The translations under genes were made by a program, and so were the position numbers. Shown piece after piece: positions 1 through 64,000 of a stretch of DNA of 64,000 nucleotides. Source of the DNA: Polaribacter porphyrae. Its GTDB lineage: Bacteria; Bacteroidota; Bacteroidia; Flavobacteriales; Flavobacteriaceae. Where the stretch lies: positions 520,256 through 584,255 of the forward strand of contig NZ_MSCN01000001.1 in assembly GCF_002954685.1 (NCBI RefSeq), written 5' to 3'. The first letter of the stretch is position 1. Each line of letters begins with the position of its first letter. The notes beneath the pieces are model-generated. The model worked only from the letters and a program-made list of their open reading frames with translations, had not been told where the DNA came from and did no database searches.

Positions 1-1094
1 TTGAAGAGCTAACAGGTAAAGATTTAAACTGGTTTTTTAATCAGTGGTATTACAGTGCTGGGCATCCTAATATTGAAATTTCTTACGATTATAATTTATT
101 AAGAAAAACAGTAACTGTAAATATCATTCAATTGCAACAGAATACTTTTCAATTTCCTTTTACGATTGATATTTTTGAAGGCACAAAAAAAACAAGACAT
201 CAAGTTTTTGTTGAAGGCAAAGATGCATCTTTTACCTTCTCTTACAATAAACAACCTACTTTTATTCAAGTGAATGCAGATAATGTTCTTCTGGCTGATA
301 TTAATGAGAATAAGGTGTTGAGTGATTATATTTTTCAACTGAAAAATGCAGATAATTTTGCTCACAGAAGAGAAGCTTTATTAGAAGTGGCAAAAAAACA
401 AGTAGAAAAAAATGCATTTAATGCTGTTGTTGATGCTTTAGATGATGAAGCTTATCAAATAAGAATTCTGGCATTAAATAAAATTGATTTGATTAACAAG
501 TTCTCAAAAAGAGGAGCTATTCAGAAAATCATGAATATGGCAAATAATGATAAGAAAACATTGGTTCAGGCAGAAGCTATCAATACATTAGGTAAACTTA
601 CAGATCCAGAATTGAAACCAATTTTTGCTGAAGCTCTAGAGAGCAAATCATATTCTGTATTAGGTAAAGCTTTAGTTGCCATGTACTATGTAGATAAACA
701 ACAAGCTATAGATAAATCTAAAGTATTGCCAGATGAAGTTCGTAAAATTTTGGCAACACCACTTACAAGAATTTTTATTGAAGAAAATGATAAAACAGAA
801 TTACCTTTTATAGCAAAAAGTGTGGTTTCTGGTATGTTTTTAACTGGTGATGATGCAACAAAAGCATTATATCAAAAAGCATTTCAGCAAATTTCTAAAA
901 GTAACAATACTGAAGCTATTCAGAATGTTGTTGAAGATATGGTTGTGAAGGGAAAGCAATTTAAAGGATTTAATTTTGATAAAGTGGTAATCAATTTAAT
1001 GCGAAGAATGATAGACAGTCAAAAGAAAATAAACCATAGTAATAAAATAAGAAATATTGCTATTATTAAAGATGCTATGGCTAAATTGTTGTAA
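1..1094 (+). CDS. M1 family metallopeptidase, C-terminal part (cut by left edge)
   Basis: The reading frame is open from base 3 and runs off the left edge, so only about 363 C-terminal residues are visible. It begins with DLNWFFNQWYYSAGHP, the conserved stretch that follows the zinc site in M1 aminopeptidases. The remainder is a helical, HEAT-like C-terminal domain (roughly residues 100-363 of the visible part). The HExxH zinc motif and any signal peptide lie outside the window. A TTG at 132 could be misread as a start, but the homologous sequence clearly continues upstream of it. M1 enzymes remove N-terminal residues from peptides; many in this group are secreted. A second M1 gene lies at 31147-33348. 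Confidence 0.9.
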   Translation, partial: EELTGKDLNWFFNQWYYSAGHPNIEISYDYNLLRKTVTVNIIQLQQNTFQFPFTIDIFEGTKKTRHQVFVEGKDASFTFSYNKQPTFIQVNADNVLLADINENKVLSDYIFQLKNADNFAHRREALLEVAKKQVEKNAFNAVVDALDDEAYQIRILALNKIDLINKFSKRGAIQKIMNMANNDKKTLVQAEAINTLGKLTDPELKPIFAEALESKSYSVLGKALVAMYYVDKQQAIDKSKVLPDEVRKILATPLTRIFIEENDKTELPFIAKSVVSGMFLTGDDATKALYQKAFQQISKSNNTEAIQNVVEDMVVKGKQFKGFNFDKVVINLMRRMIDSQKKINHSNKIRNIAIIKDAMAKLL

Positions 1095-1097
1095 GTT

Positions 1098-1397
1098 TTA
1101 GGTTAAATTATTGGTTTTAATTTGAGTAACCAAATAATATAATACCAGAGAACAAATTAAAAATATCAATAAATTTATAGTTAAATTTTTAATATTATCT
1201 CTTTTGGATTTGCTTTTGATTTGAGACTTTATTTCCTTTAATTCAGATTCGCTAACTTTTTTGAATTCCAAGCCATTGACACTATTGCTTTGTAAATTCT
1301 TTTTTCGTTTATCTAAATCAAACTTAAGTTTCTTTTTTCTATTTTTTGCAGCTTCTTGTCTTTTAATAAGCATTGTTAATGCACCCCAACTATCCAT
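1098..1397 (-). CDS. small basic membrane-anchored protein, unknown function
   Basis: This encodes 99 residues. The N-terminal two thirds are very rich in Lys and charged residues (RKKKLKFDLDKRKKN) and predicted helical. One hydrophobic segment near residues 72-92 (INLLIFLICSLVLYYLVT) would anchor the C-terminus in the membrane, leaving the basic part in the cytoplasm. It converges with the M1 gene, the two stops lying only 3 bases apart. I do not recognise a named family; a short protein beginning MxSWGAL with a lysine-rich helix seems to recur in Flavobacteriaceae, but that is memory. No function is proposed. Confidence 0.6.
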   Translation of the reverse strand: MDSWGALTMLIKRQEAAKNRKKKLKFDLDKRKKNLQSNSVNGLEFKKVSESELKEIKSQIKSKSKRDNIKNLTINLLIFLICSLVLYYLVTQIKTNNLT

Positions 1398-1468
1398 TTT
1401 TTATTTTAAATATAATAAAAATTTAGAAAAGATAAATCTATTTTGAATTTTCAATAGCTAAAGAATGT

Positions 1469-2110
1469 TTACTGCAAACGCATTTCAATCCAAGATTTAA
1501 AACTATAAAAATTTTGAGGTGCAACTCCATGACCTACTGGATATTCAGAATATACATTTTGTAAACCTAAATTATCTAAAAAAGGTTTACTGTTTCTAGC
1601 CCAATCCACAGGTAATACTTGATCTACACTGCCATGAGAACAATAATATTCAGTTTTTATATTTTTAGAAATATTTTTAGGAATCATATCCTTGTTAATA
1701 TAACCACTTAAAGCGAGTATGTAGTTTACTTTATTTGGATACATAAAACTTAAAGAATAACTTAAAATAGCGCCTTGGCTAAAGCCCAATAAGAAGGTTT
1801 TATCAGGGTTGGTGTTGTATTTTTCTTTAATTTCATCAATAAAATCAGCAATTTTGATAATAGATTCTTTAGCTTGTTTTAAATCAGAGAATTTACCATT
1901 TACATCATCAAAATTAATGGCATACCAAGCGTAACCACCAAAGCCCATGCTATTTGGTGCTTGTGCACTTACAATTAATAATTCATCTGGCAACTCATCA
2001 GCAAAAGAAAATAAATCTTGCTCATTACTTCCATAACCATGTAGTAAGATTAATAATGGTGGTTTTTCTGTGATTGTTTTAGGCTTTCTTACTATATAAT
2101 GTAAACTCAT
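1469..2110 (-). CDS. alpha/beta hydrolase, phospholipase/carboxylesterase family
   Basis: A 213-residue protein with a complete small alpha/beta hydrolase fold of the Abhydrolase_2 (PF02230) type. Visible features are the LLILLHGYGSNEQD oxyanion strand near residue 20, nucleophile elbow GFSQGA near residue 109, catalytic Asp in HGSVDQVLPV and catalytic His in PVGHGVAP near the C-terminus. There is no signal peptide, so it probably acts in the cytoplasm on short-chain esters or lysophospholipids; the substrate cannot be read from sequence. It lies 21 bases downstream of the DUF4870-like gene and is the last gene of the minus-strand run that starts with the BatA-domain gene. Confidence 0.85.
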   Translation of the reverse strand: MSLHYIVRKPKTITEKPPLLILLHGYGSNEQDLFSFADELPDELLIVSAQAPNSMGFGGYAWYAINFDDVNGKFSDLKQAKESIIKIADFIDEIKEKYNTNPDKTFLLGFSQGAILSYSLSFMYPNKVNYILALSGYINKDMIPKNISKNIKTEYYCSHGSVDQVLPVDWARNSKPFLDNLGLQNVYSEYPVGHGVAPQNFYSFKSWIEMRLQ

Positions 2111-2131
2111 ATAAAATTATTAGTTTTAAAA

Positions 2132-2458
2132 CTAAATACCATTAAACCATCGTTGAAAATATTCCCCAACAACTGGTACTTGTTTTTCTTCACCTTTAAT
2201 AGCGCCTATAAAACCAATAAACCATAATATTACTAAAAAAAGAAAAACAATACCACCTATAAATTTACCTAGCATATCAAAAACTAAATACTTATTTATC
2301 ATGCCCATAATAAAAATTCCAAAGAATTGTCGTATGTGAAAACTTGTAAAAGAGTTCTTCTTACTGTTGTTCATAATGAAAGCAACTAGAGTACCTATTA
2401 TGGTAAAATATGCAATAATTGCAGCGGTTTTTCCTTCGTTTACAGTTTGATTTTCCAT
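2132..2458 (-). CDS. DUF4870/Tic20-like small membrane protein
   Basis: This 108-residue protein has three hydrophobic segments (about 12-30, 43-65 and 66-90) around a conserved SFHIRQFFGIFIMG stretch. That layout is typical of DUF4870/Tic20-like proteins, which Flavobacteriaceae annotations often call import component protein. The real role in bacteria is unknown. Its start is 5 bases from the stop of the degenerate dihydroorotase gene, so the two are probably co-transcribed. Confidence 0.7.
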   Translation of the reverse strand: MENQTVNEGKTAAIIAYFTIIGTLVAFIMNNSKKNSFTSFHIRQFFGIFIMGMINKYLVFDMLGKFIGGIVFLFLVILWFIGFIGAIKGEEKQVPVVGEYFQRWFNGI

Positions 2459-2463
2459 AATGT

Positions 2464-3720
2464 CTATTTTAAAATGATTTGATTATTAGCAATAACTCCA
2501 TAAACAATACCTTTTAGATTTTTATTGATAAAAGGACTGTTTTTTGAAGTTGATAATATGTTTTTTGAAGTAAAAGTGTATGTTGTGTCAGGATTGAATA
2601 ATGTAATATCTGCTTTTTTTCCTTCTTTTATCGAGTAATTTTCAATACCAAAAATCTGCTTTGGTTTTGTTGTGATGCAAGTAATATAATCATCTAGATT
2701 TAGAACTGAATTTACAGCTCCAAATAAACTTTCTAAACCAATTACGCCATCTTTTGCCTCACTGAATTCTACTTTTTTATTTTCAATATCTATAGGATTG
2801 TGGTCTGAAGTAATAATATCAATCACTCTATTTTTTACAGCCTTTATAAGTGCTTTAGTATCTTCTGTAGTTCTTAAAGGTGGATTTGTTTTAAAATTAC
2901 TATCAAAACCATGTAATTCATCATCTGTTAATGCTAAATGATGAGCTGTAACACTACAAGTAACTTGTAACCCTTTTTTCTTGGCTTCTTTAATAAGTTC
3001 TACAGATTTTGCAGTAGAAATAGTTGGGATATGTAATTTACCTCCAGTATATTCTAACAGAAATAAATCTCTTGCAATTTGAATATGTTCTGCCAAAGCA
3101 GGAATTCCTTTTAAACCTAATTTTGTACTATTAATCCCTTCATTAGCTATTCCTTCACCAGCAATGGAGTTGTTCTTTGGAAAACTTAACACTAAACCAT
3201 CAAAATTTTGAGCATATAATAATGCTATTTTCAAGAGATTATCATTTTCTACAGGTAAATTATAATCACCAAAAGCAACTGCTCCAGATTGTTGCATATC
3301 ATACAGTTCTGCCAATTCTTTACCTTCGCTTTTTTGAGTTAAAGCACCAATTGGGTAGAGCTTTGTAGCAGAAAAATTTGCTTTGTTTTTTAAATATTCA
3401 ATATCAGATTTAGAATCGACTACAGGGTTTGTATTTCCATTAACAGCAACCCCAGTAAAACCGCTTTTTGCAGCTACTTGCAAACCATTTTCTATAGTTT
3501 CTCTTTCTTCAAAACCTGGCTCACCAAAAGAAACACTACTATCAAACCAACCACAAGAAACATGTAAGTTTTCTAATTCTATAATATTATAGTTTTCTTT
3601 AGTTTCAATACTATCAGCAATTTTTTCAATAACTCCGTCAATAATTAAAATATCTTTTTTTTGATTATGGTAAGGACTTTCTGCATCAATAATTAATGCA
3701 TTTTTGAGAAGTGTACTCAT
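2464..3720 (-). CDS. dihydroorotase-like amidohydrolase lacking most metal ligands
   Basis: A 418-residue cyclic-amidohydrolase fold homologous to class I dihydroorotase (usual length 420-440). Catalytic DHOases carry an HxH pair in a GFIDxHVHLREPG motif; here the same place reads WFDSSVSFGEPG (residues 58-69), so both His are Ser and the substrate Arg is Gly. The later HAED motif reads SFPKNN and the HxxH motif reads HIPTIST; only the Asp of TSDHNP survives. It is therefore probably catalytically dead, resembling the non-catalytic PyrC-prime subunits that assemble with aspartate carbamoyltransferase. The start ATG overlaps the BatA-domain stop by 4 bases, so translation is likely coupled. 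A true pyrC should lie elsewhere. Confidence 0.85.
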   Translation of the reverse strand: MSTLLKNALIIDAESPYHNQKKDILIIDGVIEKIADSIETKENYNIIELENLHVSCGWFDSSVSFGEPGFEERETIENGLQVAAKSGFTGVAVNGNTNPVVDSKSDIEYLKNKANFSATKLYPIGALTQKSEGKELAELYDMQQSGAVAFGDYNLPVENDNLLKIALLYAQNFDGLVLSFPKNNSIAGEGIANEGINSTKLGLKGIPALAEHIQIARDLFLLEYTGGKLHIPTISTAKSVELIKEAKKKGLQVTCSVTAHHLALTDDELHGFDSNFKTNPPLRTTEDTKALIKAVKNRVIDIITSDHNPIDIENKKVEFSEAKDGVIGLESLFGAVNSVLNLDDYITCITTKPKQIFGIENYSIKEGKKADITLFNPDTTYTFTSKNILSTSKNSPFINKNLKGIVYGVIANNQIILK

Positions 3721-5666
3721 GGTTTATAGAATTTTAAAATCAAAATTTCTAGCAACAAAGATACAATTGCCAACGCTAAAAACCATTTCCAAAGCCATTG
3801 AACTTCATTTTTTTCATTCAAATCAGTAAAAACCTCTGGTATTGAAGATGACATTGACATGTTTTTATACTCTTTTTGTAAAGTTTTCAAATCAAAATAA
3901 TTCAAAGAACTTTCTTCTTTTGGTGTATTATATGCGATAGTGTTTAACGTGTCAATTTTGTTAGTAATATAATAGAAACCAGACTCCAAAGGTTTGTCTT
4001 TGGTGGTGATTTTTACTTTATTTTGAAATGTCTGTTGAGGTGGAATAAAAGATTCTATATCATTCTTGATAGTTAAAATTTCATCTTTGTTTAAAGAAAC
4101 GTCAACATCTATTGTATTTTCATCATCTAAATAATTGTACAATTTTGAATGCTGAAAACTTAATTTCGCAAAGTTATAAAACACAGGTACAATTAACGGT
4201 GAGTTTAAAAAGTTGCTATTCTCTTTTGAGATGGCACTTGAAATAAAATAAATATCGCTATTTGAGTTCTTAACTTGGCTTATGAAAGGCAAATTATTCT
4301 CAAAAGAAACTATTGTGTTTCCATTTCTAAATTGAGTAGGGTAGTAGCTTTTTACAACAGGATACTGAAAATTCTGTACGTTTTTAGAAAACACATTTTT
4401 AAAAAAAGGCTGATTGTAATTGATGTTAGTAATTTTTAAACTGTCATTTCTTTTTACTTGTAAAGTAAATTTTCCAAGTTTAGATAAAAAACTATTGTAG
4501 GTATTTAGTGTTAAATTTACACTTGGAATGATGACAACTGTGCCTCCTTTTTTAGAAAAATCAACAATACTATTCCCTAAAATAGTTGGCATGTCATCCA
4601 GCTCATTTAAGATGATAATTTGTTGTTTGCTAAACGAATTATAATTTATGTTTTTAAGTGATGTTTGAGTGAAGTTAAACTCATTATTTGTGTAAATTTT
4701 CGATAGGTAATTTGTTTCTTTTCCAATACTTAAAACATTAATTTTTTTTGTAGTATTTAAACTAAAATAAAATGTATTATCAAAATTAAAAGTGTCGCTA
4801 AAAGTTATTTGTATTTTGCCTAAAAATTTTGATTGATTTTGTACAGTAAATGAAATTATTTTATCTGAATTTTTATCAATAGAAAATGTTTGCTTACTGA
4901 TTAGTTTTTCATGATTAAAAATTGCAATAGGGATATTGTTTTTGGCACTTCCTACATTTTTTATTTTCACATTAATTAAAAAGTTTGATGTTGTAGTATT
5001 AGTTACAAATAAACTATCAACAGAAAGATTACTTTTTATACTTGGTGTTAGCTGAATTGCTGAAAAAGCAGGTGTTACATTTGTAAACTTATATTTGTAA
5101 TTATATTGAAAATCAGATATTAATATGTTTTTAACTAAAGTGTTTGTTTTGTATTTATTGTTGTTGGCTATTTTTAATAAAATGGTACTGAAATCTAATT
5201 TTTTTGAAGTAGTTTTAAGATTTAGCAACTCTTTTTTAAGATCATCATAAGAAATATTTTGATAAAAATTAGCGTTTGTTTGCAAACTATAAAAGTCTTT
5301 TGTATTTGCATTGTCTATTATTTCCTGTGAGGCTACTTGCAGTAGATTTCCTTTCTCTCCTTTCGTATTTGTACTCAAAGAATTATCTAAATAAATAAAA
5401 GTATGCTGATTTGTATTGGTGTTTTTATTGCTGAAATAAGGTTGAGAAAAAGCAAAAAATATCGCAGAAAACAAAAGCATTCTTGTTGCTAAAATAAGAA
5501 GCTTTTTTAATCGAGAACTTTTACGAGTTTCTTGTATTAATTTTTTTAAAAATGCAACATTAGTAAACGGAACTTTTACAAATTTTTGTAACTGAAATAA
5601 GTGTACTAAAATTGGTATAATTAATAGCCATAAAAAGTATAAAACTTCAGGATTTTTAAATTGCAT
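3717..5666 (-). CDS. BatA-domain membrane protein
   Basis: A 649-residue protein. The first 90 residues form the N-terminal BatA domain (PF07584): MQFKNPEVLYFLWLLIIPIL, then FQLQKFVKVPFTNVAFLKKL and a second membrane helix. A long periplasmic region with weak von Willebrand/CARDB-like character follows, and one last helix lies near residue 625 (WKWFLALAIVSLLLEILILKF). BatA-type proteins are linked to aerotolerance and envelope functions in Bacteroidota, but no biochemical role is settled. It heads a tight block with the dihydroorotase-like gene (4-base overlap) and follows the S10 peptidase gene by 3 bases. In Flavobacteriaceae the BatA/dihydroorotase pairing seems to be conserved, which I recall rather than can show. 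Confidence 0.85.
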   Translation of the reverse strand: MQFKNPEVLYFLWLLIIPILVHLFQLQKFVKVPFTNVAFLKKLIQETRKSSRLKKLLILATRMLLFSAIFFAFSQPYFSNKNTNTNQHTFIYLDNSLSTNTKGEKGNLLQVASQEIIDNANTKDFYSLQTNANFYQNISYDDLKKELLNLKTTSKKLDFSTILLKIANNNKYKTNTLVKNILISDFQYNYKYKFTNVTPAFSAIQLTPSIKSNLSVDSLFVTNTTTSNFLINVKIKNVGSAKNNIPIAIFNHEKLISKQTFSIDKNSDKIISFTVQNQSKFLGKIQITFSDTFNFDNTFYFSLNTTKKINVLSIGKETNYLSKIYTNNEFNFTQTSLKNINYNSFSKQQIIILNELDDMPTILGNSIVDFSKKGGTVVIIPSVNLTLNTYNSFLSKLGKFTLQVKRNDSLKITNINYNQPFFKNVFSKNVQNFQYPVVKSYYPTQFRNGNTIVSFENNLPFISQVKNSNSDIYFISSAISKENSNFLNSPLIVPVFYNFAKLSFQHSKLYNYLDDENTIDVDVSLNKDEILTIKNDIESFIPPQQTFQNKVKITTKDKPLESGFYYITNKIDTLNTIAYNTPKEESSLNYFDLKTLQKEYKNMSMSSSIPEVFTDLNEKNEVQWLWKWFLALAIVSLLLEILILKFYKP

Positions 5667-5669
5667 TAA

Positions 5670-7154
5670 TTAGTATTTTGCAGGTTTTCCTTTAGATAAA
5701 CTATTCGTAATAAAAGTTCTTAAATCATCGTTGGCTTTTTGTAAATCTTCATTTCGTAAATACATCATGTGTCCACTTCTATAACCTTTAAAAAAGAACC
5801 TATCTTTCATTTTTCCACTTGGATCAGTTTTCCACATGGTATATTTTGCTCCAAAATATGTTGTAGCTCCATCATAATAACCAGATTGTATTAAAACTTT
5901 CAAGTATGGGTTTTGAGCCATGGCTTGTCGTAAACCTTCTCTAACATTATTATTTCTATTATCCCAAGGTCTTACAGGTCCAAAAACATTATAAGTCACA
6001 TCAGTTTTAAAATTTAAGTGTTCTCTAATGTAGTAGTTAATTGCAGGAGTAAAAGAATGTAACCAAGAGGTTAATTCTGAATTAAAATCTGGTCTTGTGC
6101 CAATTACACGTTTATCTAAACCTAAATATCTCGAATCTAATCTCCCAATGGTTTGTCCTGTTTTATCTCTCAATAATTCTTTCCAAAAAAATGAAGGCGA
6201 TACTTCTAGATTATTTTGCAAGATTACCTTTTTGCTTAAACCAGAATAATAGGCAAACTTTTCTGCGACTTGATTTTTTTCATTTTCAGAGATAAAACCG
6301 CCTTTAGCTATTGCTGGTAATAAATTATTGATGGCATAATTTTCTGCTTCTGGTAAAATTTCTAATAAATCTTTGCTCTGTAATGCTGTAGGTAGCATTT
6401 TATGATACCAAGCTGCAGCAGTAAAGTAAGGTAAATTAATTGCGTAATCAACAGAACTTTCTGTTCTTAAAACTTTATAATCTGCAGGAGAAACCATAAT
6501 TACACCATTTAAATACATCCATTGTCTGTTTTGTAATTCAGCAGCTAACCCCATAACTCTTGTACCTCCATAACTTTCACCAATAATATATTTAGGTGAT
6601 TTCCATCTATTATTTCTTGTGATGAATGTATTTAACCAACTTGCCAAATATTTAACATCAGCATTGATACCAAAGAATTTAGATTTGTCTAGTTTTTCTC
6701 CTTTTGCAACAACAGGTCTAGAGTACCCTGTATTTACAGGATTTACATATACAATATCAGCAACATCTAAAATAGAATTTGGATTGTCTTTAACTCCATA
6801 AGGTTGTATAGGAAAACCTTCATCATCAATTTTTAGCACTTTTGGACCTGTATAAGCAATATGCATCCAAACAGAGGCTGAACCTGGCCCACCATTAAAA
6901 GACATAATAATTGGTCTGTTTTCATCATTTTTAACATCACTTCTTTTGTAATACGTATAATATAAAGATGCTATAGTTTTTCCGTTTGCATCAAAAACAG
7001 GTTGCATCCCTGTAGTTGCTTTATAAGGTATGGTTTTACCTTTTATTACCACAGAATTTGTAGTAACTACTACTGTATCTAAAGGAATTCTATGATCTTG
7101 TGAAGAAGTATGTAAAGAGAACAATATGCTAAAAAGAAAAATGATTTTTTTCAT
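5670..7154 (-). CDS. S10 family serine carboxypeptidase-like peptidase, secreted
   Basis: About 494 residues from the Met at 7154, which gives a clean signal peptide (MKKIIFLFSILFSLHTSSQ). A longer reading from 7193 adds 13 residues in front of it and is less likely. The S10 triad is visible: Ser in IIGESYGGTRV, Asp in SGYYDGATTYF and His in RSGHMMYL. The substrate pocket motif FNGGPGSAS is also present. S10 enzymes remove C-terminal residues from peptides in acidic compartments; bacterial members are exported, so this one probably works in the periplasm or outside the cell on protein-derived nutrients. The BatA-domain gene starts 3 bases after its stop. Confidence 0.9.
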   Translation of the reverse strand: MKKIIFLFSILFSLHTSSQDHRIPLDTVVVTTNSVVIKGKTIPYKATTGMQPVFDANGKTIASLYYTYYKRSDVKNDENRPIIMSFNGGPGSASVWMHIAYTGPKVLKIDDEGFPIQPYGVKDNPNSILDVADIVYVNPVNTGYSRPVVAKGEKLDKSKFFGINADVKYLASWLNTFITRNNRWKSPKYIIGESYGGTRVMGLAAELQNRQWMYLNGVIMVSPADYKVLRTESSVDYAINLPYFTAAAWYHKMLPTALQSKDLLEILPEAENYAINNLLPAIAKGGFISENEKNQVAEKFAYYSGLSKKVILQNNLEVSPSFFWKELLRDKTGQTIGRLDSRYLGLDKRVIGTRPDFNSELTSWLHSFTPAINYYIREHLNFKTDVTYNVFGPVRPWDNRNNNVREGLRQAMAQNPYLKVLIQSGYYDGATTYFGAKYTMWKTDPSGKMKDRFFFKGYRSGHMMYLRNEDLQKANDDLRTFITNSLSKGKPAKY

Positions 7155-7307
7155 AAGAATAGATTTGTTTATTTGAATCCAAGTCGATTCCAAAAATAGC
7201 CAAAATAATAGAATTTGTTTTGTTAATATTGATTTAAGATTTAGTTAGTAACCTATATTTTATGTAAATATTTCTTCTCATTAGGAAGAGTTAGAGGAGG
7301 CTTTTTT

Positions 7308-8072
7308 TCAAAACTTTTCGAAGACACCCAAGCCAAAAAGAGCAAAATCGTATTTTACAGGATCTTTTTTGTCAAATTTTCTCAAACTTCTATCAAGTTC
7401 TACTAAAGCTTTCCAATCGTTTTGTTTTCTATTGAGAAGTTTTAATTTTCGAGCTACATTACCTGAATGAACATCTAAAGGACAAGACAAATTTGCAGAA
7501 CTATGGGTTTTCCAAATACCAAAATCAACACCAGTTTTATTGTTTCTAACCATCCATCTTAAAAACATATTGATGCGTTTAGCAGCAGAATTTTTTAAAG
7601 GATCAGAAACATGTTTTTGAGTTCTTTGTTGATGCTCAATCTCAAAAAAAATCTTTTTAAATTGATGAATTGCAGTTTGGTAATTGGTTGTAGCATCTTT
7701 TATTTGTAATACTTTTTCTAAACCCTTGCGATTTTGATAAATATTCTTTAGTGATTTCATAAAAAACTGAAAATCAATATGATTAAAAGTTCTATGAACA
7801 AAATTTTGTAATCGCTCTAAATCTTTTTCTTGATGATTGATGATAAAATCATGAGGTGCATTATCTAAAAAGTGCATCATTTTATGAGCATTTTTGATAA
7901 TCATTTTTCGATTACCCCAAGAAATAGTTGCTGTTAAAAATGCAGCAATTTCAATATCTTCTTTTTTGGAAAACAAATGTGGAACTTGTATTGGATCAGA
8001 TTCTATAAATTTTGGGTTATTGTATTGAATTACTTTTTCCTCTAAAAATTCTTTTAATTGAGTTTTATTCAT
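7308..8072 (-). CDS. TIGR02757 (DUF2400) family protein
   Basis: A 254-residue protein with the family signature: IEIAAFLTATISWGNRK near residue 40, a central basic helical region, and a C-terminal PLDVHSGNVARKLKLL stretch followed by a conserved KYDFALFGLGVF ending. The family is widespread in Bacteroidota and has a helix-hairpin-helix/DNA-glycosylase-like appearance, but I know of no demonstrated function. No signal peptide. It starts 3 bases before the stop of the CPBP protease gene upstream, suggesting co-transcription. Confidence 0.85.
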   Translation of the reverse strand: MNKTQLKEFLEEKVIQYNNPKFIESDPIQVPHLFSKKEDIEIAAFLTATISWGNRKMIIKNAHKMMHFLDNAPHDFIINHQEKDLERLQNFVHRTFNHIDFQFFMKSLKNIYQNRKGLEKVLQIKDATTNYQTAIHQFKKIFFEIEHQQRTQKHVSDPLKNSAAKRINMFLRWMVRNNKTGVDFGIWKTHSSANLSCPLDVHSGNVARKLKLLNRKQNDWKALVELDRSLRKFDKKDPVKYDFALFGLGVFEKF

Positions 8073-8075
8073 TTA

Positions 8076-8618
8076 TTAAGATAATGTGCTAATTGTCAAA
8101 AAGAAAGAATTATAGATGCAATGTAAAAGCACTGCCCACCAAAAACCAAAACGCACTCTTAAAAAACCTAGTGATAAGCCAACAAATAGCTGTGGAATTA
8201 CTAATAATGGAGTTAGTAATAAAACATTGGTTGTAATGTCAAAATTTGTGATATGAATTAAACCAAAGATTATTGTAAAAACATAAAATGCAATTTTAAA
8301 TACTTTTGGTTTTTTAAATAAGGTAATTGGTGCTCTGAATAACAGTTCTTCAATTAGCGGTACAAAAAAACCTCCTAAGAGTATAATTTTATATAAAGCC
8401 ATATCTTTAAACATGGCTTCAACTTTATGATTATCCATGTTTACCCAATTCATTTCTTCAATAAAAATGAATATTGGAGTAGTTAATATACCTACAATAA
8501 TACAAAAGATGAAAATTTTAAAAAATACTCGAAAACGATAATTTAAAGATTTATTTTTATCACTTTCTAAAACAGGATTTTTAATATAGTTTATAAACTC
8601 TAAAAAAGTTTTTTTCAT
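8076..8618 (-). CDS. CPBP family intramembrane glutamic protease
   Basis: A 180-residue protein with about five membrane helices and the CPBP (Rce1/Abi) motif EELLFRAP near residue 86, followed by later helices containing FGLIHI and LLHCIYNSF, which supply the other conserved His/Asn positions. Members are intramembrane proteases or related membrane enzymes; bacterial ones have been tied to peptide maturation and immunity to self-made peptides, but no partner is visible here. Length is slightly short for the family (200-280). It lies between the LolD-like and TIGR02757 genes. Confidence 0.8.
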   Translation of the reverse strand: MKKTFLEFINYIKNPVLESDKNKSLNYRFRVFFKIFIFCIIVGILTTPIFIFIEEMNWVNMDNHKVEAMFKDMALYKIILLGGFFVPLIEELLFRAPITLFKKPKVFKIAFYVFTIIFGLIHITNFDITTNVLLLTPLLVIPQLFVGLSLGFLRVRFGFWWAVLLHCIYNSFFLTISTLS

Positions 8619-8665
8619 TGTTTTGTTTTACAATTTGTAGCTTGATGTTTTAAATTGTTACAAAA

Positions 8666-9325
8666 TTAGATAATTACACCATCTTTCATTACCAATTTTC
8701 TATCAGCCATATTTGCTAATTCTTGGTTATGAGTTACTAAAACAAAAGTTTGCCCAAATTCATCACGAAGTTTAAAAAATAATTCGTGCAAGTTTTTTGC
8801 AGATTCACTATCTAAATTACCACTTGGTTCATCAGCTAAAATAACTGAAGGATTGTTAATCAATGCCCTAGCAACAGCAACTCTTTGCTGTTCTCCACCT
8901 GAAAGTTCATTAGGTTTATGATCTATTCTTTGTGATAACCCTAAAAAATCTAATAATTCTCTAGCTTTTATTTCTGCTTCTTTTTTAGATTTTTTGCCAA
9001 TAAAAGCGGGAATACATACATTTTCTAATGCAGTAAATTCTGGTAATAATTGGTGAAATTGAAAAATAAAACCAATATGATTGTTTCTAAAATTAGAGAT
9101 TTCTTTATCAGAAAGGTTTTTTAAAGAGATATCATTAATTTTTAATTCAAAATCTTGTTCTTTTTTAGGTTTATCTAAAGTGCCTAAAATTTGAAGTAAT
9201 GTTGTTTTTCCTGCACCTGAAGGACCAACGACACTTACTACTTCGCCTTTTTTAATCTCTACATTTAATCCTTTTAAAACCTCAACATTACCATAATATT
9301 TATGGATATTCTTTGCAACAATCAT
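8666..9325 (-). CDS. ABC transporter ATP-binding protein, LolD-like
   Basis: Start chosen at 9325 ([19 protein letters not shown]), giving 219 residues; a longer frame from 9367 adds a hydrophobic 14-residue leader untypical of an ATPase and would overlap the upstream terminator. Walker A is GPSGAGKTT, the signature is [15 protein letters not shown], Walker B is [14 protein letters not shown] and the H-loop is VLVTHN. This matches the LolD/MacB-type subfamily, which powers lipoprotein release to the outer membrane or works with FtsX-like permeases. No permease gene is adjacent, so the partner must be encoded elsewhere. Confidence 0.9.
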
Positions 9326-9354
9326 AATAAATATATAAACCTCTAAAGTATAAA

Positions 9355-9388
9355 AAAACGAATACACTAATGAAGATATATTCGTTTT
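9355..9388 (-). terminator. intrinsic terminator after the CBM9/DUF5916 gene
   Basis: A 10-bp perfect stem (AAAACGAATA / TATTCGTTTT) around a 14-base loop. Read on the minus strand it is followed by seven T. It sits between the stop of the DUF5916 gene and the start of the LolD-like gene, and separates the two transcripts. Confidence 0.7.
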
Positions 9389-9413
9389 AATTCAATATTA
9401 AGTTGGGGATATA

Positions 9414-11837
9414 TTAAAAAATATTTTTAAGCCTATTATAATCAATAAAATATACAAATCTTACAGAAATGGTATGTCTTTGAGATTGGTCAAAAAGATT
9501 TTCTATATTTTCAAAAAAGTTTAAATTTGAATTTGTATTAGAATTAAATATTGAGTTTCTGTAAAATGCGATTAATTGACTTCCAGGTGCAAATTGCCAA
9601 ATGTAATTCAAATCTAAATTCCAACTATTAAAGTTTACATTATCTCCTTGATAAGTTGTATTTGGATCCAAACCACCTTCTGCATTTAAATTGTTAAAGC
9701 TAATATAACTTACAGCTTCCCAAAAATGCCTAAAACTTAATGATAATGAGGAGTTTGTATTAAAACTATATTTGCCAGCAATTGTATTTGTATAGTTTTT
9801 ACGGTCTCTAAATCCGAAGATAATATTATTTGCTGTTTCATCTACATAACCTTGGTCATCATTGGTCTTATTAAAACGCAATCTGTATCGTAAAGAAAAT
9901 TGATTATTAAATCGATAACGAGGAGAAAAACTGTACCCATATCCAACTTTTGGGTTGTTGGTATAGCCTGTATAATATCCATTTACATTTAATGCTAATT
10001 TCTTTTGCGAGTTTGTAGAGATAAATCCGTTTACATTTAAACGTTCTGGTTGTAAAAAGAATTGACCACTTGTTGTACCTTGCCTTGGTTCAAAAAAATC
10101 TTTTTCTTCACTACCATAATTTAAAAAGCCTCCAAATGAAAACCTTTCTTTGGTTTGTGCATTTCCACCAATTCCTGTAAAATAACCTGTATATGTTCCA
10201 GAGAAATGTTGAAAGTTTATATTATGATATGAGTTGAACCAAATTCTATTAAAATTTTTAGTGGCTTTTACAGTTCTCCAACCTAAATTTCCATATATAG
10301 TTTGTTGATCGTTTGTGAAGAGAATCCCTAAATCATTTGGGTTAAAGTCTTTATTTTCAAAATTATAACCTACTTCCCAAAACCAATTTCCTGAATTGTA
10401 ACCAAAACTATTATCAAAAGTCCAACCTGTATTTGGGTTGTTTGGATCATCAGAAATAGTACTCATTCTTACAGAACCATCAGCATTATATCTACTATCT
10501 TTGGTTTCTATATGCCAATCCATTGCAGTAACATTTGCATCTCTAAATCTTCCATCTCTAGTAACATTTGTATTAATCAAAGAAATTGTAGAATTTTGAT
10601 TAAACTGCTGATCTAATACTAATATGTTGTAGTTTGTAAAAGGGTCTATAACTTCTTTTCTTGTTTGCCCTGTTTGATTATCTTTAATAGTTGCTTCTGC
10701 TTTTTGAGTAATCGCATTAAAAAATCCTATACCTAATCCATTTTTAGTTCTACCAGAAACTTTAATGGCATTAATCATGGTTGTTTTATTAGGATAATCT
10801 ATAATTTCTTCATTGGCGTTTAAAGTACTAGATACATCAAACTGATCAATTGGAGGACCACCAATCCTTCTAGAGTAAAAAAGGTTTGCTATGTTAAATA
10901 ATTCTGTACCTTCTGTAAAAAATTGTCTTTGTTCTGTAAATTGTTGTTCAAAAGGGCCTAAATTTAAAACGACATCATCAAAACCAACCTGACTAAAATC
11001 AGGAACTAACGTAGCGTCTAAAGTAAAGTTTTCTGTTAAACCATATTTAATATCCATACCTACATTCCAATCAAAATCTGTAGTGCCTTCAAAAGTATTT
11101 GTGACAGCAGATGCATAAGGATATAAATTTAATCTTGTAGGTGGTTTAATATTTCTTAATTCCGTAACCAAGCCATCATATTGTGTCCACCTTCCAACAG
11201 AATTATCTACAAAAGTCCAAGTGTGTTGCTCATTTAACAATTCTAAACGTCTATGAAAGTTGAAACCCCATTCTTGTACTTTTCTGTTTGCAAAACGTAA
11301 AGCTCTGTATGGTATTTCCATTTCTACATTCCATCCTTTTTCGTCTATTTTAGCAGAACTGTCCCAAACAGCACTCCAATTAAAATCTTCTCTACCATTT
11401 GAGATGTTGGCATCAGCTTGGTTACCTGTAGATTGTACAATAAATTCAAAAGGATTTTGCCCATCATCATTTGGATTAATTGTTACCAAAAAGAAATCAG
11501 CGATTGTAAAATTATCTCTCACAGCAAATTCTTTTGGGATATTTGCAGGATCTGGATCATTCATTTGAGCAGAAATATATATGGCATTATCATCATAAAC
11601 TACTTTTACAGTAGTTTGATATTCGTCTTTAACGGCTTCACCATTTTCTGGTCTAAACACAACAAAGTTTGTAGCTATTTCTGCATTATTCCAAGCTTCA
11701 TCATCTAAAACGCCATCAATTTTTGGAGCTTTTTCTATTCTTAAAGCCTTTATTGTTTTACGTTCTTTTTTAGTCTGTGCTGTAAACTGATAGATAGAAA
11801 AACAAACTATCAGTAGTAGTAAATTTTTTTTAAACAT
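9414..11837 (-). CDS. CBM9-like / DUF5916 outer-membrane protein
   Basis: About 807 residues from the Met at 11837, which starts a signal peptide (MFKKNLLLLIVCFSIYQFTAQ); the frame from 11885 adds 16 unlikely residues. After the signal comes a carbohydrate-binding family 9-like domain (KIDGVLDDEAWNNAE through about residue 230), then a long DUF5916 region of alternating aromatic strands ending in Phe, which looks like an outer-membrane beta-barrel. Such proteins are abundant in Bacteroidota and are often assigned to carbohydrate or polymer handling without proof. It is monocistronic: its own terminator is at 9355-9388 and sucC diverges upstream. Confidence 0.85.
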   Translation of the reverse strand: MFKKNLLLLIVCFSIYQFTAQTKKERKTIKALRIEKAPKIDGVLDDEAWNNAEIATNFVVFRPENGEAVKDEYQTTVKVVYDDNAIYISAQMNDPDPANIPKEFAVRDNFTIADFFLVTINPNDDGQNPFEFIVQSTGNQADANISNGREDFNWSAVWDSSAKIDEKGWNVEMEIPYRALRFANRKVQEWGFNFHRRLELLNEQHTWTFVDNSVGRWTQYDGLVTELRNIKPPTRLNLYPYASAVTNTFEGTTDFDWNVGMDIKYGLTENFTLDATLVPDFSQVGFDDVVLNLGPFEQQFTEQRQFFTEGTELFNIANLFYSRRIGGPPIDQFDVSSTLNANEEIIDYPNKTTMINAIKVSGRTKNGLGIGFFNAITQKAEATIKDNQTGQTRKEVIDPFTNYNILVLDQQFNQNSTISLINTNVTRDGRFRDANVTAMDWHIETKDSRYNADGSVRMSTISDDPNNPNTGWTFDNSFGYNSGNWFWEVGYNFENKDFNPNDLGILFTNDQQTIYGNLGWRTVKATKNFNRIWFNSYHNINFQHFSGTYTGYFTGIGGNAQTKERFSFGGFLNYGSEEKDFFEPRQGTTSGQFFLQPERLNVNGFISTNSQKKLALNVNGYYTGYTNNPKVGYGYSFSPRYRFNNQFSLRYRLRFNKTNDDQGYVDETANNIIFGFRDRKNYTNTIAGKYSFNTNSSLSLSFRHFWEAVSYISFNNLNAEGGLDPNTTYQGDNVNFNSWNLDLNYIWQFAPGSQLIAFYRNSIFNSNTNSNLNFFENIENLFDQSQRHTISVRFVYFIDYNRLKNIF

Positions 11838-12082
11838 GTATTTTTGGTTGATTGTGTTTAAACACGATGCGAATGTATTTATCATTTTTTGTGCTAAATC
11901 ATAACATCATGTTAATTATTAGAGAGACATCTTAAAATTTAAAGCGTTACAGATAATAATTGTTAATTAAATCTTAAAATATTTTGTACACCAAAATTAT
12001 GTACTCAATAATTATGTAAAAAAGTAAATGTATTGAAGTGTAGAAAACAAGTATTGAACCGTTGCAAAATTTTATGAAATAA

Positions 12083-12116
12083 TTGATATAAGATATTTAT
12101 TGAATTTGTATTTTTG
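12083..12116 (+). promoter_or_regulatory. predicted Bacteroidota promoter of sucC
   Basis: A TTG at 12083-12085 and TATTTTTG at 12109-12116 match the Bacteroidota -33/-7 consensus (TTG, TAnnTTTG). The spacing of 23 bases is at the long end. The -7 box ends 22 bases before the sucC ATG. Confidence 0.4.
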
Positions 12117-12138
12117 TTTCCGTTTAAAACGAATACAG

Positions 12139-13335
12139 ATGAACTTACACGAATATCAAGGTAAAGAGATTTTAAGTAGTTTTGGAGTAAGAATTCAAAG
12201 AGGAATTGTTGCAAGTACTCCAATAGAAGCAGTTGCTGCTGCAAAAAAATTAACAGAAGATACTGGTACAGATTGGCATGTTATTAAAGCACAAGTTCAC
12301 GCAGGTGGTCGTGGAAAAGGAGGAGGAGTAAAACTAGCCAAAAATATAGAGCAAGTAGAAAGTATTGCTGATGATATTTTGGGTATGATGTTGGTTACAC
12401 CACAAACTTCTGCTGAAGGTAAATTGGTAAATCAAGTTTTAGTTGCAGAAGATGTATATTATCCAGGAGACGAAGAACCAGATGAATACTATATGTCTGT
12501 GTTGTTAAACAGAGCTACTGGTAAAAATATGATTATGTATTCTACTGAAGGTGGAATGGATATTGAAACTGTAGCAGAAGAAACGCCACATTTAATTTTT
12601 ACTGAAGAAATAGATCCATTATTAGGATTAATGCCTTTCCAAGCACGTAAAGTAGCTTTTAATTTAGGTTTGTCTGGAGTGGCTTTTAAAGAAATGACAA
12701 AATTTGTTACTGCTTTATATACTGCTTATATCAAATCTGATTCTTCAATGTTTGAAATAAATCCTGTTTTAAAAACATCAGATTCTAAAATAATGGCAGT
12801 AGATGCTAAAGTTTCTTTAGATGAAAATGCATTATTTAGACATAAGGATTATGCAGCAATGCGTGATTTACGTGAAGAAAACCCAATTGAAGTAGAAGCA
12901 AAAGCTGCAGGTTTAAACTATGTAGATTTAGATGGAAACGTAGGTTGTATGGTTAATGGAGCTGGTTTAGCAATGGGAACTATGGATTTGATTAAAGAAT
13001 CTGGAGGAGAGCCTGCTAACTTTTTAGATGTTGGTGGTACTGCTGACGCTCAAAGAGTTGAAACTGCTTTTGGTATTATTTTAAAAGACCCAAATGTAAA
13101 AGCTATTTTAGTAAATATTTTTGGAGGTATTGTACGTTGTGACAGAGTAGCACAAGGTGTTGTTGATGCTTACCAAAGTATGGGCGATAAAATTACGGTG
13201 CCAATTATTTGTAGATTGCAAGGGACTAATGCTAAAGAAGCAAAAGAATTGATAGACAATTCTGGTATGGAAATTATTTCTGCAACAGAATTCCAAGAAG
13301 CTGCAGATAAAGTTGCTGAAGTTTTAAGTGCTTAA
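12139..13335 (+). CDS. sucC: succinyl-CoA synthetase (ADP-forming) beta subunit
   Basis: Start chosen at 12139 (MNLHEYQGKEILSSFGV), the family-typical N-terminus, giving 398 residues. An ATP-grasp domain comes first (AQVHAGGRGKGGGVKLAK near 50-70). The C-terminal CoA-ligase domain includes NFLDVGGTADAQRV and ILVNIFGGIVRCD, the phosphohistidine-binding power helix region. With SucD it converts succinyl-CoA, ADP and phosphate to succinate, CoA and ATP in the TCA cycle. sucD is not adjacent, as is common in Flavobacteriia. It ends at a strong shared terminator. Confidence 0.96.
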   Translation: MNLHEYQGKEILSSFGVRIQRGIVASTPIEAVAAAKKLTEDTGTDWHVIKAQVHAGGRGKGGGVKLAKNIEQVESIADDILGMMLVTPQTSAEGKLVNQVLVAEDVYYPGDEEPDEYYMSVLLNRATGKNMIMYSTEGGMDIETVAEETPHLIFTEEIDPLLGLMPFQARKVAFNLGLSGVAFKEMTKFVTALYTAYIKSDSSMFEINPVLKTSDSKIMAVDAKVSLDENALFRHKDYAAMRDLREENPIEVEAKAAGLNYVDLDGNVGCMVNGAGLAMGTMDLIKESGGEPANFLDVGGTADAQRVETAFGIILKDPNVKAILVNIFGGIVRCDRVAQGVVDAYQSMGDKITVPIICRLQGTNAKEAKELIDNSGMEIISATEFQEAADKVAEVLSA

Positions 13336-13360
13336 TTATTTTTAGTTTAGATATATTTAA

Positions 13361-13386
13361 AAACCTCGTGAAAACGAGGTTTTTTT
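13361..13386 (+). terminator. terminator shared by sucC and uvrB
   Basis: Stem AAACCTCGT / ACGAGGTTT with a GAAA loop, followed by a run of T. The stem also carries A residues on the left side, so it can work in both directions between the convergent sucC and uvrB. Confidence 0.85.
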
Positions 13387-13440
13387 GGTTTATAAATTCA
13401 TGTAAGTTTTATAATTTTCAACAGCAATAATATCTTAATT

Positions 13441-15429
13441 TTAAACCTGTTCCTTCAAAACCTTAATCTCATCTCGTAATTTAGCGGCTACAATAAAATC
13501 TAATGCTTTAGCAGCAACTTCCATAGCTTTACGCTTTTCTCTGATACGTTTTTCAATTTCTTCTTTTGGTAAATACTGTAAATCTTGCTCTGCAGCTACT
13601 TGCTTGGCATTGTCATAATGATAGCTAGAAACTGCAGATTTAGTTAAAGTATCTTCAATTTTCTTGTTAATTTGAGTAGGTACTTTATTGTGTTTGGTAT
13701 TGTAAGCAATCTGAATTTCTCGTCTTCGATCGGTTTCATCAATTGTTTTTTGCATACTGTCAGTTATTTTATCAGCATACATAATTGCCAAACCATTTAC
13801 ATTACGTGCAGCCCTACCTACAGTTTGTGTCAAGGATTTGTTATTACGCAAAAAACCTTCTTTATCAGCATCTAAAATAGCAACTAAAGAAACTTCAGGT
13901 AAATCTAAACCTTCACGTAAAAGATTTACACCAATTAAAACATCAAACAAACCTTTACGTAAATCTTGCATAATTTCTACACGTTCTAAAGTATCAACAT
14001 CAGAATGAATATATCTACAACGAATATCAACTCTAGTTAAATATTTGGTCAACTCTTCTGCCATTCTTTTGGTTAAAGTTGTTACCAAAGTTCGTTCGTC
14101 TTTTTCTACTCTCAATTGAATTTCTTCAATTAAATCATCAATTTGATTTAGACTTGGACGCACTTCTATTGGTGGGTCTAGCAATCCTGTAGGTCTTATA
14201 ATTTGCTCTACGAAAATTCCTTCAGATTGCTTTAATTCATAGTCTGCAGGAGTTGCAGACACATAAATAACTTGATTTTGAATACCTTCAAATTCTTCAA
14301 ATTTTAAAGGACGATTATCCATGGCTGCTGGCAATCTAAAACCATATTCTACTAAATTTTCCTTTCTACTTCTATCTCCTCCATACATGGCATGGGTTTG
14401 AGGAACAGTTACATGACTTTCATCAATAACCATAATATAATCATCTGGAAAATAGTCTAACAAACAGAAAGGTCTTGTGCCTGGTGCACGTCCATCTAAA
14501 TAACGCGAATAATTCTCAATACCAGAACAATAGCCCAATTCTCGAATCATTTCTAAATCAAACTCTGTGCGTTCTTGCAAACGTTTTGCTTCGAGATGTT
14601 TCCCAATTTCTTTAAAATAATCAACTTGCTTTACCATATCATCTTGAATTTTATGAATGGCATCTTGTAATACATCAGGTGAGGTTACAAACAAGTTTGC
14701 AGGATAAATTGTAAGGTGTTCAAACTTTTCGATAATAGTATTCTTCTCTAAATCAAAAGCTTCAATTTCTTCAATTTCATCACCAAAAAAATGTACTCGA
14801 TAACCATTATCACCATAAGAAGGATAAATAGTTACAACATCTCCTTTTACTTTAAATTTTCCGCTTTTAATCTCAATTTCTGTTCTTGAATACAAGCTTG
14901 TAACTAACTGGTGTAAAAATTTTGTTCTAGAAATTTGTTGCCCAACATGAATAGGAATCACATTCTTTTTAAATTCTGTAGGATTACCAATACCATATAA
15001 ACACGAAACAGATGCCACAACTAAAACATCACGTCTCCCAGAAAGCAGAGAAGAAGTGGTGCTTAAACGTAATCTTTCAATATCTTCATTGATGGATAAA
15101 TCTTTTTCTATATACGTTCCTGAAACAGGAATGTAGGCTTCTGGTTGATAATAATCGTAATAAGAAACAAAATACTCTACTGCATTTTTCGGAAAAAATT
15201 GCTTGAACTCTGAATACAATTGAGCAGCTAATGTTTTATTATGAGCTAAAACCAAAGTGGGTCTTTCTACATTTTTTACCACGTTTGCAACAGTAAATGT
15301 CTTACCAGAACCTGTAACACCCAAAAGTGTTTGGTACTTTTCACCAGAGTTAATGCCTTCTGATAATTGTTTAATTGCTTCTGGTTGATCTCCTGTTGGA
15401 GAAAATTCTGATTCAAGTGTAAATTGCAT
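13441..15429 (-). CDS. uvrB: excinuclease ABC subunit B
   Basis: A 662-residue UvrB with all main parts: Walker A GVTGSGKTFTVANV near residue 40, the beta-hairpin YYDYYQPEAYIPVSGTYIEKD region (about 93-113), DEAD-type motif VIDESHV, SATPADYE, helicase motifs V and VI (GVNLLREGLDLPE, QTVGRAARN), and a C-terminal UVR domain that contacts UvrC. It verifies DNA damage after UvrA loading in nucleotide excision repair. Length equals the usual 660-670. It is convergent with sucC and divergent from the alkB-like gene, another DNA-repair gene, across 69 bases. Confidence 0.97.
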   Translation of the reverse strand: MQFTLESEFSPTGDQPEAIKQLSEGINSGEKYQTLLGVTGSGKTFTVANVVKNVERPTLVLAHNKTLAAQLYSEFKQFFPKNAVEYFVSYYDYYQPEAYIPVSGTYIEKDLSINEDIERLRLSTTSSLLSGRRDVLVVASVSCLYGIGNPTEFKKNVIPIHVGQQISRTKFLHQLVTSLYSRTEIEIKSGKFKVKGDVVTIYPSYGDNGYRVHFFGDEIEEIEAFDLEKNTIIEKFEHLTIYPANLFVTSPDVLQDAIHKIQDDMVKQVDYFKEIGKHLEAKRLQERTEFDLEMIRELGYCSGIENYSRYLDGRAPGTRPFCLLDYFPDDYIMVIDESHVTVPQTHAMYGGDRSRKENLVEYGFRLPAAMDNRPLKFEEFEGIQNQVIYVSATPADYELKQSEGIFVEQIIRPTGLLDPPIEVRPSLNQIDDLIEEIQLRVEKDERTLVTTLTKRMAEELTKYLTRVDIRCRYIHSDVDTLERVEIMQDLRKGLFDVLIGVNLLREGLDLPEVSLVAILDADKEGFLRNNKSLTQTVGRAARNVNGLAIMYADKITDSMQKTIDETDRRREIQIAYNTKHNKVPTQINKKIEDTLTKSAVSSYHYDNAKQVAAEQDLQYLPKEEIEKRIREKRKAMEVAAKALDFIVAAKLRDEIKVLKEQV

Positions 15430-15498
15430 CTTGTAAAAATACGCATACTTACTATCTTTTAAAAGAAGTAAAATTTAAATTTTTCTTATTTTTATAGG

Positions 15499-16101
15499 AT
15501 GGATTTATTCTCTTCAAAAACCATCAAAAATATTTTGCCTTTTGATGGTATTACGAATTATCATGGCATTGTTTTAAATAAAAAACAATGCGATTTTTAT
15601 TATCAAAAGTTGTTAGAAACCATAAATTGGAAAAATGATGAAGCTATTATTTTGGGTAAAAAAATTATCACAAAAAGAAAAGTGGCTTGGTATGGAGATT
15701 CAGCATATTCATATACCTATTCTAAAGTTACAAAAACAGCAAATATTTGGACAAAAGAATTATTAGAATTGAAACAAATTGTTGAAAAAGAAAGTAACGA
15801 AACTTACAATTCTTGTTTATTAAATCTCTATCATTCAGGAGAAGAAGGGATGGCTTATCATTCTGATGGAGAAAAAATGTTGAAGAAAAACGGAGCAATT
15901 GCTTCTTTATCTTTAGGAGCTGAACGTAAATTTTCATTTAAACATAAAAACACCAAACAACGAGTTGATATTTTTTTAGAAAGAGGAAGTTTACTAGTAA
16001 TGAAAGAAGGTACTCAAGCCAATTGGTTACATAGACTGCCACCAACAAAAAAAGTACAAACTCCAAGAATTAATTTAACTTTCAGAACAATAATCTTATA
16101 A
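15499..16101 (+). CDS. AlkB-like 2-oxoglutarate/Fe(II) dioxygenase
   Basis: A 200-residue AlkB-family protein. The iron ligands are seen as HSDGE (MAYHSDGEKML near residue 117) and His in LHRLPPTKK, and the 2-oxoglutarate-binding arginines in PRINLTFR at the C-terminus. Substrate-lid residues KRKVAWYGDSAYSYTYS match the AlkB-homologue 2/3 type. It removes alkyl groups such as 1-methyladenine and 3-methylcytosine from DNA or RNA by oxidation. It diverges from uvrB, so two repair genes share the intergenic region. It is followed at 27 bases by the RluF-like gene. Confidence 0.9.
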   Translation: MDLFSSKTIKNILPFDGITNYHGIVLNKKQCDFYYQKLLETINWKNDEAIILGKKIITKRKVAWYGDSAYSYTYSKVTKTANIWTKELLELKQIVEKESNETYNSCLLNLYHSGEEGMAYHSDGEKMLKKNGAIASLSLGAERKFSFKHKNTKQRVDIFLERGSLLVMKEGTQANWLHRLPPTKKVQTPRINLTFRTIIL

Positions 16102-16102
16102 G

Positions 16103-16110
16103 TACTTTTG
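16103..16110 (+). promoter_or_regulatory. -7 box candidate for the RluF-like gene
   Basis: TACTTTTG matches the Bacteroidota -7 consensus TAnnTTTG exactly and lies 18 bases before the TTG start at 16129. No clear TTG is seen at -33. Confidence 0.35.
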
Positions 16111-16128
16111 TAATCTAAATATTCAGAC

Positions 16129-17019
16129 TTGAGTAATAACCAAGATTCAATTAATATCAATAAATTTATCAGCTCAACAGGAATTTGTTCACGTAGAGAA
16201 GCTGAAAAATTAATTATTGAAGGTAGAGTTACTATTAACAAAAACGTTGCACAATTAGGAAATCGAGTTTTTAAAAAAGACGTTGTAAAAGTAGATGGAA
16301 GGTTATTGCAACAAAAACCAAAAACACTTTATATTGCTTTAAACAAAACAGTTGGAATCGTTTCTACAACAGATTCTAGAGAAAGAGATAATATTGTAAA
16401 TCACGTTAATCATCCTCAAAGACTTTTTCCTATTGGTAGATTAGATAAGCCTAGTGAAGGGCTAATTTTTCTTACAAATGATGGAGATATTGTAAATAAA
16501 ATTTTACGAGCTGGCAATAATCATGAAAAAGAATACATTGTAACTATTGATAAACCAATAGACGATTATTTTATCAACAAAATGAGTAATGGAGTTCCAA
16601 TTTTAGGAACTATTACCAAAAAGTGTAAGGTAGAAAAAATATCAACAAAAGTTTTTAAAATAATTTTGGTACAAGGTTTAAACAGACAAATTCGTAGAAT
16701 GTGTTCGCATTTAGGTTATGAAGTTACCAAGTTAAAAAGAACAAGAATTATGAATGTAACTCTTGGTAATTTAAAATCTGGAGATTGGAGAGAGCTTACT
16801 GATGATGAAATGAAAGTTATCAATGCAATGATTTCATCTTCTTCTAAAACAGAAGAAGCTTCTGTAATAAAAGAGAAAACAAAAGCTCAAAAACCAAAAA
16901 GGAAAAGTGTTCCTAAAAAAAATGATTTTAATAAAAAAAGTGCTTCATTTAGAAAATCATCACCCAAAAATAAAAGAAAAAATTCAGGTTTTTCGTCAAA
17001 AAAGAAAAGACGTTTTTAG
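16129..17019 (+). CDS. rluF: RsuA/RluF-family pseudouridine synthase
   Basis: A 296-residue protein starting at TTG; no in-frame ATG gives a complete S4 domain. Residues 8-60 form the S4 RNA-binding domain ([20 protein letters not shown]). The catalytic Asp lies in [20 protein letters not shown] near residue 108, and [17 protein letters not shown] is the conserved RsuA/RluF motif. RluF makes pseudouridine 2604 (and 2605 for RluB) in 23S rRNA; which position is used here is inferred. The last 65 residues are a lysine/serine-rich tail ([16 protein letters not shown]) that probably binds RNA and is longer than in E. coli. Confidence 0.85.
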
Positions 17020-17065
17020 CCTAAATCTTTAAGAATCTTTTAATTTTTCAATTCTTAAATAGTAG

Positions 17066-17073
17066 TATCTTTG
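17066..17073 (+). promoter_or_regulatory. -7 box very close to the tgt start
   Basis: TATCTTTG fits TAnnTTTG. It ends only 6 bases before the ATG at 17080, so initiation from it would give an almost leaderless mRNA. No good -33 TTG is visible, so this may be chance. Confidence 0.3.
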
Positions 17074-17079
17074 CCAACA

Positions 17080-18210
17080 ATGAATTTTGATTTAAAAACT
17101 ACTGACCCTAAAAGTCAAGCAAGAGCAGGAACAATTACTACAGATCATGGTGTTATAGAAACACCTATTTTTATGCCTGTGGGAACAGTGGGGACTGTAA
17201 AAGGTGTGCATCAAACAGAATTGAAAAATGAGATAAATCCTGATATTATTTTAGGAAATACCTATCATTTATATTTACGCCCAAAACTTGATATTTTAGA
17301 GCAAGCAGGAGGTTTGCATCAATTTATGAATTGGAATAGAAATATCTTAACAGATTCTGGAGGTTACCAAGTATATTCACTTTCTGGAAGAAGAAAAATT
17401 AATGAAGAAGGCGTAAAGTTTAAAAGTCATATTGATGGTTCTACACATTTTTTTACACCAGAAAACGTGATGGAAACACAACGCACAATTGGAGCTGATA
17501 TTATTATGGCTTTTGATGAGTGTACACCTTATCCTTGTGATTATAATTATGCAAAAAGATCTATGCACATGACTCATAGATGGTTGGATAGATGTATAAA
17601 TCATCTTAAAAAATTACCATTTAAATATGGTTTTGAGCAAACATTTATGCCAATTGTACAAGGTAGTACTTATAAAGATTTAAGAAAACAATCTGCAGAA
17701 TATATTGCAAATTCAAATCAGCAAGCGAATGCTATTGGAGGTCTTTCAGTGGGAGAGCCTGCTGAAGAGATGTATGCTATGACAGAGGTAGTTACAGCAA
17801 TTTTACCAGAAGACAAACCAAGATATTTAATGGGTGTTGGTACACCAATTAATATATTAGAAAACATAGCTTTGGGTATAGACATGTTTGATTGTGTTAT
17901 GCCAACAAGAAATGCCAGAAATGGAATGTTATTTACGGCTCATGGAACGATTAACATCAAAAATAAAAAATGGGAAAATGATTTTTCTCCAATAGATGAA
18001 ATGGGAATTACCTATGTTGATACAATGTATTCTAAAGCCTACCTGAAACATTTATTTTCAGCAAAGGAAATGCTAGGAAAACAAATTGCATCAATCCATA
18101 ATTTAGGTTTTTATGTTTGGTTGACAAGAGAAGCTAGAAAACATATTTTAGCTGGAGATTTTAGAGCATGGAAAGATAAGATGGTGATTCAGATGGATAA
18201 ACGATTATAG
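17080..18210 (+). CDS. tgt: tRNA-guanine transglycosylase
   Basis: Start chosen at the ATG at 17080 (MNFDLKTTDPKSQARAG), 376 residues, the usual length; a TTG nine bases upstream is less likely. The catalytic aspartates are D92 (DSGGYQV) and D271 (MFDCVMPTRNARNG). It exchanges guanine for preQ1 or queuine at position 34 of GUN-anticodon tRNAs. The zinc site is unusual: where E. coli has a CxCxxC cluster, this protein reads EMGITYVDTMYSKAY (307-321), with Gly, Thr and Asp at the Cys positions, although H340 of SIHNLGF is kept. It probably folds without zinc or binds it differently. Confidence 0.93.
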   Translation: MNFDLKTTDPKSQARAGTITTDHGVIETPIFMPVGTVGTVKGVHQTELKNEINPDIILGNTYHLYLRPKLDILEQAGGLHQFMNWNRNILTDSGGYQVYSLSGRRKINEEGVKFKSHIDGSTHFFTPENVMETQRTIGADIIMAFDECTPYPCDYNYAKRSMHMTHRWLDRCINHLKKLPFKYGFEQTFMPIVQGSTYKDLRKQSAEYIANSNQQANAIGGLSVGEPAEEMYAMTEVVTAILPEDKPRYLMGVGTPINILENIALGIDMFDCVMPTRNARNGMLFTAHGTINIKNKKWENDFSPIDEMGITYVDTMYSKAYLKHLFSAKEMLGKQIASIHNLGFYVWLTREARKHILAGDFRAWKDKMVIQMDKRL

Positions 18211-18294
18211 TTTTTGGTTGATGGTTGTTAGTTTTTAGTGACAACAGCAAACCTTAAAACTTAAACCATAATCTATAAAACATAAACCAAAAAC
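18210..18294. repeat. low-complexity intergenic inverted repeat
   Basis: GTTTTTGGTT at 18210-18219 is the exact reverse complement of AACCAAAAAC at 18285-18294. The left half is T/G rich (TTGATGGTTGTTAGTTTTTAG) and the right half A/C rich (AAACCTTAAAACTTAAACC), so the transcript could form a long imperfect hairpin after tgt. It may act as a terminator or be a degenerate intergenic repeat. Confidence 0.45.
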
Positions 18295-18301
18295 AACAAT
18301 T

Positions 18302-19393
18302 TTGAAAATAATAGATTGGTACATATTAAAACGATTTTTGGTAACCTTTTTCTTTACCTTACTTATCTTGATACCTATTGCAATAGCCATTGATATTGCA
18401 GAAAAAATAGATAATTTTCTAGAACATGCAGATTTAACTTTTTATCAGATTGTAGATGAATATTATACAAATTTTATTATTTATTATGCAAATACGTTTA
18501 TGCCTTTGGCATTGTTTATTGCAGTAATTTTATTTACATCAAAGCTATCTAATAATACAGAAATTATAGCCATTACCAACGCTAAAATTTCTTTTACTCG
18601 TTTTTTGTATCCTTATTTTGTGGGTGCAACTATCATTACAATGCTATCACTATTGATGAATCATTTTGTGGTGCCTAGCAGTAGTAAAATTAGAAAGAAG
18701 TTCGAGCAAACATATATAAAAAATAGGAGTCAACAAAACAAATTGAAGTTTGTCAGTAATTTTAGTTTACAACTTACAGACAGTACATATATATTTATAA
18801 GAAACTTCAATACTACAGGTAATAATGGTTATGATTTTACTTCAGAAGTGTATGATGGTTTAAAGCTGAAATCAAAATTAGCTTCAGATTATATAAAGTA
18901 TAACAAAAAAGATTCTACATTTCATTTAACAAATTGGCGAAAAAGAATTATTTACAAAGACAGAGATAGTATCATTTCTGGAAATAAAATAGACACGGTT
19001 TTTAATTTTACACCTAAAGACTTAATATATCAATCTGCATTATCTCAAGAAATGCCTTCTGATGAATTGGTTAAGTTTATAGATATTTCTAAAAAAAGAG
19101 GAGTAAAAAACTTAAATGCTTATTTGGTTGAATTACACAAAAGAACAAGCTTACCAATTGCTTCATATATTCTAACAATTATTGCTGTTGCACTTGCTTT
19201 TAGAAAACGTAGAGGAGGTACAGGTATTAACTTGGCAATAGGCATTGGCATGATGTTTATTTATGTCTTTTTACTTAAAATATCTGAAGTTTTAGGTGCA
19301 GTTGCAGGTGTAGATTCACTGCTTTACGTTTGGATACCTAATTTTCTATTTGGTTGTATAGCTATTTATCTATATTTTAATGCAAGAAAATAA
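18302..19393 (+). CDS. LptF/LptG family permease
   Basis: A 363-residue protein starting at TTG (codon run KIIDWYILKRFLVTFFFTLL). Membrane helices lie near 12-33, 53-75 and 100-120, followed by a periplasmic beta-jellyroll region (about 135-265) and three C-terminal helices (SLPIASYILTIIAVALAF onward). This is the LptF/LptG layout: with LptB2 these permeases pull lipopolysaccharide from the inner membrane onto the LptC-A-D bridge. Bacteroidota generally carry it as separate F/G-like genes. No ATG would keep the first helix, so TTG is accepted. It overlaps the EamA gene by 14 bases. Confidence 0.88.
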   Translation: MKIIDWYILKRFLVTFFFTLLILIPIAIAIDIAEKIDNFLEHADLTFYQIVDEYYTNFIIYYANTFMPLALFIAVILFTSKLSNNTEIIAITNAKISFTRFLYPYFVGATIITMLSLLMNHFVVPSSSKIRKKFEQTYIKNRSQQNKLKFVSNFSLQLTDSTYIFIRNFNTTGNNGYDFTSEVYDGLKLKSKLASDYIKYNKKDSTFHLTNWRKRIIYKDRDSIISGNKIDTVFNFTPKDLIYQSALSQEMPSDELVKFIDISKKRGVKNLNAYLVELHKRTSLPIASYILTIIAVALAFRKRRGGTGINLAIGIGMMFIYVFLLKISEVLGAVAGVDSLLYVWIPNFLFGCIAIYLYFNARK

Positions 19394-20294
19394 GTTTAAA
19401 AATTATTTATTACTTCACTTTATTGTTTTTATTTGGGGGTTTACAGCCATACTTGGAGCCTTAATTACAATAGAAGCAGCACCATTGGTATTTTTTAGAA
19501 TGGGGATTGCTGTTATTTTCATCATATTATATTTACTAATTACAAAAAAAACATTTTATGTAAATAGAAAAGGGCTTTTAAAGTTTTTGTTTTCTGGAAT
19601 CATTATTGCAATACACTGGATATTCTTTTTTAAAGCGATTAAAGTTTCTAATGTATCTGTAGCATTAGTAACTATGAGTACTGGTGCTTTTTTTACATCT
19701 TTAATAGAACCAATTTTTTTTAGAAGAAGAATAAAAACATTAGAAATCTTTCTTGGACTTTTAGTAATTTTAGGCTTATACATCATTTTTAACTTTGAAA
19801 CTCAATACAAACTAGGAATATTTTATGCATTAATTTCCTCATTTTTAGGATCTTTATTTGCAGTTTTAAATGGATTATTTATTAAAAGATATGATGCAAA
19901 CACTATTTCTTTGTACCAACTCTTTTTTGGAACTCTCTTTGTAGCTGTTTTTTTATTTTTTGATGGTAAATTTTCTGTTGATTTTTTTAATTTGCCTAAA
20001 ACGGATTGGATTTATCTAATAATTTTAAGCAGCATTTGCACAGCTTATGCCTTTATAGCTTCTGTAAAAGTGATGAAATATTTATCTCCCTATACAGTAA
20101 TGTTAACTATAAATTTAGAACCTATCTATGCCATTATTCTAGCATTATTTATATTTGGAGAAAAAGAGAAAATGAATCCTGAATTTTATTTAGGAGCCTG
20201 TATTGTACTTGGTGTAGTATTATTAAACGGAATTATTAAAAATAAAACTACACTGAAAAATAAATTATTACACAAATCTAAATCAAAAAAATAA
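19380..20294 (+). CDS. EamA/DMT family transporter
   Basis: A 304-residue protein with ten predicted membrane helices made from two EamA repeats (about 8-140 and 150-290); the repeats end in EPIFFRR and LEPIYAIILALFIFGE, the typical duplicated position. This family exports or takes up small metabolites such as amino acids or nucleotides; the substrate cannot be deduced. The ATG lies within the last codons of the LptF/G gene, so translation is probably coupled, although a functional link is not implied. The basic tail (KNKTTLKNKLLHKSKSKK) lies in the cytoplasm. Confidence 0.88.
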   Translation: MQENKFKNYLLLHFIVFIWGFTAILGALITIEAAPLVFFRMGIAVIFIILYLLITKKTFYVNRKGLLKFLFSGIIIAIHWIFFFKAIKVSNVSVALVTMSTGAFFTSLIEPIFFRRRIKTLEIFLGLLVILGLYIIFNFETQYKLGIFYALISSFLGSLFAVLNGLFIKRYDANTISLYQLFFGTLFVAVFLFFDGKFSVDFFNLPKTDWIYLIILSSICTAYAFIASVKVMKYLSPYTVMLTINLEPIYAIILALFIFGEKEKMNPEFYLGACIVLGVVLLNGIIKNKTTLKNKLLHKSKSKK

Positions 20295-20327
20295 AATCAT
20301 ATTTACAAAAAAAAGTAAATTTTATAG

Positions 20328-20335
20328 TATGTTTG
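20328..20335 (+). promoter_or_regulatory. -7 box candidate for accA
   Basis: TATGTTTG fits TAnnTTTG and lies 34 bases before the accA ATG. There is no exact TTG about 20 bases upstream, so only the -7 box is supported. Confidence 0.35.
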
Positions 20336-20369
20336 TTAGAGCAAACAACAAATTCAAAATAAAGCAAAT

Positions 20370-21323
20370 ATGGAGTATTTAGACTTTGAAATGCCAATAA
20401 AAGAGTTACAAGATCAACTTGAAAAATGTCAAATTATTGGAGAAGAAAGCGATGTTGATGTTACTGCAACTTGTAAAAAAATAGAAAAAAAATTAGCTAC
20501 TGCTAAAAAAGATATTTATAAAAATTTAACACCTTGGCAAAGAGTCCAGTTGTCTAGACACCCTAACAGACCTTATACATTAGATTATATTAACGCTATA
20601 TGTGGAGATACTTTTATGGAACTTCATGGAGATAGAAGTGTAAAAGATGACAAGGCTATGATTGGTGGTTTAGGTAAAATAGGGGATCAATCTTTTATGT
20701 TTATTGGGCAACAAAAGGGCTACAATACAAAAACACGTCAGTACAGAAATTTTGGTATGGCAAATCCTGAAGGATATAGAAAAGCCCTACGTTTAATGAA
20801 AATGGCAGAGAAGTTTGGTATACCAGTAGTAACTTTATTAGACACACCAGGTGCTTACCCAGGTTTAGAGGCAGAAGAACGTGGGCAGGGAGAAGCTATC
20901 GCCAGAAATATTTTAGAAATGACTCGTTTAAAAACACCTATTATTACTATTGTAATAGGTGAAGGAGCATCTGGAGGAGCATTAGGTATTGGAGTAGGTG
21001 ATAGAGTATATATGATGGAAAACACATGGTACACTGTTATTTCTCCTGAATCTTGTTCTTCTATTTTATGGCGTAGTTGGGAGTTTAAAGAGCAAGCAGC
21101 AGAAGCCTTAAAACTAACAGGTACAGATATGAAGAAGTTAAAGTTAATTGATGGAATCATTAAAGAACCAGTAGGAGGTGCGCATTCTGATAGAGCAGGA
21201 GCATTTAAAGCTGTACAAGAGCAAATTATAGCAGCTTTTAATGAGTTGAAAGATTTATCTAATCCAGATTTGGTAATGAAGAGAATGGATAAATATGCAG
21301 ATATGGGTGTTTACAAAGAGTAA
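20370..21323 (+). CDS. accA: acetyl-CoA carboxylase carboxyltransferase alpha subunit
   Basis: A 317-residue AccA of normal length. The N-terminal helical part ([20 protein letters not shown]) contacts AccD. The crotonase-like core includes [25 protein letters not shown] and the oxyanion-hole motif [15 protein letters not shown]. With AccD it transfers CO2 from carboxybiotin to acetyl-CoA to make malonyl-CoA for fatty acid synthesis. accD is not adjacent. The gene appears monocistronic, with an upstream -7 box and a strong terminator directly after it. Confidence 0.97.
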
Positions 21324-21341
21324 AACTACAAGAAATTTATA

Positions 21342-21380
21342 AAAAAAAGCGAAATTCTGATCTTGAATTTCGCTTTTTTT
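21342..21380. terminator. bidirectional terminator between accA and the TlpA-like gene
   Basis: A perfect 16-bp stem, AAAAAAAGCGAAATTC paired with GAATTTCGCTTTTTTT, with a 7-base loop. A-run and T-run arms make it work for both accA (plus) and the convergent thioredoxin-like gene (minus). Confidence 0.9.
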
Positions 21381-21402
21381 ATAAAATATAAAAAGAGAAA
21401 AT

Positions 21403-22428
21403 TTAAATATTTTCTAATGAATTTAATAGTGTTTTTAATCTAGGATCAGAAGGTCTAGGAGCATTAGCATCAACAATTTTACCATCAGGATCTATTAGTA
21501 AAAACCTAGGAATAGTATTAATTTGGTATGCTTGCTGAAAAGAAAAATCTTGACCAGACCACAATTGTACTCCACTCATGTTTTTTTGTTTAACAAAATT
21601 TCTCCGTTTTTTTTCGGCAGCTTCCCAAGAATTACCATTTCTCCTAGATTCATCAGTAGAAATACTAATAAACTGAATATTTTTATTGTGGTACTCCTTT
21701 TCTAAACTTTGTAAATATGGTATTTGTTGAATACATGGTCCACACCAAGTTGCCCAAATATCTATATAAACGTATTTTCCTTTATAGTCAGATAATGATT
21801 TTTTACCACCTTTAATGTCAACATAGTTTTCAAATTTTGGAGAAGGTTTACCCTTTCCCATAACTTTATTTTTAGCAAACTCATTATTAAAATACGCAAC
21901 CATTTGTTCATTTTGTTGCTTTATAGAGCTATAAAAAGCAGAATCTAAATCATTATAAGAGTTTAAAATACTATCATATTCAACTTTTAGTTTATCAACT
22001 TCAACTTTAAAATCTTTTTCTTCTAAATTTAGAATTATTTTAGGATTAATTTGCTGACTTCTTTTAATTTGGGCTACTATAAAATTGCTGTTAGATGCAC
22101 CTTTACCAGAGAAAGTAAAACTTTTCATAAACTCATTAGCATCACCATTTAAAACAATATCATATCCATTTTTTAAATACACTGGTGCAGCTTTACTTGG
22201 GTTTGTTGTAATTGTATAAATAGCACCCTTATCAACCTTTAAAGTATCTTTAAAAGTACCATCATTATTTATAGTTATCTTTTTTACAATAGCTTGTCTG
22301 CTAGCAATAGATAGTATAGAGTCTTTATTGTTTTTTAGTTTTCCTGAAAATGTAACATAATTTTTTTTAACATCAGAACATGCAAGTATCATTAAAAATC
22401 CCAAAAGGATAAAGCTTATTTTCTTCAT
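21403..22428 (-). CDS. TlpA-like thiol-disulfide lipoprotein
   Basis: A 341-residue protein with a lipoprotein signal (ILLGFLMILACSD, lipidated Cys near residue 17). Residues about 25-120 form a DUF4369-like beta domain, followed by a helical linker and a C-terminal AhpC/TSA-thioredoxin domain with the redox motif WATWCGPC and cis-Pro in NTIPRFLL. It should keep or reduce disulfides in the periplasm, anchored to a membrane. Bacteroidota carry many such paralogues and individual substrates are mostly unknown. It diverges from hutH across about 110 bases; a TATATTTG-like box on the minus strand at 22449-22456 may be its promoter. Confidence 0.9.
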   Translation of the reverse strand: MKKISFILLGFLMILACSDVKKNYVTFSGKLKNNKDSILSIASRQAIVKKITINNDGTFKDTLKVDKGAIYTITTNPSKAAPVYLKNGYDIVLNGDANEFMKSFTFSGKGASNSNFIVAQIKRSQQINPKIILNLEEKDFKVEVDKLKVEYDSILNSYNDLDSAFYSSIKQQNEQMVAYFNNEFAKNKVMGKGKPSPKFENYVDIKGGKKSLSDYKGKYVYIDIWATWCGPCIQQIPYLQSLEKEYHNKNIQFISISTDESRRNGNSWEAAEKKRRNFVKQKNMSGVQLWSGQDFSFQQAYQINTIPRFLLIDPDGKIVDANAPRPSDPRLKTLLNSLENI

Positions 22429-22490
22429 TATTATTTATAAGTTTGATGCAAATATAAAGTTTTATCAATCATAAAAATTGTTAAAATCAT

Positions 22491-22521
22491 TTGCATATAC
22501 AAACTTGAATTTGCACTTTTG
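22491..22521 (+). promoter_or_regulatory. predicted promoter of hutH
   Basis: TTG at 22491-22493, a 20-base spacer, then CACTTTTG at 22514-22521, one mismatch from TAnnTTTG. It lies 19 bases before the hutH ATG. Confidence 0.4.
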
Positions 22522-22540
22522 AATCTCAATCAATTTATAC

Positions 22541-24046
22541 ATGAATTCTATACATTTTATAGGTACAAGACCTCTTGACTTACAAGATATTAAAGAAATA
22601 ATTTTTTCTGATAAAAAAATAGCTTTATCAGAAATTGCTATTCAAAAAATAAAGAAGTGTAGAGCATATTTAGACGCAAAAACGAAATCGATTTCGAAAC
22701 CTATTTATGGAATTAATACTGGGTTTGGGGCTTTATATAATGTAAAGATAAATGATAGTAATCTTCAAAAATTACAAGAGAATTTAGTAATGAGTCATGC
22801 TTGTGGTACAGGAGAAGAAGTGCCAAAAGAAATTGTAAAATTGATGATATTATTTAAGGTAAAAGCTTTGAGTTTTGGACATTCTGGAGTACAATTAGCA
22901 ACTGTAAAAAGACTAATAGATTTTTATAATAATGACATTATCCCTGTAGTTTATACTCAAGGATCTTTGGGTGCATCAGGAGATTTATCACCTTTAGCAC
23001 ATTTATCTCTGCCTTTAATTGGGTTAGGAGAGGTGTATTATAAGAATAAAAAAATAGCAACAGAAGAGTTACTTAAAATTTTTTCTTGGAATAAAATTAA
23101 GCTTCAATCTAAAGAAGGTTTAGCATTGTTGAACGGAACACAATTTATGGCAGCTTATGGCATTCATTGTTTATTAGTAGCTCATAAGTTATCATATTTA
23201 GCAGATGTAATTGGTACACTTTCATTAGAGGGTTTTGATGGCAGAATAGAACCTTTTAGCGCTTTAATTCATTTGGCAAGACCACATAATGGACAGATAA
23301 AAACTGCAGCAAGAATTAAAGAGTTTTTAAAAGGTAGTAAGTTAATATCTCAACAAAAACAACATGTTCAAGATCCATACTCTTTTAGGTGCATGCCTCA
23401 AGTTCATGGTGCTACAAAAGATGCCATTCGTTTCGTAACCAAAACTTTTTTAACAGAAATTAATTCAGTAACAGATAATCCAAATATTTTTGTTGATGAA
23501 GACGAAATTATTTCAGGAGGAAATTTTCACGGACAACCTTTAGCATTAGGTTTAGATTTTTTAGCAATAGCTTTATCAGAACTAGGCAACATTTCAGAAC
23601 GTAGAACGTACCAACTAGTTTCAGGTCATAGACATTTGCCTCCTTTTTTGGTTTCGAATCCAGGATTAAATTCGGGTTTTATGATTCCACAATATACAGC
23701 AGCAAGCATTGTGAGTCAGAATAAGCAATACGCAACACCATCAAGTGTAGATTCTATTGAGTCTAGTAATGGGCAAGAAGACCATGTTTCTATGGGAGCT
23801 AATGCAGCCACAAAATGTAAAAAAATTACAGATAATTTACAAACTATTTTAGCAATAGAACTTTTTACGGCATCACAAGCATTAAGTTTTAGTAGTTTAA
23901 AAACTTCGCCTTTTTTAGAAAGTATTATTCATAGCTTTAGAAAAGAAGTAACTATTGTAAATGAAGATAGAGTTTTACATAATGATATTATTAATGCCTC
24001 GAAGTTTATAGATACATTAGTTATTGATAGTAAAGAACTATTTTAA
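22541..24046 (+). CDS. hutH: histidine ammonia-lyase family protein
   Basis: A 501-residue aromatic amino acid lyase. The Ala-Ser-Gly that forms the MIO electrophile is at residues 145-147 (SLGASGDLSPLAHLSLP). The catalytic Tyr loop YGINTGFGALYNV (56-68) and TDNPNIF are present. It removes ammonia from histidine to give urocanate. No hutU, hutI or hutG is near, so the gene is an orphan here and the other steps would be encoded elsewhere. The residue that selects His over Tyr lies in MSHACGTGE, which fits HutH rather than tyrosine ammonia-lyase; I consider that likely, not certain. Confidence 0.9.
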   Translation: MNSIHFIGTRPLDLQDIKEIIFSDKKIALSEIAIQKIKKCRAYLDAKTKSISKPIYGINTGFGALYNVKINDSNLQKLQENLVMSHACGTGEEVPKEIVKLMILFKVKALSFGHSGVQLATVKRLIDFYNNDIIPVVYTQGSLGASGDLSPLAHLSLPLIGLGEVYYKNKKIATEELLKIFSWNKIKLQSKEGLALLNGTQFMAAYGIHCLLVAHKLSYLADVIGTLSLEGFDGRIEPFSALIHLARPHNGQIKTAARIKEFLKGSKLISQQKQHVQDPYSFRCMPQVHGATKDAIRFVTKTFLTEINSVTDNPNIFVDEDEIISGGNFHGQPLALGLDFLAIALSELGNISERRTYQLVSGHRHLPPFLVSNPGLNSGFMIPQYTAASIVSQNKQYATPSSVDSIESSNGQEDHVSMGANAATKCKKITDNLQTILAIELFTASQALSFSSLKTSPFLESIIHSFRKEVTIVNEDRVLHNDIINASKFIDTLVIDSKELF

Positions 24047-24145
24047 ATAGTTGATGTTACCCAAATACTATTACATTTTTCTTTAAACTATTAAATTCTT
24101 TGTTAATTTTACAAAAATTTGATAATCATCTAATAGAAGAATAAA

Positions 24146-24907
24146 ATGAAAAAAATAATTTACATTTTATTATTGTTTTTACCTTTTATTATAACTGCAC
24201 AAATAAACGAGAGTGATACACTTAAAGTTAAAGCAGATTTATCTTTAACTGGTTTTTGGCAAGGAGGTAATGTACAAACTTTAATCTTTAGAGCTAAATC
24301 TAATTTTAGCTTTACTCCATGGAAAAACTCGGTTTTTAAAACTCAAAATTCTTATGTCTATCAAGAATTTGGTAAGGAAAAAGCAGACGAAGATATTTTA
24401 AGCTTAAATTTTCTATATTTTAATCCTGATAAAAAAATATACCCTTTATTATTAGGTTTTGTTAGCACTAATTTTAGAAGGGAGATAAATGTACGTTATC
24501 TCTTTGGAGCTGGGTTTACCTATCAAATTTTAAATTCAGATAAAAATTGGTTAAAAATATCGCTGACAAGTGAGTATGAGCGAACTAATTTTAACAGATC
24601 TCGTTTTGTAAGAACAACTTATAATGGAGAAAACTCCATTAATACAGTTAGAGGCACACTTTGGATAAACGGAAAATACAAACTATTTAAGAATAAAATT
24701 ATTTTAACTCACGAAAGTTTTTTGCAACCTTCTTTACAGGATTCAGATAATTATCGCTGGCAAGCAGATATAGGAATAGAAGTACCAGTATGGAAATTTC
24801 TAAACTTTAAAATAAACTATCTACACACTTTTGAAAGTATTGTTGTAGAAAATCAAAAGCAACAAGATAAATTTTTAACTTTTGGTCTTACTTTAAAAAG
24901 TTATTAG
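24146..24907 (+). CDS. DUF481 outer-membrane beta-barrel protein
   Basis: A 253-residue protein with a clear signal peptide (MKKIIYILLLFLPFIITAQ) followed by strands of alternating hydrophobic residues from about residue 30 to the end, which is typical of DUF481 (YdiY-like) barrels. The ending is aromatic-rich (FLTFGLTLKSY), as expected for outer-membrane insertion. The function of the family is not known; salt-induced expression has been described for YdiY. It follows hutH by 99 bases and ends near a small terminator. There is no hint that it works with HutH beyond position. Confidence 0.75.
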   Translation: MKKIIYILLLFLPFIITAQINESDTLKVKADLSLTGFWQGGNVQTLIFRAKSNFSFTPWKNSVFKTQNSYVYQEFGKEKADEDILSLNFLYFNPDKKIYPLLLGFVSTNFRREINVRYLFGAGFTYQILNSDKNWLKISLTSEYERTNFNRSRFVRTTYNGENSINTVRGTLWINGKYKLFKNKIILTHESFLQPSLQDSDNYRWQADIGIEVPVWKFLNFKINYLHTFESIVVENQKQQDKFLTFGLTLKSY

Positions 24908-24985
24908 GTTAATTTTATAATTACTTTTTTCAAGATTAACAAATTAGTTATGAGTATTCGTAATGTATAGTAAATAAATAGCAAA

Positions 24986-25010
24986 AAAATCCGTTAGGAT
25001 TTTAAAAAAG
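24986..25010 (+). terminator. weak hairpin after the DUF481 gene
   Basis: A 7-bp stem AAAATCC / GGATTTT with a GTTA loop, in an A/T-rich context. It lies 79 bases after the DUF481 stop. The rest of the 24908-25606 gap holds only the decayed gene listed next and the E2 terminator. Confidence 0.45.
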
Positions 25011-25088
25011 TGGATAAAAAGCAAACAATTGAATATACAAGTTATTAGCCATAGTTTTATTGCACATAGAATATTATTTTATGTATTC

Positions 25089-25419
25089 TTAAATCAAATT
25101 TTGTTCATCCAATTCCTTTTTTTCCATAAAATGTGTTCCTATTGGTTTTCCTATGTCAATTTTTTCAATTCTCGAAAAATAGTATTCAGCATCTATCTCT
25201 GATAACTTTGCAAAAGACTCTAATTTTAAATCTCGAATCTTTTTCGCAAATTCTTTTCCATTTGTCTGCTCAATTTCTTTTACAATTCCGATTTCAGGTG
25301 GTAATTCAGAGATTAGCTAAAGATTTCAGATGTGTTTTTATTTTCAGTAATTTTTTTTCATTTAGTTCAGAAATGAAATTCAATGTACCTAGAGTTTTTG
25401 GTGAATGTTTTACAACTTG
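25089..25419 (-). pseudogene. decayed gene fragment, family unknown
   Basis: On the minus strand a coding-like frame runs from about 25316 to a stop at 25089 and contains ELPPEIGIVKEIEQTNGKEF and IDAEYYFSRIEKIDIGKPIG. It has no start codon and opens straight after a stop. The neighbouring frame from 25419 to 25306 is also coding-like (HSPKTLGTLNFISELNEKKL) and ends where the first begins. Joined by one frameshift they would give about 110 residues, the C-terminal part of a soluble charged protein. The 5' portion is missing. I cannot name the family. A plus-strand frame over the same bases looks like a shadow. Confidence 0.5.
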
Positions 25420-25553
25420 TTATATAAATTTTTATTGTTCATATCTATAAATAAAGGAAGATATATAAACATTTAATTATTGTTACACACTAAAGATAAT
25501 TTATTCAAATTTTAGAGAGTAATACAAATTCAGAAAAATATCCTGTAAATACA

Positions 25554-25583
25554 AAAATCCTAAACACTATAGTTTAGGATTTT
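25554..25583 (-). terminator. terminator of the PDH E1-alpha/E2 operon
   Basis: A perfect 12-bp stem, AAAATCCTAAAC / GTTTAGGATTTT, with a 6-base loop, followed on the minus strand by a T-rich tail. It lies 24 bases after the E2 stop. Confidence 0.85.
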
Positions 25584-25606
25584 AATATCATTTAATTATA
25601 GAAAAA

Positions 25607-27241
25607 TTATGCTAACATTGTAACAGGGTTTTCAATAAATGTTTTTAATGTTTGCAAAAATTGAGCTCCAACTGCACCATCTACAGTTCTGTGATCACAT
25701 GTTAATGTCAATTTCATAGTATTCCCTACAGCTATCTGTCCATTTTTCACAACAGGTTTTTCAACAATAGCACCAACAGATAAAATTGCTGAATTAGGTT
25801 GGTTTATAATAGATGTAAAATTATCGATACCAAACATTCCTAAATTAGAAACAGTAAATGTACTACCTTGCATTTCTGCAGGAGAAATTTTCTTATTTCT
25901 TGCTTTACCAGCTAAATCTCGAACACCTGCACCAATTTGAGTTAAGCTCAACGTATTTGTATGCTTTATAACAGGCACTAATAAACCATCATCCACAGCA
26001 ACAGCAACGCCTACATGAATATGACTATGATATATGGTATTGTTATCTGACCAAGAAGTATTTACTTGCGGATGTTTTTGTAGTGCCATAGCACATGCTT
26101 TTACAACCATATCATTAAAAGATACTTTTGTATCTGGAATGGAGTTGATTGTTTTTCTAGAAGCTATTGCATTATCCATATCAACTTCAATATTTAAACT
26201 GAAATCTGGAGCAGAAAATTTAGAATTTCCTAAAGATTTTGCAATTGCTTTACGCATTTGAGAATTCTTTACCTCTTCAGATTTTTCCTCACCTGAAGCT
26301 ACGAAAGCTACTTGTTGACTAGATGTAGTATCTGCTTTTGGAGTTTCAACAGTTTTTGCAGATGGGGTAAAGTTTTCAACATCTTTTTTTATGATTCTAC
26401 CATTTTCTCCAGAGCCAGAGATGTCAGCCAAACTATAACCTTTATCAGCTGCAATTTTCTTTGCTAAAGGTGATGCAAAAATACGCCCACCTGAATTATT
26501 TGTGGAATTTTCTGAAGAAGTTGAAGTTTTTTCATGAGAAACTTCTTCTTTTTCTTCTTTTGGTTCGGATTTTTTTTCTGATGCTACATTTTCAACAGCA
26601 GCTCCATTCGCAACAATAGCATCAACATTAGTACCTTCTGGACCAATGATTGCTAATAAACTATCAACAGGAGCTGTATCACCTTCATTCACACCAATAT
26701 GCAACAAAGTACCTTCATAGAAAGATTCAAACTCCATTGTTGCTTTATCCGTTTCAATTTCAGCTAAAATATCGCCTTCTTCTACAGCATCACCAACAGA
26801 TTTTAACCAAGAAGCTACTGTACCATCTGTCATAGTATCGCTTAAACGAGGCATGGTAATTACTTGAACTCCATCAGGAACTGCAACTGTGTCAGATGAA
26901 CTTGAACTTTCTTGATTAGATGGTTTTTCATCCTCTTTAGATTCTTCCTTTGTTTCTGTGGTTTCAGTGGTTTTACCACTTAAAAGAGCAGAAATATCTT
27001 CACCTTCATTACCAATAATTGCCAATAATTGATCTACAGGAGAAGTCTCACCTTCTTGTACACCAATGTGTAATAAAGTGCCTTCATGAAAAGATTCAAA
27101 TTCCATGGTAGCTTTATCTGTTTCAATTTCAGCTAAAATATCGCCTTCCTCGATTTTATCTCCAACATTTACTAACCATTTTGCCACAACACCTTCTTCC
27201 ATGGTGTCACTTAATCTTGGCATATTTACAACTGTAGCCAT
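25607..27241 (-). CDS. pdhC: pyruvate dehydrogenase E2, dihydrolipoamide acetyltransferase
   Basis: A 544-residue E2 with two tandem lipoyl domains (about 2-78 and 128-205), each with the lipoylated Lys in ETDKATMEFESF. These are joined by flexible Glu/Lys/Ser linkers to an E3/E1-binding domain (IFASPLAKKIAADKGYSL, about 262-300) and a C-terminal catalytic domain ending with the active-site motif DHRTVDGAVGAQFL. It transfers the acetyl group from lipoyl-lysine to CoA. It starts 3 bases after the E1-alpha stop. The duplicated lipoyl domains are almost identical around the Lys, pointing to an internal duplication or gene conversion. Confidence 0.94.
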   Translation of the reverse strand: MATVVNMPRLSDTMEEGVVAKWLVNVGDKIEEGDILAEIETDKATMEFESFHEGTLLHIGVQEGETSPVDQLLAIIGNEGEDISALLSGKTTETTETKEESKEDEKPSNQESSSSSDTVAVPDGVQVITMPRLSDTMTDGTVASWLKSVGDAVEEGDILAEIETDKATMEFESFYEGTLLHIGVNEGDTAPVDSLLAIIGPEGTNVDAIVANGAAVENVASEKKSEPKEEKEEVSHEKTSTSSENSTNNSGGRIFASPLAKKIAADKGYSLADISGSGENGRIIKKDVENFTPSAKTVETPKADTTSSQQVAFVASGEEKSEEVKNSQMRKAIAKSLGNSKFSAPDFSLNIEVDMDNAIASRKTINSIPDTKVSFNDMVVKACAMALQKHPQVNTSWSDNNTIYHSHIHVGVAVAVDDGLLVPVIKHTNTLSLTQIGAGVRDLAGKARNKKISPAEMQGSTFTVSNLGMFGIDNFTSIINQPNSAILSVGAIVEKPVVKNGQIAVGNTMKLTLTCDHRTVDGAVGAQFLQTLKTFIENPVTMLA

Positions 27242-27244
27242 ATT

Positions 27245-28234
27245 TTAACTTATAAAAGGATAATCTTCTTGTTCATAAACCATATCATACAACTGCTGTG
27301 TTTCTGGGAAAGGAGATTCTTCAGCGAATTTTTCACATTCTTTAACCATTGCTTTCACTTCTTTATCAATTGCAGAAATTTCATCTTCTGTAGCATAACT
27401 CTTTTCAAGAATAATATCTTTCACTTGAGTTATTGGATCTATTTTCTTATAATCTTCAACTTCATCTTTCGTTCTATAATGTTGAGCATCAGACATTGAA
27501 TGACCTCTGTATCTGTAGGTTTTCATTTCTAAAAATGTAGGTCCATCTCCACGTCTTGCTCTTTGTATTGCTTCATCTACAGCTTCTGCAACTTTAATAG
27601 GATTCATAGCATCAACTGGTCCACATGGCATTTCGTAACCTAAACCTAGTTTCCAAATATCTGTATGATTTGCAGTTCTTTCTACAGAAGTACCCATAGC
27701 ATATCCATTATTTTCACAAATAAAGATTACAGGTAGTTTCCATAACATTGCTAAATTAAAAGCTTCGTGTAAAGAACCTTGTCTAGCAGCACCATCACCA
27801 AAACAAGTTAAAGTAACAGCATCACTGCCTTTATATTTATCACCAAATGCAATGCCAGCTCCTAAAGGGATTTGGCCACCAACAATACCATGACCACCAT
27901 AAAAACCAAATTCTTTAGAGAAAATATGCATAGAGCCACCCATACCTTTTGAGGTACCTGTAACTTTACCAAATAGCTCTGCCATTACTTTTTTGGGGTC
28001 TTCTCCCATACCAATTGGCTGTACGTGGTTTCTGTAGGCAGTTATCATTTTATCTTTAGATAAGTCCATAGCGTGTAAAGCACCAGCTAATATAGCTTCT
28101 TGACCATTGTATAAGTGTAAGAAACCTCTAACTTTTTGCTGAATGTAAACAGAGGCTAATTTGTCTTCGAACTTACGCCAAAAAAGCATGTTTTTGTACC
28201 AATCTAAATAGGTTTGTTTGGTGATTTTTTTCAT
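27245..28234 (-). CDS. pdhA: pyruvate dehydrogenase E1 component, alpha subunit
   Basis: A 329-residue E1-alpha. The thiamine diphosphate motif GDGAARQGSLHEAFNLAML runs from about residue 163 and ends with the conserved ENNGYAMGT. The phosphorylation-loop region YRYRGHSMSDAQHYR is present. With E1-beta it decarboxylates pyruvate and acetylates the E2 lipoyl arm. The E1-beta gene is not in the window, so it must be elsewhere, as I recall for other Flavobacteriia. It lies first in a two-gene operon with E2. Upstream, 28291-28298 reads TATTTTTG on the minus strand, a possible -7 box. Confidence 0.94.
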   Translation of the reverse strand: MKKITKQTYLDWYKNMLFWRKFEDKLASVYIQQKVRGFLHLYNGQEAILAGALHAMDLSKDKMITAYRNHVQPIGMGEDPKKVMAELFGKVTGTSKGMGGSMHIFSKEFGFYGGHGIVGGQIPLGAGIAFGDKYKGSDAVTLTCFGDGAARQGSLHEAFNLAMLWKLPVIFICENNGYAMGTSVERTANHTDIWKLGLGYEMPCGPVDAMNPIKVAEAVDEAIQRARRGDGPTFLEMKTYRYRGHSMSDAQHYRTKDEVEDYKKIDPITQVKDIILEKSYATEDEISAIDKEVKAMVKECEKFAEESPFPETQQLYDMVYEQEDYPFIS

Positions 28235-28364
28235 TCTTAATTCTTGTTGTTTGTTTTGTAAATTATATAACTAGCTATATAACCGAAATACAAAAATAAC
28301 GGTTTTATAAAGAATAAAAAAACTAGATTTTTTAAATTTTATCGCAAACGTTTTCGAATGAAAT

Positions 28365-29024
28365 TTATTTATCTTTTGATATGATAATAGTGGCTTTAGC
28401 ATCTGTTGCTAAATTCCATTCATTTGAAGAAATTAACATACCTGCATCATTAAAAACTTTAAAAGCAGCTGTATTTGGCCCTGAAGTACCTTGATTTAAA
28501 GCTTTTATTGCAATTTTATTGATGCCTACTTGTAATGGAATATTAAATTTTTGATAATTTTGACGTAAAGTAATATTGTGAATAACAGGAATATCGTTTA
28601 CATAAATAGTAACTCTATCTCCATCAGGGTATTGATAATCTCTACAAATAATGTTCACACTTTTAGAGTTACTTCTAAAACTTCCTAAATCTTGATCTAT
28701 TTTTGGATAAACATAACGCCCGTTAATTTTTTTAAAATTTTTTAAAAAGCGTTGTTCACTCAATTTAGCTTTAGATAGAATACCTTTTTGACTTAAATCG
28801 TTCTGTTTTTTCTTAAGTTTTTGCTTTTCTTTTTCATATGCTTTTTGAAAACCTTGATTACCATTTAACTCAATAGATTTAGGCTTTTTAACTTCTTTAG
28901 AATTTTTTAAAACAATTGCTTTTGTTTTACCTTTTTCTTTTGAACCTTTATTAGTATCAAGTTGACTAAATAGCGAACTAGAAACTAAACAAAGCATAAT
29001 AATGAAGATGGTATATTTTTTCAT
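28365..29024 (-). CDS. secreted protein of unknown function
   Basis: A 219-residue protein with a signal peptide (MKKYTIFIIMLCLVSSSLFS). A lysine-rich, probably coiled-coil region (about 70-100, QKAYEKEKQKLKKKQND) is followed by a beta-rich C-terminal domain (about 120-215) with VTIYVNDIPVIHNITL and KINKI-like strands resembling an Ig or carbohydrate-binding fold. There is no lipobox and no T9SS tail. I do not recognise a named family. It is isolated between PDH and the dipeptidase gene. Confidence 0.6.
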   Translation of the reverse strand: MKKYTIFIIMLCLVSSSLFSQLDTNKGSKEKGKTKAIVLKNSKEVKKPKSIELNGNQGFQKAYEKEKQKLKKKQNDLSQKGILSKAKLSEQRFLKNFKKINGRYVYPKIDQDLGSFRSNSKSVNIICRDYQYPDGDRVTIYVNDIPVIHNITLRQNYQKFNIPLQVGINKIAIKALNQGTSGPNTAAFKVFNDAGMLISSNEWNLATDAKATIIISKDK

Positions 29025-29099
29025 AGATAATAATTAAAGCAACATATAACAAATATAATGCCGATTTTGAGTGGAGTCGTAAACAATTTGTTAAAATTA

Positions 29100-29768
29100 C
29101 TATTGCACAGGAAAATTGAAATATGTTTTCGGGAAAGGTTCATTTTTTAACGTAAAATGCCACCATTCGTTATCATAAGGGTTAAACCCGTTTTTCAACA
29201 TTATTCTTCTTAATAGCATTCTGTTTTCTTTTTGTTTCTCTGTAATTTTTCTGTAAAAAGGATGAGATTTAGCACCAAAAAAATCATAAGGGCTACCCAT
29301 GTCTAATTCTTTTCCTGTTTTAATATTAACAATAGTTAAGTCAACAGTGCTACCTCTTGTATGCCCAGATTTTGAAGCAATGTAGCCTCTTTTAAATAAT
29401 TCTGATTTTGGCACTTTCGGATAAAATTCTTTTTTCATTAAAGTATCATTCAACTCTTTTGCCCATTTTACAAAGTGGTCAACAGCTTGTTGAGGTCTAT
29501 AAGCATCAAAAATTTTAAGACTTAAGCCTTCTTTCAATAACTTTTTTTGAATGATTTTTAGCACTTTTGCAGTTTCTTTAGTCACAATAACACAGTTATT
29601 TTTATAACCATCAATAGGTTTGCCTATAAAATTTTGATTAGAAAAATAACGAAGCTCTGATTTTATAGAGCTATCAACATCAGCCAAATACACAAAACCT
29701 TTTACTAATTCTTGAGATTGAACTTGAACCAAAAATGATAATAAAAGAAAAAGAAATTTATATTTCAT
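29100..29768 (-). CDS. D-alanyl-D-alanine dipeptidase, M15 family
   Basis: Start chosen at 29768 (MKYKFLFLLLSFLVQVQSQ), which gives a clean signal peptide; an upstream Met at 29792 adds eight residues. About 222 residues. The VanX/DdpX zinc site is visible: KSGHTRGSTVDLTI supplies His and Asp, and EWWHFTLK supplies the catalytic Glu and last His. An Arg-containing motif DAYRPQQAVDHF is also conserved. The enzyme cuts D-Ala-D-Ala from peptidoglycan turnover in the periplasm; there is no vanHA near, so a resistance role is unlikely. Its start is next to the stop of the DUF1206 gene. Confidence 0.88.
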   Translation of the reverse strand: MKYKFLFLLLSFLVQVQSQELVKGFVYLADVDSSIKSELRYFSNQNFIGKPIDGYKNNCVIVTKETAKVLKIIQKKLLKEGLSLKIFDAYRPQQAVDHFVKWAKELNDTLMKKEFYPKVPKSELFKRGYIASKSGHTRGSTVDLTIVNIKTGKELDMGSPYDFFGAKSHPFYRKITEKQKENRMLLRRIMLKNGFNPYDNEWWHFTLKNEPFPKTYFNFPVQ

Positions 29769-29793
29769 AAACACAAAAATAATGGATTTCATT

Positions 29794-30558
29794 TTAATAT
29801 AAGGAACTATATTTGGCTAAAAAATATTGATAAAGACCATAGAATACAAAACCTAGTGCCATAATCCCCATCAATATATTTCCCCAAGAGAAATTTTGTA
29901 AAAAGTTAAACATATCTTTCAAACCTTTAATAGCTTGAGCATTTTTTTGACTTGCGGCTACAAAAACAAAAAAAGCAAACAGTGTAAAAGAAACTCCTCT
30001 TGCCATATGTCCATATTTTCCAGATTTTTTTAAAATATCTTTGGATTCTATATTTCTAACATTTTCAATATCCTCTAAAAATTTACCACTATAGCCTTTG
30101 TAAAATTGATAAATTCCTACAAAAAATAAAATAATACCTATCAAATAAAGAGCAAGTACTCCCGAATCTTGCTGTAATAAAGTTTTTACAGCTTCTGTTC
30201 TTGTGTTTCCTGATGTTGAACTCACAGAACTAAATAAAACTGAACTTGCTAGTGCTCCATAAATTAGTCCGCTGATAAAATATCCGATTCTTATTAGAAT
30301 TCCTTTTTTGCTTGAGCCTTCATTTTTCCCATCCCAAAAAGCAGCGTACATTTTCCACAAAGCATACATTATTAATCCAACTCCTAGAGCTAATACAATT
30401 ACTTGTCCGAAATTTTGTTCTTCTAAAAAGTTGATTACTCCATCTTTTCCTGAAATCTTTCCTCCTAAATTTAATGATGCTAAAAGTGTTAAAAGACCAA
30501 CTAGTGTGTAAATAATTCCTTTTGTGATAATTCCTATTTTGCGTATAGTTTCTAACAT
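29794..30558 (-). CDS. DUF1206 membrane protein
   Basis: A 254-residue protein with six membrane helices in three repeated two-helix units, near residues 8-75, 90-155 and 180-250. Each unit starts with a similar GxxxxGxxY/F helix (KIGIITKGIIYTLVGLL; IRIGYFISGLIYGALAS; YGHMARGVSFTLFAFFV), the hallmark of DUF1206. Function is unknown. It sits directly before the dipeptidase gene, with the neighbouring frames nearly touching, so the two may be co-transcribed. Confidence 0.82.
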   Translation of the reverse strand: MLETIRKIGIITKGIIYTLVGLLTLLASLNLGGKISGKDGVINFLEEQNFGQVIVLALGVGLIMYALWKMYAAFWDGKNEGSSKKGILIRIGYFISGLIYGALASSVLFSSVSSTSGNTRTEAVKTLLQQDSGVLALYLIGIILFFVGIYQFYKGYSGKFLEDIENVRNIESKDILKKSGKYGHMARGVSFTLFAFFVFVAASQKNAQAIKGLKDMFNFLQNFSWGNILMGIMALGFVFYGLYQYFLAKYSSLY

Positions 30559-30657
30559 CGTTTTATTTACAAAATTAGTTAGGAACTTAAATTTCTTTTA
30601 ATACAATCCATATAAATATGGATGCATATAAGAATTCTTTATAAATTTGATATTTCT

Positions 30658-31068
30658 ATGGAACAACTAACGCTTACTACACCTGCTTTATTATTTTCTG
30701 CAATTTCATTAATAATGCTGGCTTACACCAATAGATTTTTAGCATATGCTTCTGTTATTAGAAGTTTGCATGATAAATTTTTAAAAGAAAAAGATGATGT
30801 TTTATTACGTCAAATTCAGAATTTGAAACAACGTTTATATTTAACCAAGTGGATGCAAATTTTTGGAATTACAAGTTTGTTGTTTTGTGTTTTAACGATG
30901 TTTTTAATTTATATAGATTATCACACAATTGCAATTTGGGCCTTTGGTCTTGGTCTGGTTTTATTATTGATTTCTTTAGCACTTTTAATAAAAGAAATTC
31001 AAATTTCTACTCAAGCTTTACAACATCATATAGCTGATATTGAAGAGCATCTAAAAGGAGGGAAGTAG
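30658..31068 (+). CDS. DUF2721 membrane protein
   Basis: Start chosen at 30658 (MEQLTLTTPALLFSAISLIM), 136 residues; the earlier Met at 30622 adds a non-conserved leader. Helices lie near residues 8-28, 65-85 and 90-112, with a basic amphipathic stretch between the first two (RFLAYASVIRSLHDKFLKE). This agrees with DUF2721, a small family of unknown role. It stands alone on the plus strand between two minus-strand genes and ends at a bidirectional terminator. Confidence 0.78.
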   Translation: MEQLTLTTPALLFSAISLIMLAYTNRFLAYASVIRSLHDKFLKEKDDVLLRQIQNLKQRLYLTKWMQIFGITSLLFCVLTMFLIYIDYHTIAIWAFGLGLVLLLISLALLIKEIQISTQALQHHIADIEEHLKGGK

Positions 31069-31094
31069 TGTTTTCTATTTTCGGGGAAAATAAA

Positions 31095-31120
31095 AAACCT
31101 CGTAATTTAATACGAGGTTT
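31095..31120. terminator. bidirectional terminator between DUF2721 and M1 genes
   Basis: A perfect 10-bp stem AAACCTCGTA / TACGAGGTTT, 6-base loop, with A and T flanks. It serves both convergent genes. The same CCTCGT/ACGAGG core occurs in the sucC terminator. Confidence 0.85.
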
Positions 31121-31146
31121 AATGTTCAAATAATGAAATAGGTATA

Positions 31147-33348
31147 TTATCCTTTTACTTTATTTTTAAATTCATCAAATTTATCTGCCTTTGGTTTTGG
31201 CCAACTATTGTTAGATGTATCTACATCAGCAGTTTCTAAATCTGGGTCAACTTTAATACTCTTAATTTCTTGCGTAGATGCGAAAACTCTTTTAACAGTT
31301 TTGTCATTTTTCATCCAAATTTGAGCAGGGAAAGTTTGTCTTTCTGTAGTACCATCTGCATAGGTTAACTCTACAATAATTGGCATTACCAAACCTCCTG
31401 GTTTTTCAAATTCAACAGAATAAATGTATGAAGGTACTTCTTTACCATCAGCATATTTATCCATTGCTTTAGCATTTGCATCTTCTTTTTTATCAGTTAC
31501 ATATACTAAATCTCCAAGATTGTCAAAATATTGTTTGTATTGTTCTTGTAATTTTTTAACTCTTTCACTTGGCTTGTCTGTTAAGTATAGAGGCTTTACT
31601 TGCTTAATGCCAATATCTGTAACATCAGTAGTGTAGAACCATCCTCTCCAGAACCAATCTAAATCCATACCAGATGCATCTTCCATAGATCTAAAGAAAT
31701 CTGCTGGAGTAGGGTGCTTAAACATCCATCTTTTTGAGTATGTTCTAAAAGCGTGATCAAATAATTCTGGTCCCATTATTGTTTGACGCAACATATATAA
31801 ACCAGCAGCTGGTTTAGTATAAGCATTAGGTCCAAATTGTTTAACATAATCACCTTGAGACATTATTGGAGACAAGTTAGATTGATCACCACCCATATAA
31901 CGTACGATATTTTTTGGTAAATTACCTGTATTAAAGTTTGGATCATAATCTAATTCAGCAAGGATTTCTACAAAAGAGTTTAAACCTTCATCCATCCAAG
32001 TCCATTGTCTTTCATCAGAATTTACAATCATTGGGAAAAAATTATGCCCAACTTCGTGAGTAATTACACCAATCATTCCATTTTTTACTCTATCAGAATA
32101 TGTTCCATCTGGTTTAGGACGTCCGTAATTGAAGCATATCATTGGATACTCCATACCTTGATTTTTTGCATGTACTGAAACAGCTTTTGGATAAGGATAA
32201 TCGAACGTTAATTTAGAGTATTCTTCTAAAGTATTTGCAACAACTCTTGTAGAATGTTCTTCCCATAAAGGGTTTCCTTCTTTTGGGTATAAAGATGTAG
32301 CCATTACTGTATTTCCATTAATGTTTACAGCCATAGCATCCCAGATATATTTTCTTGAAGTTGCAAAGGCAAAATCACGAACTCTATCTGCTTTAAAGTG
32401 CCAAGTTTTCATTTTGGTGCTTCTACCTTTTTCATTTTTCTCTGCTTCTTCTTGAGTAACAATCATAACAGGGTCTTTAAAAGACTTCATAGCTTCTGCA
32501 TAACGTTTACGTTGTTTTTTAGTCAATACTTCTTTTTCATTTTGAAGTTGACCAGAAGCTTCCATAATATGATCAGCAGGAACTGTGATTTTTACATCAT
32601 AATCTCCGAATTCTAAAGCAAATTCGCTACGTCCCCAAAATTGCATGTTTTGCCATCCTTCAACATTATTGTATACAGCTAATCTTGGAAAAAATTGAGC
32701 AATAGTATAGTTGTTGTTTCCATCAGGAAAATCTTCAAAACCAGAACGTCCACCATCTTTTACTGAATTATTGATTTTATAATTCCATTTAATTCTAAAC
32801 TTAAACGTTTCTCCAGATGCTAGTGGTTTTGGTAAATTAATACGCATCATAGTTCTGTTTATAAAATGTGATAAAGGCTTGCCATCTGTTTCAACTTTTT
32901 CTATATTAAAACCAAAGCCCTTACTTTCTTTCATGTAAGTACTCTTAAAATTATTAGGTGTAGCCCAAGCAGCAGCAGCACCAGCTCTTGCTAATGGAGT
33001 TTTAGAATCATCTGCTCTCATATTTTGGTCTAATTGAACCCATAAGTATTCTAATTTATCTTTAGAGTTGTTATGATAGGTGATTTTTTCATCACCATAT
33101 AATTTATTGTTAGCTTCATCTAAACGTAATTCCATAACATAATCCACCTTTTGTTGTGTGTATTGATGTCCAGGAGCACCTGAAGCTGTGTGTTGATCAT
33201 TTGGAGTTGCCAAAACATCTTTCATTTGCCTGAATTTGTTTTGATCTGTGTGTCCTTGTTGTGTTTTCTTTTTTTCTTTTTTTTCTTGAGCTATAGTTGC
33301 TGTAGTAATAAAGAATAAAGAAAATACTAATAAAGAGATTTTTTTCAT
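31147..33348 (-). CDS. M1 family metallopeptidase, secreted
   Basis: A 733-residue protein with a signal peptide (MKKISLLVFSLFFITTATIAQ). The zinc site is HEVGHNFFPMIVNSD, with the third ligand Glu in WTWMDEGLNSFVEILAE, near residues 430-460. The GxMEN-type exopeptidase motif reads NQGMEYPMI, so the Asn that binds the substrate N-terminus is replaced. The C-terminal part (about 600-715) is a beta domain with a DTSNN-containing end. It should hydrolyse peptides in the periplasm or outside. No HEAT domain follows, unlike the partial M1 gene at the left edge. Confidence 0.92.
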   Translation of the reverse strand: MKKISLLVFSLFFITTATIAQEKKEKKKTQQGHTDQNKFRQMKDVLATPNDQHTASGAPGHQYTQQKVDYVMELRLDEANNKLYGDEKITYHNNSKDKLEYLWVQLDQNMRADDSKTPLARAGAAAAWATPNNFKSTYMKESKGFGFNIEKVETDGKPLSHFINRTMMRINLPKPLASGETFKFRIKWNYKINNSVKDGGRSGFEDFPDGNNNYTIAQFFPRLAVYNNVEGWQNMQFWGRSEFALEFGDYDVKITVPADHIMEASGQLQNEKEVLTKKQRKRYAEAMKSFKDPVMIVTQEEAEKNEKGRSTKMKTWHFKADRVRDFAFATSRKYIWDAMAVNINGNTVMATSLYPKEGNPLWEEHSTRVVANTLEEYSKLTFDYPYPKAVSVHAKNQGMEYPMICFNYGRPKPDGTYSDRVKNGMIGVITHEVGHNFFPMIVNSDERQWTWMDEGLNSFVEILAELDYDPNFNTGNLPKNIVRYMGGDQSNLSPIMSQGDYVKQFGPNAYTKPAAGLYMLRQTIMGPELFDHAFRTYSKRWMFKHPTPADFFRSMEDASGMDLDWFWRGWFYTTDVTDIGIKQVKPLYLTDKPSERVKKLQEQYKQYFDNLGDLVYVTDKKEDANAKAMDKYADGKEVPSYIYSVEFEKPGGLVMPIIVELTYADGTTERQTFPAQIWMKNDKTVKRVFASTQEIKSIKVDPDLETADVDTSNNSWPKPKADKFDEFKNKVKG

Positions 33349-33440
33349 CTGATTTGATTTGAATTTTATGGCATTAAAATTAATGATAAGAATACTAATG
33401 AATGTAAAAATGTTAAAATTTTAACAAACCTTTATCATAA

Positions 33441-33475
33441 AAAAAGGGAAGTAAATAAAATTTACTGCCCTTTTT
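33441..33475. terminator. hairpin between DUF6249-like and M1 genes
   Basis: AAAAAGGG-A-AGTAAA pairs with TTTACT-G-CCCTTTTT around a 5-base loop, with one mismatch. On the minus strand it ends in seven T, so it terminates the small membrane-protein gene at 33507. Confidence 0.75.
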
Positions 33476-33506
33476 ATACCATTATTGATGTATCAAGCTA
33501 AAAAAA

Positions 33507-33851
33507 CTATCTATCTAACTTTTTAGTTAAGTTAAAGCCTACAAATAAACCAACTCCAGCCATAAAGAATATCATTGCAGGATATACAGCATCACTATCT
33601 AAACCTGAATATGTATCTAAAATTAAGGCAAAAAATACACCTAATCCTATCCCCATTAATAAAAGTGATAGATTTAGGATAATTACTTTCCAAAAAGGAG
33701 CAGCATTTTTTGGTTGCCCTTTCATAAATATACTAGCATCAGCACCTTTTTCTATAAGTGCCATTCTTTCTTTATTTCTAGTAGAAAAGAATAGGTAAAC
33801 TATTCCAAAAAAGGTTCCAAAGATTACAATTAATACAGCTATTTCTTCCAT
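33507..33851 (-). CDS. DUF6249-like membrane protein
   Basis: A 114-residue protein with an N-terminal helix (residues 4-22), a cytoplasmic stretch containing RNKERMALIEKGADASIF, and two more helices (53-75 and 87-106). The ERxALIEKG motif is typical of DUF6249 proteins, which often lie next to ECF sigma factor genes. Here it diverges from the ECF sigma gene across 151 bases. A role as an envelope stress or sigma-linked membrane protein is inference from position only. Confidence 0.7.
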   Translation of the reverse strand: MEEIAVLIVIFGTFFGIVYLFFSTRNKERMALIEKGADASIFMKGQPKNAAPFWKVIILNLSLLLMGIGLGVFFALILDTYSGLDSDAVYPAMIFFMAGVGLFVGFNLTKKLDR

Positions 33852-34002
33852 AATTTGTGATTTAAAGTTTTAAAAATGATTAATTTTATTGTGTTTGTAG
33901 CTTTGACGATAACATTCAAAAAAAGGTTACAGAATATTTTTGATATAATTATTTTTCTAAATACGTGTAACCTATTAGTATAATAAACAGTCAAAACATA
34001 AA

Positions 34003-34587
34003 ATGACTACAACTAACGACCAATATTACATTAAAAAAGTTATGAAAGGCGATATAAACGCTTTTACATTTCTTGTTGATAATTATAAAAATATGGTATT
34101 TAGTTTAGCATTTAAAATGACAAAGAGTAAAGAAGAAGCTGAAGAAATTAGCCAAGATACATTTATAAAAGCATATAAAAACCTGCAGAAATTTAAAGGT
34201 GATTCTAAATTTTCTACTTGGTTGTATAGAATAGCCTATCATACAAGTTTAGATGCTATAAAAAAAAATAAAAAAGAACAAAATACTTTCGAAATTAATG
34301 AGGTAACTTTTAATCAAATAAAATCTGTAGAGTATATTTTAGAAGGTATTGAAAGAAAAGAAAGAGCAAAAGTGATGGAGAACTGTTTGCAAAAATTACC
34401 AGATGAAGAACGTTCTATAATTTGGATGTTTTATTATGACGAATTATCTTTAAAAGAAATTATTGAAGTTACAGGGTTATCACAAGCCAATTTAAAAGTA
34501 AAATTGCACAGAGCTAGAAAAAAACTATTGACTATAGTCGAAAAAAATGTTGAACTAGAAATGATAGAAAATTATGGGAGAAAATAA
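34003..34587 (+). CDS. ECF RNA polymerase sigma factor
   Basis: A 194-residue sigma-70-like factor. Region 2 is at about residues 20-90 (NYKNMVFSLAFKMTKSKEEA, FSTWLYRIAYHTSLDAIKK) and region 4 at about 125-180 (LQKLPDEERSIIWMFYYDEL, GLSQANLKVKLHRARKKL, the -35 helix-turn-helix). It redirects RNA polymerase to a small regulon. The downstream gene overlaps by 14 bases and encodes a membrane protein, the usual place of an anti-sigma factor. A TATTTTTG box at 33935-33942 may be its own promoter. Confidence 0.92.
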   Translation: MTTTNDQYYIKKVMKGDINAFTFLVDNYKNMVFSLAFKMTKSKEEAEEISQDTFIKAYKNLQKFKGDSKFSTWLYRIAYHTSLDAIKKNKKEQNTFEINEVTFNQIKSVEYILEGIERKERAKVMENCLQKLPDEERSIIWMFYYDELSLKEIIEVTGLSQANLKVKLHRARKKLLTIVEKNVELEMIENYGRK

Positions 34588-34990
34588 ACATATTAAAGAA
34601 TTAGATGCCTTTGCAAAAAAGTATGTAAAAGAAATAAAGCAAGAAAAACCATCAGTAGATTTTACAGTTTCTTTAATGGACAAAATTGAAGCTATAAAAA
34701 TTACAGCTTCTACAAAAGTCGAACCTCTAATTTCTAAAAAAGTTTGGTATATATTATTTATAGTAATTGTAGCTTTATTTTTTATTCCCTTTAAAACATC
34801 AAATAAAGAAATTACAATTTTAGATAAAGTAGACTTTTCTTTTTTAGATAAATTAACATCAGTTTTTGCTTTTAATGGTTTTAATGTATCAATATCTAAT
34901 ACTACTGTTTACGCTTTTTTGTTTTTTGGAGTTATGATTTTTTTGCAAATCATTTTCTTAAAAAAACATTTTAATAAACGTTTTAATTAA
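34574..34990 (+). CDS. membrane protein, candidate anti-sigma factor
   Basis: A 138-residue protein with a charged cytoplasmic N-terminus (about 1-55, including VDFTVSLMDKIEAIK), one membrane helix (56-72), a short periplasmic part and a second helix (115-133). It overlaps the ECF sigma gene by 14 bases, so the pair should be translated together. There is no zinc-binding HxxxCxxC motif, so it is not a ZAS-type anti-sigma. The anti-sigma role is inferred only from gene order and topology. Confidence 0.6.
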   Translation: MGENKHIKELDAFAKKYVKEIKQEKPSVDFTVSLMDKIEAIKITASTKVEPLISKKVWYILFIVIVALFFIPFKTSNKEITILDKVDFSFLDKLTSVFAFNGFNVSISNTTVYAFLFFGVMIFLQIIFLKKHFNKRFN

Positions 34991-35601
34991 TATTCTAAAT
35001 TATGCTTTTTATGAAATTTAACTGAATGAAAATAACACAAAGGGCCTAATAAAATATAGACAAAACCTGGAACTCCATAGCGTAAACCAATCTGAAATTT
35101 AGCTAATATAAAAGATATAATTCCAACGATTATAAATATGAAAAAGTGCCTTGAATAAAATAGTAATTTTAGATTTTTATCATTTTTAAAAGCTCTAAAA
35201 TACATTAAACAAAAGCTTAAAAAAATTAAAGAAAAACCAATACTATACAATTGAAAGATATTCGAAAATTCATCAATGTTTATTCTTTGCCCACCAAAAC
35301 CTGTACTTAATAAAGAACGAACAGGAAAAATATAAAATAAAACAGTAAATAAGAGAATCATGTTTAGTGCAATTATCCAATTATCAATATAGTTTGTTCT
35401 TCTAAAAAAATTATAATGCACTTTCCAGATGCCCATCATCACAAAAAAACTAACTGCGAAACTTATAAAGTTTGGAAGTTCGTCTTTAAACGAAGTAATA
35501 TTGGTATCAGCACCAATATTAACAACCATTAAGGTTGCTGCAAAAGCGAAAACACCATCAGAAAGTGCTTCTAATCTGCTTTTTGAATGTAGAAATTTCA
35601 T
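34987..35601 (-). CDS. TMEM175-family potassium channel-like protein
   Basis: A 204-residue protein with six membrane helices. The first helix carries RLEALSDGVFAFAATLMVVNI near residues 9-29, matching the (R)xxxxSDxxFAxAxTLxxxxI pore motif of bacterial TMEM175 channels (DUF1211). Bacterial members are six-helix channels that tetramerise and conduct potassium with modest selectivity. The length fits one bacterial unit. It converges with the sigma/anti-sigma pair (4-base overlap of gene ends) and follows the TolB/SnoaL gene by 6 bases. Confidence 0.82.
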   Translation of the reverse strand: MKFLHSKSRLEALSDGVFAFAATLMVVNIGADTNITSFKDELPNFISFAVSFFVMMGIWKVHYNFFRRTNYIDNWIIALNMILLFTVLFYIFPVRSLLSTGFGGQRINIDEFSNIFQLYSIGFSLIFLSFCLMYFRAFKNDKNLKLLFYSRHFFIFIIVGIISFILAKFQIGLRYGVPGFVYILLGPLCYFHSVKFHKKHNLEY

Positions 35602-35607
35602 AACTAA

Positions 35608-36789
35608 TTACATAAAAGTTACTGTTGCAATTTTACCATTTTTCATTGTATAAATAGCAACAGCTTTAAATGTATTGCCATTTGCAGTTACCAATTCATG
35701 GTCTATTACTTTATCTTGATATACAATTCTTTTCAAGATTTTACAGTGCAAATCTGGCGTATTTTTAAAGAAAGATGCATAATTTTCTCTCATTTTTTCA
35801 ATTCCTTCGTAATTTAATTTATCAGGAAATCGATAAACTTTTACATTTTTAGAAAAGGGTTTTAAAAAAGCATCAATATCTCTATTATTATAGGCTTTAA
35901 GTTGTTCTTCTGCTAAATATCTGGGCGAAACTTCTGCAACAATTGCTATTTTAGTTCCATCAGAATTTACTGTTATTCTAGAAATATTATTGATGTTTTC
36001 ATCATCAAAACTAAAAAATAACCTTGGTCTTTTATCTTTTTTTGGATTGAATTGATAAATAGTAGCTCTACTAGGAATTAATAAAGTACCATTTGGTAAC
36101 CAAGTAACATCTTCTGTTTTACCCAGAGAAGTAATCGTTTTAATTTCTTTTGTTTTTGGATTCAAAGATTTTAAAACCCAATATTTACTATTTTCTTTAC
36201 TTACAAAACTGATTAGATTTGTATTCGGTATTTTATGTACTGAACGCCCAACCATTTTGGCTACAGTTGTATTGGTTTCTTTTTTTAAGTCTGATACTAT
36301 TAAATGTAAACTATCATTTACAATCACAGAAGCTACAAGTATATTCTCATTAAACCAAGCTGGGTAAGCAACTTTTACATCAGGTAATAATTCTTTTGAT
36401 TTTTTTGTTTTAAAATTATATTTATAAAAACGCTGTAACCCATCATCATCTAAACGTACAGCAGAAACATCACTAGATTTTGGTATTCTTTGTGGTGAGT
36501 ATTCTCCACCATTTTTTGTATTAGAAATATAGTAAATTTCAGGATTTTCTTGTTTTAAATCATACAAAGCAATGTCCGTATTTCCATTTCTGCTTGATGC
36601 AAAAATTACTCTTGAATTGTCGAAGAAATAGGGTTGACTATCATAACCTTTATTATTGGATATGTTTCTTCCATTTACTAGATGATACCCTTTTTCGGTT
36701 TTTTCAATATCAAAAACATGAATTTCTGTATTGGTTTGTGCTATTAAAGTTGGTGAAAATAGTATGAGTAAAAAGAGAAAATTCTTCAT
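35608..36789 (-). CDS. TolB-like beta-propeller fused to SnoaL-like domain
   Basis: A 393-residue exported protein (signal MKNFLFLLILFSPTLIAQ). Residues about 25-280 contain WD40/TolB-like repeats (SQPYFFDNSRVIFASSRNGN; NTDIALYDL; TWLPNGTLLIPSRATIYQF), a PD40-type propeller. From about residue 290 to the end it is a SnoaL/NTF2-like domain (LKAYNNRDIDAFLKPFSKNV through AVAIYTMKNGKIATVTFM), the small cone fold used for ligand binding or ketosteroid-type catalysis. The two domains in one chain are unusual. No substrate can be given. Confidence 0.75.
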   Translation of the reverse strand: MKNFLFLLILFSPTLIAQTNTEIHVFDIEKTEKGYHLVNGRNISNNKGYDSQPYFFDNSRVIFASSRNGNTDIALYDLKQENPEIYYISNTKNGGEYSPQRIPKSSDVSAVRLDDDGLQRFYKYNFKTKKSKELLPDVKVAYPAWFNENILVASVIVNDSLHLIVSDLKKETNTTVAKMVGRSVHKIPNTNLISFVSKENSKYWVLKSLNPKTKEIKTITSLGKTEDVTWLPNGTLLIPSRATIYQFNPKKDKRPRLFFSFDDENINNISRITVNSDGTKIAIVAEVSPRYLAEEQLKAYNNRDIDAFLKPFSKNVKVYRFPDKLNYEGIEKMRENYASFFKNTPDLHCKILKRIVYQDKVIDHELVTANGNTFKAVAIYTMKNGKIATVTFM

Positions 36790-36846
36790 TTAAATTTGGA
36801 TTTTATCAAATATAAGAAAATCTAAAAAGATAAGTACATGTGATGG

Positions 36847-37014
36847 TTAGGGTTGGTATTTTTCTAAAATTACAAAATTGCTACTACCAATAATTATGAA
36901 TCCCATCTTTTTTATAAAATTAATGTTTTTTTTGTTTTCAATCTTAACTTTTAGCCAAATTCTAATTTGATTATTATGTTTACAAAGTTGAGAGTTAAAA
37001 TCTAATAATTTTTT
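36847..37014 (-). pseudogene. C-terminal fragment of a GNAT acetyltransferase
   Basis: On the minus strand the bases from 37014 down to a stop at 36847 encode KLLDFNSQLCKHNNQIRIWL and then NKKNINFIKKMGFIIIGSSN. This is the end of a GNAT domain: the WLxVxxxNxxAIxFYxKMGF motif is recognisable. There is no start codon. The matching N-terminal half lies at 37573-37823, on the far side of the small lipoprotein gene; about 30 residues from the middle, including the acetyl-CoA loop, are missing. Confidence 0.75.
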
Positions 37015-37015
37015 T

Positions 37016-37564
37016 CTATTCTTTTATAGTTTTCCATCTTTTTGGGTCGACTATTTTCCAATAAACTTCATAAAAATCTTTCTTTTCGGAATTATGGTTT
37101 TTTATCAATTCAGTAAAGTAATTTGTTAAATTAGTTTTTTCTTCTGTTTGTTCCGATAAAACATCTTGCTCATTTTCGTCCAAAATCATCACAGATGCGT
37201 AAATATATTTCCATTCTTCTAGACCGTTTGTTAGAATTGTATAATGTTTTCCATTAGAGAATAAGTCAATATTTTCCCACATTAAAATTGGGTGTTTTCT
37301 ATTACTTGGATAAATTTCCTTATTCCATTTACCATATTTGTCGTACATCACTTTATGTGTGTAAAATGCAGAATAAACGCATTCAAATCTTATCTCATTA
37401 ATTGCTGTTGTATCATTATTATTAACAACTACATATTTTTCATTTAAAATTTTTGTAAACTTATTTTTATAAATTTTTGGGCATTTTGTTTTTTTAATAA
37501 TTTTTTGAGACGAAGAACAACTTAAAAAAACAGAAATTATGATTGTTATGTAAACCTCTTTCAT
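37016..37564 (-). CDS. small putative lipoprotein lying inside a broken GNAT gene
   Basis: A 182-residue protein. The N-terminus (MKEVYITIIISVFLSCSSSQ) is a lipoprotein signal with lipidated Cys near residue 16. The remainder is soluble, with many Tyr, Trp and Asn residues and no family I recognise. Its stop abuts the C-terminal fragment of a GNAT gene and its start lies 9 bases from the end of the N-terminal fragment, so it appears to have been inserted into that gene. No transposase, terminal repeat or target duplication is obvious. Codon use is as AT-rich as the neighbours. Confidence 0.65.
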   Translation of the reverse strand: MKEVYITIIISVFLSCSSSQKIIKKTKCPKIYKNKFTKILNEKYVVVNNNDTTAINEIRFECVYSAFYTHKVMYDKYGKWNKEIYPSNRKHPILMWENIDLFSNGKHYTILTNGLEEWKYIYASVMILDENEQDVLSEQTEEKTNLTNYFTELIKNHNSEKKDFYEVYWKIVDPKRWKTIKE

Positions 37565-37572
37565 ATAACGAT

Positions 37573-37823
37573 TTATAATGTTTGGTAACTTATATTAAAA
37601 ACTATTTTTGAATAGCAAACTACTTTATTATCGTTCTCGAAGAGATAATATTGATAATTTTTATCTGCTAATTCTCTTCTATAATTTTCAACACTAAAAT
37701 TTTGACAAATATAAAACTCAATATCTTTTTGGGAGATGAATGCCCATGAGCTGTCATAAAAGAGTCAATACTCAATTTTGACAAGTTAGAAGCGTCATTT
37801 AGAGTAGCTTTTCTTATTATATT
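37573..37823 (-). pseudogene. N-terminal fragment of a GNAT acetyltransferase
   Basis: From 37823 the minus strand reads NIIRKATLNDASNLSKLSID and SFMTAHGHSSPK, then needs one extra A in an AAAAA run to continue as KDIEFYICQNFSVENYRREL and YYLFENDNKVVCYSKIVFNI, ending at a stop at 37573. These match the N-terminal half of GNAT acetyltransferases. The start Met is lost (AAT at the expected place), there is a one-base deletion, and the frame is cut by the lipoprotein gene, so it is clearly dead. The C-terminal half is at 36847-37014. Confidence 0.8.
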
Positions 37824-37834
37824 AATTAAAAAAA

Positions 37835-38740
37835 TTACAATGAGGTTGCACTAAAAGTATCACCTTGTGATAAATCCCCAGTTTCAAAACCTTTTTTAAA
37901 CCAACGCATTCTTTGAGCAGACGTACCATGAGTAAAAGAATCTGGGACAACTCTACCTGTGGATTTTTTTTGCAAACGATCGTCACCAATTGCATTAGCA
38001 GCATTTAAAGCTTCCTGTAAATCGCCTTTTTCCATAATTTGAGTCATTTTTTGAGAATGATGAGCCCAAACTCCTGCTAAAAAGTCAGCCTGTAATTCTA
38101 AACGTACAGAAAGTTGATTGTATTCTTTTTGAGAAATTTGACCTCTTAATCGTTGCATTTCATCAGTTTTACCCATTAAATTTTGAATGTGATGCCCAAC
38201 TTCGTGAGCAATTACATAGGCTTGTGCAAAATCTCCAGGAGCATTTAGTCTAGTTTCCATTTCTTTAAAGAAACTCAAATCGATATACAGTTTTTCATCA
38301 CCTGGACAATAAAATGGACCTGTTGCACTAGATGCAGAACCACAGGCAGAACTTACAGAGTTTGTAAATAAAACTAAAGTAGGTTCTCTATAGTTTTTTA
38401 GCAATCTATTCCATACATCTTCTGTTTCTTTTAAAATTACAGCACTAAATTCTGCCAATTCATTTTCTTCTGCTGTTCCTTTGTATGTTGATGTATTTTG
38501 TACTTGATTTGTAGAAGAACCACCAGTTAAAAATTGCAACGGATTTGTACCTGTAAAATACATGATACCTATACCAATAGCCAAAATGATAAGTCCTTTT
38601 TTGGTTGTAATGAGTTTTAAAATTAAAGGAAGTAATAGTTTTAGTAATCCACCATTGATTCCTCCTCCAGATCTTCGTCCAGAAGACATACCTCTTCTGT
38701 CATCTACATTACTGCTTCTGCGTCTGCCTTTCCATTTCAT
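37835..38740 (-). CDS. neutral zinc metallopeptidase, YpfJ family
   Basis: A 301-residue protein of the putative neutral zinc metallopeptidase family (PF04228). The N-terminus is Arg/Gly-rich (RRRSSNVDDRRGMSSGRRSG), followed by one membrane helix (about 47-65). The soluble domain contains SACGSASSATGPFYCPGDEK, the zinc motif AHEVGHHIQ near residue 180 and the third ligand in ELQADFLAGVWAHHS. The protein probably faces the periplasm. Its substrate is unknown. The gene is upstream of the broken GNAT gene. Confidence 0.9.
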   Translation of the reverse strand: MKWKGRRRSSNVDDRRGMSSGRRSGGGINGGLLKLLLPLILKLITTKKGLIILAIGIGIMYFTGTNPLQFLTGGSSTNQVQNTSTYKGTAEENELAEFSAVILKETEDVWNRLLKNYREPTLVLFTNSVSSACGSASSATGPFYCPGDEKLYIDLSFFKEMETRLNAPGDFAQAYVIAHEVGHHIQNLMGKTDEMQRLRGQISQKEYNQLSVRLELQADFLAGVWAHHSQKMTQIMEKGDLQEALNAANAIGDDRLQKKSTGRVVPDSFTHGTSAQRMRWFKKGFETGDLSQGDTFSATSL

Positions 38741-38800
38741 GGATGTAATATTTTTTGTTAGCCTTTAAATGTACTAATTTTTTTAATTAAAAGTAGGAAT

Positions 38801-39817
38801 CTATTTTTTTACTCTAAAAACATAAGTAGCAATAATTTCATCATCAAAATACAAATGAAAGTCATAAAAACCTCTTCTTTTAAATTGATAATTCAATATA
38901 AGAATATTGTTTTGAATTGATTTTCTAGTAGGTGTAATTCGTCTTTCATTATCTCCCGAAAACAAAACAAATTTTACTTTATTTAGATTGATGTTAGTTT
39001 TAAGCTTGTATTGAAAGGTAACCATAGAATCTTTTTTAATTTCATGATCCATTTTTAAAGGAAGTTGATGTTCTTCTATCAACTTAAATGCATCATTATA
39101 CAACAAAGGCATCTCTGTAAAATCTAAAAAGCTCGGAGTTTGTTTACCTAATAAAGAAAATTGTTTTTCTAAAGGAAAATGGTTTTTAAAAAATAATTTT
39201 GGTGTCGTTAAAAAGTAACCATCATTAAAGTTAAATTTAAACCTGCCTTCTTCAGGAAAAGAAATTCCTGTAGACCAAGTTGGGTCGCAGACATACCATT
39301 TATTATTTATTTTCACAACATTCCAAGTGTGATTTGGCATTGTTAACTCACTAAAATCTACAGAACTTGTTCTACCAAAACCGTTAACCATTTTACTTTC
39401 TATACCTGCTATATTACACATCTCTTTGAATAAATATGCATAACCAGTACAAATAGTTCGTTTCTTTTTTAAAAGTTTTTTAAATAGTTTCTTTTTAAAT
39501 TTCGAATTCCAATTTTGAAGTTTAATAGAATCTTTTTCAAAACGATTTCTTTTTCTTTCATTTAAGGAATATAAGCTGAAACTGTTGGCAATATTATTAC
39601 AAATCCAGACATAAATAGCTCTTACTTTTTCTACATCAGTATTTAAATTTTTAGTGAGCTTAAATGTTAACTCATTTAATTTATAAAGTCTTTTTACTTT
39701 TACTGTTTTTGCTATATTATCGGCTTTACTAAAATCAATATTCTTAAAATCTGATTGTTGAGCAAAACCAATTTTTGCAATTAATAAAAGCAAAAAGACT
39801 CTTTTGTAATGTATCAA
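38801..39817 (-). CDS. exported transglutaminase-like domain protein
   Basis: A 338-residue protein with a signal peptide (MIHYKRVFLLLLIAKIGFAQ). The transglutaminase-like triad is visible: Cys in RTICTGYAYLFKEMC near residue 118, His in MPNHTWNVVKI and Asp in WYVCDPTWS. The C-terminal part (about 240-338) is a beta domain. Bacterial members cleave or cross-link peptides; many resemble cytokinesis-type Kyphoscoliosis proteases. The preceding carboxypeptidase-regulatory gene ends exactly where this one begins, so they form an operon. Confidence 0.85.
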   Translation of the reverse strand: MIHYKRVFLLLLIAKIGFAQQSDFKNIDFSKADNIAKTVKVKRLYKLNELTFKLTKNLNTDVEKVRAIYVWICNNIANSFSLYSLNERKRNRFEKDSIKLQNWNSKFKKKLFKKLLKKKRTICTGYAYLFKEMCNIAGIESKMVNGFGRTSSVDFSELTMPNHTWNVVKINNKWYVCDPTWSTGISFPEEGRFKFNFNDGYFLTTPKLFFKNHFPLEKQFSLLGKQTPSFLDFTEMPLLYNDAFKLIEEHQLPLKMDHEIKKDSMVTFQYKLKTNINLNKVKFVLFSGDNERRITPTRKSIQNNILILNYQFKRRGFYDFHLYFDDEIIATYVFRVKK

Positions 39818-40225
39818 TTATTGTGTTTTTAATCTTTTAGATTTAAAACGCTTATTAGTATTTAAGGCACCTAGCATTTGGTTGTCATCTTCAATTAACG
39901 TAACATTTAAAGTAGAAGTATTTTCTTTAATTTTAATAGATTTTTTTAAATACCCCAAATAAGTAAATACCAAAACATCTCCAACTTTTAATTGTTGAGG
40001 GAAGTTATATTCTCCTTTTTTGTTTGAGCTAGTTCCAACATTTGTTCCTTTTAAGTAAATACTAGCACCATTTAAAACTTCAATTTCAGTTTCTGTTTTT
40101 CCTTTTACAATACCTTTTACTTGTATTTGAGCTATTGCAGTGTTAGATAACAAAAAGAGCGAAAAAAATAATCCACATAAAAGTAATTTGTTGTTTTTAA
40201 TTGTAAGTGTTTTTGTTGTTTTCAT
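39818..40225 (-). CDS. carboxypeptidase regulatory-like domain protein
   Basis: A 135-residue exported protein. After the signal peptide (KLLLCGLFFSLFLLSNTAIAQ, ending near residue 33) there is one CarboxypepD_reg-like domain: VKGIVKGKTETEIEVLNGAS, GEYNFPQQLKVGDVLVFTYL and GYLKKSIKIKENTSTLNVTL. It is the beta-sandwich that also precedes TonB-dependent receptors, here alone and followed by a short basic tail. It probably assists the adjacent transglutaminase-like protein, whose gene starts at the next base; that is inference. Confidence 0.8.
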   Translation of the reverse strand: MKTTKTLTIKNNKLLLCGLFFSLFLLSNTAIAQIQVKGIVKGKTETEIEVLNGASIYLKGTNVGTSSNKKGEYNFPQQLKVGDVLVFTYLGYLKKSIKIKENTSTLNVTLIEDDNQMLGALNTNKRFKSKRLKTQ

Positions 40226-40345
40226 AATAGTATATTTTAAAATTCTTTATAAACCTATTACAAAGCATAAGGCTTATAAAGTATAATTGAGTAAACTGTA
40301 CATTTTAAAACTTTAAAGTTACTTTTTATTTAGTTAAATTAAAAA

Positions 40346-40892
40346 TTACAACTTTAAATAATCGTTAATAGCATCTAAAAGAGCTTCTTCACTTTCAACG
40401 AGTTCCTCTAACTGTATAACTAAAGTATTTTTATCTTTAAAATCTTTACTCTCCATTTTTTGATAAATAAAGTCAACCAGAATTTTTCCTTTATACACTA
40501 CAAACTCACTTAAATGATCCATACTAGAGAGTTGAGAAATAGTTTCAAAATCGATAAGTTCTGCTTTGTTAGCAACAAAAAAACGTAACCCAGTATTTCT
40601 TAATTCAGAAAGTTGGAACCCTTCTACATGTTCTAAAACATCTCTTAAACTATAATTGTTTCTTTTTTTTAGTTTATACAAAGAATCTATAGTGTTTTCG
40701 TGCCTTATAAGAACTCTTTTTAGATCTTTTTGATTTGTTATAACTTCTTTTTTTATAAAAGCTTTTGCCTTTTCTACATAAGCTTTGTTGCTATTATTCT
40801 CATTCCAATTACTTATAAATAGAGCAATTAATACACCAATTATAATTATTAAAATTTCTCTTAAAAAAGAAAAGATAGATTTTTTTTTTCAT
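40346..40892 (-). pseudogene. DUF6090-like gene with a frameshift in an A10 run after the start codon
   Basis: The ATG at 40892-40890 is followed by ten A (40889-40880); read as written it stops after about 25 residues. With nine A the frame becomes MKKKSIFSFLREILIIIIGV and LIALFISNWNEN, then continues to the stop at 40346 as a normal protein of about 181 residues with one N-terminal membrane helix. That matches the DUF6090 pattern of the next gene. In the written frame the only open part starts at a TTG at 40681. Either the gene is dead, or the A-run lets RNA polymerase or ribosomes slip, or the run length is a sequencing error. Confidence 0.7.
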
Positions 40893-40938
40893 TTTTTTAA
40901 ATTGATGGACTAAAGTTACTTAAAAAGACTTAAAATAT

Positions 40939-41682
40939 TTAGTTTTCTTCAAGTACCTTTTCTAAATCTAAAATCATTTTCTTTAAATCTGGTTTAAGTT
41001 TTGACAAAAGATCAATCATAAATAAATTTCTTCTCAAGTCAATTTTTAAAATGGTTCTAGCTCTTGGAGATTTCAATAATTTTATGAGTTCTTCTCTAGC
41101 TTTTTTTTCTGTTTGATAAGATTCTAATCCATCTAATAAATTAAATTCATAGCTATTTTGTTCATATCTCCAAAATTCGTCTTCACGTATCACTTGGGCA
41201 TCATAAGTAGCAATTGTTTTATTAAGATATGGTATTGTTATATCATAATACTTTATTAAATCTTCGATAACATTAGAATATAATCCAAAATTTGTAATTC
41301 CAGAATTTCCTATTTTTTTAAAATAAGTATATTCTAATTTAGGTTCTTTAGTAAAGTTCTCAAGATTTTCCTCCATATCTCCAACAGATAAATTTTCAAA
41401 GTTTTTTGTATTTATAAATTTAATTCTATTTTGATTTACTTTCTTATACACATCTATAACTTCATCAACAGTAGTAAAATCTGCTTTTAATTCTTGTAAT
41501 ACACCCTTTAAGTTGGCAATTAAAATATCTTGATTTTTACGTTCTTCGTTCCATAAGTTGATTTGTAATGCAATTAAAATTCCGATAACTACCAAAACAA
41601 TTTCGCCAATAGCATATTTTAAATATTTTTTATTGCTATTTTTTTTAATGAATTCAAACCTGATTTTTCTAAAGATTTTCAT
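40939..41682 (-). CDS. DUF6090 family membrane protein
   Basis: A 247-residue protein with the family N-terminus: basic MKIFRKIRFEFIKKN, then the single helix YAIGEIVLVVIGILIALQIN and LWNEERKN. The remainder (about 55-247) is helical and charged and should face the periplasm. DUF6090 genes are very common and often tandem in Flavobacteriaceae; their role is unknown. A shorter, frameshifted relative follows on the same strand after 46 bases, so this is a tandem pair. Confidence 0.8.
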   Translation of the reverse strand: MKIFRKIRFEFIKKNSNKKYLKYAIGEIVLVVIGILIALQINLWNEERKNQDILIANLKGVLQELKADFTTVDEVIDVYKKVNQNRIKFINTKNFENLSVGDMEENLENFTKEPKLEYTYFKKIGNSGITNFGLYSNVIEDLIKYYDITIPYLNKTIATYDAQVIREDEFWRYEQNSYEFNLLDGLESYQTEKKAREELIKLLKSPRARTILKIDLRRNLFMIDLLSKLKPDLKKMILDLEKVLEEN

Positions 41683-41747
41683 AATTGTGAATTTAAGAAA
41701 AGTTGAGCAATATTTATTTATTAGTTAAAAATATGGACTTACAAATA

Positions 41748-42983
41748 TTAATACCAACGTTTTTTCTTCTTTTTAGAAGCAGCCGATTTTCTACTCTTTT
41801 TATGTTTGCTAATAGTATTAGGTTGTTTCTTCTTGTGCTTTGGTTTGTTTATTGGGTAAGGATGATCATCAATAACTCTAATCGATTTTTGGAGTAGAAT
41901 TTCAATATCTTTGATGTAATTATTTTCGTCTGGAGAACAGAAAGAAAAAGCTATACCAGATTTTCCTGCTCTACCTGTTCTACCAATTCTATGTACATAC
42001 GTTTCTGGGATATTAGGAATATCAAAATTGATAACAGCATCTATATTAGTAATATCAATTCCTCTAGCAGCAACATCTGTGGCAATTAAAATAGTCGCTT
42101 TTTTATTCTTGAAATCTTCAATAGCTTTGTTACGAATATTCTGATTTTTATCTCCATGAATACTTGTTACTTTATACCCATTTTTAAGCAATGTTTGCTC
42201 TAATTTATCTACACCAAACTTGGTTCTCCTAAAAATAATGATTTTACCATTAATTGTATTTTGTAACAAATGCAAGCACAAATCGGTTTTGTTCTTTTTT
42301 GGTAGATAATACAATAACTGACCAATATTTTTTGCAGTAGTTTCTTCAGGATTGATTTCAACTCTCACCGCATTTTTTACTACGGATTTTGCTAATTCAT
42401 CAATCTTATCAGGAATGGTTGCAGAAAATAATAAGGTTTGTTTTTTCTTTGGGGTAAGTTGCTCAATTTTTTTTACATCGTTGATAAAACCCATGTCTAG
42501 CATTAAATCAGCTTCATCTAATACAAAAATTTCTACAGCATTTAGGTTGATGTTTCCTTGCAAATGCAAATCAATTAATCTGCCAGGAGTTGCTACTAAA
42601 ATATCTACACCTTTAGCTAAAACTTCTTTTTGAGGTTCTAGAGAAACGCCCCCAAAAACAGCAGTCGCTCTTAAGTTGGAATACTTTGCATAGCTTTTAA
42701 TATTCTCTAAAATCTGGATTGCCAACTCACGAGTAGGAGTAATTACCAATGCTTTTATGGTTTTCTCTCTTTTTTCAGTATCCTGTTTATCAAACAACAA
42801 ATGAATTATGGGCAAAGCAAAAGCAGCCGTTTTTCCTGTACCTGTTTGTGCAGCAACAATTATATTTTTTTTTTCTAAAATTAAAGGAATTGCTTTTTCT
42901 TGCACTAATGTTGATCTGTGAAAACGTTCTTCAGCAATAGCCTTTAAGATTGATTTATTTAATGGTAACTCTGTGAATTGCAT
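41748..42983 (-). CDS. DEAD-box RNA helicase, RhlE-like
   Basis: A 411-residue DEAD-box helicase. Motifs in order are the Q motif region, AQTGTGKTAAFALPI near residue 45, PTRELAIQI, GGVSLEPQ, TPGRLID, DEAD, SAT, and in the second domain FRRTKFGVD, IATDVAARGID and HRIGRTGRAGKSG. A lysine-rich C-terminal tail (KHKKKQPNTISKHKKSRKS) probably tethers it to RNA. RhlE-type enzymes help ribosome assembly and RNA turnover, often with cold response. Confidence 0.93.
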   Translation of the reverse strand: MQFTELPLNKSILKAIAEERFHRSTLVQEKAIPLILEKKNIIVAAQTGTGKTAAFALPIIHLLFDKQDTEKREKTIKALVITPTRELAIQILENIKSYAKYSNLRATAVFGGVSLEPQKEVLAKGVDILVATPGRLIDLHLQGNINLNAVEIFVLDEADLMLDMGFINDVKKIEQLTPKKKQTLLFSATIPDKIDELAKSVVKNAVRVEINPEETTAKNIGQLLYYLPKKNKTDLCLHLLQNTINGKIIIFRRTKFGVDKLEQTLLKNGYKVTSIHGDKNQNIRNKAIEDFKNKKATILIATDVAARGIDITNIDAVINFDIPNIPETYVHRIGRTGRAGKSGIAFSFCSPDENNYIKDIEILLQKSIRVIDDHPYPINKPKHKKKQPNTISKHKKSRKSAASKKKKKRWY

Positions 42984-43036
42984 TGATTAAATTTTTTGTA
43001 AAGGTAGTTGAAAAGTAATCTTTTTTTGAGTAATTC

Positions 43037-43168
43037 GTTTAACGTGGTTGTGTATGATTTCGTTAGATGTTTTAAGCTCTAAAGTTAGCAAATAAAGATA
43101 GATATAAAGCCCTCGCATACTTTCGTAGATTGGTTAAAACCAAGAAATTAATTATACATGGTCTAGTT
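43037..43168. repeat. imperfect palindromic element, attC-like
   Basis: AACGTGGTTGTGTATGATT at 43041-43059 and AATTATACATGGTCTAGTT at 43150-43168 form imperfect inverted ends (12 of 19 match). Read on the minus strand, the outer end carries GTTAAAC (43043-43037), fitting the GTTRRRY core of integron attC sites. The element is about 130 bases, sits at the 3' end of the MutS-related gene, and that gene's stop codon lies inside one arm. The opposite RYYYAAC core is poor. Similar elements may be dispersed in Flavobacteriia; that is memory, not shown here. Confidence 0.45.
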
Positions 43169-44820
43169 TGTAGTATTTTTTGCTAAATATGTTTTATCTA
43201 ATTCTTTTGCTATTTCGATTGCTTCTTTCACAACTTCTTTTGGGTAATCATTAATTTCAAGTATTCTAATTGCGTTTCTTTTTTTTAATTTACCTTCTTT
43301 TAGTTTGTAGTCAAATCCTACATTTTTTTCATTTACTGTTTCGCTAAAATGGTACAATTCATATTCGTTTGAAAGCATATCTGTTAATTCTATATCGTGA
43401 GTTGAAACCAATATTTTATTATTATTCTTTGCTAAAGCAGATAAAACGGATTTTCCAGCAGAAATTCGCTCTACTGTATTCGTGCCTTTAAATATTTCAT
43501 CCAAAAGGAATAAGTTTTTATTTCCATTTATGCTCTCTTTAAGCATTTCCTTTATGGTTAATACTTCTTCAAAATAGTAGCTTTTGTCGTTCATTAAATC
43601 ATCACTTATTCTAATAGCCGAAAATACTTTTAACAAAGGAAAACTCATTGATTTTGCAAAACAAGTATTTATTGTTAATCCAGTTATTACATTCAGTCCA
43701 ATTGCACGAATAAAAGAAGTTTTTCCAGACATATTTGAACCTGTAAGAAGTATTGATTTTTCAGCTATTTCAATGCTGTTAGTTGTACAATTAAATAGTA
43801 AAGGATGACTGATATCTTTAACAATGATTTTATTTCCATCATTAATAATTGGTAAACAAAATGTTTTAACTCCGTTTCTTAAAGACGCTATTGAAATTAG
43901 CATATCAATATGCCCAACAAATTTAAAAACGTTTTCTATGTCGCCTCTTTTGTTATTTAATCTTTTTAAAACTCCAAATAATAATAAAGGCTCAAGCAAA
44001 AACATTGTTTTAAAAATCTCAAAAACAAACCAAGCTATGATTTCAAATTCTCCTTGAAGTTTGGCTTCAAGTGAAAAAAATGACATTCTATTTTTAACTT
44101 CATTTATTAATTTGATGGACTTTGGCAAGTCAGAATTTATTTTTTTTAAAATTGGATTTGTAAATAAATGTGAAGCAACATTATTAAGTCTAAAAAGTTG
44201 TGGAATTGAATTTACATATTGAACTAAATTATTTTTATTCCAATAATGTAATACAAAATTCACACAGAAGACACCTAATAAAACTATGAAAAATATAGGA
44301 TTGAAAAAGGCTAAAATTAATGATACTAAACTTGTAAACGACAATAATTTTATAACAAAAAACCATTTTGGTGGATTAATATGCTCTTCTTGAAATAATG
44401 TAGTTATGTAATACGCATCTTTATGTTTTAGTTTTTCAAGTTTTTTTGAATCGAAATTCTTAATTCTGGATTTTTCGATAATTCAGTTATTATTTCTTCG
44501 TTTAGCTTGGTTTGCTTTTCATTTACTTTTATTGTCCGAAGATTATTGTAAAAATATTGTTGACCAACTTTTGAATTAGTTCGGTCAAGAAACATAAATA
44601 AGTCATCAAAATCCAAGTCGTTACAGGTTTTGTCTGATAATACTTGATATGCTTTTGAATTGTTTCTCTTTCTAAAGTATTTTTCAATATTATCAAAGTC
44701 AAAGGAATCATCTTTCAGTTTTCCAAATGATTCTTTTAATCTTTGATTTAACTCTTTTTTTCTATTGAATTTTATTTGAGAAAAAGTGTATTTAATTTGA
44801 AATAATATGTCTTTAACCAT
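43163..44820 (-). pseudogene. MutS-related ATPase gene split by one frameshift
   Basis: Frame 1 (44820-44428) encodes an N-terminal helical part with DLDFDDLFMFLDRTNSKVGQ, the MutS-type core; it stops after RISIQKNLKN. Frame 2 continues as LEKLKHKDAYYITTLFQEEH and runs through two membrane-like helices into a complete MutS ATPase domain: Walker A GSNMSGKTSF, Walker B NLFLLDEIFKGTN, then STHD, ending at 43163. The shift is at CAA AAA AAC (A7 at 44441-44447): one more A, or a -1 slip on A AAA AAC, restores about 552 residues. These membrane-linked MutS-like proteins are not mismatch-repair MutS; function unknown. Confidence 0.75.
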
Positions 44821-44995
44821 TAAATAATTAGTGTAGGATTTCTATTTAATGTTACAAAAAATGTTCAATTTATTGTTCATATGATAAATTTTAGCGAGAA
44901 GTTTTACTTTAATGCTATTTAACGATATTCAACGTTTTAATATTTATATCAGAAGTTAAAAGAAGTTAGCTGATTCATTTTAGAAAGTTAAATAA

Positions 44996-45025
44996 AAAGC
45001 CTCTCTGTTTTCACAAAGAGGCTTT
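44996..45025 (-). terminator. terminator of htpG
   Basis: A 9-bp stem AAAGCCTCT / AGAGGCTTT around a 12-base loop. On the minus strand a T-run follows. It lies 23 bases after the htpG stop. Confidence 0.8.
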
Positions 45026-45047
45026 AATCTCATTAGTTATTTATCAA

Positions 45048-46958
45048 CTATTTTATCAACTCGTAACTGCGTTTAATAAAATTGGTTAATTCTTCACCAT
45101 GTAAAAGGTTTTGAGATAATTTAGCCAAGTCAAAAGCTTGCGAAATCAATCCTTTTTGCTTGTCTTCATCTGCAGCTAAAATTTCAGAAACTAATGGGCT
45201 GTTTGTATTAACAACTAAATTGTACATATCTGGCATATTACCCATTCCCATCATTCCACCACCACCAGAAGCTTGCATTTCTTTCATTCTACGCATAAAT
45301 TCTGGTACAGTAATGATAAATGGAGAAGAAGAAGAATCCATAGCTTCTAACTGAATTGTGTAAGCAGAATTGTTTACAGCACCTTCAATTACTGGCTTTA
45401 ATTTTTCTTTTTCTTCATCAGATAATTTAGAAATTACGTTATCGTCTTTTTTGATTAAGTTATCAATATGATCTGCATCAACTCTAGAAAATTTAATTTT
45501 TCCTTCACCAGAAGTTTCTAATTTCTGCATTAAATGCGATATAATTGGCGAATCTAAAATTAACACCTCATACCCTTTTGCAGTTGCATCTTGTATGTAA
45601 CTGTGTTGTGCATCTTTATTGGCTGCGTATAAAATTACGTGATTTCCATTTTTATCAGTTTGTGCGTCTTTTGTTTTTTCGATTAATTCATCAAAAGTGA
45701 AAAACGTGTCTGCAACTGTTGGATATAAAGCAAATTTTTTGGCTTTGTCAAAAAATTTATCTTCAGACAACATTCCATATTCAATAATTACTTTGATGTC
45801 ATTCCATTTTTTCTCAAAATCTTCACGATCTTTTTTGAATAATGATGACAATTTATCCGCTACTTTTTTAGTAATGTAACCTGAAATTTTCTTAACAGCT
45901 CCATCTGCTTGTAAATACGAACGAGAAACGTTTAATGGAATATCTGGAGAATCAATAACTCCTTTTAACATCTGTAAAAAGTCTGGTACAATTCCTTCTA
46001 CATTGTCTGTTACAAATACTTGATTTTGGTATAATTGAATTTTGTCCTTTTGCATATCCAAATTTTGAGACAACTTTGGAAAGAATAAAATTCCTGTTAA
46101 GTTAAATGGATAATCTACATTTAAATGAATGTGGAATAAAGACTCTTCAAATTGCATTGGATACAATTCTCTATAGAAGTTTGTATAGTCTTCTTTTTCT
46201 AAATCAGCTGGCTTTTTTGTCCAAGCAGGATTTGTGTTATTGATGATATCATCTACTTCAATCTGTCTGTGAGGTTCAGTAGTTTCTTTACCGTCTTTAT
46301 CTTTAGTAGTTTTTGGCTCGTGAGTAGGATCGTTTACTTTTTTAGTTCCAAATTTAATTGGCACTTGATTAAAACGATTGTATTTGGTTAGTAATCCACG
46401 AATTTTGCTTTCTTCTAAAAATTCTGTAGAATCTTCTGCAATGTGTAAAATAATTTCTGATCCTCTGTCAGATTTGTCATGTTCTACTAAAGTATATTCA
46501 GGAGAACCATCACAAGTCCAATGTGCAGCTGGTTCATCTTTAAAAGACTTTGTAATAATTTCTACTTTATCTGCTACCATGAACGCAGAATAAAAACCTA
46601 AACCAAAATGACCAATAACTCCAGTTTCGTTCTTATCATCTTTGTATTTGTCTAAAAATTCTTCAGCTCCAGAAAATGCAATTTGGTTGATGTATTTCTC
46701 AACTTCATCAGCAGTCATACCTAAACCTTGGTCTTTAATCGTCAAAGTTTTTGCGTCTTTATCAATGCTGATTTCAATTTTTGCATCACCCAATTCTGTT
46801 TTGGCTTCACCAATTGAAATTAAGTGTTTCAGTTTTGTAGTTGCGTCTGTTCCGTTAGAAATTAGTTCACGTAAAAAGATTTCGTGATCAGAATACAAGA
46901 ATTTTTTAATCAGCGGAAAAATATTTTCTACTGATACGTTAATATTTCCTTTACTCAT
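45048..46958 (-). CDS. htpG: molecular chaperone HtpG (Hsp90)
   Basis: A 636-residue Hsp90. The GHKL ATPase domain shows ELISNGTDATTKLKHL (a Thr-rich version of ELISNASDA), DQGLGMT, and GHFGLGFYSAFMVAD. The middle domain has VFVTDNVEGIVPDFLQMLKG and the catalytic Arg region SRSYLQAD. The C-terminal dimer domain is shortened and contains a Met/Gly-rich stretch (MQASGGGGMMGMGNMPDMYN) and ends in KRSYELIK without MEEVD, as expected for bacteria. It folds and stabilises clients in the cytoplasm. Monocistronic with its own terminator. Confidence 0.96.
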   Translation of the reverse strand: MSKGNINVSVENIFPLIKKFLYSDHEIFLRELISNGTDATTKLKHLISIGEAKTELGDAKIEISIDKDAKTLTIKDQGLGMTADEVEKYINQIAFSGAEEFLDKYKDDKNETGVIGHFGLGFYSAFMVADKVEIITKSFKDEPAAHWTCDGSPEYTLVEHDKSDRGSEIILHIAEDSTEFLEESKIRGLLTKYNRFNQVPIKFGTKKVNDPTHEPKTTKDKDGKETTEPHRQIEVDDIINNTNPAWTKKPADLEKEDYTNFYRELYPMQFEESLFHIHLNVDYPFNLTGILFFPKLSQNLDMQKDKIQLYQNQVFVTDNVEGIVPDFLQMLKGVIDSPDIPLNVSRSYLQADGAVKKISGYITKKVADKLSSLFKKDREDFEKKWNDIKVIIEYGMLSEDKFFDKAKKFALYPTVADTFFTFDELIEKTKDAQTDKNGNHVILYAANKDAQHSYIQDATAKGYEVLILDSPIISHLMQKLETSGEGKIKFSRVDADHIDNLIKKDDNVISKLSDEEKEKLKPVIEGAVNNSAYTIQLEAMDSSSSPFIITVPEFMRRMKEMQASGGGGMMGMGNMPDMYNLVVNTNSPLVSEILAADEDKQKGLISQAFDLAKLSQNLLHGEELTNFIKRSYELIK

Positions 46959-46991
46959 AATTATATGTTTATTTTAGTTTTTGTTAATTAT

Positions 46992-47062
46992 TGTCATTTC
47001 GACTTTATGGAGAAATCTAAAAAGAGATTTTTCGACTTCATTTCATTTCGCTCAAAATGACA
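46992..47062. repeat. palindromic intergenic repeat (REP-like)
   Basis: TGTCATTTCGAC at the left end is complementary with few mismatches to GCTCAAAATGACA at the right end, and inner AGAAATCT / AGATTTTT pair around a short loop. The phrase GTCATTTCGAC...GAGAAATCT is one I recall as an intergenic repeat in many Flavobacteriaceae genomes. It lies upstream of htpG and downstream of nothing, in a 272-base gap. Confidence 0.55.
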
Positions 47063-47230
47063 TCAACGTATATTAAATATTATGAATTACAAGTAGTCAA
47101 AAAAAATACCAAATGTTTAATTATGACAAGATGACAGAAAATGATAAGTTGGAAGTGATAAGTAGAAGTAACAGTCTGAAGAGGAAGTGTAAGATGCACA
47201 AACCAACTCCAAACTTCTCACTTCGAACCT

Positions 47231-48622
47231 TTATATTTCTCTCAACATTTCAGTTGTATTTTTGTTTTTCCAAGTTCCACCTGTAAAATCGGGGACTTTT
47301 ATAGAAGTACTGTTTTGAGCCACAGATAATTCTGAAAGAGGCGTAATTGCGCTCCATAAAACGCTATCATATACATTTATGTCTAAAGGTAACCCTTGAT
47401 TTAAACATTTTATTAGTCTGTAAATCATTACAAAATCCATACCTCCATGACCAACAGAATTATCAGAAATTTGAGATTTTAGTTTACTCCAAAGTGGGTG
47501 ATTATACTTTTCTCTATATTCATTATATTTTTCTTTTTCCAACCATTTATGACCCCACCAAGCCAATTCCTCTTCATTGATATATAATTTAGAGGGATAA
47601 CCTTCATGAACTGCTTTTGTACCCACAACTGTATTTAATCTGTCATAAGGTCTCCCTGAATGAACGTCAAATTGCAACATTATGGTTTTACCTAGTTTGG
47701 TTTTAATCATAGTTGTATTCATATCTCCACATTTTACATTCGAGAACTTGTCAATTCCTGCACGTTTTGCAGCATCACTCAAACTTTTTTCACGAGAACT
47801 CATAGACACTACATGATCAAAAGTATCTCCACGTCCAATATCCATATATTGGCTAATAGGGCCTAAACCATGAGTTGTGTAGAAATTCCCATCTTTTTTA
47901 AGATGATGTTTAATTCTCCACTGGTCTTCATAATACGTTTCGTCTAACAAGTGTTTTCTTAAATCGTGAATATATGCGCCTTCAGCGTGTGTTAAATCAC
48001 CAAAAACTCCTTTATTTACCATGTTTAACACCCACAATTCTTCGTTGTTAAAACAGCAGTTCTCCATCATCATGCAATGTTTTTGAGTGCGTTCTGCAGT
48101 ATCTACCAATTTCCAACAATCTTCTAAAGTATATCCAATTGGTACTTCTGAAGCTACATGTTTTTCTTTTTCCATTCCATATAAACACATTTCTGTATGC
48201 ATTTCCCAAGGAGTTGCAATAATTAATAAATCGATATCATCTCTATCTGCAACTTTTTTCCATTCATCATTATTTCCATAATAAGCTTCAGCAGTGGTGT
48301 TGTGCGTTTTCTTTAAATGAGCGTTTAATTTATCGGTTTTTTCTTTTCTTAAATCAGACACAGCAACAATTGTAGCATTGTTATTTTTTACAAGCCAATC
48401 AAACATTTGAATTAAAGTTTGTCCTCTATTACCTGCACCTAAAATACCAACTCTTACATTATCAATTTTTGGAGCTTTTAACCCAAAAGCTGTCCCTTTT
48501 GCTGTTTTATTTAGTAAGTTATTAGTTTTTTTAATGGTTTCTTCTTTGCAAGAAACTGCTGTAGATAATCCTAAAAATAAAGCAGCTTTTGAAGAGAGTG
48601 ATAAAAAATCTTTTCTATCCAT
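47231..48622 (-). CDS. Gfo/Idh/MocA oxidoreductase, GH109-like
   Basis: A 463-residue protein. The N-terminal Rossmann fold has VGILGAGNRGQTLIQMFDWL near residue 60, preceded by a Tat/lipoprotein-like leader (MDRKDFLSLSSKAALFLGLS, then a Cys near residue 25). The EVPIGYTLEDCWKLVD motif and MENCCFNNEELWVLNMVNKG match the glycoside hydrolase 109 group, NAD-dependent alpha-N-acetylgalactosaminidases related to the one from Elizabethkingia. HGLGPISQYMDIGRGD and DVHSGRPYD are also typical. It would hydrolyse alpha-GalNAc glycans outside the cytoplasm. I take the family as solid and the sugar as inference. No sugar transport genes adjoin. Confidence 0.8.
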   Translation of the reverse strand: MDRKDFLSLSSKAALFLGLSTAVSCKEETIKKTNNLLNKTAKGTAFGLKAPKIDNVRVGILGAGNRGQTLIQMFDWLVKNNNATIVAVSDLRKEKTDKLNAHLKKTHNTTAEAYYGNNDEWKKVADRDDIDLLIIATPWEMHTEMCLYGMEKEKHVASEVPIGYTLEDCWKLVDTAERTQKHCMMMENCCFNNEELWVLNMVNKGVFGDLTHAEGAYIHDLRKHLLDETYYEDQWRIKHHLKKDGNFYTTHGLGPISQYMDIGRGDTFDHVVSMSSREKSLSDAAKRAGIDKFSNVKCGDMNTTMIKTKLGKTIMLQFDVHSGRPYDRLNTVVGTKAVHEGYPSKLYINEEELAWWGHKWLEKEKYNEYREKYNHPLWSKLKSQISDNSVGHGGMDFVMIYRLIKCLNQGLPLDINVYDSVLWSAITPLSELSVAQNSTSIKVPDFTGGTWKNKNTTEMLREI

Positions 48623-48655
48623 AATGTATAATAAGTTTATTAGATGATAATTCGT

Positions 48656-48688
48656 TTTTGTAAAGGTATTAATTTATCACTATTTTTG
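48656..48688 (+). promoter_or_regulatory. strong predicted Bacteroidota promoter of the FabH-like gene
   Basis: TTG at 48658-48660, a 20-base spacer, then TATTTTTG at 48681-48688. Both boxes match the consensus exactly and lie 44 bases before the ATG at 48732. It is the cleanest promoter in the window. Confidence 0.6.
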
Positions 48689-48731
48689 TTTAAGACAAAT
48701 AACAAATAACTAAAATACTACCCAATAAATT

Positions 48732-49739
48732 ATGTATAATTCAAAAATCACTGGTTTAGGATATTATGTTCCAGACAATATTGTTACCAATAATGATTTG
48801 AAAGCTTTTATGGATACCTCTGATGAATGGATTCAAGAAAGAACAGGAATCAAGGAAAGAAGATGGATTGATCCAAAGACAGGTGATAATACATCTTCTA
48901 TGGGTGCAAAAGCTGCAAAAATTGCTATAGAAAGGGCTGGTTTAACCAAAGATGATATTGATTTTATTGTGTTTGCTACATTAAGTCCTGATATGTATTT
49001 TCCTGGAGGTGGAGTTCGTGTGCAAGATATGCTAGATATGCCAACTATTGGTGCATTAGATGTACGTAACCAATGTTCTGGTTTTATTTATTCGATGTCT
49101 GTGGCAGATCAATTTATAAAAACAGGAATGTATAAAAATATCTTGGTAATTGGTGCAGAAAATCATTCAGGTGGTTTAGAAAAATCAACCAGAGGTAGAG
49201 GTGTTACTGTAATTTTTGGAGATGGAGCAGGAGCTGCTGTTTTATCTAGAAGTGAAGAAAAAGGAAAAGGAATTTTATCATCGCATTTGCATTCTGAAGG
49301 AAAACATGCTAGAGAATTGATGTTAGATGGGCCAAGTACAGGAAGATGGGTGCCAGAAATTTTAGCAGAAAACGATCCAGAAGATCAATCTTATTTTCCA
49401 TATATGAATGGCCAGTTTGTATTTAAACATGCTGTTGTTCGTTTTTCTGAAGCAATTGTAGAAGGTTTAGCTGCCAACAACTTACAGAAAGAAGATATAG
49501 ATATGTTAATTCCTCATCAAGCGAATTTGCGTATTGCACAATTCATTCAAAAGAAATTCGGTTTGTCTAATGATAAAGTACATAATAACATTCAAAAATA
49601 TGGAAATACAACTGCTGCTTCTGTAATTATTGCTTTAACAGAAGCTTGGGAACAAGGTAAAATAAAAGAAAATGATTTAGTCGTTTTAGCTGCTTTTGGT
49701 AGTGGATTTACTTGGGGCTCTGTTGTGGTGAGATGGTAA
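48732..49739 (+). CDS. 3-oxoacyl-ACP synthase III family protein
   Basis: A 335-residue FabH-type thiolase fold. The catalytic triad is complete: Cys in DVRNQCSGFIYSM near residue 117, His in IPHQANLRIAQF and Asn in YGNTTAASVIIAL. N-terminal GYYVPDNIVTN and ERTGIKERRW are conserved. It condenses an acyl-CoA with malonyl-ACP to start fatty acid or related chains. It lies alone, not with plsX, rpmF or accB, so it may be a specialised KAS III (for example branched or secondary-metabolite starter) rather than the housekeeping FabH; I cannot decide. A strong promoter and terminator frame it. Confidence 0.9.
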   Translation: MYNSKITGLGYYVPDNIVTNNDLKAFMDTSDEWIQERTGIKERRWIDPKTGDNTSSMGAKAAKIAIERAGLTKDDIDFIVFATLSPDMYFPGGGVRVQDMLDMPTIGALDVRNQCSGFIYSMSVADQFIKTGMYKNILVIGAENHSGGLEKSTRGRGVTVIFGDGAGAAVLSRSEEKGKGILSSHLHSEGKHARELMLDGPSTGRWVPEILAENDPEDQSYFPYMNGQFVFKHAVVRFSEAIVEGLAANNLQKEDIDMLIPHQANLRIAQFIQKKFGLSNDKVHNNIQKYGNTTAASVIIALTEAWEQGKIKENDLVVLAAFGSGFTWGSVVVRW

Positions 49740-49760
49740 AAAATACTTTTTATAGATTAT

Positions 49761-49789
49761 GAGGGGTTACATTTTGTAACCTCTTTTTT
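49761..49789 (+). terminator. terminator of the FabH-like gene
   Basis: GAGGGGTTAC pairs with GTAACCTCTT with two G-U pairs and a 4-base loop, followed by T-run. It lies 21 bases after the stop. Confidence 0.75.
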
Positions 49790-49919
49790 AGTTAACAGCT
49801 TTTTTGATAGAATTAAAAGATGATTTTTATGTTAGTTCTTAAAGTTCTGTTAAACCAAAAATTTTCTGTAACTAAAATGGTTGTGTTGCGTCATATAAGC
49901 AATATTAAAATTACCAATC

Positions 49920-50048
49920 ATGAAAATAAAAGATAACAATAATACTGAAAAAAGAAATCAAAGTTCAGGAGAAATATTTCAAGCAAAAAGAAACACTTGG
50001 AACTCCAGAAGGAAGTATAACTATAAATACGTAACAACTGTATTTTAG
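49920..50048 (+). CDS. possible 42-residue small basic protein
   Basis: An ATG frame in an otherwise empty 386-base gap encodes 42 residues, very basic and hydrophilic (MKIKDNNNTEKRNQ; KRNTWNSRRKYNYKYVTTVF at the end). It has no membrane segment. It starts 130 bases after the FabH terminator and ends 31 bases before the next hairpin. A clear ribosome site is not seen, which is normal here. It may be a small RNA-binding or ribosomal-associated protein, or chance. No family recognised. Confidence 0.35.
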   Translation: MKIKDNNNTEKRNQSSGEIFQAKRNTWNSRRKYNYKYVTTVF

Positions 50049-50079
50049 TTAGTAATTAGTTAGTTTTTAATAGTTGATT

Positions 50080-50112
50080 AGAGTCAAAAACAGCAATGTT
50101 TTTGGCTCTTTT
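50080..50112. terminator. terminator downstream of the carboxypeptidase-regulatory-like gene
   Basis: AGAGTCAAAAAC pairs with GTTTTTGGCTCT (11 of 12, one mismatch) around a 6-base loop and is followed by T on the plus strand. It can serve the small plus-strand frame and the minus-strand gene that ends at 50126. Confidence 0.7.
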
Positions 50113-50125
50113 CAATTTATATGAA

Positions 50126-50929
50126 TTAATTTTTCTTTGGAATTTTATCTCGCTCAATTTTACCTTTTTTGAGTGCTTTATAGTTTTCATAGCAATCTAA
50201 AACAGCTTCAATCATTTGTAAATCAGAGGCTTTTTTGATAAAATAATCAGAATAATTACAATCAGTTAGCAATTCAGATAATTCTTGTCTATCCATGTCA
50301 AGATATTCCATCATTACTTCTCTATCAAACTTACCAGCCAACATTTTTCTTAAATCATCTTCTTTTTTTAATTTTTGAAGTTTTTTAAGTTGTTTTGGTT
50401 TTTTTCCAAAGAGATTATACAAAAAATCAACAGGCTGAAATAGAGCAGCAACAGGTGATGCAAAATTTTTCTTTTGGGGTTTTCCAATTTCGTAAGTCTG
50501 TGGTACTCCATTAATTTTTATTCTTGTAAAACGATCTTTTGGCACTTGTTTTACATCAATTTCTAGAACCCCTATTAATTTTGTAGATCTAATAATTACT
50601 TCTTTTATCTGTTCTGGTTTTTCATAGAGTGCAATTTCTAGCTCATTACCTTTAAGTAAATCGTTGGTAACTTTAACTTTTATAGATGAAAAACCTAAAT
50701 AAGAAACCAAAATAGTATCATTAACTTTAGAAGGCAATTCAAAAATACCTTTATCATCAGTAATTGTTCCTTGTACTGTGTTTAAGTTTAATACGTGAGC
50801 AGCACTTAATGCTTTTTTATTTACTGCATGTATAATTTGACCTTTTAAAATTGATTTTCTGATTGTATCATTTTGAGAAAACAGACTTACTGAAACCAAT
50901 AAAAATAGAAATAAGAGTTTTTTATGCAT
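50126..50929 (-). CDS. carboxypeptidase regulatory-like domain protein with long C-terminal region
   Basis: A 267-residue exported protein (signal MHKKLLFLFLLVSVSLFSQ). Residues about 25-110 form a CarboxypepD_reg-like beta-sandwich (KGQIIHAVNKKALSAAHVLN; DDKGIFELPSKVNDTILVSY). The rest (about 130-267) is helical and highly charged, with FDREVMMEYLDMDRQELSEL and TDCNYSDYFIKKASDLQMIE. This long architecture occurs in Flavobacteriaceae proteins of unknown role. The gene appears monocistronic and faces the tRNA-Leu gene. Confidence 0.8.
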   Translation of the reverse strand: MHKKLLFLFLLVSVSLFSQNDTIRKSILKGQIIHAVNKKALSAAHVLNLNTVQGTITDDKGIFELPSKVNDTILVSYLGFSSIKVKVTNDLLKGNELEIALYEKPEQIKEVIIRSTKLIGVLEIDVKQVPKDRFTRIKINGVPQTYEIGKPQKKNFASPVAALFQPVDFLYNLFGKKPKQLKKLQKLKKEDDLRKMLAGKFDREVMMEYLDMDRQELSELLTDCNYSDYFIKKASDLQMIEAVLDCYENYKALKKGKIERDKIPKKN

Positions 50930-50994
50930 AAGACAAAATTAAGTATAATACAGTTTAGAAAGGTTAATATTTTGTGAAGAAGTTAAAAATAAAG

Positions 50995-51078
50995 TGCGCA
51001 CGAGAAGATTCGAACTTCCACTTTCTTGCGAAAACAGCCCCCTCAAGGCTGCGCGTCTACCAATTTCGCCACGTGCGC
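50995..51078 (-). tRNA. tRNA-Leu (GAG)
   Basis: The minus-strand sequence folds as a class II tRNA. The acceptor stem is GCGCACG / CGTGCGC, the D arm includes TGGCGAAATTGGTAGACGC, the anticodon stem CAGCC/GGCTG encloses loop TTGAGGG with anticodon GAG, a variable arm TTTTCGCAAGAAA follows and the T loop is GTTCGAATC. It has 84 bases and a discriminator A. The CCA end is not encoded (the next bases read CT), so it is added after transcription. Confidence 0.95.
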
Positions 51079-51230
51079 TTTACTCAAATAAAAAAGTTAA
51101 GCTTTTGCTTAACCCGTTATTTGTAATCCTTTTTAAAAAGGTATTATTGGGCAAATATAGTATCAATCATTTAAAATAGACATATATTATTGATAATTTT
51201 TTATCGATATTTGCAAAAAAAACATAAAGA

Positions 51231-51746
51231 TTGAAAATAGTATTATTGGGTTATATGGCTTCAGGAAAATCTAGTATTGGTAAGCGATTATCAAAATCTT
51301 TAGATTTACAATTTATTGATTTAGACGATTATATAATTAATAAAGAGAAAGCGAGTATTAATGAAATTTTTAAAAATAAAGGTGAGATTTATTTTAGAAA
51401 AATAGAACACATTTATCTAAAAGAAATACTAGAAAAAAATACTGATTTTATTCTCTCTCTTGGAGGAGGTACTCCATGCTATGCAAATAATATGAATGAG
51501 ATTATTAAAGAAAATAGAATCTCTATTTACCTTCAGAGTAGTGTTACAAAACTTTCTGATAGATTAATTAAAAAGAAGAGTAAAAGACCATTAGTAGCTT
51601 CATTAGCTGATGAGAAAATTCCAGAATTTGTAGCTAAACACCTTTTTGAGAGAAGGTTTTTTTATGAAAAAGCGAAATTTAAAGTAAATATAGATAACAA
51701 ATCAAAAAAAGAAGTTACCAAAGAAATTATAAATCTTTTAGAGTAA
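51231..51746 (+). CDS. aroK: shikimate kinase
   Basis: A 171-residue shikimate kinase starting at TTG (no upstream ATG; KIVLLGYMASGKSSIGKRL is the family start). Walker A is GYMASGKSS, the shikimate-binding Asp lies in FIDLDDYI, the Arg in YFRKIEH and GGGTPCY in the substrate site; the lid includes KKSKRPLVA. It phosphorylates shikimate in aromatic amino acid synthesis. Its 3' end overlaps the convergent phosphoribosyltransferase gene by 9 bases. Confidence 0.94.
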   Translation: MKIVLLGYMASGKSSIGKRLSKSLDLQFIDLDDYIINKEKASINEIFKNKGEIYFRKIEHIYLKEILEKNTDFILSLGGGTPCYANNMNEIIKENRISIYLQSSVTKLSDRLIKKKSKRPLVASLADEKIPEFVAKHLFERRFFYEKAKFKVNIDNKSKKEVTKEIINLLE

Positions 51747-52241
51747 ATAAGCACTACCTTTATTTTCCAAAAAATCGACCTGTACATGTTCTTTGATAGA
51801 AGTTGATAATGAAACACCTTTAAAATCTGCTTTTATAGGATATTTTTTGTGGTTTCTATTTACTAAAACAGCAGTCTTAAACTTATTTAATGGCACATCT
51901 AAAAAATGCTTAACTCCATACATTAAAGTGGTACCAGAATTTAAAACGTCATCAACTAAAACAAGAGATTTATTTTTATAATCATTAATATTTATTGATG
52001 TAGTTATAGGCTCTAGAGGCTTTTTCTTGTTGATAATAACCTCACAAAGTGTAATTTTTAGATTAGAAATTTCTTTTAAAGTTTTGGCTATTTTTTGAGC
52101 CAAGATAAAACCATTACCTACAATACCTGCAATTATCACTTCACTTTCATTAGAATTACTTTCATAGATTTGATAAGCTATTCTTTTTATTTTTTGGTGA
52201 ATTTGTACTGTGTTTAAAATAACGTTATTTTCTGTTGTCAT
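51738..52241 (-). CDS. type I phosphoribosyltransferase, PyrR-like
   Basis: A 167-residue protein with the PRPP-binding motif KSLVLVDDVLNSGTTLMYG near residue 95 and an upstream flexible hood. VIIAGIVGNGFILAQKIAKT is the N-terminal conserved block. The family includes PyrR, hypoxanthine and uracil phosphoribosyltransferases. Its size fits the PyrR/uracil type, but no UMP regulatory elements are visible and the substrate is not fixed. The start is 3 bases from the stop of the Hsp15-like gene, so they are probably one transcript. Confidence 0.85.
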   Translation of the reverse strand: MTTENNVILNTVQIHQKIKRIAYQIYESNSNESEVIIAGIVGNGFILAQKIAKTLKEISNLKITLCEVIINKKKPLEPITTSININDYKNKSLVLVDDVLNSGTTLMYGVKHFLDVPLNKFKTAVLVNRNHKKYPIKADFKGVSLSTSIKEHVQVDFLENKGSAYLL

Positions 52242-52244
52242 AAA

Positions 52245-52619
52245 TCAATCTATAGTATCACTTTGAAATCCTTCTATATCTCTTCTGTCCTTTTTTGTTG
52301 GTCTTCCTGTTCCTTTTTTACGATAATAATCTTTTGCAAATTTTAAAAGTTCTGTTTTTTCAAACTCTTCTTTTGGTGTAGTATCTTTTCTATATAAGTC
52401 AACAAGTTTAGCACCAACTCTGCTTTTTGGTAAATCTAAAACTTTTATTTGATAATTTATTTGATTTTTTCGAATTAGAATTAATTCATTACCATATACT
52501 TCTTTTGAAGGTTTTACACTTTTATTATCAATCTTAACTTGTCCTTTTTTACAAGCAGTAGTAGCTATACTTCTTGTTTTAAAGAATCTTATACACCATA
52601 AATATTTATCTATCCTCAT
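52245..52619 (-). CDS. S4-domain RNA-binding protein, Hsp15-like
   Basis: A 124-residue protein: residues 1-60 form an S4 domain (MRIDKYLWCIRFFKTRSIAT; KGQVKIDNKSVKPSKEVYG) and the C-terminal part is basic (KKGTGRPTKKDRRDIEGFQS). That is the Hsp15 layout. Hsp15 rescues stalled 50S subunits that carry peptidyl-tRNA after heat shock. Co-transcribed with the phosphoribosyltransferase gene. Confidence 0.88.
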   Translation of the reverse strand: MRIDKYLWCIRFFKTRSIATTACKKGQVKIDNKSVKPSKEVYGNELILIRKNQINYQIKVLDLPKSRVGAKLVDLYRKDTTPKEEFEKTELLKFAKDYYRKKGTGRPTKKDRRDIEGFQSDTID

Positions 52620-52699
52620 AAAAAAAGTTAAAAAGTGGTATTTACCTTTTTACAAAGGTATAAAAATGGTAAATTGCACCCCATTAATTTGAATGATAA

Positions 52700-53491
52700 A
52701 TGAATAAAATAAAATATATTTTTTCAGTTTTAGCAGTAGTTGTTATTATTTATGCTTGTGGTGATGATAATTTTATAAGTAATCCTTTTGCAGATGTAAA
52801 CTATGAGGAACTTGCTGTATCTGATAACGATTCTTTAGTTAAATTTTTAAAAAGCCATTATTATGATAGTACTTTAGATACCATAAAGAGCATTGTTAAT
52901 GGTGAAACTGCAATGTTTGATGAAACAAATAATTTAGATATTATAAATTTAGAAGAGAATGATATTAATTATAAATTATATGTTTATAAGAAAGAACAAG
53001 GTAATCCTATTGTAGATAAAAGTTTTCCTACAGTAGTAGATTCATTATTTATTAATTACAAATTAATGTTATTACCTAGAGCAGACAGTTTAGGAGCAGC
53101 TATAGAAACAAATACTAATATATGGTTTAGTTCTGACCAAAATATTAGAGGTTGGGCTCATGGATTTACTAAATTTTTAGGAGGAAATAATGTAACCAAT
53201 AACGGACCAATTACATTTGCAGATACAGGAAAAGGATACTTGTTTATTCCTGGTGGTTTAGGGTATCCATCAATAAACTTCCAAATTGGTCAAGATCCTA
53301 ATGCTAGACCTTATGATCGAGTTCTTATTTTTGAAATAGAACTTCTTGATTTTGTAAAGGATACTGATCACGACAATGATGGCAAACCTTCAATACTAGA
53401 AGACGCAAATGGAGATGGTGACCCTAGGAATGATTTTAGCGACCCTAATAACCCTACTTTAGCTGATTATTTAAATCCAAATATTAAATAA
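52700..53491 (+). CDS. FKBP-like lipoprotein with acidic calcium-type tail
   Basis: A 263-residue lipoprotein (FSVLAVVVIIYACGDD, Cys near residue 20). The C-terminal half looks like a degenerate FKBP peptidyl-prolyl isomerase: GYLFIPGGLGYPSINFQIGQ followed by YDRVLIFEIELLDFVKDTDH. After that comes a run of Asp-rich repeats (DHDNDGKPSILEDANGDGDP) that resembles TSP3 or dockerin-type calcium loops. Related lipoproteins are common in Flavobacteriaceae and some are linked to the gliding or secretion machinery (GldI-like). Active-site residues of FKBP are mostly altered, so activity is doubtful. Confidence 0.7.
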   Translation: MNKIKYIFSVLAVVVIIYACGDDNFISNPFADVNYEELAVSDNDSLVKFLKSHYYDSTLDTIKSIVNGETAMFDETNNLDIINLEENDINYKLYVYKKEQGNPIVDKSFPTVVDSLFINYKLMLLPRADSLGAAIETNTNIWFSSDQNIRGWAHGFTKFLGGNNVTNNGPITFADTGKGYLFIPGGLGYPSINFQIGQDPNARPYDRVLIFEIELLDFVKDTDHDNDGKPSILEDANGDGDPRNDFSDPNNPTLADYLNPNIK

Positions 53492-53497
53492 AATTAT

Positions 53498-53553
53498 TAT
53501 CACAAAAAAATAAGGTTTTTCATATTTTTGAAAAGCCTTATTTTTTTGTGATA
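53498..53553. terminator. long bidirectional terminator overlapping the end of the YitT gene
   Basis: An 18-bp perfect outer stem, TATCACAAAAAAATAAGG paired with CCTTATTTTTTTGTGATA, with an inner TTTTTC / GAAAA stem. The YitT stop codon at 53538 lies inside the right arm, so the last codons of that gene are part of the hairpin. Confidence 0.8.
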
Positions 53554-54449
53554 GATTCTTTTAACTTTAAGAATTTGGTATTTTTCTTCTTATCTAAATA
53601 ATGCCTTAATACTCCACCTTTTACATTATTTACATCGAATTCAACAATAAAAGCTTCTTTATCTATTTCGTCTACTATTCTGTACATCTTTTTTATATCA
53701 ATTCTATTGATAATAGCATGGATAATATCAAAATCTTCAGAAACTCCTTGACTACCAAAACCAGATTTGCCTTTATATACAGTTAAACCAGTTCCTATTT
53801 TTTCTAAAATATCAACTTTTATAAGGTCGTATTTTTTTGATATGATAGTAACTCCAATAAAATCTTCAAAACCTTCTATAACAGTATCAGTAACTTTTGC
53901 AGCGATAATATAAGTAAGAATCGAGTAGAGGGCAATTTCTATACTTTCTACGAAAGCAGTAACTGTAAATAAGATAATATTAAAAAGCATTACAATTTTA
54001 CCAATACTAATACTAAATTTATCATTTAAGAAAATACCTAAAATTTCTGAACCATCTAAAACTGACCCATTTCTAATGGCAATTCCTATTCCAGACCCTA
54101 CTAATAACCCCCCAAAAATGGAGATTAACAATTTATCATTTGTTATGGTCTGAAAATTTTCGAAGTGAATAAATAAAGCAACTCCAAGAATACTAATTAC
54201 TGACTTTATGACAATTCTTTTTGAAACTGTAAAATATCCTAATATTAAAAATGGAATACTGAAAAGAACTAATAAGTAAGACATATTTATATCTACTTGA
54301 GTTCTTACCAAAAGGGCAATACCAGTTACACCACCATCTAAAAAGCCATTAGGTAATAAAAATGCCTTTAATCCTAGACTGGTAAGGACAATACCAACGA
54401 AAATTTGAAAGTATTCGGAAAAATAATTGCTGGCTTTTTTTGAATTCAT
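53538..54449 (-). CDS. YitT family membrane protein (DUF161/DUF2179)
   Basis: A 303-residue protein with about five or six membrane helices (residues 10-200, including GIVLTSLGLKAFLLPNGFLD and GLLVGSGIGIAIRNGSVLDG) and a C-terminal cytoplasmic DUF2179 domain (about 220-295, TGLTVYKGKSGFGSQGVSED). YitT proteins are widespread and their role is not established. It ends within the preceding terminator hairpin, and its start is 6 bases from the folD stop. Confidence 0.88.
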   Translation of the reverse strand: MNSKKASNYFSEYFQIFVGIVLTSLGLKAFLLPNGFLDGGVTGIALLVRTQVDINMSYLLVLFSIPFLILGYFTVSKRIVIKSVISILGVALFIHFENFQTITNDKLLISIFGGLLVGSGIGIAIRNGSVLDGSEILGIFLNDKFSISIGKIVMLFNIILFTVTAFVESIEIALYSILTYIIAAKVTDTVIEGFEDFIGVTIISKKYDLIKVDILEKIGTGLTVYKGKSGFGSQGVSEDFDIIHAIINRIDIKKMYRIVDEIDKEAFIVEFDVNNVKGGVLRHYLDKKKNTKFLKLKESITKK

Positions 54450-54455
54450 TTGAGT

Positions 54456-55331
54456 TTAAGTTTTTCTTTTACAAGCTAACAGTGTGTTTTTGAGAAGCAT
54501 TGCAATTGTCATTGGGCCAACACCACCAGGAACAGGAGTAATGAATTCGCATTTGTCAGCAACATCTTTAAAAGCAACATCACCCACTAATCTATATCCA
54601 CTTTTTTTACTTGAATCTGCTAAACGTGTTATACCAACATCGATAATGGTAACATTATCTTTAATCATATCTGCTTTTACAAATTCTGGAATACCAATTG
54701 CTGCTACAATGATATCTGCTTGTTTTGTAATTTCTTTTAAGTTTTTAGTTCGGCTATGACACATAGTTACAGTAGCATTTCCAACTGTTCTTTTTTGTGA
54801 TAATAAAATACTCATAGGGCTACCCACAATATGACTTCTTCCTAAAACAACAACATGTTTTCCAGAAGTTTGTACATTATATCTGTCTAATAATTCTAAA
54901 ATACCAAAAGGAGTAGCAGAAATGAAAGTAGGTAGATTCAAAGCCATTTTGCCTACATTTGTTGGGTGAAACCCATCCACATCTTTGCTAGGGTCAACTG
55001 CCATAATCACTTTTTGCTCATTAATATGTTTAGGTAATGGTAGTTGTACAATAAAACCATCAATGTCATTATCTACATTTAGAATTTCAATTTCATTTAA
55101 TAATTCTTTTTCATTGGTTTCTTCGGGTAAACGTATTAATGTTGACTCAAAACCAACGCGTTCACAAGCTTTTACTTTTGCATTAACATAAGTTATACTT
55201 GCACCATCATTGCCAACTATTATAGCTGCTAAATGAGGTGTTTTATAATCATTATTTTTAAGTTCTCTTACTTCTAGAGCGATTTCTTCCTTTATATCTG
55301 CGGAAGTTTTTTTTCCATCTAATAAAATCAT
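54456..55331 (-). CDS. folD: methylenetetrahydrofolate dehydrogenase/cyclohydrolase
   Basis: A 291-residue bifunctional FolD. The motif [20 protein letters not shown] holds the Tyr and is followed by [10 protein letters not shown] with the catalytic Lys (near residue 55). [15 protein letters not shown] and the NADP-binding [14 protein letters not shown] are followed by [14 protein letters not shown] at the end. It interconverts methylene-, methenyl- and formyl-tetrahydrofolate. Its start overlaps the stop of the GT39-like gene by 4 bases, so coupling is likely. Confidence 0.95.
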
Positions 55332-56758
55332 TTGTTGTTTAAAATATATATAACAATAGTTGTGTTAAAGTTATTGAATTGTTTTAATTCTGTATAGTTT
55401 TTATCTAAAATATTTAGTTCTTCATCTGTTAAATTGTAAACATTGGCATAGAATACAAATTTATTTTTTCCATTAAATTTTGCAAAAGATCTTTTGTCCC
55501 CCTCTAAATCTATGTAATCTAATTTTGTATAATTAGGAAAAAAGCTACCAACATTAGATATATCAATAGCATTTTTATTTAAATAATCAATTGCCTTTAA
55601 CCTTAAAGAATGATAAGGTATGTGACCTAAAGTAGCTCTCCAAGCCGTAGATATTTGTTTTGGATAAATCCATAAATTCCCGGAAATTAAACCAATAAGA
55701 AGCAATAAGAATATTATTTTTTTTTGTTTGTAAAAATTAGTTAGGATTAAAAAAGCTAATAAATTTAAACAAATATAAGATGTAATAAAATAGCGAATTC
55801 CTACAGTATTAGTTACAATTAAAATCGTTACTATTATAAAAATCACAGATGAAAGACCTAATAATAAGAGAAATTTGTGCTTTTTAGAATGCATTATTTT
55901 TTTTCCGAAAATTAAAAAACTTATAATGATAAAAATCATTATAAACACTCTACCAAAATCTAAATATCTCCAAATTAGCACGATACAATTTCTTATAAAA
56001 TAGTCAAAATCTGCAAAATGCCAAAGACTTTCCCAAGGTGAACTTGAATGTGTTTGCAACCATCCTTTTGTTAATAACCTCCATCCAACATAAAAAAATG
56101 CTGGTAAACTTGCTATAAAATAAAAGCCTATATGTTTTGATGTAAGTATTTTTTTAAGAGTTTTTTTATGAAAAAATTTTAGATACAAAATTTCGAAAAT
56201 AAATATTCCAGCAAAGAGCATCATACTCCTAAAAGAAATAATGCTCAAAAATATTAACCCGATAAATTGTAATTTTCTATTGGTTTTTAGAATGGAATTT
56301 ATAATTAAAAAGAAGAAAAAAAGTGTTATTATTTCAATATTTACTAAAATTAAACAAGTTGCTAATGTAGGGTCCGAAATTACAAGTAGAAAAGCAAAAA
56401 AATGTAATTTTTTATCTTTTAAAAGATAAATTATAAATTTATCTAATTGAATAAAAAAACCTATCACAAAAGGCAACATTGCAAGATGAGAAACCCATAA
56501 ATTATGCCCAAAAATTTTCCAAAAAACTGCTAGTATTGTGGCTAAAAAGGGCGGATGCCCAGGGTCAAAACTATTCGGCATTTTCCAATTAAATATCGAG
56601 TTTTCATATAAATGATTTCCCATTTTTGAGCCAAAAAGAATATCATCATCAAAAAAACCAAAATCTTTTGACAAGAAAAAAATTATAATACCTAATATTA
56701 TAAAAAAGATTTTTCTTCTTTTATCCGGTTTGTAAATATTATGGAAGATGGTTTTCAT
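55328..56758 (-). CDS. GT39-like membrane glycosyltransferase
   Basis: Start chosen at 56758 ([20 protein letters not shown]), 476 residues; the frame from 56782 would start inside the ffh terminator. At least ten membrane helices are visible. The N-terminal periplasmic loop [20 protein letters not shown] with an Asp resembles the DxE/DxD region of GT39/ArnT/PMT glycosyltransferases. These transfer sugars from polyprenyl-phosphate carriers onto lipids or proteins. Acceptor and donor cannot be seen. It is upstream of folD with a 4-base overlap. Confidence 0.7.
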
Positions 56759-56773
56759 TTCTTTAATTAAAAA

Positions 56774-56792
56774 AAGCTGCAAAATGCAGCTT
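56774..56792 (-). terminator. terminator of ffh
   Basis: An 8-bp stem AAGCTGCA / TGCAGCTT with an AAA loop. Read on the minus strand it is followed by T7, placed just after the ffh stop and before the GT39-like gene. It rules out the longer start of that gene. Confidence 0.8.
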
Positions 56793-56796
56793 ATTT

Positions 56797-58125
56797 TTAT
56801 TTCATTCCTTTCATCATTTGCATCATCTTTCTACCTCCACCACCTTGCATCATCTTCATCATTTTACTCATTTGACTAAATTGTTTCATTAATTGATTTA
56901 CTTCTTGTATAGAAGTTCCTGAACCTTTGGCAATTCTCTTCTTTCTACTTGCATTAATTGTAGATGGTGTACTTCTTTCTAATGGAGTCATTGAGTGAAT
57001 AATAGCTTCTATTCCTTTAAAAGCATCATCATCTATATCTACATCTTTCATAGCTTTGCCAGCACCAGGAATCATGCCCATTAAATCTTTCATGCTTCCC
57101 ATTTTTTTGATTTGTTGAATCTGACTTAAAAAGTCATCAAAACCAAATTGATTTTTAGCTATTTTCTTTTGTAGTTTTCTGGCTTCTTCTTCATCGTATT
57201 GATCTTGGGCTCTTTCTACAAGCGATATTACATCACCCATACCTAAAATACGGTCTGCCATTCTATCTGGATGAAAAACATCAATAGCTTCCATTTTCTC
57301 ACCTGTACCAATAAACTTAATGGGTTTATCGACTACAGATTTGATAGATAGTGCAGCACCACCTCTTGTATCACCATCTAATTTTGTTAGTACAACACCG
57401 TCAAAATTTAAAATATTGTTAAAAGCTTTTGCTGTGTTTACAGCATCTTGCCCAGTCATAGAGTCTACAACAAAAAGTGTTTCTTGTGGATTTATGGCTT
57501 TATGGATGTTCGATATTTCTGTCATCATTTCTTCATCAACAGCCAAACGCCCTGCAGTATCAATAATTACAACATTTTTTCCATTTGTTTTGGCATGTGC
57601 AATTGCATTTTGAGAAATTTCAACGGGGTTTTGATTGCCAACTTCTGCATAAACTTCAACACCAATTTGTTCTCCAACAACTTGTAATTGATTTATGGCA
57701 GCAGGTCTATATACATCACAACCCACTAAAAGTACTTGTTTTGTTTTCTTGGTTTTTAGGTATTTTGCTAATTTTCCTGAAAAAGTTGTTTTACCAGAAC
57801 CTTGTAAACCAGACATTAAGATTACAGTTGGAGAACCTCCAAGATTTATACCTACAGTATCACCTCCCATTAATGTAGTTAGCTCATCTTTGACTAACTT
57901 TACCATTAATTGCCCAGGATTTAATGTAGTTAGTACATTTTGACCAATTGCTTCTTGTTGTACTTTTTTTGTAAATTCTTTGGCTATTTTAAAGTTAACA
58001 TCGGCATCTAATAATGCTCTTCTAACTTCTTTTAAAGTTTCAGCGACATTAATTTCAGTTATCTGCCCATGTCCTTTAAGCGTATGTAAAGCTTTATCTA
58101 GTTTATCACTTAAATTATTAAACAT
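56797..58125 (-). CDS. ffh: signal recognition particle protein Ffh
   Basis: A 442-residue SRP54. The N domain is at 1-85; the G domain has GLQGSGKTTFSGKLAKYL near residue 108, DTAGRLAVDEEMM, TKLDGDTRGGAALS and GTGEKMEAIDVFHPDRMA. The Met-rich M domain ends in KQFSQMSKMMKMMQGGGGRK and MMQMMKGMK, which binds 4.5S RNA and signal sequences. It targets nascent membrane proteins to FtsY. A TATATTTG box on the minus strand (58151-58158) may be its -7 element. Confidence 0.96.
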   Translation of the reverse strand: MFNNLSDKLDKALHTLKGHGQITEINVAETLKEVRRALLDADVNFKIAKEFTKKVQQEAIGQNVLTTLNPGQLMVKLVKDELTTLMGGDTVGINLGGSPTVILMSGLQGSGKTTFSGKLAKYLKTKKTKQVLLVGCDVYRPAAINQLQVVGEQIGVEVYAEVGNQNPVEISQNAIAHAKTNGKNVVIIDTAGRLAVDEEMMTEISNIHKAINPQETLFVVDSMTGQDAVNTAKAFNNILNFDGVVLTKLDGDTRGGAALSIKSVVDKPIKFIGTGEKMEAIDVFHPDRMADRILGMGDVISLVERAQDQYDEEEARKLQKKIAKNQFGFDDFLSQIQQIKKMGSMKDLMGMIPGAGKAMKDVDIDDDAFKGIEAIIHSMTPLERSTPSTINASRKKRIAKGSGTSIQEVNQLMKQFSQMSKMMKMMQGGGGRKMMQMMKGMK

Positions 58126-58192
58126 AATTTGTAATCTTTTTTTTGAATTACAAATATAATTATTAGAGTTCGCTTATAAAAGATTAAAAAGG

Positions 58193-58633
58193 TTAATCTC
58201 TTTTTAAAAGTAAACTGGTAAAGAAGTTGATTAAATGTATTAAAATTGATATCAAAAAAATAAAAAAGGCTACTAATAAAATAATATTCAAATTTTCTTG
58301 AAATGGAAGGTTGGTATAAATTAAATTTCCGCTTTTATCTAAATTAAAAACAGAAATTAGATAAGGGATTAAGCAAGCCACCTGCAATATTATATGAGCT
58401 GAAGTTAACCAGTTGTTTGGGTGTTTTTTAGCCCAATGTAAAGACAAATAATTAATGCCCATTAAACCAAAATATACAGCTGTAATATAACACCAAAAAT
58501 CTACATTAATAAGATAATGGATATAAGAAATATTAATATCAATTGGAATATCTCTTTTTAATAAACCAAGAAGAATAAAGATAGGGATTAACCAAAAGAA
58601 AAATAAGTGAGGCTTTTTTATGATTGAATTCAA
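58193..58633 (-). CDS. four-helix membrane protein, unknown function
   Basis: A 146-residue protein with four hydrophobic segments (about 10-25, 45-68, 80-100 and 114-138). The sequence has NVDFWCYITAVYFGLMGINY and HWAKKHPNNWLTSAHIILQV, which look like parts of a conserved Bacteroidota family but I cannot name one. Its start is 1 base after the stop of the DinB-like gene, so they are probably co-transcribed. Confidence 0.6.
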   Translation of the reverse strand: MNSIIKKPHLFFFWLIPIFILLGLLKRDIPIDINISYIHYLINVDFWCYITAVYFGLMGINYLSLHWAKKHPNNWLTSAHIILQVACLIPYLISVFNLDKSGNLIYTNLPFQENLNIILLVAFFIFLISILIHLINFFTSLLLKRD

Positions 58634-58634
58634 T

Positions 58635-59159
58635 TTAGTACAATAGTTTTAAAGTTTCTGAATGGTGTTGAGTATGATGTGCTGTCCACATAATTATTTC
58701 TCTTATTGTCATTTTTCCCATTAATGGGTGTGGAATTAATAATGTGTCTAAATTTTTATCACTTATTTTTTTTGTTTTGTATTGTAGTTTTTTTTGTTGA
58801 ATTTGAAATCTTGTTAGCAAACGTTCACGTTCTTTTAAAATCGGTACTTTTAATTTTTGATTAAATTTTTTGGCTCTATCTTGGTTTTTCTCAAGCTTTT
58901 CTTGATATTTTTTTGCAACAGTTTTGTAATCTCTATTAGGTCTATTACAAACACCAAATTTATATTTTAAAAGAAATTTAGGATAACTTAATGCATTGTT
59001 TAAAAGTTGTAAACTATTTACTAAATGTAAAATATGTTGTCCAGTAGTCCATTTGTTTTGTGGACCTTTTTCCCAATTTTCAAGAGGTTGTTCTTCTAGC
59101 CAATCAAATAATTCTTGGTGTTTTTCTTCTAGTAAATCACTTATATCAAGCTTATCCAT
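58635..59159 (-). CDS. DinB-family (DinB_2) protein
   Basis: A 174-residue protein with the DinB/YfiT four-helix layout. The metal-binding His set is visible: His in TTGQHILHLVNSLQLL near residue 43 and HHTQHHSETLKLL at the C-terminus. The family includes bacillithiol-type S-transferases, but many are uncharacterised. The central part is rich in Lys/Gln and likely helical. Cytoplasmic. It precedes the four-helix membrane protein gene by 1 base. Confidence 0.82.
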   Translation of the reverse strand: MDKLDISDLLEEKHQELFDWLEEQPLENWEKGPQNKWTTGQHILHLVNSLQLLNNALSYPKFLLKYKFGVCNRPNRDYKTVAKKYQEKLEKNQDRAKKFNQKLKVPILKERERLLTRFQIQQKKLQYKTKKISDKNLDTLLIPHPLMGKMTIREIIMWTAHHTQHHSETLKLLY

Positions 59160-59265
59160 TTATAAATTTTATCAGGCTAAAATTACTAAATTAAAAATTA
59201 ATACAACTCACTACATACATTTTACAGTTCATTACAATCTGTTTTTTTAAAGTAGAGTTAGTATA

Positions 59266-59273
59266 TACTTTTG
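59266..59273 (+). promoter_or_regulatory. -7 box candidate for the NSDHY-repeat gene
   Basis: TACTTTTG fits TAnnTTTG, 44 bases before the ATG at 59318. No clear TTG lies 20 bases upstream. Confidence 0.35.
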
Positions 59274-59317
59274 TGGTATTAATTAACCAAAATTGTAAAA
59301 ATTTAAATTAAGATATT

Positions 59318-60661
59318 ATGAAAACAACATCAATCACAAGTAAAACAAGATTTCTAGTGCTTTTATTAATTGCATTTATTTTTAGTTCATCTTACTTTGT
59401 AGCACAGAATTCTATAACTATTAATAGTAATAAATCTAAAAGTAAAATTAGTATTAGTAATGGTAAGAATGATTTAAAAATTGAATATGAAGGAGAAATT
59501 ACGCTATCTGAAGATGATTCTGATATCAAAGACATTTCTAGAGGTGGTTATATTGAAATAAAAAAATCTTCGTTTGGAAAACGTAGAAAAATCATCATAG
59601 AAAGAGATGGAAGTAAGTTGGTTAGAAAATATTATGTAGGTTGGAGTGAAAAAGATTATTACCCTGATGGAAAAGAGTGGCTAAAAGATATTCTACCAGA
59701 AATTTTAAGATCTACCACAATTGGTGCAGAAAGTAGAGTAGACCGTTTTTATGCAAAAGGTGGTGCAAAAGAAGTGATTGCAGAAATCCAAGAAATGGAG
59801 AGTGATTATGTGAAAAGTGCTTATTTTAAACTGTTATTAAAAAAAGATTTATCTAAAAATGATGTAACTACAACTCTTCAAGCCATTGGGAAAAACATCA
59901 ATTCAGATCATTATTTAAGTAGTATCTTAAGAAAAAATCAGCGTTTATTTTTAAAAAGTCCTGAAACAATTGATGCTTATATTGCTGCTGCAAAAAAAGT
60001 AAATTCTGATCATTATTTAACACAAATTGTAAAAAGTGTAGTTTCAAATAAGAGCATTACAGATACTCAACTAGGCAGTCTTTTAAAAATTTCCAGTAGC
60101 ATCAATTCAGATCATTATTTAACAGAAGTTCTTAAAGATGTTATGAATGATAGAACATTGAATTCTCAAAATATGGAGCAAGTAATGTTACTTTCTAAAA
60201 GTATTAATTCAGATCATTATAAAACCATTATTTTGAAGAAAGCTTTAAAAATGAATAATTTATCTAAAGATGCATATGATACTTTTATCGATTCTCTAGA
60301 CGATGTAAATTCTGATCACTATGCTACTGAAGTTATCAAAGAATTAATGAGTGATAGTTTGAATACAGAGCAATTAAATAAGGTTTTAGCTCTAATAAAA
60401 GATAATATTAATTCAGATCATTATGCAACAGTAATCTATAAGAGAATAGCATCAAGAATGAAACTTACTGAAAATCAATTAATCAGTGTGATATCTTCTA
60501 CAAAACACATAGGCTCTAGTCATTATTTGTCTAGCACTTTATTAGCTTTTGCACCAAAAGTAAAAAAGGGATCAGATAAAGTAAAAGACGCATACTTAAA
60601 GGCTGCAAAATCAATTAATTCAGATACCTATTTAGGTAGAGCTATGAAAGCAATTTATTAA
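59318..60661 (+). CDS. secreted protein with tandem NSDHY repeats
   Basis: A 447-residue protein with a signal peptide (residues 1-30, LLLIAFIFSSSYFVAQ). Residues 40-170 are a beta/alpha module with GGYIEIKKSSFGKRRKIIIE, then LPEILRSTTIGAESRVDRFY and GGAKEVIAEI. This matches, as I recall, the domain that follows the peptidase in some BlaR1/M56-like Bacteroidota proteins. From about residue 175 to the end come about eight repeats of 33-38 residues, each with an (I/V)NSDHY(L/A/K) core, for example NINSDHYLSSILRK, SINSDHYLTEVLKD and NINSDHYATVIYKR. They look like helical HEAT-like repeats. A hairpin terminator follows, and then kinase genes start. Confidence 0.8.
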   Translation: MKTTSITSKTRFLVLLLIAFIFSSSYFVAQNSITINSNKSKSKISISNGKNDLKIEYEGEITLSEDDSDIKDISRGGYIEIKKSSFGKRRKIIIERDGSKLVRKYYVGWSEKDYYPDGKEWLKDILPEILRSTTIGAESRVDRFYAKGGAKEVIAEIQEMESDYVKSAYFKLLLKKDLSKNDVTTTLQAIGKNINSDHYLSSILRKNQRLFLKSPETIDAYIAAAKKVNSDHYLTQIVKSVVSNKSITDTQLGSLLKISSSINSDHYLTEVLKDVMNDRTLNSQNMEQVMLLSKSINSDHYKTIILKKALKMNNLSKDAYDTFIDSLDDVNSDHYATEVIKELMSDSLNTEQLNKVLALIKDNINSDHYATVIYKRIASRMKLTENQLISVISSTKHIGSSHYLSSTLLAFAPKVKKGSDKVKDAYLKAAKSINSDTYLGRAMKAIY

Positions 60662-60667
60662 TAATAT

Positions 60668-60713
60668 AAGCAAGATGGTAAATCTATAGCTGTAGATTTA
60701 CTATCTTGCTTTT
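60668..60713 (+). terminator. hairpin directly before the LytS-type kinase start codon
   Basis: AAGCAAGAT-G-GTAAATCTA pairs with TAGATTTAC-T-ATCTTGCTT: 18 pairs plus one G-U, with a 6-base loop, then TTTT and immediately ATG at 60714. It can terminate the repeat-protein gene. Because it touches the kinase start, it could instead gate entry into the kinase operon. Confidence 0.75.
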
Positions 60714-61763
60714 ATGCAATCAACCAAAAAACCAACCAACTCATTTTTCTTGAAAAAGTATTTTCACATACCTGTTTTAGGCATTTTATTAGGCATTGCA
60801 ATTAGTTATTTTTTAATTTACAGTGAGCAACAAGAAAATATAATCTACTTATTAAAAGATGCAGTATTAGCCTCTGGTTTGGGAATGTTAATCACTTTAA
60901 TAATATCCAAGACTATTTTAATTTTAAATCGATTTTTGCCTTATCAAAATCAAACAGGAAACAGGCTTTTTGCTGGTTTTATAACTCATTTTACGGTTGC
61001 TTTTTCATTAACTCTTATAGTTTTTTATTTTTATCAATTATTCTTTTTTGATGTTACCAATTTCTATGGTGAGTTTGATGCAGTAATTTTAAAATTAGGT
61101 ATTATTTTACTGATTTTAACCATCATTTTTGAAGTCATTTATTTTGCATTATATTCTTACTATTCCTATTCAAAATTTCAGATTGAAACTGTAAAACAAG
61201 AGCGTAAACAAATTGAATTACAGTTAAAAGCACTAAAATCGCAATTAAGTTCACATTTTTTATTCAACAGTTTAAATACCATTTCTTCTTTAATTTATAA
61301 GGATGAAAACAAGGCAGAAACGTTTGTAAGAAGATTGGCAAAAATGTATGATTTTACTTTAAAAAGTTACCATCAAAAATTAATTACATTACAAGAAGAA
61401 GTTGATTTTGTAAATGCATATATTTTTTTATTACAAACTCGATTTCAAGACAAATTTACGTGTTCCATTTCTATTGATGACGATTTGTTGACGAGTAAAA
61501 TTCCGCCATTAACTTTACAAATGTTAGTAGAAAATGCAGTAAAACACAATCAATTATCAGTTGATAAACCTTTGAATATCAATATAAAATCTACAGAAAA
61601 AGAAATTATTATTGAGAATAATATTACAGAAACACCTAAAAATATTACTTCTTTTAATATTGGATTAAAAAATATAAATACTCGTTATTTATTGCTGATA
61701 AACAAAGCAATTTCTGTGATTAGAGGAGAGAATTTTACTGTTAAAATTCCTTTAATAAAATGA
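60714..61763 (+). CDS. LytS-type sensor histidine kinase
   Basis: A 349-residue kinase. Four membrane helices (about 17-36, 50-71, 85-111 and 126-150) are followed by a coiled coil (QIETVKQERKQIELQLKALK) and a His_kinase (PF06580) domain. The phosphoacceptor is H181 in QLSSHFLFNSLNTISSLI, and the ATP-binding N-box is LVENAVKHN (E273, N274). FNIGLKNINTRY is the G-region. It should autophosphorylate and act on the LytTR regulator two genes downstream. The start lies right after the hairpin; a TTG at 60750 is an alternative. It overlaps the pseudokinase gene by 4 bases. Confidence 0.9.
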   Translation: MQSTKKPTNSFFLKKYFHIPVLGILLGIAISYFLIYSEQQENIIYLLKDAVLASGLGMLITLIISKTILILNRFLPYQNQTGNRLFAGFITHFTVAFSLTLIVFYFYQLFFFDVTNFYGEFDAVILKLGIILLILTIIFEVIYFALYSYYSYSKFQIETVKQERKQIELQLKALKSQLSSHFLFNSLNTISSLIYKDENKAETFVRRLAKMYDFTLKSYHQKLITLQEEVDFVNAYIFLLQTRFQDKFTCSISIDDDLLTSKIPPLTLQMLVENAVKHNQLSVDKPLNINIKSTEKEIIIENNITETPKNITSFNIGLKNINTRYLLLINKAISVIRGENFTVKIPLIK

Positions 61764-62782
61764 AAAAACTGTTTATACATCAACCACTTTTTCGTCTGTT
61801 AAGTCCTATAATTAGTGGAATTATCATTTATTTACTGGTTTTATTGTTGAATAATAATGTTCAACAGGCACAAGAACAGTTTTTTAATGAAGAACTGTAT
61901 TTCTGTATTGCTTTAAGCTATTTAATTCAAGAATTCTCAAGAGGACTTTTAGTATTGTTTAAAAAGTTTTTGTCTGATAAATTATCAGCAAAAAATATCA
62001 TTTTACAAATCGTTATTTCTATGCTTTTATGTGTAGCAATTTCCACAATTGCAATCACATTTTATTTTGAATATGTATTGGGATTTACTGCATCAAAAGA
62101 AGAAATTTATGTGTTCAACAGTATTTTCTGCACAATTACTTTTATTTATATTATGCTGTATATCAGTCATCAATATCTGTATAAAATCAACACAGAAAAA
62201 TTAGCACAAGAAGAAATCATAAAACAAAATATAGAAGACGACTTTAAGCAATTCAAAAAAGGAATTAACCCAAATTTATTGTTTGAAAGCTTTGAATCTT
62301 TATTAATTTTAATCAAAACAGATAAAGAAAAATCAGACGATTTTATAGACCATTTAGCCACAATTTACAGATATATTTTATCAGGAAAAGAAAAACAATT
62401 GGTCGATTTTAATGACGAGATTTTAATCGTAAATGAGTTGATACAACTTTTTAACTACTTGCCTTACAGTAACATTGCTATCAACAATAATTGTAAAAAT
62501 TCTTTTTTGGTAGTTCCTGGAAGCCTGTTATTTATTGTAGAGCAAATTGTTAGAACAAGTATTATTTCATCGAGTTCAAAACTTATTATCAATTTTGATA
62601 AAAAAGAAAATGATTTAGAAATTTCTTATTTTAGAAATGATAAAATTACAACCCAATTCAACTTGAAAAATATTGCAGAAATTATAAGAAGTTATCATAT
62701 TTATAGCAAACAAAAAGTAAAAGTTTTAGAAGAAAAATCAACAAGAAAAATAATTTTACCTAAACTAAAAATAATAGTATAA
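61760..62782 (+). CDS. kinase-like protein without the catalytic His (pseudokinase)
   Basis: A 340-residue protein with the same plan as its neighbour: four helices (about 13-31, 44-66, 80-104 and 120-142), then a kinase-like cytoplasmic domain. The phosphoacceptor motif reads KGINPNLLFESFES, with N172 where His is required. The N-box equivalent reads FIVEQIVRTSIISS, so the ATP-coordinating Asn and the following HN pair are replaced, and the G-region reads FNLKNIAEII without Gly. It cannot be a normal kinase. It probably partners the active kinase, for example as a sensor subunit or regulator; that is inference. It overlaps the first kinase by 4 bases and ends 2 bases before the regulator gene. 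Confidence 0.85.
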   Translation: MKKLFIHQPLFRLLSPIISGIIIYLLVLLLNNNVQQAQEQFFNEELYFCIALSYLIQEFSRGLLVLFKKFLSDKLSAKNIILQIVISMLLCVAISTIAITFYFEYVLGFTASKEEIYVFNSIFCTITFIYIMLYISHQYLYKINTEKLAQEEIIKQNIEDDFKQFKKGINPNLLFESFESLLILIKTDKEKSDDFIDHLATIYRYILSGKEKQLVDFNDEILIVNELIQLFNYLPYSNIAINNNCKNSFLVVPGSLLFIVEQIVRTSIISSSSKLIINFDKKENDLEISYFRNDKITTQFNLKNIAEIIRSYHIYSKQKVKVLEEKSTRKIILPKLKIIV

Positions 62783-62784
62783 TT

Positions 62785-63537
62785 ATGAACATCGTTATTA
62801 TTGAAGACGAACAATTAGCAGCAGAAAAATTAGAAAGATATTTGTTAAAATATGATGCTAATATAAAAGTTGTAACAGTTTTATCAAGCATTTCTGAAAG
62901 TGTAATTTGGTTTCAGAATAACACTAATTACGATGTTGTTTTTATAGATATTCAACTTACTGATGGTTTGAGTTTTGAAATATTTAATCAAATAAAAATA
63001 AATAAACCAGTTATTTTTGCTACTGCTTTCGATGAATATGCAGTAGACGCTTTTAAAGTAAATAGTATTGATTATGTGTTGAAACCTATCACTTTTACAG
63101 ACATTTCTAAAGCAATGAATAAACTAAAATCAATGCAAAATTTATTCAATGCAGATGCTGTTCAAAAAGTTGCAGCAATTGTACATCAAAAGAAAGAAAA
63201 AGACCGTTTTTTAGTACGATTAGGAAATCACATTCATTCCATAAAAACAGAGGAAACCGCTTTGTTTTTCGCAGAAGGCAGAACAGTATATTTAGTTACA
63301 AAAGAGAATAAAAAGTTTATCATCGATTTTAAACTAGAGGATGTAAATAGTGTATTGAACTCAAAATTATTTTTCAGAGTAAATCGTTCATTTATTATCA
63401 ATATAAATGCTATAAAAGATGTAATTGTATATTCTAATAGTAGACTTAAAATTACCCCAAAAGTAACTACTGACAAGGAAATTATTGTCAGTAGAGAAAA
63501 AGTTTCTGCTTTTAAAACTTGGTTAGAAGGTGCTTAA
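62785..63537 (+). CDS. LytTR-family response regulator
   Basis: A 250-residue two-domain regulator. The receiver domain has acidic pocket E7-D8-E9, phosphorylation site D55 in VVFIDIQLTD, Thr/Ala switch in IFATAFDEYAVDAF and K100 in YVLKPI. The LytTR DNA-binding domain (about 145-248) has LVRLGNHIHSIKTEETALFF, FRVNRSFIININAIKDV and KITPKVTTDKEIIVSRE. It is the output of the upstream LytS-like kinase. LytTR proteins bind paired direct repeats of about 9 bp; none was recognised by eye. It overlaps the convergent serine hydrolase gene by 4 bases. Confidence 0.94.
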   Translation: MNIVIIEDEQLAAEKLERYLLKYDANIKVVTVLSSISESVIWFQNNTNYDVVFIDIQLTDGLSFEIFNQIKINKPVIFATAFDEYAVDAFKVNSIDYVLKPITFTDISKAMNKLKSMQNLFNADAVQKVAAIVHQKKEKDRFLVRLGNHIHSIKTEETALFFAEGRTVYLVTKENKKFIIDFKLEDVNSVLNSKLFFRVNRSFIININAIKDVIVYSNSRLKITPKVTTDKEIIVSREKVSAFKTWLEGA

Positions 63538-64000
63538 TTGAGTAACGTTGGTAAAACATATTTTTCAAAAATAATTTCTGGTTGTTGTGTTTTGCCATTT
63601 CTAAAATTACCAGCAGTAATAACAGAAACTGTATCTAATTCTGGTACAACAAAAATATATTGTCCTCCATTTCCACGAGCTTCAATCGATTTTATTTCTT
63701 TGCCATTTACAATATAGGTTTTGTGCCACCATAAATATCCATAACCATTTTTATCTTTTGTATTTTCTAAATTTAAGTAGTTTTTTAATGATTTTTCTAC
63801 CCATTTTTTAGATAGAATTCTCTTTCCATTCAGTTTACCTTTACACAAATACAATTGTCCAAATTTTAGCATTTGTCTTGATGATAAATACATTCCTCCT
63901 CCAAAATATGGTTTGCCTGTCATTTCTTTTTGAATTGCATAATTATGGATACCTAAAGGATTCAATAATTTTTGATCCATATAAAGTTGCAAAGGAACAG
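63534..64000 (-). CDS. serine hydrolase, beta-lactamase class C-like, N-terminus outside window
   Basis: The last 155 or so residues of a serine-type beta-lactamase-related protein, cut at the right edge; the frame continues beyond base 64000 as VPLQLYMDQKLLNPLGI. Visible are the GGMYLSSRQMLKFGQLYL element, YGYLWWHKTYI and the conserved ARGNGGQYIFVVPELDTVSV with HxG-type GNGG motif. The SxxK nucleophile lies outside the window. These proteins include penicillin-binding esterases and D-aminopeptidases. Which one applies cannot be said. Confidence 0.85.
   Translation of the reverse strand, partial: VPLQLYMDQKLLNPLGIHNYAIQKEMTGKPYFGGGMYLSSRQMLKFGQLYLCKGKLNGKRILSKKWVEKSLKNYLNLENTKDKNGYGYLWWHKTYIVNGKEIKSIEARGNGGQYIFVVPELDTVSVITAGNFRNGKTQQPEIIFEKYVLPTLLN

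Follow-up and report, generated by a model that had tools for sequence, protein, structure and literature searches.

The window analyzed here, a stretch of 64,000 nucleotides from Polaribacter porphyrae (contig NZ_MSCN01000001.1), carries a unit of four genes on the forward strand (59203-63537), which we designate N, A, B, and C. Gene N (59318-60661) encodes a protein with NSDHY repeats, gene A (60714-61763, 349 amino acid residues) a LytS-type histidine kinase with the catalytic residues, gene B (61760-62782, 340 residues) a LytS-type pseudokinase without the phospho-His, the N-box Asn, or the Gly box, and gene C (62785-63537, 250 residues) a response regulator with a LytTR DNA-binding domain. 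The A and B frames share 4 bases, and C starts 2 bases after the end of B. An earlier note on this DNA had described the kinase pair and the regulator; re-reading of the open reading frames confirmed its genes, coordinates, overlaps, and residues.

Components and distribution of the four-gene unit

The window sequence of N contains six NSDHY copies. An AlphaFold2 model (73 sequences, pLDDT 89.2) shows a first helix resembling a signal peptide, a beta domain (about residues 32-112), and an alpha-solenoid with the NSDHY repeats (residues 114-446). N has a predicted signal peptide and is predicted to be exported. It matched no Pfam family and had no convincing relative in the PDB; the five PDB hits with E = 1e-3 or better were for the most part designed or repeat proteins, with TM-scores by query of 0.10-0.20.

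In the Pfam search, A matched PF06580 at 2.6e-23. Its motifs in the window are H181 in SSHFLFN, LVENAVKHN at 271, and NIGLKN at 315. The full catalytic set previously ascribed to A holds for the His and the N-box; in the Gly box, Asn stands in place of the first Gly (NIGL), with G317-L318 kept. H181, N185, E273-N274, and G317-[LI]318 were invariant in all 37 loci read for the residues of A and B (36 loci with confirmed gene order, including the window, and L229), and, with the His, the N-box, and the Gly box all in place (H, EN, and G[LI] in 37/37 loci), A can be classified as a kinase of the PF06580 type. C, the regulator in the same operon, combines a receiver (Response_reg, PF00072) with LytTR (PF04397) in the Pfam search, and its D55 was kept in 21/21 loci.

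Between N and A lies an inverted repeat with 16-bp arms (60670-60709, forward strand), whose last base is 4 bases before the ATG of A; RNAfold gave -27.9 kcal/mol for the gap, and Rfam gave no match. An arm similar to TTGA[TG]TA[CT][CT]TTGGT ends 3-4 bases before the ATG of A in 17 of 21 loci. By a strict count, the arms pair well in 9 of 23 loci; thus, the hairpin was rejected as a universal element. The 3' arm is in frame with the ATG (IDYLG-like when translated), and an N-terminal extension of A through it was also rejected, because most loci have stop codons a few codons upstream, with a stop within the motif itself in L046 and one where the motif ends in L048. The inverted repeat may lower the expression of A-B-C relative to N, or may govern the translation of A.

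The order N-A-B-C was found in 36 of the 37 judgeable loci, from three families. Besides the window, these were all 18 other B-bearing genomes of the family sample (299 genomes, own genome included), two named Polaribacter records (L039 and L040), two genus genomes (L127 and L128), three genomes of two other families (L175-L177), and ten more genus loci in which only the tail of N was visible. The sole exception, L232, is a second copy in genome G948, with a stop in B and no N within 470 bases upstream of A; L229 begins inside A and was left out of this count. In L049, a PF00144 gene is inserted between N and A. The genes flanking the unit mostly vary between loci, close relatives apart. L039-L040 and L127-L223 are close pairs (B 97-98% identical), and no other pair exceeded 90%.

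Relatives of B form a sharp group: 19 of the 299 family genomes matched at E = 2e-80 or better, and all other matches were at 4e-20 or worse. Within the genus, B was present in 15 of 97 genomes. Of the 395 genomes in the phylum sample, 15 matched B at 1e-30, and matches at 5e-66 or better came only from the own genome, two genus genomes, G714, G703, and G853. In the family sample, N occurred in 20 genomes and B in 19, with both in 19. The earlier note had suggested a tie between the kinase pair and the NSDHY protein next door; with a common operon and nearly the same genomes, this tie proved stronger than foreseen. G112 was the sole family-sample genome with N and no B. In this 64% complete genome (L158), a fragment of N at the start of a contig is followed by unrelated genes, with no A, B, or C beside it.

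The stretch shared by the A and B frames is 4 bases long in 35 of 38 loci and 8 bases long in two; in L176, the genes are 130 bases apart. Since the frames overlap in 37 of the 38 loci, A and B are likely translated together.

Residues, fold, and selection of the pseudokinase

B has GINPNLLF at 168, hence N172, and IVEQIVRTS at 259. It matched PF06580 at 1.1e-8 in the Pfam search, and as paralogues A and B share 25% identity over 239 columns (E = 6e-9). The phosphoacceptor His, the N-box Asn, and the Gly box, by which an active LytS histidine kinase is recognized, are all missing from B. Among the 21 PF06580 matches in the genome, B scored lowest (39.6 bits; the next was 67.4) and was the only one with its motifs gone; the other 20 all have the phospho-His motif and the N-box, both by pattern and by eye. 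At another locus (L214; G000:C1:2893100-2897400, minus strand), there are three consecutive LytS-type kinase genes, all with the phospho-His motif and the N-box.

The acceptor position was read in 36 readable loci and in a wider set, where 119 database proteins and 12 loci gave 131 rows (with the own sequence present twice and nine minus-strand loci and P0102 dropped), of which 130 were readable. The His-to-Asn change was not conserved; position 172 drifts, with D 10, E 9, N 7, S 3, T 2, K 2, R 1, M 1, and H 1 in the loci, and N 57, D 19, H 18, K 13, E 11, S 5, G 3, Y 2, T 1, and R 1 in the wider set. In the latter, its entropy was 2.46 bits, against 0 to 0.53 at positions 168-171 and 173-177. 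By this pattern, the helix around position 172 is kept and the acceptor is not. The loss of the N-box was largely conserved across the relatives, with Asn in only 2 of 35 readable loci, and a Gly-box-like string was seen in 1 of 131 rows of the wider set; by these counts, B has lost its ATP-site residues.

The earlier note had named a His in homologues of B, or a sporadically broken frame, as the mark of a decaying duplicate. Both occur in a minority. His is present in one of the 36 readable loci (L222) and in 18 of the 130 rows, but the N-box Asn is missing from L222 and from all 18 rows, and a Gly-box-like string is likewise missing from every one of the 18. Judging from these residues, catalysis is very likely lost even in the His-bearing relatives. 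As for the frame, 13 of the 15 B-bearing genus genomes have an intact B, but two (G923 and G996) have only a broken copy, and a third, G948, has an extra broken copy beside the intact one. Query ranges and identities in G923 and G996 are the same as those of L039 and L040. The frame is broken in B alone in L039/L230, and in A and N too in L040/L231; broken frames were left as read, with no base put back. The breaks in A, B, and N of L040 may represent an assembly error or decay.

An AlphaFold2 model of B (82 sequences, pLDDT 82.6, pTM 0.50) contains helices at 9-30, 44-70, 77-107, and 113-168, which we read as membrane and signalling helices, together with two DHp helices and an alpha/beta CA domain. 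The top PDB matches of the model were histidine kinases (DesK, YycG/WalK, a phytochrome, and the pseudokinase DivL), and TM-scores by query were 0.24-0.33 among the 50 matches listed. With the fold kept in the model and the catalytic residues lost from the sequence, B would be a pseudo-histidine kinase.

For the pair L127-L128, dN/dS was 0.132 for B, 0.169 for A, 0.149 for N, and 0.089 for C; dS was 1.1-1.4, so these values are approximate. Three more pairs yielded a dN/dS value for B, at 0.134-0.245; for many pairs, dS was saturated or not computable. The values of 0.13-0.25 indicate that purifying selection acts on B. We also compared A and B by region in 21 loci (210 pairs), with L039 and L040 left out and the domain limits set from the His position. 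Identity in the N-terminal (membrane) region was 56.4% for B and 34.6% for A, with B higher in 210/210 pairs. The corresponding values were 52.5% and 58.8% in the DHp region (B higher in 25/210 pairs), and 36.5% and 47.9% in the CA (ATPase) region (B higher in 6/210 pairs). As the pairs are not independent of one another, the counts are descriptive and not a statistical test. On these identities, A and B have diverged in complementary ways, B keeping the N-terminal region and A the CA region, and this contrast is the main evidence that B may sense and A catalyze. Taken with the fixed gene order and the residue pattern, the dN/dS values bear out the earlier view that B is under selection, bound to the unit, and not simply a decaying duplicate.

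The putative operator and candidate regulon

Upstream of N is a putative operator, ACARTTCAMTACA N8 ACARTTCAMTACA, composed of two 10-base direct repeats with an 11-base spacer (period 21 bp). In the window, it occupies 59203-59237 on the forward strand, with two RTTCAMTACA-like half-sites (score 40.7; leave-one-out 37.5), and a promoter -7-like box, TACTTTTG, lies at 59266-59273 on the same strand, at offset 59 from the first half-site. The site chosen for each locus was the best one in the stretch around the first possible start of N. The pattern was present in all 21 loci first examined, at 15 to 18 of the 18 half-site letters and with leave-one-out scores of 16.9-45.6; among 625,706 positions, no other scored above 8, except the operators of L127 and L128. 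In total, the operator was found before N in 24 of 26 loci tested (the first 21 together with L127, L128, and L175), and L176 and L177 had only weak matches (14.2 and 5.5). This tally omits ten genus loci with too little upstream sequence. In L050, L055, and L056, the operator falls within N when N is read at its longest, but precedes the ATG that is likely the true one. A box similar to TAnnTTTG, the -7 box of Bacteroidota, was best or tied best at offset 59 in all 24 operon sites (tied in L043, L050, and L175).

According to passages of PMC4847170, LytTR-type sites have repeats of 9-11 bases and spacers of 11-13 bases, and the geometry found here fits this rule. The operator is upstream of the promoter with its center at about -60, as for AgrA in passages of PMC4227749. 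From this position and shape, C likely binds the 21-bp direct repeat.

A strict pattern, composed after the operators had been seen, was searched with up to three mismatches in the 22 unit-bearing genomes and gave 29 sites, compared with 0 in the control. Twenty-one of the sites are before N, in 21 of the 22 genomes (no strict-pattern site was found before N in G016), and all eight sites elsewhere were examined. In the case of a looser scan (56 sites; control 17), we examined the seven non-operon sites with at most one mismatch and one site with two. The box was best or tied best at offset 59 in 9 of 11 non-operon sites, including L090 from the looser scan (tied in L089, L090, L094, and L208). 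L091, inside a gene, and L096 match in their half-sites but have no box at offset 59; we discarded both as chance matches.

The genes behind the nine sites encode PF00144 serine hydrolases (five), DUF5916/CBM9 proteins (two), an OMP_b-brl_3 protein, and an S41 peptidase. The five PF00144 genes are in three genomes; one of these genes lies behind a MarR gene, and two are orthologues that are 85% identical. One DUF5916/CBM9 site is in G090 and the other in the present window, where the second operator-like site of the genome (12029-12062, minus strand), with a -7-like box, TAATTTTG, at 11992-11999, lies upstream of a gene (9414-11885, minus strand) for an 823-residue CBM9/DUF5916 protein (PF19313, 2.5e-229), a predicted regulon member. 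In L177, a DUF5916 gene follows C. To judge from these sites, the unit likely regulates its own expression together with a small and variable set of envelope proteins.

After C, on the minus strand from 63534 to past the end of the window (L097:5790-7493), there are a PF00144 gene and, by eye, an AraC-like gene. This neighboring PF00144 gene was rejected as a target of C because the operator was absent from all 26 PF00144 loci of this genome. Adjacency to C was also dropped as evidence for a target, since in L040, L127, and L128 the gene after C is a different one, DoxX-like by eye. In this genome, the PF00144 and AraC-like pair separates C from a gene that is also DoxX-like by eye and has its relatives immediately after C in those three loci; the stretch is perhaps a local insertion.

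A possible shared receptor and other proposed roles of the pseudokinase

The overlapping frames, the position of A and B side by side in all loci examined, and their complementary conserved regions suggest one receptor. With slightly better than even confidence, we take B, the conserved pseudokinase, to pair with A as the sensing half of a membrane receptor predicted to phosphorylate C. A and B would meet via their DHp helices. The well-kept N-terminal membrane region of B would read the state of the envelope, probably through the exported solenoid N, and A would bind ATP, carry out the His phosphorylation, and pass the phosphoryl group on to C. In its phosphorylated form, C would then bind the 21-bp direct repeat and raise N-A-B-C, closing a loop in which N is made first, and would also raise a few envelope genes, here that for a DUF5916 protein. 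N would either switch the receptor on or hold it off. N is predicted to be exported, is first in the operon, and is inherited with B, which makes it the obvious candidate for what is sensed or fed back; our preferred guess, by analogy, is a CpxP-like brake on the receptor.

Some features of the sequences weigh against a shared receptor: B is less conserved than A in the DHp region (52.5% vs 58.8%), its frame is broken in two close relatives and in the second copy of G948 (L232), where N is also missing, His occurs in a minority, 130 bases separate A and B in L176, and G112 has a piece of N apart from the other three genes. Because all four genes are in one operon, joint inheritance does not prove contact. 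We advance only tentatively, and would sooner doubt than accept, the broader idea of a class-wide envelope receptor in which B is a dedicated membrane sensor reading exported N, A the catalytic engine, and N both product and gauge.

It is rather unlikely that B works apart from A, its own dimer capturing phosphorylated C or N as a DivL-like reader or sink to tune the output and A being an ordinary homodimeric kinase. PMC4211667 describes DivL as binding a phosphorylated response regulator via a docking surface, without kinase or phosphatase activity, and the DHp segment is the least variable region of B in the 131-row set (mean entropy 0.94, vs 1.14 and 1.82). However, the adjacency of A and B, their overlapping frames, and the complementary conservation of the CA and N-terminal regions better fit the shared receptor. 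More doubtful still is a role of B as a dominant-negative brake, in which dead heterodimers would hold A in check until B is taken away by N or a ligand. Such a brake would have the same anatomy as the shared receptor, and the sign of the effect is not given by the sequence; nothing specific counts against it, and physically it is a version of the shared-receptor reading. That B is a duplicate on its way out is very improbable: the two genus genomes (of 15) with nothing but broken copies, and the additional broken copy in G948, would fit, but the dN/dS values, the spread over three families, and an N-terminal region better kept than that of A disfavor it. A His-phosphotransfer acceptor served by A is hardly credible, given that the His found in 18 of 130 readable rows is absent from the window, which excludes this role for this genome by sequence, and from 35 of 36 readable loci.

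As in the LytS/LytTR systems BtsS/BtsR and YpdA/YpdB of E. coli, a PF06580 kinase is beside a LytTR regulator, the kind of regulator that AgrA of S. aureus also is. The present unit differs in having a second, dead LytS protein as a fixed member and, at the head of the operon, the gene for a repeat protein that is predicted to be exported. Among eukaryotic kinases, pseudokinase partners are well known. DivL is not known to be encoded with its partner kinase, and the partners in the RetS/LadS-GacS network are not known to share one operon. Our searches of the open-licence literature turned up few cases for bacterial histidine kinases: DivL, the laboratory-evolved ChrS, an Rcs paper, and the RetS/LadS/GacS network.

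According to PMC4211667 and PMC9491836, DivL of Caulobacter is, like B, a natural pseudo-histidine kinase with its fold kept, and it acts on another kinase. It has PAS sensor domains (PMC4211667), whereas B is a LytS-type protein encoded with A. The ChrS pseudokinase of Corynebacterium glutamicum was laboratory-evolved; passages of PMC9491836 report that this inactive kinase raises the output driven by a paralogous kinase, that native ChrS and HrrS heterodimerize in two-hybrid tests, and that truncated ChrS gave no significant heterodimer signal. ChrS thus arose in an evolution experiment, but B is natural and spread over three families. In the RetS/LadS-GacS network, one sensor kinase acts on another, the partners being hybrid or unorthodox kinases (PMC4866733), unlike the LytS-type A and B.

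In the open-licence literature, we found no paper on a pseudokinase together with LytTR, none with at least three of pseudokinase, LytS, LytTR, and Bacteroidetes, none with LytS, LytTR, Bacteroidetes, and two-component together, and none using the word DUF5916. Pseudo-histidine kinases as such are already known (DivL and ChrS). The DUF5916 family gains a candidate regulator. The unit offers a natural dead sensor kinase with many sequences, a defined putative operator, and a small predicted regulon; thus, the role of a dead sensor kinase is open to deletion and reporter tests.
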